Position numbers and translations under genes: made by a program. Below are positions 1-22,542 of a DNA stretch of 22,542 nt, piece after piece (within the stretch, counting starts at the first letter, position 1; every line of letters starts with the position of its first letter). The notes under the pieces were generated by a model. It worked only from the letters and a program-made list of their open reading frames with translations, did not search any database and was not told the DNA's origin. Source of the DNA: a virus; the IMG/VR virus record IMGVR_UViG_3300044984_002043, positions 1-22,542 of that record; one strand, given 5' to 3'.

Positions 1-39
1 AGTGCTTGTTAAACCGGATAGCGGGTGAATGTCTTTTCC

Positions 40-84
40 TCCCCTTTAGCCTTCCCCCCTACTACGTAGGGGAAGGCTAGGGGA
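40..84. repeat. Large inverted repeat (hairpin)
   Basis: TCCCC plus AGCCTTCCCC (40-44, 48-57) pairs with GGGGAAGGCT plus GGGGA (69-78, 80-84), around a centre that is itself partly palindromic (CCCTAC, GTAGGG). No T-tract follows on either strand, so it does not look like an intrinsic terminator. A structural element of an origin, or a protein-binding site, fits better. Confidence 0.75.
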
Positions 85-121
85 GAAAATCCACCCCTAA
101 AAACCTCACAAAACCACCTGC

Positions 122-255
122 CGTTCCTCGCGTTCCATGCCGTTCCGTTCCGCGTGGAACGCTTGGAACGCAAAACCCTGCAACCATTGCCTGCGCTAGC
201 ATTCAGGCGTAAAGAGTCCCTTGGAACGTTCCGCACGTTCCATGCGTTCCGTTCC
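122..255. repeat. CGTTCC/GGAACG iteron-like cluster, candidate phage origin
   Basis: Eleven copies of one hexamer lie within 134 bases. CGTTCC starts at 122, 131, 141, 146, 227, 236, 245 and 250; the reverse complement GGAACG starts at 156, 165 and 223. Spacings of 9-10 and 5 bases recur, and the blocks 131-151 and 236-255 are near copies of each other. Arrays of short direct and inverted repeats beside a replication gene are typical of initiator-binding iterons. That this is the origin is inference; a repressor-binding array is the alternative. Confidence 0.6.
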
Positions 256-346
256 ACTTGCACTACATGCCGCACGGCATATCATCTGTTTGCCGGTTTG
301 TATTCCCGGCGGCGGGGTTGCCCTGATGCTTGGGTTAGATTCCCCA

Positions 347-391
347 GGCCATCCGGTCACTGGTCATGCGACTGCTAACGCATGTGTGGCC
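347..391. repeat. Nested hairpin downstream of the replication gene
   Basis: CATGCG (365-370) pairs with CGCATG (379-384) across an 8-base loop. An outer GGCCA/TGGCC pair (347-351, 387-391) can extend it. It lies about 60 bases past the stop codon of the minus-strand ATPase gene. There is no clear U-tract, so a terminator role is uncertain. Confidence 0.45.
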
Positions 392-448
392 GGAAATGGG
401 TCAAGCGCGCTCTCAAAATCCGTGCAACTACTTTTCCGAAAGTGATGG

Positions 449-1567
449 TTATCTAATCTTCTGTGCTTCCGTCTCCCCGATCTTCGTCAGTCGATAATGG
501 CCACGGAACTTCTCTGCGTACTTGAAGCCGACCAGACGCCCCATCACCCGATTTACCTTGCTCTTTGAAGCCTCGCCATTCCACCCGCAGTCGCTAGCCC
601 ACTGTGCGAAATGGTGAGTCGGGTAATGCGACATCGCCCACATCAAGCGATCCTCATCCTGATTCCGTGCCCGTCTCATTTCTGCTGCCCGCTCGTCGGA
701 GATGGGCCAGGCCACCACCGTCTGCGTCTTGTAGCTGCCCTCCTCAATCGACATCCCCATAAACTCAAAGGGAAGTTGATCGAAGTCCGGCCCGCGTTTC
801 TTCTGCTGCCAATGCAACACCGCCGTGTCGCCATCGGCGACAACGGTGTAGTTCGTATCGATTTCGTTCAGGAAAGCGCCGCCGCCGCGTGGCTTCAGGC
901 TATCCAGATCGCCGCCCTTGGTCGGATGGCAATTCACCATCACCGCCGGCGCGCCGGGAATCTTCGTCAGCTCACGCAGATCCATCGCATGGTTACGCGC
1001 CTGAATGTTGTCGTCCTCGCTGTCGCCGGTGAAGTAAGCCACCGACGTATCCACCAGCACCATCGAATACTCGAGGCCGCTAGCGGTCACTTCCTTGATG
1101 ATCTGATCGAGATATTCGCGCAGCGGGCAGGCCCAGGGCATCACCGTCACGCGCCCAATCACATCCTCACGATCAAGGCCTAGTTTCTCCATCGTCGCGC
1201 GCATACGCGGGCGGAAGCCGTTGGCATCCTCGCCGCACAGAATCAGCACATTCCCCGTCGAAATATCGCGTCCCGCAAAGCGCCGGCCAGTGGCCACGCA
1301 CAGCGCCAGCAGCAGCATGATCGCCGTCTTGCCGTGATTCGTCGCCGCCGTCACCGCATTCAAAGAGCCGCGCTGGATCATCTTATCGACCAGCCACACC
1401 TGATGATCATTTTCGGCCAGCCAGTCACCCGCATCGAACAGCAACTGCCGCTCGACAGGCGCATCAGGTAGCGCACCGCCATTCGTCACCGGATGCTTCG
1501 ACAACATCGCCAGCGCCTTGCGCTGCGCTTCCGCCATCACATCCACAATCGGCACGACGTTACTCAT
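449..1567 (-). CDS. RepA-like AAA ATPase / replicative helicase-type protein
   Basis: This 372-residue protein has a RecA/AAA_25-type ATPase core. A P-loop, AATNHGKT, lies at about residues 74-81; the usual first glycine is alanine. A hydrophobic strand ending in aspartate, SMVLVDTS, at about 168-175 is the Walker B candidate, and a strand with NCHPTKGG follows near 210. The last 80 residues are basic and could form a winged helix. Plasmid RepA and many phage replication proteins share this fold and act as hexameric helicases or loaders at an origin; that role is inferred. ATG at 1567 lies 2 bases past the stop of the upstream gene. It is the last gene of a five-gene minus-strand operon, next to a repeat cluster that may be its origin. 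Confidence 0.8.
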   Translation of the reverse strand: MSNVVPIVDVMAEAQRKALAMLSKHPVTNGGALPDAPVERQLLFDAGDWLAENDHQVWLVDKMIQRGSLNAVTAATNHGKTAIMLLLALCVATGRRFAGRDISTGNVLILCGEDANGFRPRMRATMEKLGLDREDVIGRVTVMPWACPLREYLDQIIKEVTASGLEYSMVLVDTSVAYFTGDSEDDNIQARNHAMDLRELTKIPGAPAVMVNCHPTKGGDLDSLKPRGGGAFLNEIDTNYTVVADGDTAVLHWQQKKRGPDFDQLPFEFMGMSIEEGSYKTQTVVAWPISDERAAEMRRARNQDEDRLMWAMSHYPTHHFAQWASDCGWNGEASKSKVNRVMGRLVGFKYAEKFRGHYRLTKIGETEAQKIR

Positions 1568-1569
1568 GA

Positions 1570-1923
1570 CTATCTATTTGTTGCGTGGTGCCGCTTAAGG
1601 CCGTGCTTTATTTCCTCCCTTAATGCGTCATTCAGATTACAAAATTCAACCGGAGCGCCAAACCTTTCAAGCAAAACAAATTTGTGACCACCCTCTTTAT
1701 GTAAGTTTGGTATCACATAGTCATACAAAACACGCATCAACCTCCAATAACAACCGCCAACATGAAAATCAGCACCATTAAAACTTTTCGACGGACGTCT
1801 AATTCTCATTTCCACTTCACTAAGTATCTGACAAGCCTCTCTTGCACTCATAATTGCCTCAGACTTAATTCCATCAATGGAGGCTAACTCTTCATCTGTA
1901 AATCCATTTAATTTTGATTCCAC
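1570..1923 (-). CDS. Hypothetical protein, AT-rich insert in the replication operon
   Basis: I do not recognise this 117-residue protein. I chose GTG at 1923 because AAGGAG lies six bases upstream on the minus strand; the frame stays open to a TTG at 1947 that has no such site. The sequence is mixed charged and hydrophobic, with SAREACQILSEVEMRIR likely helical and no Cys clusters, signal peptide or membrane span. Its DNA is visibly richer in A and T than the genes either side, and its codon choice differs (many AAA, TTT, ATT), which suggests a late arrival of the moron type. It sits tightly between the 190-residue gene and the ATPase gene, so it is probably co-transcribed. Confidence 0.65.
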   Translation of the reverse strand: MESKLNGFTDEELASIDGIKSEAIMSAREACQILSEVEMRIRRPSKSFNGADFHVGGCYWRLMRVLYDYVIPNLHKEGGHKFVLLERFGAPVEFCNLNDALREEIKHGLKRHHATNR

Positions 1924-1933
1924 TTTCAACTCC

Positions 1934-2506
1934 TTAAGAAAAACCAATTAGCGGAAGCCCCGCCCTCTCAAGCAACGCTGCGCGCACCGGCTGGAACGCA
2001 GCCGACCCGTAGAAACCTACCTGCAGCAGCATCGCCGTCTCGCGATACGAGGCCAGCGCCGTGCCGAAACGCTCGAAAGGTATCGCAGGGCCAACCGTCA
2101 CGAAATACGGCGCCACGCGCCACAGATCGAGCCGGAATACGCCCTCCGTGTATTCACCCCACACCGAAGCCGCGCCGGAACACAAACACGCCACCGCCGC
2201 CAGGGCGAAACGCTCGGCAGAACAATCGCCGCACACCAGGCAATCCAGCCCCGCGCACACCGACCAGTCGCCGCGCTCAATCTCGAAATCCTCCAGCGCG
2301 CAGATCCGCGCCACATTCGGCTTATCGGCATACAGCTCGCCGCCGTGCCACTCATCCACAGACACCAGCAACAAACCGATGCGCTCGCCGGCCTGCTTGC
2401 GCTCCATCACCGGCAACGCCCAGGCTGGCACCTTGCCCGCGTGCTGAAACGCACCCCGCGCAACCTGCGCCGGCTTGCCAGAGAAATCGCGCGTCAGCCT
2501 AGCCAT
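1934..2506 (-). CDS. Conserved-looking phage protein of unknown function
   Basis: The 190-residue protein starts at ATG 2506, overlapping the end of the upstream gene (stop at 2499-2501), so translation is probably coupled. A Cys cluster at about residues 84-95 (CAGLDCLVCGDC) could bind metal. The N-terminal third is basic (MARLTRDFSGKPAQVARGAF) and the rest mostly hydrophobic without a clear membrane span. Its place between small regulatory genes and the RepA-like ATPase suggests an early replication or regulatory role, but no family is recognised. The opposite-strand frames are shadows. Confidence 0.6.
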   Translation of the reverse strand: MARLTRDFSGKPAQVARGAFQHAGKVPAWALPVMERKQAGERIGLLLVSVDEWHGGELYADKPNVARICALEDFEIERGDWSVCAGLDCLVCGDCSAERFALAAVACLCSGAASVWGEYTEGVFRLDLWRVAPYFVTVGPAIPFERFGTALASYRETAMLLQVGFYGSAAFQPVRAALLERAGLPLIGFS

Positions 2507-2714
2507 TGCGCCTCCGAGAATGCTCGTCGCGCAACGCCTGTTCCAGAAACCCGCGCGACAACACGCCGCGCTTCTTTTCCACCAGCTCGAGATACTCGCG
2601 CCGCTCGTGCAGCGGCCAGCCCAGCACCGTGCGCACCTCGCATGCCACGCGATATTCCCGCGTAAAAGTCGGCGCTGGCGGGACGGCGCATTGCTCGCAT
2701 TGACATGGCGTCAC
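2499..2714 (-). CDS. Small conserved phage protein, DUF7696-like
   Basis: The 71-residue product starts with a CQCEQC motif, then VPPAPTF, then ACEVRTVLGWPLHERREYLE and a basic tail. The pattern 'R..CEVR.......RR.YL.LVE..RG' resembles a small family common in phages of betaproteobacteria (DUF7696 from memory). GTG at 2714 overlaps the TGA of the upstream gene (GTGA). The DNA encoding AVPPAPTF (2664-2687) matches, with one mismatch in 24, the leader of an integron-type cassette at 7296-7319. Function is unknown; the paired cysteines suggest metal or nucleic-acid binding. Confidence 0.6.
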   Translation of the reverse strand: MTPCQCEQCAVPPAPTFTREYRVACEVRTVLGWPLHERREYLELVEKKRGVLSRGFLEQALRDEHSRRRNG

Positions 2715-2917
2715 TCATTACCCCGCGATGCCCCGCATGAATCAATCAGCCCGCACGCCTCATCGCGCCTATGCTTCAGGCCATACAGCGAAACTTCCAG
2801 GAGGATGCGAATCATGTCCGACAGCTTGCGATCCTTCTCCATCGCCAGATCCTGCAAATCACGCTTCAGCGTATCGGAAAGGCGCACGGTAATTTCGGCG
2901 ATGCACTTTTCAGCCAT
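2711..2917 (-). CDS. Ribbon-helix-helix (Arc/CopG-type) regulator
   Basis: The 68-residue protein reads CIAEITVRLSDTLKRDLQDL near its start: an alternating strand followed by a helix, as in ribbon-helix-helix DNA-binding dimers. A second helix follows (DRKLSDMIRILLEVSLYGL). ATG at 2917 was chosen because the motif starts within five residues; the open frame continues upstream but through a terminator hairpin. No strong ribosome binding site is seen. It heads the minus-strand replication operon and overlaps the next gene by GTGA, so it probably regulates that operon or a plasmid-like function. Confidence 0.7.
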   Translation of the reverse strand: MAEKCIAEITVRLSDTLKRDLQDLAMEKDRKLSDMIRILLEVSLYGLKHRRDEACGLIDSCGASRGNE

Positions 2918-2932
2918 GCGCAGCACCGGGAA

Positions 2933-2969
2933 TAAAAAAGCCCACGGAACCTTGCGGCTCGACGTGGGC
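2933..2969 (-). terminator. Intrinsic terminator after the repressor gene
   Basis: On the minus strand GCCCACG pairs with CGTGGGC, followed directly by TTTTTTATT. Inside lies a second stem, GAGCC/GGTTC, closed by a GCAA (GNRA) tetraloop. It lies past the repressor stop (3075) and just before the ribbon-helix-helix start (2917), so it would end or attenuate repressor transcripts before the replication operon. Confidence 0.8.
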
Positions 2970-3005
2970 AACACCGGCATTGCAGCCGGCGAGGAGGGTA
3001 AGGGA

Positions 3006-3066
3006 GGCCAGTCCGCGACCTGTGCAACAGGTTTTCCACAACTCGACGCAAAGGAATGGACTGGCC
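3006..3066. repeat. Nested inverted repeats between repressor and replication operon
   Basis: GGCCAGTCC at 3006-3014 is the exact inverse of GGACTGGCC at 3058-3066. Between them, ACCTGT GCA ACAGGT at 3018-3032 is a perfect 6-3-6 palindrome. The block lies between the repressor stop and its terminator. It could be an operator for an unmapped promoter of the replication operon, or an RNA structure in the repressor 3' end. Confidence 0.55.
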
Positions 3067-3074
3067 AAAAACAT

Positions 3075-3284
3075 TTAAGCGGCATCCTTGAGGGGTGGCG
3101 CGCTGGTACCGAGCTTTTCGGCGTGCATGTCAATCAGTTGTTTGCCGATGCTGTAGGCTGGATTCTTGATTGCGCCGCGCCCGATCTCGCTGATTGTCGA
3201 TTGGCCGCACGCACAATGCGCCGCGATATCCTTTTGCGTAACGCCTGCGGCGGAAAGGTCGGAAATAAGTTTGATCCAGTTCAT
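3075..3284 (-). CDS. Cro/CI-family HTH repressor
   Basis: The 69-residue protein has a typical XRE helix-turn-helix at about residues 15-36 (GVTQKDIAAHCACGQSTISE, then IGRG). There is no C-terminal peptidase-like domain, so it resembles a Cro or a minimal repressor rather than full CI. ATG at 3284 was chosen because the frame upstream runs through the promoter. That ATG begins six bases after the -10 box TATTCT, which implies a leaderless mRNA, as known for lambda cI from PRM. It is transcribed away from the plus-strand early operon, with three operator-like sites in between. It probably represses its own promoter and the divergent early promoter. Confidence 0.8.
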   Translation of the reverse strand: MNWIKLISDLSAAGVTQKDIAAHCACGQSTISEIGRGAIKNPAYSIGKQLIDMHAEKLGTSAPPLKDAA

Positions 3285-3290
3285 AACGCC

Positions 3291-3319
3291 AGAATAGCGG
3301 AATACCGATATGCTGTCAA
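3291..3319 (-). promoter_or_regulatory. Leftward promoter of the repressor gene
   Basis: On the minus strand, TTGACA (3314-3319) and TATTCT (3291-3296) are separated by exactly 17 bases, close to the sigma-70 consensus. The spacer contains the CGGAATACCG operator core (3298-3307), so a bound repressor would block RNA polymerase. The predicted transcription start falls on or next to the ATG at 3284. Confidence 0.8.
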
Positions 3320-3375
3320 GCTGCAAACCGATATTATTTATCGGAATACCGCTTGACAATAGAAACGGAATACCG
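3298..3375. promoter_or_regulatory. Three identical repressor operator cores
   Basis: CGGAATACCG occurs exactly at 3298-3307, 3342-3351 and 3366-3375. Two copies extend to CGGAATACCGATA and the middle one is preceded by TAT, so the full site is probably a pseudo-palindrome TATCGG..CCGATA. A further inverted pair, CCGATA/TATCGG, spans 3328-3343. The outer two copies sit inside the -35/-10 spacers of the divergent promoters. This matches the tripartite operator design of lambdoid switches; the binding protein is inferred to be the adjacent repressor. Confidence 0.8.
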
Positions 3376-3380
3376 ATAAT
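3353..3380 (+). promoter_or_regulatory. Rightward early promoter
   Basis: A consensus -35 TTGACA (3353-3358) is followed after 16 bases by GATAAT (3375-3380), a five-of-six match to TATAAT. The third operator core (3366-3375) lies between the boxes. The first gene downstream starts at 3417 with GGAGG just upstream. This promoter probably drives the whole plus-strand early operon and may read into the cassette array. Confidence 0.8.
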
Positions 3381-3416
3381 GTGAGCCATCGAAACCAAAA
3401 ACCGATGGAGGCAACC

Positions 3417-3665
3417 ATGAGCAAGTACCAAGAAAGCGCTTACTGCCAGCACCCGAGTACGCAGGAAAAGTTCGACATAACAATATTCGGCAATGAAATT
3501 GATTTTAAGAATGACAGCCCGGCGCAAGTCTCTGCACAAATCTGGGCACCCGCTACCTCTATTCAGTTTGTTATGCGGCCATTGGACGCCCGTGCACTGG
3601 CGAATCACCTTATTGCTGCTGCCGATGCCGCCGAGCGCTATGAACCACTGAAAGCGGTGGCCTGA
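3417..3665 (+). CDS. First early-operon protein, unknown function
   Basis: The 82-residue protein starts at ATG 3417, six bases after GGAGG; an upstream in-frame start at 3381 lies inside the promoter and is rejected. Its first half alternates hydrophobic and polar residues (EKFDITIFGNEIDF), suggesting beta strands. Its end, ALANHLIAAADAAERYEPL, is a likely helix. It is the first gene behind the rightward early promoter, the position of Cro- or antitermination-type genes in lambdoids, but it has no helix-turn-helix. No family is recognised. Confidence 0.65.
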   Translation: MSKYQESAYCQHPSTQEKFDITIFGNEIDFKNDSPAQVSAQIWAPATSIQFVMRPLDARALANHLIAAADAAERYEPLKAVA

Positions 3666-3667
3666 CC

Positions 3668-3808
3668 GTGCATGCCTACATCGTCACCATCCGCAGCCCG
3701 CAGGGCCGCACTCGCTACAACGCGATTGCCGTCACCTGGTTCGATTGCTTCATGCAGGCCAGCGCCGAATTCGGCGTGCGCGCCGTCATCAGCGTCAAGC
3801 CCGCCTGA
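3668..3808 (+). CDS. Small conserved phage protein (46 aa)
   Basis: GTG at 3668, two bases past the previous stop, opens a 46-residue frame beginning MHAYIVTIRSPQGRTRYNAI and ending AVISVKPA. This pattern, an N-terminal strand pair plus a helix with WFDCFMQA, is common in tiny early genes of betaproteobacterial phages. The stop overlaps the next start (TGATG). Function unknown. Confidence 0.6.
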   Translation: MHAYIVTIRSPQGRTRYNAIAVTWFDCFMQASAEFGVRAVISVKPA

Positions 3809-3960
3809 TGCCCACCCACTACGTTCCAGCCCGCGCGCTGCGCCATGTCTGCCGGCAGATCGCCCGGTATCACCACCGCGATCACATCCCCGTCGTCGTC
3901 AGCCGGCCCGTTCCGGCTGACCACGGCACCGTCATTCTTTTACCCAGGGAAACCCCATGA
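3808..3960 (+). CDS. Small basic early phage protein (50 aa)
   Basis: The ATG at 3808 overlaps the previous TGA (TGATG), and the final TGA overlaps the next ATG (ATGA), so coupling is strong evidence for a gene. The 50-residue product is rich in Arg and His (LRHVCRQIARYHHRDHIPV) and may bind nucleic acid. No family is recognised. Its last part is in the frame of a longer open frame that starts further upstream without support. Confidence 0.5.
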   Translation: MPTHYVPARALRHVCRQIARYHHRDHIPVVVSRPVPADHGTVILLPRETP

Positions 3961-4385
3961 GCAAAATCACCGACACCCTCACGCACGAAATCTCCAGCGG
4001 CTTCGCGCAACAGATGCGGGCGCTGCTTTCCGCCAGCGCCGCCATTGCTGCTGCCGAAAACCTCGAGGACGAGCTGCGCGTGCGCGGCATCGAAGCGCAT
4101 GCCAGTGGCCACCTGGTCGATGAAGGCGTCACCGTCGTGGTGTTTTCGCTCGACGCACCCGAAGCTGTCCTTGACGCGCTGATGGATGCCGAAGTCACCC
4201 ACCAGGTGCTGGATATCTCCACCATCCCCATGGAACACGCCCTGGCGCTCATCGAGTGCATCCACCACGGCCAGCGCGTGCAGATCTACGTCACCCACAA
4301 GCGCCTGGCCATGTCGGTGCGGCAGATCGATGCCGCGCCCGTCTGCGAGCCGGTAAGCCTGTACCGCGAACCGGAGGCGGCATGA
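3957..4385 (+). CDS. Early phage protein, unknown function (142 aa)
   Basis: ATG at 3957 overlaps the upstream stop and its own stop overlaps the next start, as in the rest of this operon. The protein has an alanine-rich helical N-terminal half (about residues 15-45), then alternating strands and helices (VTVVVFSLDAPEAVLDALMD). No catalytic motif, Cys cluster or membrane span is seen, and I do not recognise the family. Confidence 0.6.
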   Translation: MSKITDTLTHEISSGFAQQMRALLSASAAIAAAENLEDELRVRGIEAHASGHLVDEGVTVVVFSLDAPEAVLDALMDAEVTHQVLDISTIPMEHALALIECIHHGQRVQIYVTHKRLAMSVRQIDAAPVCEPVSLYREPEAA

Positions 4386-4705
4386 ACATGTGGGCCACGC
4401 AAGTGCAATCGCTGATGACGCCGCGCATTGACGTGTCCATCATGAACAGCGCCGAGCCGGTAGAAGATCGCATGCAGCGCCTGACTAATGCCGCGCAGGC
4501 TAAAAATCGACTGCGCCGTGCCGCCACCGAGCGCATGGTGATCTCTGCCATCAACGCACGCGGATCAGCCAGCACGCTTGAGCTGGAAGACGATCTTTCC
4601 CTCTATCACAGCTACATCAGCGAAGTGTGCAACCGACTGATGGTCGTCGGGAAACTTACCTTTCAGCGCGGCCCGGCCGCCCGCAAATACTGGAGACTCG
4701 CATGA
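4382..4705 (+). CDS. Winged-helix-like early phage protein
   Basis: This 107-residue protein begins at ATG 4382, overlapping the previous stop. The second half (about residues 50-105) resembles a small winged helix: a helix with ERMVISAINARG, then a helix with HSYISEVCNRLMVVGKL, then a strand pair ending KYWRLA. Such proteins commonly act as phage early regulators or replication accessories; the specific role is unknown. It precedes a small membrane protein gene with ATGA overlap. Confidence 0.55.
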   Translation: MNMWATQVQSLMTPRIDVSIMNSAEPVEDRMQRLTNAAQAKNRLRRAATERMVISAINARGSASTLELEDDLSLYHSYISEVCNRLMVVGKLTFQRGPAARKYWRLA

Positions 4706-5019
4706 CCCTCTACCGTCGCCTGCAATTCTACTTAGCGTCCCGCGCCAAGCAGCGCGAAATCCTCACCAACCTGGCGCTCATCGCCGGCCTGCTGGTGTGC
4801 TTCGGCATCGTCGGCAGAATGGATTATGAAGACGCGCTAATCGCCGAAGCCGAGCGGCAATCCGCCAACGCCGACCTTAACCGCGCCGCGCTGCTCGCCT
4901 GCCTCAACGGCGGCGCACCGGGCTTGTACACCGAAAGCGCCGACGGCGTGCGCGTCTATCTGGTCTGCGATCCGCCCTATGAAGTCAGCGACCAAAACAT
5001 CCGGAGGCGCGCATCGTGA
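4702..5019 (+). CDS. Small membrane-anchored phage protein
   Basis: ATG at 4702 overlaps the previous TGA. One clear transmembrane segment (NLALIAGLLVCFGIVG, about residues 23-38) follows a positive N-terminus, which predicts an N-in topology with an outer C-terminal domain of about 65 residues. Two Cys in that domain (LLACLNG, YLVCDPP) could form a disulfide. Unknown function; an early membrane protein could serve superinfection exclusion, but nothing here proves it. Confidence 0.6.
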   Translation: MTLYRRLQFYLASRAKQREILTNLALIAGLLVCFGIVGRMDYEDALIAEAERQSANADLNRAALLACLNGGAPGLYTESADGVRVYLVCDPPYEVSDQNIRRRAS

Positions 5020-5444
5020 CCCTTACCGACGAGATTTTGCAGATTTTGCGCGAAAAAGCCGTGCCGATGTCCCGCAACGAGATATTCAAACTCGCCAGCG
5101 AGGCTGGCGACGCCGATGATGTCAGCCGCGCGCTCTACCACCTCAACAAATCCGGCAAGATCAAGCGCACCTCTGCTGACCTTGGCGGCTATCAATGGGA
5201 AATCCCCATCGGTGAACAACTCAAGGCCGCGCTGAAGCCCAAGCGCACCCCCGCGCCCAAGCCGATCCTGCCGCCCAGCGCGAAGCCTATGCCAACCGGC
5301 AAGCTCGGCTACAGCATCCACGATGGCGGCGCACTGACGATCTACCTCAACGACGGCATGAGCGATCCGCTCGAGCTGGATGCTGACGAAACCCTCGCCC
5401 TCGGCGATTTTCTACATCAAACACAAGGACTTTGGAGACCATGA
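5016..5444 (+). CDS. Winged-helix DNA-binding-like phage protein
   Basis: GTG at 5016 overlaps the preceding TGA (5017-5019). Residues 1-65 look like a winged helix: TDEILQILREKAVPMSRNEI, then DDVSRALYHLNKSGKIKR, then a wing ending GGYQWEI. A Pro/Lys-rich linker (about 75-95) joins it to a short C-terminal domain with strands and a helix (LTIYLNDG, LDADETLALGDFL). A transcription regulator or replication accessory is likely. Its stop overlaps the SSB-like gene. Confidence 0.65.
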   Translation: MTLTDEILQILREKAVPMSRNEIFKLASEAGDADDVSRALYHLNKSGKIKRTSADLGGYQWEIPIGEQLKAALKPKRTPAPKPILPPSAKPMPTGKLGYSIHDGGALTIYLNDGMSDPLELDADETLALGDFLHQTQGLWRP

Positions 5445-5737
5445 CCACATCCAAACGCATCGCCGTCAAGATCGGCGAATACACCGACCGCAGCGGCAAG
5501 ACCAAAGGCCGCTGGAAAACCCTCGGCGAGCTAGTCACCAAAGACGACGGCGGAATGTTCGTCAAGCTCGACGCCACCATTCTCAGCATGCAGATGTTCG
5601 CGCTGGCCAACAAGGAGCGCAACGATCACATCCTCGCCAGCCTGTTCAGTGACGACGACAAACCGGCCAGCGCCAGCACTCCGCCCGGCGCGCCGGCTAC
5701 CGGCCATCCGGCATTTGAAGACGACACTCCGTTCTGA
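5441..5737 (+). CDS. SSB-like protein with acidic C-terminal tail
   Basis: The 98-residue product starts at ATG 5441 (ATGA overlap). Residues 1-60 form alternating strands (KRIAVKIGEYTDRSGKTKGR) compatible with an OB fold. A Pro/Ala-rich linker follows, ending in FEDDTPF. That acidic, aromatic-ended tail closely resembles the DDDIPF tip by which bacterial and phage SSBs recruit replication partners. This makes a single-stranded DNA-binding protein the best guess, though it is shorter than canonical SSB and core residues were not matched. Confidence 0.5.
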   Translation: MTTSKRIAVKIGEYTDRSGKTKGRWKTLGELVTKDDGGMFVKLDATILSMQMFALANKERNDHILASLFSDDDKPASASTPPGAPATGHPAFEDDTPF

Positions 5738-5746
5738 GGATCCGCC

Positions 5747-6082
5747 ATGCAATTCCTGCCACAAACCGGCCGCGATCTGGCCGAATTCTTCCATCGCATT
5801 TGCGCCACATGGGACACGCTCACCCCTGAAGATCGCGTTAGCGGTGACTTCATCAACCCCGACGAGCCGGTTGTACTCACCGTGCCGAATCCTGATTACG
5901 ACGACGAATACGAAGAGGACGATCTCGACAACGATCACTCCCTGCACTTCCATGTCGAAAGCCACGGCGGTGGCGGAGATATGGATAACGACGGCACCGA
6001 ATGCGGCCACCTGGGCGCAAGCATCTGCGGCATGGAAATCGACCAACGAACCTACCTCTACAACGGACGGAGATACAAGTGA
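5747..6082 (+). CDS. Acidic early phage protein (111 aa)
   Basis: ATG at 5747 lies nine bases past the previous stop. The protein is strongly acidic, with a run of Asp/Glu at about residues 50-62 (DDEYEEDDLDND), and has several His and two Cys. Acidic, DNA-mimic-like small proteins occur among phage anti-restriction genes, but composition alone does not establish that. Its stop overlaps the next GTG. Confidence 0.6.
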   Translation: MQFLPQTGRDLAEFFHRICATWDTLTPEDRVSGDFINPDEPVVLTVPNPDYDDEYEEDDLDNDHSLHFHVESHGGGGDMDNDGTECGHLGASICGMEIDQRTYLYNGRRYK

Positions 6083-6303
6083 GCGACATCCTGCAAACGC
6101 TCCGCAAAGGATCGTGCGGAATGATCTGCGAAGCGCAACACGCCGCCGATGAAATCGAATTCCTCAGATCCGAACTGATCAGAGCGGTGCGCGACATCAA
6201 CCGCATCGGCAACCATACCGCCTCGCCTGATCGCTGCGACATCTGCGATCTGGTGATGTCGTATGGCTTCGATCCGGAGGCATTGCGGGGCGATAGAGAA
6301 TGA
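6079..6303 (+). CDS. Small early protein with CxxC motif
   Basis: GTG at 6079 overlaps the previous stop (GTGA). The 74-residue protein has a likely helix (AQHAADEIEFLRSELIRAVR) followed by RCDICDLVMSYG, a single CxxC that could bind metal in a dimer. Its TGA overlaps the next ATG. Unknown family. Confidence 0.55.
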   Translation: MSDILQTLRKGSCGMICEAQHAADEIEFLRSELIRAVRDINRIGNHTASPDRCDICDLVMSYGFDPEALRGDRE

Positions 6304-6635
6304 TTAAAGCCGACACCATCTCAATCAACAAAATGCTCGGCGACATGCTTTGCCTGCCGAAAGACACTTATCGCGCAACGCTGGTCATGGAAGCGAATGA
6401 ACTCCCTAGGCTGACGATAGAGCGAGTGATTTTCAGATCCGGACAAGTCACCCCGCTTAATCCTGAATCGTTCCGCCTGGTGCCGGATAGGAGCCTGTAT
6501 CCATGTGAATACGCTGACCAGTGCAATGAAGACGGCCGCTGCGCCAATAGATGCGAGCGCACAAAAGTCGGCGATGGTGAGACTGCGCATAACGCAGAGC
6601 TAAGGGGCCGGCCGCTTGCGGACGGTCCCGCTTGA
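6300..6635 (+). CDS. Last early-operon gene before the array; 3' end runs into attC1
   Basis: ATG at 6300 overlaps the previous stop, so the 5' end belongs to the phage operon. The 111-residue frame has a Cys-rich segment near residues 68-84 (CEYADQCNEDGRCANRC). The last 16 residues are encoded by the attC1 site itself, ending at a TGA inside it. Either the native C-terminus was replaced when cassettes were joined here, or this gene is part of the first cassette. No family is recognised. Confidence 0.6.
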   Translation: MIKADTISINKMLGDMLCLPKDTYRATLVMEANELPRLTIERVIFRSGQVTPLNPESFRLVPDRSLYPCEYADQCNEDGRCANRCERTKVGDGETAHNAELRGRPLADGPA

Positions 6636-6649
6636 GCGCCGGGTTAAAC
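6587..6649 (+). repeat. attC1
   Basis: Left box GCATAAC (6587-6593) and right box GTTAAAC (6643-6649); the latter fits GTTRRRY exactly. The stem arms are AAGGGGCCGGCCG and CGGACGGTCCCGCTT. It overlaps the end of the 6300-6635 frame and marks the left visible edge of the array. Confidence 0.85.
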
Positions 6650-6674
6650 ATCAATGGTTGATCGGAGAAACGAC

Positions 6675-6911
6675 ATGGACGGAACAAGTGCAACAACTGG
6701 CGACATAAAGCCGGTGAGTCTGGAAACGCTGACGCGGGCAATGCAGGAGATTGATCTCCTGCCGAAGCCTGACCAGTGGATTGTGATTGACCCGCAGGGC
6801 CGGATGTACAAAGGCAAGGTCGAGGACGTGACGCGCGTGCTGCTGGCCGAACACCCGCTGTTGAAGATGCCGCCGATGTTTCCGTTCGAGCGCGGCGCAC
6901 TTGATGTTTAA
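6675..6911 (+). CDS. Cassette 1: hypothetical protein (78 aa)
   Basis: ATG 6675 has GGAG seven bases upstream; the longer in-frame start at 6654 has none. The stop TAA lies inside the left box of attC2 (GTTTAAC), as is usual for cassette genes. The protein is mixed alpha/beta (DQWIVIDPQGRMYKGKVEDV) with a Met/Pro-rich end. Unknown family. Confidence 0.65.
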   Translation: MDGTSATTGDIKPVSLETLTRAMQEIDLLPKPDQWIVIDPQGRMYKGKVEDVTRVLLAEHPLLKMPPMFPFERGALDV

Positions 6912-6969
6912 CGCTAGCAATGAGGGGCCGGCGCTTTAGCGACGGTCCCGCTCGATTAACTTGTTAGGG
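6906..6969 (+). repeat. attC2
   Basis: Left box GTTTAAC (6906-6912), right box GTTAGGG (6963-6969), with arms GAGGGGCCGGCGC and GCGACGGTCCCGCTC. The right box plus the next base gives AGGGG, which can serve as ribosome binding site for the next gene. Confidence 0.85.
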
Positions 6970-6974
6970 GCGGA

Positions 6975-7337
6975 ATGATGGAAGTGGCGTGCATTTTGGA
7001 ACAGGACACCTACAAGCCCGGCGACTTGCCGCCAGAGGGCTATTTGGCATGGCACGAATGGGCGGGGGGGCAGCGGAAGGCCGGCATAAAGCAGGTGCAG
7101 TGCGGACGCTGCGGACTATGGAAAACGCCACAGGAACTGAGCGGGGATATTGACCGCTGCGAAATGCAGAGCCGCAAAGGGCAGGTAGTTGTTGAAACGC
7201 CTGTGTGCACCAAGTGCGCAGCCCCTAACGCCGAATTGAGGGGCGCGAGCCGGCTTCATGGCGAAGCGTCCCTCTCGAATGACGTGTTGGGGGTCGCCGT
7301 ACCGCCAGCGCCGACTTTTGAAAGGATGAGGACATGA
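6975..7337 (+). CDS. Cassette 2: zinc-ribbon-like hypothetical protein, reads through attC3
   Basis: ATG 6975 (or 6978) follows AGGGG in the attC2 right box. The first 85 residues contain CGRCG and, about 40 residues on, CTKC: a plausible zinc ribbon similar to small HNH-like or zinc-finger phage proteins. The frame does not stop at the attC3 left box but continues through the whole site and the next cassette's leader, ending with AVPPAPTFERMRT. Its TGA overlaps the ATG of cassette 3 (ATGA). The last 35 or so residues are thus recombination-site and leader sequence. Confidence 0.6.
   Translation: MMEVACILEQDTYKPGDLPPEGYLAWHEWAGGQRKAGIKQVQCGRCGLWKTPQELSGDIDRCEMQSRKGQVVVETPVCTKCAAPNAELRGASRLHGEASLSNDVLGVAVPPAPTFERMRT
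7223..7292 (+). repeat. attC3
   Basis: Left box CCCTAAC (7223-7229), right box GTTGGGG (7286-7292). The arms AATTGAGGGGCGC and GCGTCCCTCTCGAAT flank a short stem with CCGGCTTCATGG. It is translated as part of the cassette 2 frame. Confidence 0.85.
7296..7319 (+). repeat. Shared cassette leader copy encoding VPPAPTF
   Basis: These 24 bases right after attC3 match the coding strand of the phage gene at 2664-2687 (minus) with one mismatch. Related leaders follow attC8 (9658 on) and attC9 (10494 on). Here the frame reads AVPPAPTFERMRT and stops by ATGA overlap with the next gene. Confidence 0.7.
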
Positions 7338-7627
7338 ACGTAAGACAAGTGCTACTGGATGCAGGGCTGAATGTGTTTGGCGCGGACCTTCTGGCTGAGT
7401 CATTCCTGAAAAGCCCGATTGCAAAGCAGGCGCTCGAAAAAGGCGATCCGGTTCGGTTCTTTCTCCCGGTGAGGCGCTCCGACTGCGCGGAGTTTGTCGG
7501 GGTTGAAATCTCCATTGCGGCCGTGCCCGTTGAAGTGACGGCCAACGTCGTAGCTGAGGGGCCGCCCGGCGGCGAAGCCGACGGGGAACCTGCAAGCGCA
7601 GCTTGCAGGCGGTCCCCTCGAGCGTAG
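7334..7627 (+). CDS. Cassette 3: hypothetical protein, tail encoded by attC4
   Basis: ATG 7334 overlaps the stop of the read-through frame of cassette 2. The protein part proper, about 70 residues, includes MNVRQVLLDAGLNVFGADLL and a beta-rich stretch (FVGVEISIAAVPVEV). The remaining 27 or so residues are attC4 sequence, ending at a TAG just before its right box. The pattern 'F.PVRRSDCAEFVGVEI' is not one I can name. Confidence 0.6.
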   Translation: MNVRQVLLDAGLNVFGADLLAESFLKSPIAKQALEKGDPVRFFLPVRRSDCAEFVGVEISIAAVPVEVTANVVAEGPPGGEADGEPASAACRRSPRA

Positions 7628-7635
7628 GGTTGGGC
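7540..7635 (+). repeat. attC4 (long, 96 bases)
   Basis: Left box GGCCAAC (7540-7546) and right box GTTGGGC (7629-7635), the latter a perfect GTTRRRY. Outer arms are GCTGAGGGGCC and GGTCCCCTCGAGC. A long extra stem with CCTGCAAGC/GCTTGCAGG in the centre explains its size. Confidence 0.8.
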
Positions 7636-7648
7636 AACATGTTTTGGC

Positions 7649-8047
7649 TCACAGTTTCCCTGCTGTTCTTTCTTGCAGTTGCCGGAGAAATACTTTGCCG
7701 AGGAGGCGATTTGCGGTGCGGGCAACGATTGCTAGCGCTGACGCGATGGCTATTGAAACTGCCACGCCGTGCAACTGCTCTTGCACGACGACTTGGGAAA
7801 GGAAGGAAGGAAAGGCCTTGACGGCAAACTGCACCATGAACGATAGCAACAAGAGAAACGCACCGACGATGAAGTCTGACTTTTGCAGCAGCATCTCTTC
7901 GGCGATGGCCTGTCCCTTGCCCCACATTTTGGTTGCGATCTCTTCGGCGCGGCCAGGGTTCAAATGGAGAATGCCAATGCAAAAGAACAGGGCGCTAAAG
8001 AGGCCAAGGCATGAAGCAGCAAGGTCGAGAATGGCGGCAAGGCTCAT
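7649..8047 (-). CDS. Cassette 4: membrane protein on the opposite strand
   Basis: The minus-strand frame gives a 132-residue protein with three hydrophobic segments: residues 5-28 (LDLAASCLGLFSALFFCIGI), about 58-78 (FIVGAFLLLLSFMVQFAV), and about 96-110 (VAVSIAIASALAIVA). ATG at 8047 is preferred to the TTG nine bases upstream. The plus-strand frame over the same bases has no such pattern. The gene begins next to attC5 and ends near the right box of attC4, so it fills the cassette in reverse. No family is recognised. Reversed genes occur in a minority of known cassettes and need their own promoter. Confidence 0.65.
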   Translation of the reverse strand: MSLAAILDLAASCLGLFSALFFCIGILHLNPGRAEEIATKMWGKGQAIAEEMLLQKSDFIVGAFLLLLSFMVQFAVKAFPSFLSQVVVQEQLHGVAVSIAIASALAIVARTANRLLGKVFLRQLQERTAGKL

Positions 8048-8050
8048 GGT

Positions 8051-8120
8051 GCCCAACGCCTGAATTCAGGGGCGATGCGCGGCTTTATCGCGCAGCGTCC
8101 CCTGGAATGACGGGTTAGCC
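8051..8120 (+). repeat. attC5, near-identical to attC10
   Basis: Left box GCCCAAC (8051-8057), right box GTTAGCC (8114-8120). The internal 62 bases (8055-8116) are identical to those at 11301-11362. The arms GAATTCAGGGGCG and CGTCCCCTGGAATGA give a textbook attC hairpin with extra-helical bases. Confidence 0.9.
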
Positions 8121-8161
8121 GCCACCCGTGGAAGAGCGGAAATACTGAAAAGGAAACAACA

Positions 8162-8524
8162 ATGCGTGAACTGAACGAACACAAGATCAACCCCGGCAAT
8201 GACACGCTGACCATTACCGTGCTGGACGAGCCGGGCCACGGCGGAGCGAACCACGCCTACGACATTGAAGGAGGCGAGGCGGTGCCAACACACCTGCGTT
8301 TTCAAAACGGCCCGATCAACTCGGACGGGAACGGCGTAAATGGCATTACTCATGAGGCGTTGCTTGCGGTGCTGTGTGACCGCTTGCGCGGGTTTCAGGC
8401 TGGGCCATATGCCTGCAAGGCGAACGCCTGCGCACTGACGCACCTTGAAGAAGCGCAGCACTGGCTGCAACAGCGCACCATCGAACGTATGCGGCGCGGC
8501 GTCGAAGGAACGCACACGGTTTAA
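8162..8524 (+). CDS. Cassette 5: putative Acb2/Tad1-like cyclic-nucleotide sponge
   Basis: The 120-residue protein starts at ATG 8162 after AAGGA. Its first 60 residues are beta-rich (LTITVLDEPGHGGANHAYDI; LRFQNGPI). Then comes VNGITHEALLAVLCDRL, GFQAGPYAC and NACALTHLEEAQHWL, ending RTIERMRRGVEGTH. The C-terminal helical pair and the RGVEGTH end belong to a widespread small phage protein family. From memory I relate it to the Acb2/Tad1 proteins, which bind CBASS or Thoeris signalling nucleotides and so block host defence. That assignment is an inference; the safe statement is a conserved phage protein carried as a cassette. Confidence 0.5.
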   Translation: MRELNEHKINPGNDTLTITVLDEPGHGGANHAYDIEGGEAVPTHLRFQNGPINSDGNGVNGITHEALLAVLCDRLRGFQAGPYACKANACALTHLEEAQHWLQQRTIERMRRGVEGTHTV

Positions 8525-8554
8525 TTTTGTGGGCCGCTGGCGCGTGCTAGTGGT

Positions 8555-8610
8555 GGCTAACGCAGAAATAAGGGGCGGCGAAGCCGTCCCGCTTGATTGA
8601 CGGGTTATGC
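8555..8610 (+). repeat. attC6 (shortest, 56 bases)
   Basis: Left box GGCTAAC (8555-8561), right box GTTATGC (8604-8610). Arms ATAAGGGGCGGC and GCCGTCCCGCTTGAT with a tight GCGAAGC turn. The same GTTATGC half site recurs at the scar at 9770. Confidence 0.85.
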
Positions 8611-8630
8611 GATTTTCAAAGGAGATGAAC

Positions 8631-8714
8631 ATGCACGGTTTTCCAATTTGGGTTGAGTATTGGCCTCTGATGCTTGGGGCGGCTGGCCAAGTTGTTTGGG
8701 TGTTTGCGAGATGA
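8631..8714 (+). CDS. Cassette 6: 27-residue hydrophobic peptide
   Basis: ATG 8631 follows AAGGAGATGAAC, a strong ribosome binding site. The peptide (MHGFPIWVEYWP, then LMLGAAGQVVWVF, then AR) is Trp-rich and could span a membrane once. Its TGA overlaps the next ATG (ATGATAG), so the second gene is probably translated by coupling. It could instead be a leader peptide for that gene. Confidence 0.5.
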   Translation: MHGFPIWVEYWPLMLGAAGQVVWVFAR

Positions 8715-9004
8715 TAGATACACCGATACGCATCCGATTACGCGAGCAGGTTGCTTTGCGCGGCAAATCCTCACCATTTGGCGAGATTGCGCACCTTGCG
8801 CTGCAAGAGATCGACCGACAGCACGCAGAGATTATTGATCTTCGCGGCGGGTTAGAGCACACGAACATCAAGCTGCGGGAAGCGTTGCGGGCTGCTCAAA
8901 AAGTCGGCGATAGCGGAACGGCGACCTTGGGGCATAACGCAAAAAGTGAGCCGCCTGCGCCGCTTTTGGCGCAGGTCGGCTCGACTGACGGGTTGGAGGT
9001 CTGA
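8711..9004 (+). CDS. Cassette 6: coiled-coil hypothetical protein, reads through attC7
   Basis: ATG 8711 overlaps the stop of the 27-residue frame; a longer frame starting at 8660 crosses that peptide and is rejected. The 97-residue product has a long charged helix (LALQEIDRQHAEIIDLRGGL, then LREALRAAQKV). Its last 20 or so residues come from attC7, ending two bases before the next gene. Similar short helical proteins are common in phage accessory regions. Confidence 0.6.
   Translation: MIDTPIRIRLREQVALRGKSSPFGEIAHLALQEIDRQHAEIIDLRGGLEHTNIKLREALRAAQKVGDSGTATLGHNAKSEPPAPLLAQVGSTDGLEV
8932..8998 (+). repeat. attC7
   Basis: Left box GCATAAC (8932-8938), right box GTTGGAG (8992-8998), central stem CCTGCGCC/GGCGCAGG. 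The right box plus one base gives GGAGG, six bases before the GTG start of the next cassette gene, so the recombination site doubles as ribosome binding site. Confidence 0.85.
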
Positions 9005-9005
9005 C

Positions 9006-9602
9006 GTGAGAAAGACGACATACGAGCGCCACATTACAGACACGGCGCCACCAAAAAAAGGACTTGGCTGCGAAGGCGCCCAATTAACAAAAATACGCGC
9101 AGGGATGCTCGGGTTTGTTTGCGAAGTATGCGGCCTTCCATTTGAACGGCGCGCAGCAAAAGTGAAACGGCAAAACACGACATTTTGCAGCAAAGCCTGT
9201 TACTACCAATCGATGCGTATTGTTGTAGAAAAGACATGTGTCATTTGCGGGGAAATGATGTCTGGGACTCCTTCGCAAATGAAAGCGAAAAGCGCATGCA
9301 GCCCAGAATGCTCTTTGCGTTGGCGGATAAAGCGCGGTAAGAAAGGACAAATTAACCCTGGCGCGTTTGCAATTTACAGGCACAGAGCCAATGAAATAAA
9401 AGCAAAAGGGGTTTGCGAAAAATGCGGAGTGAAAAACGGCCCCTGGGTCGTGCGCGAACTGACGCTCGTCTTACCAGACACCGGCATGCCGTATTTAATC
9501 GAAGACGATGTGGCGCTTTGGTGCAAACACTGCCATCTTGAAGATTCCGCACCGCTTGGCCCACCAGCACGCAAGTGGCGGCCACAGACCTCCAACGCCT
9601 AG
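9006..9602 (+). CDS. Cassette 7: multi-zinc-ribbon, HNH-like protein
   Basis: GTG 9006 is chosen because GGAGG lies six bases upstream; the open frame extends back into attC7. The 198-residue protein carries several Cys pairs: CEVCG...CSKAC, CVICG...CSPEC, and CEKCG...WCKHCHLED. The last pair has the spacing and CxxCH end of HNH endonucleases, but the two central His of the catalytic strand pair are not evident. It may therefore be a non-catalytic zinc protein or a degenerate HNH. The DNA is richer in A than its neighbours. The stop TAG lies just after the attC8 left box. Confidence 0.6.
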   Translation: MRKTTYERHITDTAPPKKGLGCEGAQLTKIRAGMLGFVCEVCGLPFERRAAKVKRQNTTFCSKACYYQSMRIVVEKTCVICGEMMSGTPSQMKAKSACSPECSLRWRIKRGKKGQINPGAFAIYRHRANEIKAKGVCEKCGVKNGPWVVRELTLVLPDTGMPYLIEDDVALWCKHCHLEDSAPLGPPARKWRPQTSNA

Positions 9603-9657
9603 CTAACCGGCGCAGGCGGCCTTATCGCCTGCGTCCGTGTTGAGCGACGTGTTATAC
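9590..9657 (+). repeat. attC8
   Basis: Left box CTCCAAC (9590-9596), right box GTTATAC (9651-9657), central stem CGCAGGCG/CGCCTGCG with loop GCCTTAT. An alternative left box AGCTAAC at 9601 gives poorer pairing with the right arm (TTGAGCGACGTGTT). Confidence 0.8.
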
Positions 9658-9770
9658 GGCGTACCGCCAGCACCGACTTTTGAGGAAACAAGATGATTGA
9701 ACTAGACAAGATTCACTGTGGCGATAACTGCGACTTGCTCGGGCAACTGCCGCGCGAGTGCATTGACCTG
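9658..9770 (+). repeat. Partial direct repeat of the methyltransferase cassette start (copy 1)
   Basis: These 113 bases match 10494-10606 with about 12 differences. They include the leader GGCGTACCGCC...CCGACTTTTGAGGA and the first 26 codons of a methyltransferase. Similarity stops abruptly at 9770, where an attC-like half site GTTATGC begins. Confidence 0.8.
9693..9770 (+). pseudogene. Truncated methyltransferase 5' fragment
   Basis: The frame reads MIELDKIHCGDNCDLLGQLP and on to CIDL, the N-terminus of the methyltransferase encoded intact at 10529. It lacks everything from the catalytic TSPPY motif on. The break coincides with G/TTATGC (9770-9776). The frame happens to run on into the RNA ligase gene, which would give a 246-residue fusion, but the ligase has its own start and ribosome binding site. 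Confidence 0.75.
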
Positions 9771-9800
9771 TTATGCAGAAAACTTTTACGGAGAAAGCAA

Positions 9801-10433
9801 ATGACTGAATACCACAAAATCCAAAGTATTTTCAAGCGAGACATGACCAGCAAGCGCAAGACCCTGATTGAAGGCGAATGGACGCTGCCAGAGTTTGAAT
9901 ACTTGGCTGGCAACGCATGGACTTTCACCGAGAAGGTGGACGGCACAAACATCCGTGTGATCTTCAAGGATGGCGGCGTTACGTTTGGTGGCCGCACCGA
10001 GGACGCGCAGATACCTGCAAAGCTGGTAGAGCGCCTAAACGAGCGATTCTTGCCGATGGCCGCGAAGCTGGGCGAGGTGTTTGCCGACGGATCGGCTGTG
10101 CTGTACGGAGAGGGATACGGGGCAAAGATTCAGAAGGGCGGCGGCAACTACCGCGCCGATCAAGACTTTGTTTTGTTTGATGTGCGAGTTGGCCCGTGGT
10201 GGCTGCAACGCGCTGACGTTGAAGACGTGGCGCAGAAGCTGGGCATTGATGTTGTGCCGGTGATTGGCGAAGGCACTTTGCACGACGCGGTAGCTTGGGC
10301 CAAGCGTGGCATTCGCTCGAAATGGGGCGACTTCGAGGCCGAGGGCATCGTTGCGCGGCCAAAGACCGAACTAAACACACGCGCCGGTCATCGACTGGTG
10401 GCAAAGATCAAGTGCCGAGACTTTGCGGCATAA
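9801..10433 (+). CDS. Cassette 8: RNA ligase (nucleotidyltransferase family)
   Basis: The 210-residue protein has the ordered motifs of covalent nucleotidyltransferases: motif I EKVDGTN with nucleophile Lys45, motif III LYGEGYG at 101-107, motif IV EAEGIV at 179-184 and motif V VAKIKC at 200-205. This matches small RNA ligases that seal RNA nicks through an AMP-lysine intermediate. ATG 9801 has GGAGA six bases upstream. The stop TAA lies inside the attC9 left box. Phage RNA ligases are known to repair tRNAs cut by host anticodon nucleases, so counter-defence is a plausible role. Confidence 0.8.
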   Translation: MTEYHKIQSIFKRDMTSKRKTLIEGEWTLPEFEYLAGNAWTFTEKVDGTNIRVIFKDGGVTFGGRTEDAQIPAKLVERLNERFLPMAAKLGEVFADGSAVLYGEGYGAKIQKGGGNYRADQDFVLFDVRVGPWWLQRADVEDVAQKLGIDVVPVIGEGTLHDAVAWAKRGIRSKWGDFEAEGIVARPKTELNTRAGHRLVAKIKCRDFAA

Positions 10434-10493
10434 CGCAACAGGTAACGTGCGTGCCGGCATTATCGGCACGTCCCGTTGACCGACGGGTTAGGC
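10428..10493 (+). repeat. attC9
   Basis: Left box GCATAAC (10428-10434), right box GTTAGGC (10487-10493), an exact GTTRRRY. The central stem GTGCCG/CGGCAC has loop GCATTAT. The usual L-box run of G is weaker here than in attC1-6. Confidence 0.85.
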
Positions 10494-10606
10494 GGCGTAC
10501 CGCCATAGCCGACTTTTGAGGAAACAAGATGCTTGAACTAGACAAGATTTACTGTGGCGACAACTGCGATCTGCTCGGGCAACTGCCTAGGGAGTGCATT
10601 GACTTG
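10494..10606 (+). repeat. Direct repeat of methyltransferase cassette start (copy 2, intact)
   Basis: This is the counterpart of 9658-9770 at an offset of 836 bases, with about 89 percent identity by eye. Here it continues into the complete gene. The leader's VPPAPTFE frame is broken by a TAG at 10507. Confidence 0.8.
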
Positions 10607-11302
10607 GTGGTGACAAGCCCGCCATACGATGACCTGCGCACCTACGGCGGACACTCTTGGGATTTCTTCGGCGTGGCGTGGCAACTGAAGCGCGTGCTGA
10701 AGCCGGGCGGTGTGATTGTTTGGGTGGTGGCTGACGCCACAAAGGACGGCAGCGAGACGGGCACAATCATGGAGCAGGCGCTGCACTTTAAGCGGCTGGG
10801 CCTGAACTTGCACGACACGATGATTTACGCGAGCGACAAGCCGCCGCTGACGCACAACAGGTACGAGCAGGCTTGGGAGTTTGCTTTTGTCTTGAGCGCC
10901 GGAAGGCCGAGCCGGTGGACACCGTTGAAGCGCGAAACGCTGCACGGCGGTAAAGGCCGGAGCGGGACATTTATGCACTCGGCCGGAGCCGACTACAAGC
11001 CGGCCAACACGCGGACGCCGGTAGCCGACGAGGCGCTGCGGCAAAACATTTGGTGGTACGCGACAGGCAACGAAAAGCAAGGACACCCGGCTCCGTTCCC
11101 GCTTGCGATGGCGGTTGATTACATCTCGACATGGAGCAACCCTGGCGACTTGGTTTTAGACCCGTTCAGCGGCAGCGGCACGACGGCAAAAGCAGCGAAG
11201 GAATTGGGGCGCAGGTTTTTGGGATTGGAAATCAACCAGGAATACTGCGCGATTGCAGAGCGGCGGATAGCCCAGCAGGTGCTGGAACTTGAAGCCGTAT
11301 AA
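10529..11302 (+). CDS. Cassette 9: TSPPY-type DNA methyltransferase
   Basis: The 257-residue protein has the catalytic motif IV TSPPYDDLR at 29-37 near the N-terminus and the S-adenosylmethionine motif I DPFSGSGTT at 211-219 near the C-terminus, the order of beta-class amino-methyltransferases. TSPPY is typical of N4-cytosine enzymes, though N6-adenine is possible. GAGGA lies six bases before ATG 10529. The stop is in the attC10 left box. No restriction enzyme gene is adjacent, so it is an orphan enzyme, most plausibly protecting phage DNA from host restriction. Confidence 0.85.
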   Translation: MLELDKIYCGDNCDLLGQLPRECIDLVVTSPPYDDLRTYGGHSWDFFGVAWQLKRVLKPGGVIVWVVADATKDGSETGTIMEQALHFKRLGLNLHDTMIYASDKPPLTHNRYEQAWEFAFVLSAGRPSRWTPLKRETLHGGKGRSGTFMHSAGADYKPANTRTPVADEALRQNIWWYATGNEKQGHPAPFPLAMAVDYISTWSNPGDLVLDPFSGSGTTAKAAKELGRRFLGLEINQEYCAIAERRIAQQVLELEAV

Positions 11303-11366
11303 CGCCTGAATTCAGGGGCGATGCGCGGCTTTATCGCGCAGCGTCCCCTGGAATGACGGGTTCGAC
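11297..11366 (+). repeat. attC10, near-identical to attC5
   Basis: Left box GTATAAC (11297-11303), right box GTTCGAC (11360-11366). The 62 bases from AACGCC to GACGGGTT are identical to attC5. It is the last complete attC in the window. Confidence 0.9.
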
Positions 11367-11388
11367 AACCTTTTAAGGAGCAACTGAA

Positions 11389-11652
11389 ATGGCAATAACT
11401 GATGCGCAAGTGGATGAAATGGTGAGGAAGCTGCGGATCGCCTTTGGCGTGGAAACGACTGACGATCTGGTGAAGGAAATGGTGAACCGCTTCCTCGGCT
11501 GGAAACTGCCGAAGGACTTTGCCCCGGACGCTGGGGTTTCGTTTAATCCTCCGGTTAATCCCGAATGGTGGCCGATTGGCACAAACCTGTTTCACGATGG
11601 GCAAGCCAAAGAAATGGTGAGGCACATGCTCGGGGTGTCGAACGCAATATAG
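11389..11652 (+). CDS. Cassette 10-like gene: conserved phage protein (87 aa)
   Basis: ATG 11389 follows AAGGAG. The protein reads MVRKLRIAFGVETTDDLVKE in its first half and FAPDAGVSFNPPVNPEWWPI then GTNLFHDGQAKEMV in the second. The 'KDFAPD.GI.F.PP......WP.GTNLL...QA' pattern is common among small phage accessory proteins of unknown function. It follows attC10, but no full attC closes it; a lone ACCCAAC half site at 11674 may be the remnant. It may be the last, truncated cassette or a native phage gene. Confidence 0.65.
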   Translation: MAITDAQVDEMVRKLRIAFGVETTDDLVKEMVNRFLGWKLPKDFAPDAGVSFNPPVNPEWWPIGTNLFHDGQAKEMVRHMLGVSNAI

Positions 11653-11666
11653 ACACAAAAAACGGT

Positions 11667-11684
11667 GCATAACACCCAACGAAG
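11667..11684 (+). other. Possible truncated attC left boxes
   Basis: GCATAAC (11667-11673) and ACCCAAC (11674-11680) both match the left-box pattern, and the second fits RYYYAAC exactly. No right box follows before the next gene at 11691. If real, this is the broken right border of the array. Confidence 0.35.
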
Positions 11685-11690
11685 GCAGAA

Positions 11691-11900
11691 ATGCACACAA
11701 TGTTCCTCACCCGCGCCGACCTGACTGAGCTTACCGGATACCAGCGCCCTGCCGCGATGATGCGCTGGCTGACGCAGTATGGGTATCCGTATGCCGTCGG
11801 GTCAGACGGCTGGCCGAGGGTGATGGTGGACGCGGTTCGTGCTAGGCTGATCGGCTTGCAGTCCATCCAGAAACCCGAGCCGAGGTTGCGCCTTGCGTAA
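11691..11900 (+). CDS. Excisionase-like DUF4224 protein
   Basis: The 69-residue protein has the DUF4224 signature: MFLTRADLTELTGYQRPAAM then RWLTQYGYPYAVGSDGWPRV. These small winged-helix proteins usually precede a tyrosine integrase and are thought to act as its excisionase or directionality factor. AAGG lies just upstream of ATG 11691; ATG 11700 is an alternative. Its stop overlaps the integrase start by eight bases. Confidence 0.8.
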   Translation: MHTMFLTRADLTELTGYQRPAAMMRWLTQYGYPYAVGSDGWPRVMVDAVRARLIGLQSIQKPEPRLRLA

Positions 11901-12837
11901 ATTGCCCGTCAGGATGTATCTGAAATCCGGCCGCTACTACTACGTCCACCAAAACAAGTGGAAGTCGCTGTCGAAAGATTACCGCGAAGCGCTGATCGAA
12001 TACGCCGCGTTGATGGCCGATCCGCTCAGTGGCGGCATGACCGAACTGCTCGACAACTGGCTGGCCGATTGCCAGGTCAAGGCCTCGACGCGCATTACCT
12101 ACCAATCCGCCATCGAATCGAAGATCAAGCCGGCATTCGTTGAGTTTCACCCGTCGCAAGTCACCGCGCCAGTGATCGCGCAGTTCCTCGATCACCACAA
12201 AGCGCACCCAAACATGGCCAACATCATGCGCACCATCCTCAAGATGGTATTCGACCGCGCCGTGCTGTTCGGGCTGGCGCAGTCCAACCCCGTCACCAGC
12301 GTCCCGAAGTTCAAGGAACGCAAGCGCACCCGCTACATGACCGACGCCGAATTCCACGCGATCCGCGATCAGGCCGAGCCGATCCTGCAATCGATCATGG
12401 ATATTTGCTACTACACCGGCCAGCGCATCAGTGACGTGCTGAAAATCCAGATGGCCGACATCACCGGCGACACGCTTTACATCAAGCAGGAAAAAACCGG
12501 CAAGGAACTGAATATCACCATCACGCATGAGCTGCGCAGCGCCATCGAGGCCGTCAAGCCGGGGAATATTCGCGGGCAGTTTCCGTTGTTCGGCCGGCGC
12601 GTCAGATACGCCCGCGCGCGCGCCTGGTTCGTCAAGGCGGCGCAGGATGCCGGCATCGCCGACGTGCGCCTGCATGACCTCAGATCGAAGTCGATCACCG
12701 AAGCCGAAAAGCAGGGCATCGACGGCCAAACCCTCGCCGGCCACACCGACCGCAAGATGACCGAGCGCTACATCCGCGACCGTGAATTACCCGTCGCCAC
12801 CCCGCCAAAAATGGCGAAGAAAAAGGCAACTTCTTAG
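11893..12837 (+). CDS. int: Phage tyrosine integrase
   Basis: The 314-residue protein has the tyrosine-recombinase residues Arg178 (TGQRISD), Lys201, His261-x-x-Arg264 (HDLRSK), His284 (GHTDRK) and nucleophile Tyr293 (TERYIRD). The N-terminus has an AP2-like strand set (MYLKSGRYYYVHQNKWKSLS) and a SAM-like core-binding domain at about 50-140. TTG 11893 is taken as start because MRKLP is the usual beginning of this family. It lacks the extra helix region diagnostic of integron integrases, so it should integrate the phage rather than move the cassettes. The stop lies inside the terminator hairpin. Confidence 0.9.
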   Translation: MRKLPVRMYLKSGRYYYVHQNKWKSLSKDYREALIEYAALMADPLSGGMTELLDNWLADCQVKASTRITYQSAIESKIKPAFVEFHPSQVTAPVIAQFLDHHKAHPNMANIMRTILKMVFDRAVLFGLAQSNPVTSVPKFKERKRTRYMTDAEFHAIRDQAEPILQSIMDICYYTGQRISDVLKIQMADITGDTLYIKQEKTGKELNITITHELRSAIEAVKPGNIRGQFPLFGRRVRYARARAWFVKAAQDAGIADVRLHDLRSKSITEAEKQGIDGQTLAGHTDRKMTERYIRDRELPVATPPKMAKKKATS

Positions 12838-12859
12838 AAATCTAAGAAATCGCCTTTTT
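12820..12859. terminator. Bidirectional terminator between int and late operon
   Basis: AAAAAGGC and TTCTTAGA pair with TCTAAGAA and GCCTTTTT, a long near-perfect stem with T-tracts on both strands. It separates the convergent integrase gene and late lysis genes. The stem also holds two copies of the TTCTTAGAA-type repeat seen further on. Confidence 0.85.
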
Positions 12860-13035
12860 TATCCTTTACAAATCATAGCGTTATAAGCGCGTAATGTACG
12901 CGAAGATTTCCAAAGCAATCGGGCCTACTGCTTTGAATCAAAAATGATCTGTATAGCGTTATTTTCTAAGAATTACCCTCATTCTACCAGCCGCAAACCC
13001 GCGTGGTTGCGATGGGTGGTTTCAAATCTTAGAAA
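12831..13035. other. Candidate attP region with short repeats
   Basis: This gene-free stretch runs on to 13126. ATAGCGTTAT occurs twice (12875-12884, 12953-12962). The TTCTTAGAA/TTCTAAGAA motif occurs four times (12831, 12841, 12964, 13027). It is AT-rich and directly follows int. Phage attachment sites with integrase arm-type repeats look like this and sit here in lambda. The crossover core cannot be placed without the host site. Confidence 0.5.
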
Positions 13036-13126
13036 GCAAAACAGGCCGCTGGCGCATCAAAAACAGCACGGCAATATCAACACCCCACCCACCCAAAAAT
13101 AACCGCACACACGCCGATCTGTACGG

Positions 13127-13324
13127 TCAGTCTTGCGGCTCCGGGCCTTCGCCCCACTTGTGTGTTTTGAGTGGCACGAAGTCGGTGCAATGTTCGCCGA
13201 CTTGCGGCGACTGGTAATGCCGTCCCCAGCCGACGAGCGGCACTGGCACGTTGAAATCGCTTTTTTGGCATTTCGTGACGAGCACGCACGCCCAGCCGTG
13301 GCAGATGTTGACGACGGGCCTCAT
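13127..13324 (-). CDS. Small Cys-containing protein after the holin
   Basis: ATG 13324 overlaps the holin stop (ATGA). The 65-residue product (ICHGWACVLVTKCQKSDFNV, then VGEHCTDFVPLKTHKWGEG) has four Cys and no membrane span. It is the last gene of the late operon. Comparable small conserved proteins occur at the end of phage lysis modules, function unknown. An overlapping frame (13077-13373) is a shadow. Confidence 0.6.
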   Translation of the reverse strand: MRPVVNICHGWACVLVTKCQKSDFNVPVPLVGWGRHYQSPQVGEHCTDFVPLKTHKWGEGPEPQD

Positions 13325-13818
13325 TTTGCTGCCAGCAGGTCACTCTTGACCTGGCTGCCGTGACTACTACCAAAGTAATAGTTGAGCACCGCGCCGAATC
13401 CTGCCGACAGCGCGCCGAGCAGGATGAGCAGCGATTGCTGGTCGCTGACTTTCAGCACGTCGAGCATCATGGATACCAGGATGCCGAAGAATCCCGCCAC
13501 GATCACCAGCGCCAGCACACCCGGCACCCATGAGCCGGTGGTCATCTGCATCTTGCGGGCGCTGTCGCGGTCGGCGGCATCGATGCGCTCAAGGTCGATC
13601 TTGTTTTGCTCGATAAAGCGCCGGAAGTCGATTTCCGCCAGCTTGATCGAGGCGATCTGGTCGGCAGACATCTTGCCGCTGTTGAGTACATCGCTGACAG
13701 CTTCGACAGTCTTTTCCTGAATGCCGAGCTTGTCGGCAAGGAAGGCGGCAGCAGCGCCCCCGAGCGGGCCGCCCAGGGCAGTGCCGATCAGTGGTGCGAG
13801 TTCTTTTAGCCAGTTCAT
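13321..13818 (-). CDS. Holin (3TM family)
   Basis: The 165-residue protein begins MNWLKELAPLIGTALGGPLG with a hydrophobic glycine-rich segment (about 7-30). A charged helix follows (about 35-95, including EIDFRRFIEQNKIDLERIDA), then two strong membrane spans, WVPGVLALVIVAGFFGILVS and LLILLGALSAGFGAVLNYYF. This is the GTA-type three-TM holin pattern. It would form the membrane lesion that releases the adjacent endolysin. ATG 13818 overlaps the endolysin stop. Confidence 0.8.
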   Translation of the reverse strand: MNWLKELAPLIGTALGGPLGGAAAAFLADKLGIQEKTVEAVSDVLNSGKMSADQIASIKLAEIDFRRFIEQNKIDLERIDAADRDSARKMQMTTGSWVPGVLALVIVAGFFGILVSMMLDVLKVSDQQSLLILLGALSAGFGAVLNYYFGSSHGSQVKSDLLAAK

Positions 13819-14267
13819 ACAATCCCCTTTACATAAGTCGCTTTCTGCCCAGGCTTGAAGATCGCCGTCAGTACCATGCGCTCCGCTTCGTGGCCTTCTT
13901 CTGGGAAGGCGATATGCGTCCACGTGCCCTCGTAGATCAACTTCGACCAGCCGATTCCGGGATGCGCGATGATGCGCTGGCAGACTTCGCGCGGCGTGAT
14001 GCCGGGCACATGGAAATCGGCAGCCAATCCCTTCAGGTGGTCGCTTTTACTGCTGCCGCCTACCGCCACATTCAGTGCAAAACCGCGATAGCCGCTGGTA
14101 ATCAGCAACGGCAGCATGAACAGATGCCGCACGCGCTCCAATCCATGCGCCAGCGTGTGCAGGTTCGATAGCACCGTATGATCGACCGGCATGTTGTTGA
14201 TGCCGTGGCGCAGCGCGTAATCGCTGGCGATCAGTTCTTCCAGCGTGACATGCTCGGTAAGGTTCAT
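13815..14267 (-). CDS. Peptidase M15 endolysin
   Basis: The 150-residue protein matches the M15A fold. The zinc motif SKSDHLKGLAADFH supplies His77 and Asp84, and TWTHIAF supplies His118. An N-terminal LTEHVTLEELIASDYALRHG is typical of phage members. Such enzymes cut the peptide cross-links of peptidoglycan. It lies between a small conserved gene and the holin in the lysis module. No signal peptide is seen, so export would depend on the holin. ATG 14267 overlaps the upstream stop. Confidence 0.85.
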   Translation of the reverse strand: MNLTEHVTLEELIASDYALRHGINNMPVDHTVLSNLHTLAHGLERVRHLFMLPLLITSGYRGFALNVAVGGSSKSDHLKGLAADFHVPGITPREVCQRIIAHPGIGWSKLIYEGTWTHIAFPEEGHEAERMVLTAIFKPGQKATYVKGIV

Positions 14268-14476
14268 GGCCGGTATACCTTCGGTAATTGCGTGCGCAAC
14301 AGTTCTGCGTTGTAGGAGGCTTCGCAGTGCGCCGCCTCCCAAAAGAACACGGCATCGATGAGGCGAATCAGAGGGGTGTTTTGAGTGCGCCAGGCGCGGG
14401 CGCTCAGGGTTTCATCGGCCATGCCGCCCGCCAAGGTGTTTGCTACTTGATCCAGCGCGATCAGCACCTGTTTCAC
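14264..14476 (-). CDS. Small conserved lysis-region protein (70 aa)
   Basis: The product starts KQVLIALDQVANTLAGGMAD, continues ETLSARAWR and ends with an FFWEAAHCEASYNAE motif. This pattern recurs just before endolysin genes in many proteobacterial phages and has no firmly assigned function. ATG 14476 overlaps the fibre-assembly stop, so it is in the same operon. Confidence 0.6.
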   Translation of the reverse strand: MKQVLIALDQVANTLAGGMADETLSARAWRTQNTPLIRLIDAVFFWEAAHCEASYNAELLRTQLPKVYRP

Positions 14477-14964
14477 GGGATCACCCAGATAGCCGCCTGG
14501 GCGGCGCCGGCCAGCATCAGCGCCTCACGTAGCTCATATTTGCTTGCCTGAATGACGGTGTTATCCGCCAATACCCAGTTCACCGTTGGCGCGGGGTCTT
14601 GTGGCAGGCCGTCAAGCGCAACGACGGCGCGCGCCATTCGGCCTTGCGAAGTCTCGTCGCCATCGAAGGTGTTACCGGATTGCGTCGTCACGGTAATAGC
14701 GGCAACCTGCGCTGTACGAGTAGCTTTCGCGGCATCTCGTATTTGCTCGGGAGTTTTGACGGGTTCGACATACTCAGCAATCGGCCCGAACTCCCCCGCT
14801 ACGGCACGGGCAAACAAGTCGCGGCCATACTCATAGTCGTAAGTTGGACTCGCTCCGAAAGGCACAAAATCGTCGTCAAGTTCATCAAAATCAACATCCA
14901 TAAAAACTATCGTGTGTGATACGTTTCCCCATTGGAGATTCTTGACTGCGTTAGCTGTTCTCAT
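14473..14964 (-). CDS. Tail fibre assembly-type protein with DUF4376
   Basis: ATG 14964 overlaps the fibre stop (TAATG). The 163-residue protein has an N-terminal part of unknown fold with an acidic patch (DVDFDELDDDF). Its C-terminal half resembles DUF4376 (about residues 85-160: VTTQSGNTFDGDETSQGRMA, ending AIWVIP), common in proteins encoded next to tail fibres. A role in fibre folding or attachment is inferred. Confidence 0.7.
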   Translation of the reverse strand: MRTANAVKNLQWGNVSHTIVFMDVDFDELDDDFVPFGASPTYDYEYGRDLFARAVAGEFGPIAEYVEPVKTPEQIRDAAKATRTAQVAAITVTTQSGNTFDGDETSQGRMARAVVALDGLPQDPAPTVNWVLADNTVIQASKYELREALMLAGAAQAAIWVIP

Positions 14965-15695
14965 TATGCGATCCTTTGTAGAACTGCGGATGATCCGTCT
15001 AAAACAATGCCCCCAGTTATATTCCGCCATGTGCCGCTAACGGTAGCGCCGCAGTTATGTGCAGTTGATCCCCCCGCCCATGTTGCGAGGTTTGCCTTAT
15101 TCGATCCAGAACCATTACTTCCGAGATGTATAGAACCCAAACCCAAGCTGGCATTTATGTCTGTCGACACCTTCCCCGCTAATGCAGTGTCTGTGGCGTA
15201 GTAGCTCCCATGCTGCCCGTCCAGTAAATCTGCATCCAGCCCACTGCCCGCGCCGGTGGCGATACTGCCCACCGTGATGAACTTCACGCCGTCCGAGTAG
15301 CAGATCGCCAGCTTGCCGGCGGCGAGGGCTTTCGTCGTCGCGCCATCAATCGTTTCGCTCCCGCTTGGGTCGATGGTGATGGTGCCTGCGCCGTTGTTCC
15401 AAACCGCAAAGGCGAAGCCATCGCCTAGCGTGGCGGCAGCGGTGAGCGAGAGGCTCCATGTGCCTGAGCAGTCGATCACCTTGCCCTTGTCGGCAGCGAC
15501 CAGCGTGTAAGCGCCGGTCTTGGTCAGGCTGTCGTTGAGGATCGCGCCGAGGGCGGAAAGGGCGGCGACTTTATCGGTGCTGCTGGTGCCGAGCAGTTCG
15601 GAGATGAAGGTGCGCTGCGAGGTGATGGCCGTCTTGAATTGGCCTTCGGTAATGCCTGCGCCGGTGAAGTCCGATGAAGGGGGAAGGGTTGTCAT
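14964..15695 (-). CDS. Tail fibre / receptor-binding protein
   Basis: The 243-residue protein contains repeated small-residue strands (ITIDPSGSETIDGATTKALA) and the motif LDADLLDGQHGSYYATD, seen in many phage fibres and pyocin-like tails. The C-terminus (WRNITGGIVLDGSSAVLQRIA) is short. It starts ten bases after the J-like gene stop. It probably forms the distal fibre trimer that meets the host surface; the receptor cannot be told. Confidence 0.75.
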   Translation of the reverse strand: MTTLPPSSDFTGAGITEGQFKTAITSQRTFISELLGTSSTDKVAALSALGAILNDSLTKTGAYTLVAADKGKVIDCSGTWSLSLTAAATLGDGFAFAVWNNGAGTITIDPSGSETIDGATTKALAAGKLAICYSDGVKFITVGSIATGAGSGLDADLLDGQHGSYYATDTALAGKVSTDINASLGLGSIHLGSNGSGSNKANLATWAGGSTAHNCGATVSGTWRNITGGIVLDGSSAVLQRIA

Positions 15696-15704
15696 GCTGT
15701 CTCC

Positions 15705-18353
15705 TTAATACATCCACATCTGCGTGGTGTCCGTGGCATCCCACATCAACGTGGTATCCACCGCGTTCCACATGTAATCGGCGAAGCCGCCGTAACCAAT
15801 CGTTACCCACGGCCCGCGCGTCATGCCCACCGCCGCAATGCGCACGATGGTGGCATTGCCATAGATCGCAATGGCGGTGTAGTTGCTGCTCGACGGTTCG
15901 CCGGTGCGCGTCCAGGTCTCGCCGTCGCTCGATTGCTCGATCAGGTAGTGATCCGCGCCCGGTGCGGGCCGCCACGACAGCAGCATCTGTTCCGGTGCAC
16001 CGACCTGACTCCATGCCGTCAAGCCTTCGATGACCGGGGCCGTCCAGCGCGTTTCAAGCTGGCTGTATTGGGCGGGCGCAGGCGTCAGGCCATCTTCGGC
16101 GGTATGCACGCTGGCGTCTTCGTTGACGCACTCGATCTCAACCTGCTCAAGCCCGCGCGGTCGCACCGCCAGCACGCGGGCCGGCTGCCGCCATGTTTCT
16201 CCGAGGCCGAAGACGACGTGTGTGCGTTCCTCGTTTCCGCCGACGTAGGGCGTGAAGACCGGGGCGCTGCCCAGCACCACCTGATGCGCTTCCGCGCCAG
16301 CGGTCACGGCAATCGGGCCGTCGATGCCGCCGTTGCGCTTGCGCAGGCCGACGTAATGCGTGCCGCTGCCCCAGACGGGCGGCTCGGTGAGCGTCAGCGT
16401 CAGGCTGCCGGCATCCCAGGCTGTCGCCTCGCTGCTCTGCCCCCAGGCGGGCATGTCATGGCTGATGGCGATGAGGTCGCCGAAGGAAGGAATGAATCCT
16501 TCCATGTCGGTGCTGAAGCGGATCAGCTTGCGGCGGTAGCGGTTGCAGGCGGATTCGTACATTCCTTCGCGGAAAGCCTGCGTGCGATCCGTCACCCCGA
16601 AATATTCGATTTTCACCGGCTTGCTGGCCGTGCTGCCCGTCAGCTTGGCCTGCACGCGGCGCTGTGCCCAGACGACATCATCGAAATAGCTGACTTCGAC
16701 GGCATCGGCCTGCGCCTCGCTCGGGGTGAGGTATTGCACCTGGAAGCTGCCGCGCACGATGTTGCGCATCGAGAACAGCGCCACCGGCGTGGTCTGCGCC
16801 TGGTCACGGCTGAAGCGGATGATGCCGCCCTGCATGAATGGATAGGCGCGGCCCGCTCGGGCGATCTTCGTCAGGGCTTCCCAGAATGAAATCGTGCTGT
16901 CGAATCTCCCGTTGAATTCATCGCCACGGGCGGCCCAGATGGCATGCAGCGCCAGCAGGCCATCCAGATCGACGCGGGTTTCGACTAGCCCGGCACCCCA
17001 CACGCTATCGGTGCAGGCATTCGCCAGCGCCCAGGCGATGCTGGTGGTGGCGAGGTTCGTGCCGAAAGCGGTGCCGCTCCAGGCCGGCAGCTTGCGCGTG
17101 CAGATCACGTTGATCTTGCGTGAGGCTTGCGCCGACAGGTTGTTCGTCGCGCGCATACGCAAAGCGATCAAGGTCACGTCGCCGAAGTCGCGCGTGCCGG
17201 GCAGGTAGGCGCGCAGGCCCGCCCAGGCGATGTCGTTGCCATAGCGGGAATCGGTGGACTTCGTGCTGGTACGCTTGACGCGCACTTCGTAGCGACCGGA
17301 CGTGACGCTGTAACGCTTCGACACCCGTTGCGGGGTGGTAGTCGCTGCTGTCAGCGATTCGCTGCCGAGGGTGGTGTAAGTTCCTGCGCCGATGGGTGCG
17401 CCCACGTCGTCAATCTCGCGCGCCTCGACCGTCCATGTCACGGCCACTGACGACAACCCGCCCGCGTCGTTGGCGTAATACAGGCCACGCGCAAAAACAA
17501 AATCGAGGCCCAGCGCATTCGCCTCTGTTGCGGCGGCATTCGCCACGAAGGGGCCGAGGTAAGTGTTGTATTCCATCTCCGCGCCGGCCACCTCGACGCT
17601 GGTGGTGACGTTGGTCGGAAACAGCGTCACTGCGCCATGCGGGCCGATGGTTTCGCTGGTGATTTCCTCCCAACTGGTGATGGCCGTGTCTTCGATGCGG
17701 ATGGCGTCGATATCGTATTCGCCCGCGCCGATGCACAGCAGCGAGTAGAGGAACTGCTCGTTGCCGGCGTACTCGGTATATGGCTGGCTGGCGTAGTCGG
17801 GGAAGCACATCAGCCGCCCGTATTGCACCGGGATGGCCGCATCCAGCCGCGCCATGTTGCCTTGCGCTTGCAGGTTGTAGGTTGGCGACGGGGCCGCCAT
17901 CGCGGCGGCCTGTTGCGCGGTGGTGCCTTTCGGGGCACTAGTGCCGCCGGCGACGACGTTGATGAGCGCATTACCCACCAGGCTGATGCCGGCCCCCAGC
18001 ACCGTCTGCCCGAGGGCAGTGGCCAGAAATCCACCCTGCGTGATGCCGATGAATGCCTGCATATACGGGGCCACAATCATCAGCGCAATCGACAGCACCA
18101 GCTTCAGCGGATTCGATCCGCCCCCGCCACCGCCGCCTCGCGGCAGGAAGATGATAGCCACCAGATCATCGGCGACGACTTCGCGGCCCCAGCCTTCGCG
18201 CAAGACCGCCTGGCCGTTGAGCAGGATGATAAAGGGCGCGACGGCCATCTGCGGCGCGAGGGTGGCCAGCGTACCGCCCACCTCGATCTGGCGCTGCTCG
18301 CGGCCTTGCAGCGGGTGGAAGGGGTTGCGGACAACCACCAGTGTGGCGTTCAT
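15705..18353 (-). CDS. J-like tail tip / host-specificity protein
   Basis: The 882-residue protein is the usual large tip protein of lambda-like tails. A ubiquitin-like N-terminal part (about 1-75) is followed by a run of seven Gly (RGGGGGGGSNP, about 81-91) and a hydrophobic segment (LVLSIALMIVAPYMQAFIG). The long central region (FSTDMEGFIPSFGDLIAISH, AFREGMYESACNRYRRK) resembles phage hub domains. A fibronectin-III-like domain lies near the end, then MWNAVDTT and MWDATDTT repeats. It forms the hub that contacts the receptor. ATG 18353 overlaps the peptidase stop. Confidence 0.85.
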   Translation of the reverse strand: MNATLVVVRNPFHPLQGREQRQIEVGGTLATLAPQMAVAPFIILLNGQAVLREGWGREVVADDLVAIIFLPRGGGGGGGSNPLKLVLSIALMIVAPYMQAFIGITQGGFLATALGQTVLGAGISLVGNALINVVAGGTSAPKGTTAQQAAAMAAPSPTYNLQAQGNMARLDAAIPVQYGRLMCFPDYASQPYTEYAGNEQFLYSLLCIGAGEYDIDAIRIEDTAITSWEEITSETIGPHGAVTLFPTNVTTSVEVAGAEMEYNTYLGPFVANAAATEANALGLDFVFARGLYYANDAGGLSSVAVTWTVEAREIDDVGAPIGAGTYTTLGSESLTAATTTPQRVSKRYSVTSGRYEVRVKRTSTKSTDSRYGNDIAWAGLRAYLPGTRDFGDVTLIALRMRATNNLSAQASRKINVICTRKLPAWSGTAFGTNLATTSIAWALANACTDSVWGAGLVETRVDLDGLLALHAIWAARGDEFNGRFDSTISFWEALTKIARAGRAYPFMQGGIIRFSRDQAQTTPVALFSMRNIVRGSFQVQYLTPSEAQADAVEVSYFDDVVWAQRRVQAKLTGSTASKPVKIEYFGVTDRTQAFREGMYESACNRYRRKLIRFSTDMEGFIPSFGDLIAISHDMPAWGQSSEATAWDAGSLTLTLTEPPVWGSGTHYVGLRKRNGGIDGPIAVTAGAEAHQVVLGSAPVFTPYVGGNEERTHVVFGLGETWRQPARVLAVRPRGLEQVEIECVNEDASVHTAEDGLTPAPAQYSQLETRWTAPVIEGLTAWSQVGAPEQMLLSWRPAPGADHYLIEQSSDGETWTRTGEPSSSNYTAIAIYGNATIVRIAAVGMTRGPWVTIGYGGFADYMWNAVDTTLMWDATDTTQMWMY

Positions 18354-18736
18354 GGCAGCCTCCGGTAGTACCCAAGCACGCGCCAACCGCCCAGCTTCAG
18401 CGAGGCCACATCCTGACAGACGACGCCATGACCTTGCACACAATGCAGGATCGCGCCGCCATTGGCATCGACATACAGGCCGACGTGTGAGGCGCGTGAC
18501 GACTTGCCGATCAGCGCCGCATCGCCTTCGCTGGGCTTGAGGATCAAGGCCCAGTGCGATTTCTCGGCATGGCTTTCGAAGGCACGACTACAGGCCAGCC
18601 GGTTGCAGGCATCGACATCAACCGGCGGCACCTCCAGATGAAACTGTTCGCGCCAGACGCGCCGCACGAAGGCCCAGCAATCATTCTCGGCAGCGACCCA
18701 CGGCTCGCCGATGTAAGCGTTGGCCCAATGTGTCAT
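18350..18736 (-). CDS. NlpC/P60 (C40) tail peptidase
   Basis: The 128-residue protein has the catalytic NDCWAF with Cys20 and the His motif SHVGLYVD with His84. C40 tail peptidases, as in lambda gpK, cut peptidoglycan locally during DNA entry. It sits between a DUF1833 protein and the J-like gene, a standard order in this tail type. ATG 18736 overlaps the upstream stop. Confidence 0.85.
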   Translation of the reverse strand: MTHWANAYIGEPWVAAENDCWAFVRRVWREQFHLEVPPVDVDACNRLACSRAFESHAEKSHWALILKPSEGDAALIGKSSRASHVGLYVDANGGAILHCVQGHGVVCQDVASLKLGGWRVLGYYRRLP

Positions 18737-19254
18737 GTGATGAGGCCGGGGAACACTTCGCTGGAATATTCCAGACGCGGAAACTTGAGATTCGCCAGCG
18801 AACCGAAACCGGCCACGGCGCGCACCTTGAAAGGGTCGGCGGTGATCGAGTGGATCGTCAACTCCAATGGCGGATCATTCTCCGGCCCACTCAAATCGTC
18901 AGACAGGTAGGCGCGATAAATCACCGTGATGGTTTCGGTGCTGCCCATCGCCGCCTCGATGTTGGCGAGAATTTCGCGCGACACGTTGTCGATTTCAATC
19001 ACGCACTGCGGCACGCCATCCATATCCACTTCGGGCGGGATCAGGTTGAAGGCGAAGCCGACGAAGGTCACGGCGGTCGAGGCATCGCGCGCCGCTGTCG
19101 CTTCCTTGGTGGCAGTCAGGTCGTGGAAGTCGCGCACGACATAAATCGGCACGGTGAAATTCGGGTGGTAGATTTCCAGCGTGTGATAGATGATCTGGTC
19201 GGCCGGCGCGCTGGCGTAGGCTTCCTTGATGGCTTCGGAGAGGGTGGTATCCAT
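18733..19254 (-). CDS. DUF1833 minor tail protein
   Basis: The 173-residue protein matches the DUF1833 pattern: MDTTLSEAIKEAYASAPAD, HTLEIYHPNF, IEIDNVSREILANIEAA and VIYRAYLSDDLSGPENDPPL. It is a tail-tip component found between the tape measure and C40 genes. ATG 19254 shares one base with the upstream TGA. Exact position in the virion is unknown. Confidence 0.85.
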   Translation of the reverse strand: MDTTLSEAIKEAYASAPADQIIYHTLEIYHPNFTVPIYVVRDFHDLTATKEATAARDASTAVTFVGFAFNLIPPEVDMDGVPQCVIEIDNVSREILANIEAAMGSTETITVIYRAYLSDDLSGPENDPPLELTIHSITADPFKVRAVAGFGSLANLKFPRLEYSSEVFPGLIT

Positions 19255-19616
19255 CAGCGCACCTCCATCGTGGCGGAAACCGACCAACTCAGATCCATGC
19301 GCGCCGCCTTGAATGGGCCTTCGAAGCGCGCTTCTTTGGATTCCAGCAGGGTATTGCCGCCGACGGCCAGATCAACAGTGAACCACGCCGCACCGCCGGC
19401 AATGCCGGCAGCCGCATCATCAAACCAATCGCGCAGGATATCGAGTTGCGCATCGGTCAATAGCCAGGAAACCGATACCTTGTCGTTGCGCGCGGTAGTG
19501 CGGCGGCGCACGCGCGGCGCACCGACTTCCATCTCGGTGCGAATCGTCTGGTCGCCAGGGTTGAGGGCATACCCCGATGCGAGCGGGACAGGGAGGGTTG
19601 CAGGCCAGCTTGCCAT
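19254..19616 (-). CDS. Minor tail protein, distal-tail type
   Basis: The 120-residue protein (WPATLPVPLASGYALNPGDQ, VRRRTTARNDKVSVSW) is typical of the small conserved protein encoded just after the tape measure in DUF1833-type tails. ATG 19616 lies one base past the tape-measure stop. Likely a distal tail component; no enzyme motif. Confidence 0.75.
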   Translation of the reverse strand: MASWPATLPVPLASGYALNPGDQTIRTEMEVGAPRVRRRTTARNDKVSVSWLLTDAQLDILRDWFDDAAAGIAGGAAWFTVDLAVGGNTLLESKEARFEGPFKAARMDLSWSVSATMEVR

Positions 19617-19617
19617 A

Positions 19618-21519
19618 TCAATATGCTCCTGCGGCGCGATTTAATCCATAAGCATTCGACATGGCGGCCGGCACGGCACCGCGCCCGTCGCTGATGTCGC
19701 CGGCAATCGAGCGCTTCACCTGTTCGACGAACACGTCGACGATGCTCACGCCGCCCTGCTGGCGCTGTTCGGTTTTGCCGCCGTTGCCGGGGGATTCGAT
19801 GACGTTGACGACGGTGGTGCTGCCGCCAATCTGGTTATTGGCCGTTACATGGCCGGAGCTACCCCCCATCGACAGCAGCTCGGGGCCGTTTTCGCCGACC
19901 AGGTAAGTTCCACCAGAGGAAACCGGCCCGCCAGAGGCGCGTGCGCCTGACAATCCCGCTGAATCTGACGACCCGAATAGACTGCCAACGATGCCCGATA
20001 GCCCGCCGACACTTTTCCACAGATCCGTCATCATCGTTTGCGTCTGCAGGCGGATCAGGTCGCGCACCATGGAATTGATGACATCACTGAAGCTGGTTTT
20101 GCCGCCCATAGCGAAGTCAGCCACGGCATCGCCCATGCGGCCGAAGGAGTTGGTGATGGCCATCTCGACGCTGCTGGTTTCCTTGGCGACTTTTTCAATC
20201 TTCTCGACGATCTCCTTGGTGGATTCCGCCATCGGGTCGAGCTTTTCCTGCGCATCGAATACCGCGCGGGCATAGGTGTCCCAATTGATTGCACCCGCTT
20301 CGAGCAGCTTGTTGAGGCGGGTGTATTCCTCGTTGAGCTGCTCCATGGGCAAGCGCGTCTGCTCGAATACCCGCTGGCCTTCTTTGGTTAGCTGGGCCGC
20401 CAGCGCTTCTTCGGCGGACTTCTTTATGTCTTTGGCAGCTTTGGTGGCCTTTGCGGCGGCGGCAACGATAGGCGCAGCAATGCCCCCTGTCGTCTCGGCT
20501 TTCTTGCCTTCAGCCTCGCCAGCGGCGCCGATATTCATGATGCGCGCCTGGAAGGCGTCAAGCTCGGTGCGGGCCTTGGCGGCATCGGCTTTCATCATGT
20601 CGCCGATGAGGCTGGCGCCCTTGAAATCCAGCGTTGCTAGGCTGGCGAGCTGCGCGGCGATGCCGCCGATTTCCTGCCCGGTCATCTTGAAGACGAAGGC
20701 GACATCGGAGCCGACGACGGCGAGCGTCTGAAAGAGCGTTTTTGCGGCAGCAGCGGGCACTGATACCAGGTCGGTATTCTTGGCCAACGCGAGGAATTCT
20801 TCAGAGGCGCGCTGCATGGTCGGCAGCAGCGCAGAGGTCATTTGTATTACAAGCCCGCTTTGCGTCTTGCCGATGCGGGTCAGGTTGTCGTTGAAGGCTT
20901 CGGCCTGGCTGGTCACATCCTTGCTGATGACGAGGCCAAGCGCGCGGGCCTCTTCCGCCATCTGCTTGAGTCCTTCGGCGCCGGAGTTCAAAAACGGCAC
21001 CATTTCTGCGCCTTTCTTGCCCATCAACTCCATGGCCAGCGCGGATTTTTCTGCGCCATCCTTGTAGCCGGCGAACTTTTCGGAAAGCTCTTTAATTACG
21101 ACATCGGCGGTCTTGAGTTCGCCGCCGGCCGTCTTGACGTTGATGCCCATCGCTTCGAATGCCGGGTTGCCATCGGCAATCGAGCGATTGAGCTTGCTCA
21201 TCGCGCACTGGAATGATTCGGCATTCAGCCCGGAAAGCTCGGCGGCATATTGCAGCTCGGACAGCGCTTCGGTGGTTACGCCGATCTTTTGCGCTGCCTT
21301 GCCCAGCTCGTCGGCACCGTCGACCACGCTTTTCATGGCGGCGGCAAAGGTCACTGCACCACCAACCAGTGCGGCGCCAATCGCGGCGCCGAGCTGATTG
21401 GCCGACTTCATCATGTCGTCCATGCGCTGCTTCGACAGGTAGGCCGCCTTATCCATCGCGCCGGTGAATTGGGCGGTGTTGGCGGACAGGCTGACGACGA
21501 GTTCACCCAGGGTTGCCAT
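19618..21519 (-). CDS. Tail tape measure protein
   Basis: The 633-residue protein starts MATLGELVVSLSANTAQFTG, the standard tape-measure opening. It has a hydrophobic stretch near residues 40-62 (LGAAIGAALVGGAVTFAAAM) and long helices to the end, with a Gly/Ser-rich section near 540-580 (SSGGTYLVGENGPELLSMGG), a known feature. It sets tail length; with roughly 1.5 angstrom per residue this suggests a tail of about 95 nm (inference). It follows the chaperone frames. Confidence 0.85.
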   Translation of the reverse strand: MATLGELVVSLSANTAQFTGAMDKAAYLSKQRMDDMMKSANQLGAAIGAALVGGAVTFAAAMKSVVDGADELGKAAQKIGVTTEALSELQYAAELSGLNAESFQCAMSKLNRSIADGNPAFEAMGINVKTAGGELKTADVVIKELSEKFAGYKDGAEKSALAMELMGKKGAEMVPFLNSGAEGLKQMAEEARALGLVISKDVTSQAEAFNDNLTRIGKTQSGLVIQMTSALLPTMQRASEEFLALAKNTDLVSVPAAAAKTLFQTLAVVGSDVAFVFKMTGQEIGGIAAQLASLATLDFKGASLIGDMMKADAAKARTELDAFQARIMNIGAAGEAEGKKAETTGGIAAPIVAAAAKATKAAKDIKKSAEEALAAQLTKEGQRVFEQTRLPMEQLNEEYTRLNKLLEAGAINWDTYARAVFDAQEKLDPMAESTKEIVEKIEKVAKETSSVEMAITNSFGRMGDAVADFAMGGKTSFSDVINSMVRDLIRLQTQTMMTDLWKSVGGLSGIVGSLFGSSDSAGLSGARASGGPVSSGGTYLVGENGPELLSMGGSSGHVTANNQIGGSTTVVNVIESPGNGGKTEQRQQGGVSIVDVFVEQVKRSIAGDISDGRGAVPAAMSNAYGLNRAAGAY

Positions 21520-21524
21520 TTACT

Positions 21525-21740
21525 TTACTTTCCTTTGAATAGAGCCGCCTTGAGTTGGGCGGCGTGCTCTTCCGGTGCGATTGCAGGCGCGGGCGCGGCG
21601 GGTGGGTTTTCTTTCCACTGAAAAAACGCCATCCACTCGCTGATTTCGCGGCTATCCATCCGCCGCAGCATTTCCCCGACCGGGAGGCCGAGCTTTTCCG
21701 CCAGATGAAAATAGAAGCGGCGCTCCGGTCGGGCGGTCAG
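21525..21740 (-). CDS. Tail chaperone T-type extension (made by -1 frameshift)
   Basis: A frame without its own start begins where the upstream chaperone ends: LTARPERRFYFHLAEKLGLP, continuing to a typical REISEWMAFFQWKENPPAAP and ending AALFKGK. The helix-turn-helix with EWMAFF is a hallmark of phage tail T proteins. It is in the -1 frame from the upstream gene and would add 71 residues to make a GT-type fusion of about 190. Its stop lies five bases before the tape-measure ATG. No start codon with a ribosome binding site is seen, so frameshifting is the likely route. Confidence 0.8.
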   Translation of the reverse strand: MTARPERRFYFHLAEKLGLPVGEMLRRMDSREISEWMAFFQWKENPPAAPAPAIAPEEHAAQLKAALFKGK

Positions 21741-22096
21741 TTTCCCTTGAGCTGCTCCACGTCTTCATTGGTCAGGCCGTTGAGGCGCTGCGCCACTTTG
21801 CAGACGCGCTCGAGCGCGGCGGATGACTTGCGACCGAGCATGACGACATCCTTGTCGTCGAACAGACGGTTGCCGCTTTCATCGACGACGGTGGCCGCCA
21901 CCAGGCGGGCGCGGATGTTTTCCATATTGGTGCGGGCCTTGCCGCCATCGGCAACCACCAGGGATTGCTCCCAGGCGTCGCGCGCCGCACCGGTCATGCC
22001 GCTGACGATGACCTCGCCGCCCCACTCGGGGACGGCGACGATCTCGGTCATCATGTCGTTGGCTTCGAGGATCTGGCTACGATTGAGCGCCATCAT
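21737..22096 (-). CDS. Tail assembly chaperone (G-type)
   Basis: The 119-residue protein (MMALNRSQILEANDMMTEIV, AARDAWEQSLVV) is the first frame of the two-frame chaperone encoded before tape measures. ATG 22096 shares one base with the tail-tube stop; the frame extends three more bases to a TTG, which I reject. Near its end the zero-frame codons GGA AAC TGA form the slippery GGGAAAC. It coats the tape measure during tail assembly. Confidence 0.8.
   Translation of the reverse strand: MMALNRSQILEANDMMTEIVAVPEWGGEVIVSGMTGAARDAWEQSLVVADGGKARTNMENIRARLVAATVVDESGNRLFDDKDVVMLGRKSSAALERVCKVAQRLNGLTNEDVEQLKGN
21740..21746 (-). promoter_or_regulatory. Programmed -1 frameshift site GGGAAAC
   Basis: On the minus strand the heptamer G GGA AAC fits X XXY YYZ and sits one codon before the TGA of the chaperone gene. 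Slipping back one base moves the ribosome into the frame of the T-type extension. Lambda uses GGGAAAG at the same place between G and T. Confidence 0.85.
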
Positions 22097-22542
22097 CAAG
22101 CCCAGGTGACGCTGCCGGAGATGCGCAGGGCAATGCTCGAGGTGACAACGCCATCGACACCGCCGGCGGTCGGCATGGCCTTGGCAAAGGCGGTGAAGGT
22201 GGCGACTTCGGCATTCGGCAAGGTGAGCTTGTATGTCTTGAGCGTGCCGGCGACCTTGCTGGCGCGCAAAGCTGTCTGGCCGGCATCGCTATTCACCTGG
22301 TTCAACTCGAAGCTGAAGCCGCCCGAATCGACCAGACCGAGGCGGAATTCCTTGGCGGTGCTGGCCAGCGTGGTGACATCGATCTCGGCGGCCTGGCCAT
22401 CGAATCCGCTAAAGCTCTTGACTTCGCTGATGCCGGTAAAGGTGACCGGCGTGGCGGTGCCGCCCGAGGTATAGGTGAGGCCGAGCGTGTTGGCGTCGAC
22501 GGTGATGGTGTTGGCCGTGACGTGCGTGATGACGTAGGACTT
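22096..22542 (-). CDS. Major tail tube protein (5' end outside the window)
   Basis: The frame is open to the right edge, so the start is not seen; 148 residues are visible. They include DVTTLASTAKEFRLGLVDSG then GFSFELNQVN, and LPNAEVATFTAFAKAMPTAG near the end, a pattern found in siphophage tail tube proteins. It is upstream of the chaperone frames, as expected. An internal start at 22305 is not used. The product forms hexameric rings of the tail tube. Confidence 0.8.
   Translation of the reverse strand, partial: KSYVITHVTANTITVDANTLGLTYTSGGTATPVTFTGISEVKSFSGFDGQAAEIDVTTLASTAKEFRLGLVDSGGFSFELNQVNSDAGQTALRASKVAGTLKTYKLTLPNAEVATFTAFAKAMPTAGGVDGVVTSSIALRISGSVTWA

Follow-up and report, generated by a model that had tools for sequence, protein, structure and literature searches.

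We identified, in a 22,542-nt stretch of viral DNA (hereafter the window; IMG/VR record IMGVR_UViG_3300044984_002043), a phage that probably carries an integron platform without an integrase gene: ten attC cassettes together with an attI site, placed at the 3′ end of the early operon and before xis and int, with cassettes that would be moved by a host IntI in trans and expressed by early read-through. We put the probability of this reading at roughly 0.8. Integrons are bacterial gene-collecting tools; here phages seem to retain the docking site and the cassettes, dispense with the enzyme and stock the array with anti-defence tools.

The cassette array and its phage context

An independent covariance model, trained on 28 attC sites from IntI-linked bacterial chromosomal loci and class 1 integrons and none from the window, recovered all ten sites (6587-11366, all on the minus strand) at 40-65 bits (E 3e-8 to 1e-14), with the next best hit at 11.3 bits. 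The ten sites in one orientation proposed by the initial annotation are thus borne out, at scores well clear of the background. Our own attC scanner gave the ten sites scores of 21-26, whereas nothing in 593 kb of Markov-shuffled sequence reached 18. Folded on the bottom strand, the sites contain R and L boxes and reproduce the extrahelical-base pattern of aadA1. Strand was set by the class 1 controls aadA1 and blaOXA-2 together with extrahelical-base asymmetry; a plus-strand assignment, suggested by the gene-then-attC layout, was overturned by these controls. Searches of Rfam, of attC5 against named phages and by megablast against named phages returned no match.

Of the window's 10 cassettes, 7 end in perfectly complementary R boxes, and viral arrays have such end boxes in 87 of 121 cassettes, where 8.2 are expected by permutation. 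Perfectly complementary end boxes are the mark of G|TT recombination, and at the sequence level the attC sites and end boxes confirm a true integron gene-cassette array in the window. The array first reported is therefore real, with two amendments: it comprises ten cassettes, because the segment past attC10 is also a cassette, closed by attI, and the attC sites read canonically on the minus strand, whereas most genes lie on the plus strand.

As originally described, the array belongs to a lambda-like temperate phage, where it follows the rightward early operon and precedes xis/int (Table 1). In the same contig, repressor and replication genes flank it on the left, and genes for xis, int, endolysin, tail fibre J and tape measure on the right. 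The early operon has a promoter-like site, although the number of such sites in the region does not exceed that in shuffles. Over the 1.5 kb upstream of attC1, no complement to its outer R box was found. Relatives of the phage integrase (~41% identity) have neither attC sites nor an empty attI upstream of xis, and a search with the replication protein found no relative among viral contigs.

Table 1. Features of the phage flanks, cassettes and recombination sites, in window coordinates.
Feature	Position	Strand	Evidence or remark
Repressor gene	3075-3608	-	PHROGs
Promoter-like site, rightward early operon	3353-3380	+	TTGACA-16-GATAAT; 11/12 consensus positions; beside repressor gene
Resident phage ORF, left array edge	6300-6635	+	ORF list; last codons enter attC1
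attC1	6587-6649	-	53.4 bits
Cassette gene of no assigned family	6654-6911	+	Longest ORF in cassette; antisense to its attC
attC2	6906-6969	-	42.9 bits
Possible cassette ORF, no assigned family	6975-7337	+	ORF list; crosses attC3; orientation ambiguous
attC3	7223-7292	-	56.5 bits
Cassette ORF, no assigned family	7334-7627	+	ORF list; ends inside attC4
attC4	7540-7635	-	39.8 bits
Probable small membrane protein	7649-8056	-	Hydrophobic stretches; sense to attC; ambiguous in automatic ORF comparison
attC5	8051-8120	-	65.4 bits; core identical to attC10 over 62 nt; resembles blaOXA-2 attC
Tad1 (Thoeris anti-defence 1) homologue	8162-8524	+	Antisense to its attC; phrog_2428 E 9e-33
attC6	8555-8610	-	58.4 bits
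attC7	8932-8998	-	59.5 bits
Zinc-finger / HNH-endonuclease-like protein	9009-9602	+	phrog_1271 E 1e-11
attC8	9590-9657	-	45.7 bits
RNA ligase cassette gene	9693-10433	+	Pfam RNA_ligase E 2e-21; in-frame fusion to methyltransferase 5′ fragment
attC9	10428-10493	-	42.6 bits
N4/N6 DNA methyltransferase	10529-11302	+	Pfam N6_N4_Mtase E 2e-36
attC10	11297-11366	-	58.8 bits
attI-proximal cassette gene	11389-11652	+	Family adjoins attC sites in G006, G010, G016
attI-type site	11637-11652	-	R box GTTCGAC (minus) preceded by CTATATTGC; predicted cut between 11642 and 11643
Excisionase (xis)	11691-11900	+	phrog_4764 E 3e-16
Phage tyrosine integrase, not integron integrase	11893-12837	+	phrog_1 E 6e-49; 21.9 bits to TIGR02249

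The attI-type site and the integrase gene

When all 542 GTTs of the window were scored with a matrix built from chromosomal IntI-linked attI, the right end of the array ranked top; chromosomes of methylotrophs, Thiobacillus and Sulfuricella have this type of site next to intI. Of 30 candidate array ends in viral sequences, 14 have a CTA 9 nt before the GTT, and in each of the phage contigs G014 and G025 two arrays end in the same attI string. The exact strings of the window, G025 and G014 matched no other IMG/VR contig and revealed no sibling phage. A truncated attC was also considered for the right end; recurrence of CTA-N6-GTT beside chromosomal intI ruled this out and identifies the site as attI.

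No IntI was found in the window, a 22.5 kb fragment of a phage that may have an intI elsewhere; the only candidate is the phage integrase, at 21.9 bits against a TIGR02249 cut-off of 265; among 30 other viral records with such attC sites, IntI exceeded the cut-off in only one. Set against a complete integron, the fragment has attI, has no detected intI gene and departs from the pattern of sense genes read from Pc, since its genes identified by homology are antisense. It falls within the phage CALINs as defined by Qi et al. 2023, phage genomes with two or more attC and no intI.

Gene polarity and cargo

Most cassette genes in the window are antisense to attC, facing attI and pointing in the same direction as the phage early operon. 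Assigned by ORF, with 51 of 127 viral cassettes ambiguous, the antisense:sense ratio is 59:17 in IMG/VR phage arrays versus 1:26 in integrase-linked chromosomal arrays (Fisher 5e-12), in a sample that is not unbiased because the pattern used to collect relatives was derived from the sites of the window. Cassette genes identified by homology were antisense in 19 of 19 cases. This attC type occurred in 31 viral versus 16 genomic stretches, a comparison confounded by habitat. Antisense polarity offers a straightforward sequence marker for telling phage cassettes from host ones and for finding more arrays, and it turns largely uncharacterised cassette genes into a shortlist of anti-defence candidates. 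It also bears on cassette origin: the gene must have joined attC in reverse.

Recognisable cargo appears to be largely counter-defence, represented in the window by the Tad1 homologue together with a DNA methyltransferase and the RNA ligase. Sequence homology places the Tad1 cassette gene in the Tad1 anti-defence family (phmmer to 8kbg/7uav, E 8e-18, residues 17-119). Among 116 viral cassette proteins, about 13 are DNA methyltransferases and 2-3 are Mom, accompanied by Tad1/Acb2. The initial annotation did not note the attI that closes the array, the antisense polarity or the counter-defence cargo.

Cassette exchange and relation to known systems

Single cassettes common to unrelated phage and bacterial contigs, with ends at R boxes, lend indirect support to the cassette exchange originally suggested. 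Shared cassettes with ends at the cut are 90% identical between G006 and G010 and 78% between G013 and G020, and Tad1 is 97.5% identical at the protein level in G026 and G006. No near-identical phage pair with differing arrays was found.

We propose that the cassettes are moved in trans by an IntI supplied by the host, probably a betaproteobacterium, or by a co-resident element; this enzyme would insert them at the phage attI and excise them between attC sites. The cassettes would be transcribed by phage early read-through, not from the integron Pc, which would favour those whose genes face attI and thereby sort out a cassette pool of phage polarity. Selection may favour counter-defence cargo (Tad1, DNA methyltransferases, Mom-like modification and RNA ligase), with modular exchange of anti-defence genes among phages as the expected outcome. 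If host IntI moves the cassettes, phages could reshuffle counter-defence genes singly under host stress, and host and phage could draw on the same machinery in their arms race. Evenly balanced, in our judgement, is the broader reading that a group of betaproteobacterial phages keeps attI platforms without intI and borrows host IntI to trade counter-defence genes, forming a separate pool whose genes are reversed relative to attC, fit early operons and go unread from the host Pc.

Alternatively, a piece of a host chromosomal integron may have been taken up once, through illegitimate recombination or transduction, and now persist as a dead CALIN. Vibrio anguillarum phages offer a precedent (PMC9892861), the absence of a detected intI would fit, and some cassettes have near-identical counterparts in bacterial contigs, such as one shared at 94% between B051 (Propionivibrio) and G020 with one end at the cut. 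We nevertheless consider passive capture unlikely, because IntI-linked chromosomal genes are sense in 26 of 27 cases and phage arrays antisense in 59 of 76, attI-ended arrays occur on many unrelated phage contigs, and one phage has two arrays with the same attI. In lambda-like phages the attachment end is int-distal, not between early genes and xis; the position of the array between early genes and xis also argues against capture, and specialised transduction is rejected on the same ground.

Less probable still, the attC repeats could be mere homology for phage recombinases that shuffle accessory genes, with no IntI involved. Phages readily recombine at short homologies, the attC5 and attC10 cores are identical, and the 5′ end of the methyltransferase gene is duplicated (repeat 9639-9770 / 10475-10606). 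However, complementary end boxes (87/121) require cuts within the R box, shared segments stop at the cut, and homologous exchange leaves the conserved attI unexplained. Misassembly of a chromosomal integron fragment into a virus contig is the most improbable reading: IMG/VR contains false positives and the array proper has no phage hallmark gene, but phage genes flank the array on both sides in the same contig, ten other contigs with such sites have terminase, and G030 and G031 share the arrangement; the array adjoins the phage int in these two and, if circular, in G004.

To call this an undescribed system, as the initial annotation did, was too strong, since Qi et al. 2023 had already described CALINs and integrons in phages, mostly without intI and some with attI or intI (PMC9892861). 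In that work, phage attC recombined with attI1 via IntI1 in 5 of 6 tested, methyltransferases were found among the cargo of phage attC cassettes, and a cryptic Shewanella prophage contained an array with its own attI (PMC9892861). The window resembles these arrays in its attC cassettes within a phage genome, its methyltransferase cargo and, as in most of them, no detected intI; it differs in having ten attC plus attI, in a layout recurring over many contigs. In TJE1, the one of these arrays that we checked, the methylase cassette gene is sense to attC, unlike the mostly antisense genes of the window. Both the antisense polarity of the genes and the recurring layout of attI without intI appear to be new.

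Chromosomal integrons of Methylotenera, Thiobacillus, Sulfuricella and Methylococcaceae share the attC family and attI consensus of the window but differ in that intI adjoins attI and the cassettes are sense (antisense:sense 1:26). Class 1 cassettes (aadA1, blaOXA-2) have the same attC fold and extrahelical-base pattern, with 82-84% identity over 50 nt between attC5 and the blaOXA-2 attC, but carry antibiotic resistance genes in the sense orientation, read from Pc. Treponema integrons, in which an atypically directed intI points at the cassettes (PMC3607928), likewise depart from the usual relation of integrase, array and gene direction; unlike them, the window has no detected intI and its cassette genes are antisense to attC. 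Finally, the Tad1 homologue is related by sequence to the Tad1 / Acb2 cyclic-nucleotide sponges, but is carried as an integron cassette.

Attachment sites of the cassette array

In the 22.5-kb IMG/VR virus record, ten attC-like sites follow a rightward early operon and precede xis/int. With our own scanner they score 21-26, whereas nothing in 593 kb of Markov-shuffled sequence reached 18. An independent covariance model, built from 28 attC from integrase-linked loci (Methylotenera, Methylococcaceae, Thiobacillus, Sulfuricella) plus class 1 integrons, recovered exactly these ten, all on the minus strand, at 39.8-65.4 bits, with the next match at 11.3 bits. The initial annotation, which had read ten attC-type sites in one orientation and proposed this search, was thereby borne out. 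The model found 108 attC in fifteen loci from array-bearing phage contigs, relatives retrieved with a pattern modelled on the window's own sites, and no site in twenty related phage loci that lack an array. One site, attC5, is 82-84% identical to the blaOXA-2 attC over 50 nt. attC5 and attC10 share the same 62-nt core but not the same R boxes, indicating that cores can be exchanged without boxes. A Thauera plasmid (pTha01) attC, 83% identical to attC5, adjoins a sense-direction HNH endonuclease gene near a tyrosine recombinase.

Positions of features in the window and in related loci, with identified window cargo
Feature	Source	Position	Strand	Match
attC1-attC10	window	6587-11366	minus	
attC5 core	window	8055-8116		
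attC10 core	window	11301-11362		
Consensus promoter	window	3353-3380		
Composite cassette	window	9596-11302		
Final-cassette ORF	window	11389-11652		
attI-type site	window	11637-11652	minus	
pTha01 attC	L182	9001-9065		
IntI of phage-like contig	L089 (G006)	6645-7661		
Array, intI, integrase	L158	4613-6677		
Tad1	window cargo			E 8e-18 to solved Tad1
N4/N6 methyltransferase	window cargo			
RNA ligase	window cargo			
HNH-like protein	window cargo			

Gene polarity and cargo

Alignment of the aadA1 or blaOXA-2 attC to the window plus strand places the resistance gene of these class 1 controls on the minus strand and intI1 on the plus. Folding, also proposed initially, gave the plus strand the extrahelical-base pattern of the aadA1 bottom strand. 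The canonical attC strand is therefore minus, and since most genes lie on the plus strand, they run antisense to their attC. Classified by unweighted longest ORF, cassettes of phage arrays are antisense in 59 cases, sense in 17 and ambiguous in 51, whereas those of intI-linked chromosomal arrays number 1, 26 and 13, respectively (Fisher p 5e-12). All 19 genes that were assigned by family search or homology to methyltransferase, Mom, Tad1 or RNA ligase and lie within 700 nt of an attC were antisense. The methylase cassette of the virulent phage TJE1 (PMC9892861), unlike most cassettes here, is sense. Most of the 116 viral cassette proteins lack a recognisable identity; the others are mainly DNA methyltransferases (about 13), Mom-like modification proteins, Tad1/Acb2 and RNA ligase.

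An attI-type site at the right end

The window array sits in a rightward operon, 3′ of a consensus promoter and 5′ of xis and int, where terminator-like sites are no more numerous than in shuffles. The array-then-int order is also seen in two other viral contigs, G030 and G031, and, provided that it is circular, in G004. G025, G012 and G016 each have a pair of divergent arrays running outward, in G025 from a central region.

After attC10, the final cassette is closed by GTCGAAC-N6-TAG (minus strand, CTA-N6-GTTCGAC) rather than by an attC. CTA stands exactly nine bases before GTT at 14 of 30 viral candidate array ends, which include some undetected attC; no other spacing occurs more than twice. 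The same layout adjoins intI in Methylotenera, Methylococcaceae, Thiobacillus and Sulfuricella chromosomes (for example, AGGGTGTCTACTTTAC-GTTAGAC). With a matrix built from five such sites, the window site scores 8.8 bits, first among 542 window GTTs; in other phage contigs, 0.02% of GTTs attain 8 bits. G014 and G025 each have two arrays ending in the same ~30-nt attI string but with different R boxes. At the left edge of the window array a partner box is lacking, which fits an attI at the right.

The window integrase is not an IntI match (TIGR02249, 21.9 bits; cut-off, 265). This family exceeds its cut-off in one of 30 other viral records (G006) and in most bacterial genomes with such sites; because the window and most relatives are fragments, the absence of intI is provisional. 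In G006, a phage-like contig with VapE-type primase and RusA, IntI lies directly downstream of an antisense array and attI. A Thiobacillus bin carries an array, intI and a phage-type integrase side by side, in that order.

The array had been put forward as the strongest candidate for an undescribed system, which overstates its novelty: phage CALINs and integrons are already described, among them a cryptic Shewanella prophage array that includes an attI of its own, as are methyltransferase cargo and the activity of IntI1 on phage attC (PMC9892861). We found neither antisense polarity of phage cassettes nor recurring attI platforms without intI described in open-access papers, and therefore rate the arrays as known in kind and these two features as unreported in that literature.

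Cassette ends and exchange

Because integrons are cut within the R box, the two end boxes of a cassette should complement each other. End boxes are perfectly complementary in 7 of 10 window cassettes, and complementary in 87 of 121 over all viral arrays (permutations: mean 8.2, maximum 18). Unrelated contigs share segments ending at R-box cuts (G006/G010, 90%, 923 nt; G013/G020, 78%), and a Propionivibrio-binned contig shares one with G020 (94%, one end at a cut). The window Tad1 gene recurs in G026 and G006 (97.5% protein identity), the methyltransferase in G029 and the RNA ligase in L043 (75%). The complementary ends and the sharing together support site-specific cassette exchange at some unspecified time, in the window phage or elsewhere. 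The search for siblings of this phage yielded none carrying a different array. A 4.4-kb IMG/VR contig from the same phage population matches the window's lysis and tail genes at 99-100% identity but ends before int and the array.

From the sites, attI, end boxes, polarity and sharing, all established at sequence level, we infer that a host IntI would act in trans on phage attI and attC, that cassettes would be transcribed by phage read-through, and that selection for expression in the operon may favour genes facing attI. Judging by its attI family, the phage may have its hosts among betaproteobacteria or methylotrophs, the groups to which most bacterial contigs with this attC pattern belong; several of those contigs are small MAG fragments that may be phage. 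Mainly antisense cassettes, some common to phage contigs, are also carried by small contigs from Planctomycetota, Dependentiae and Omnitrophota bins (L039, L042 and L043), and these contigs are probably misbinned phage DNA.

In the window's composite cassette, attC8 and a 5′ methyltransferase gene fragment meet the RNA ligase cassette precisely at a G|TTATGC box, and the pairing of the outer boxes (GTTATAC/GTATAAC) spans both parts. This looks like one cassette inserted at a non-classical site within another cassette's gene.
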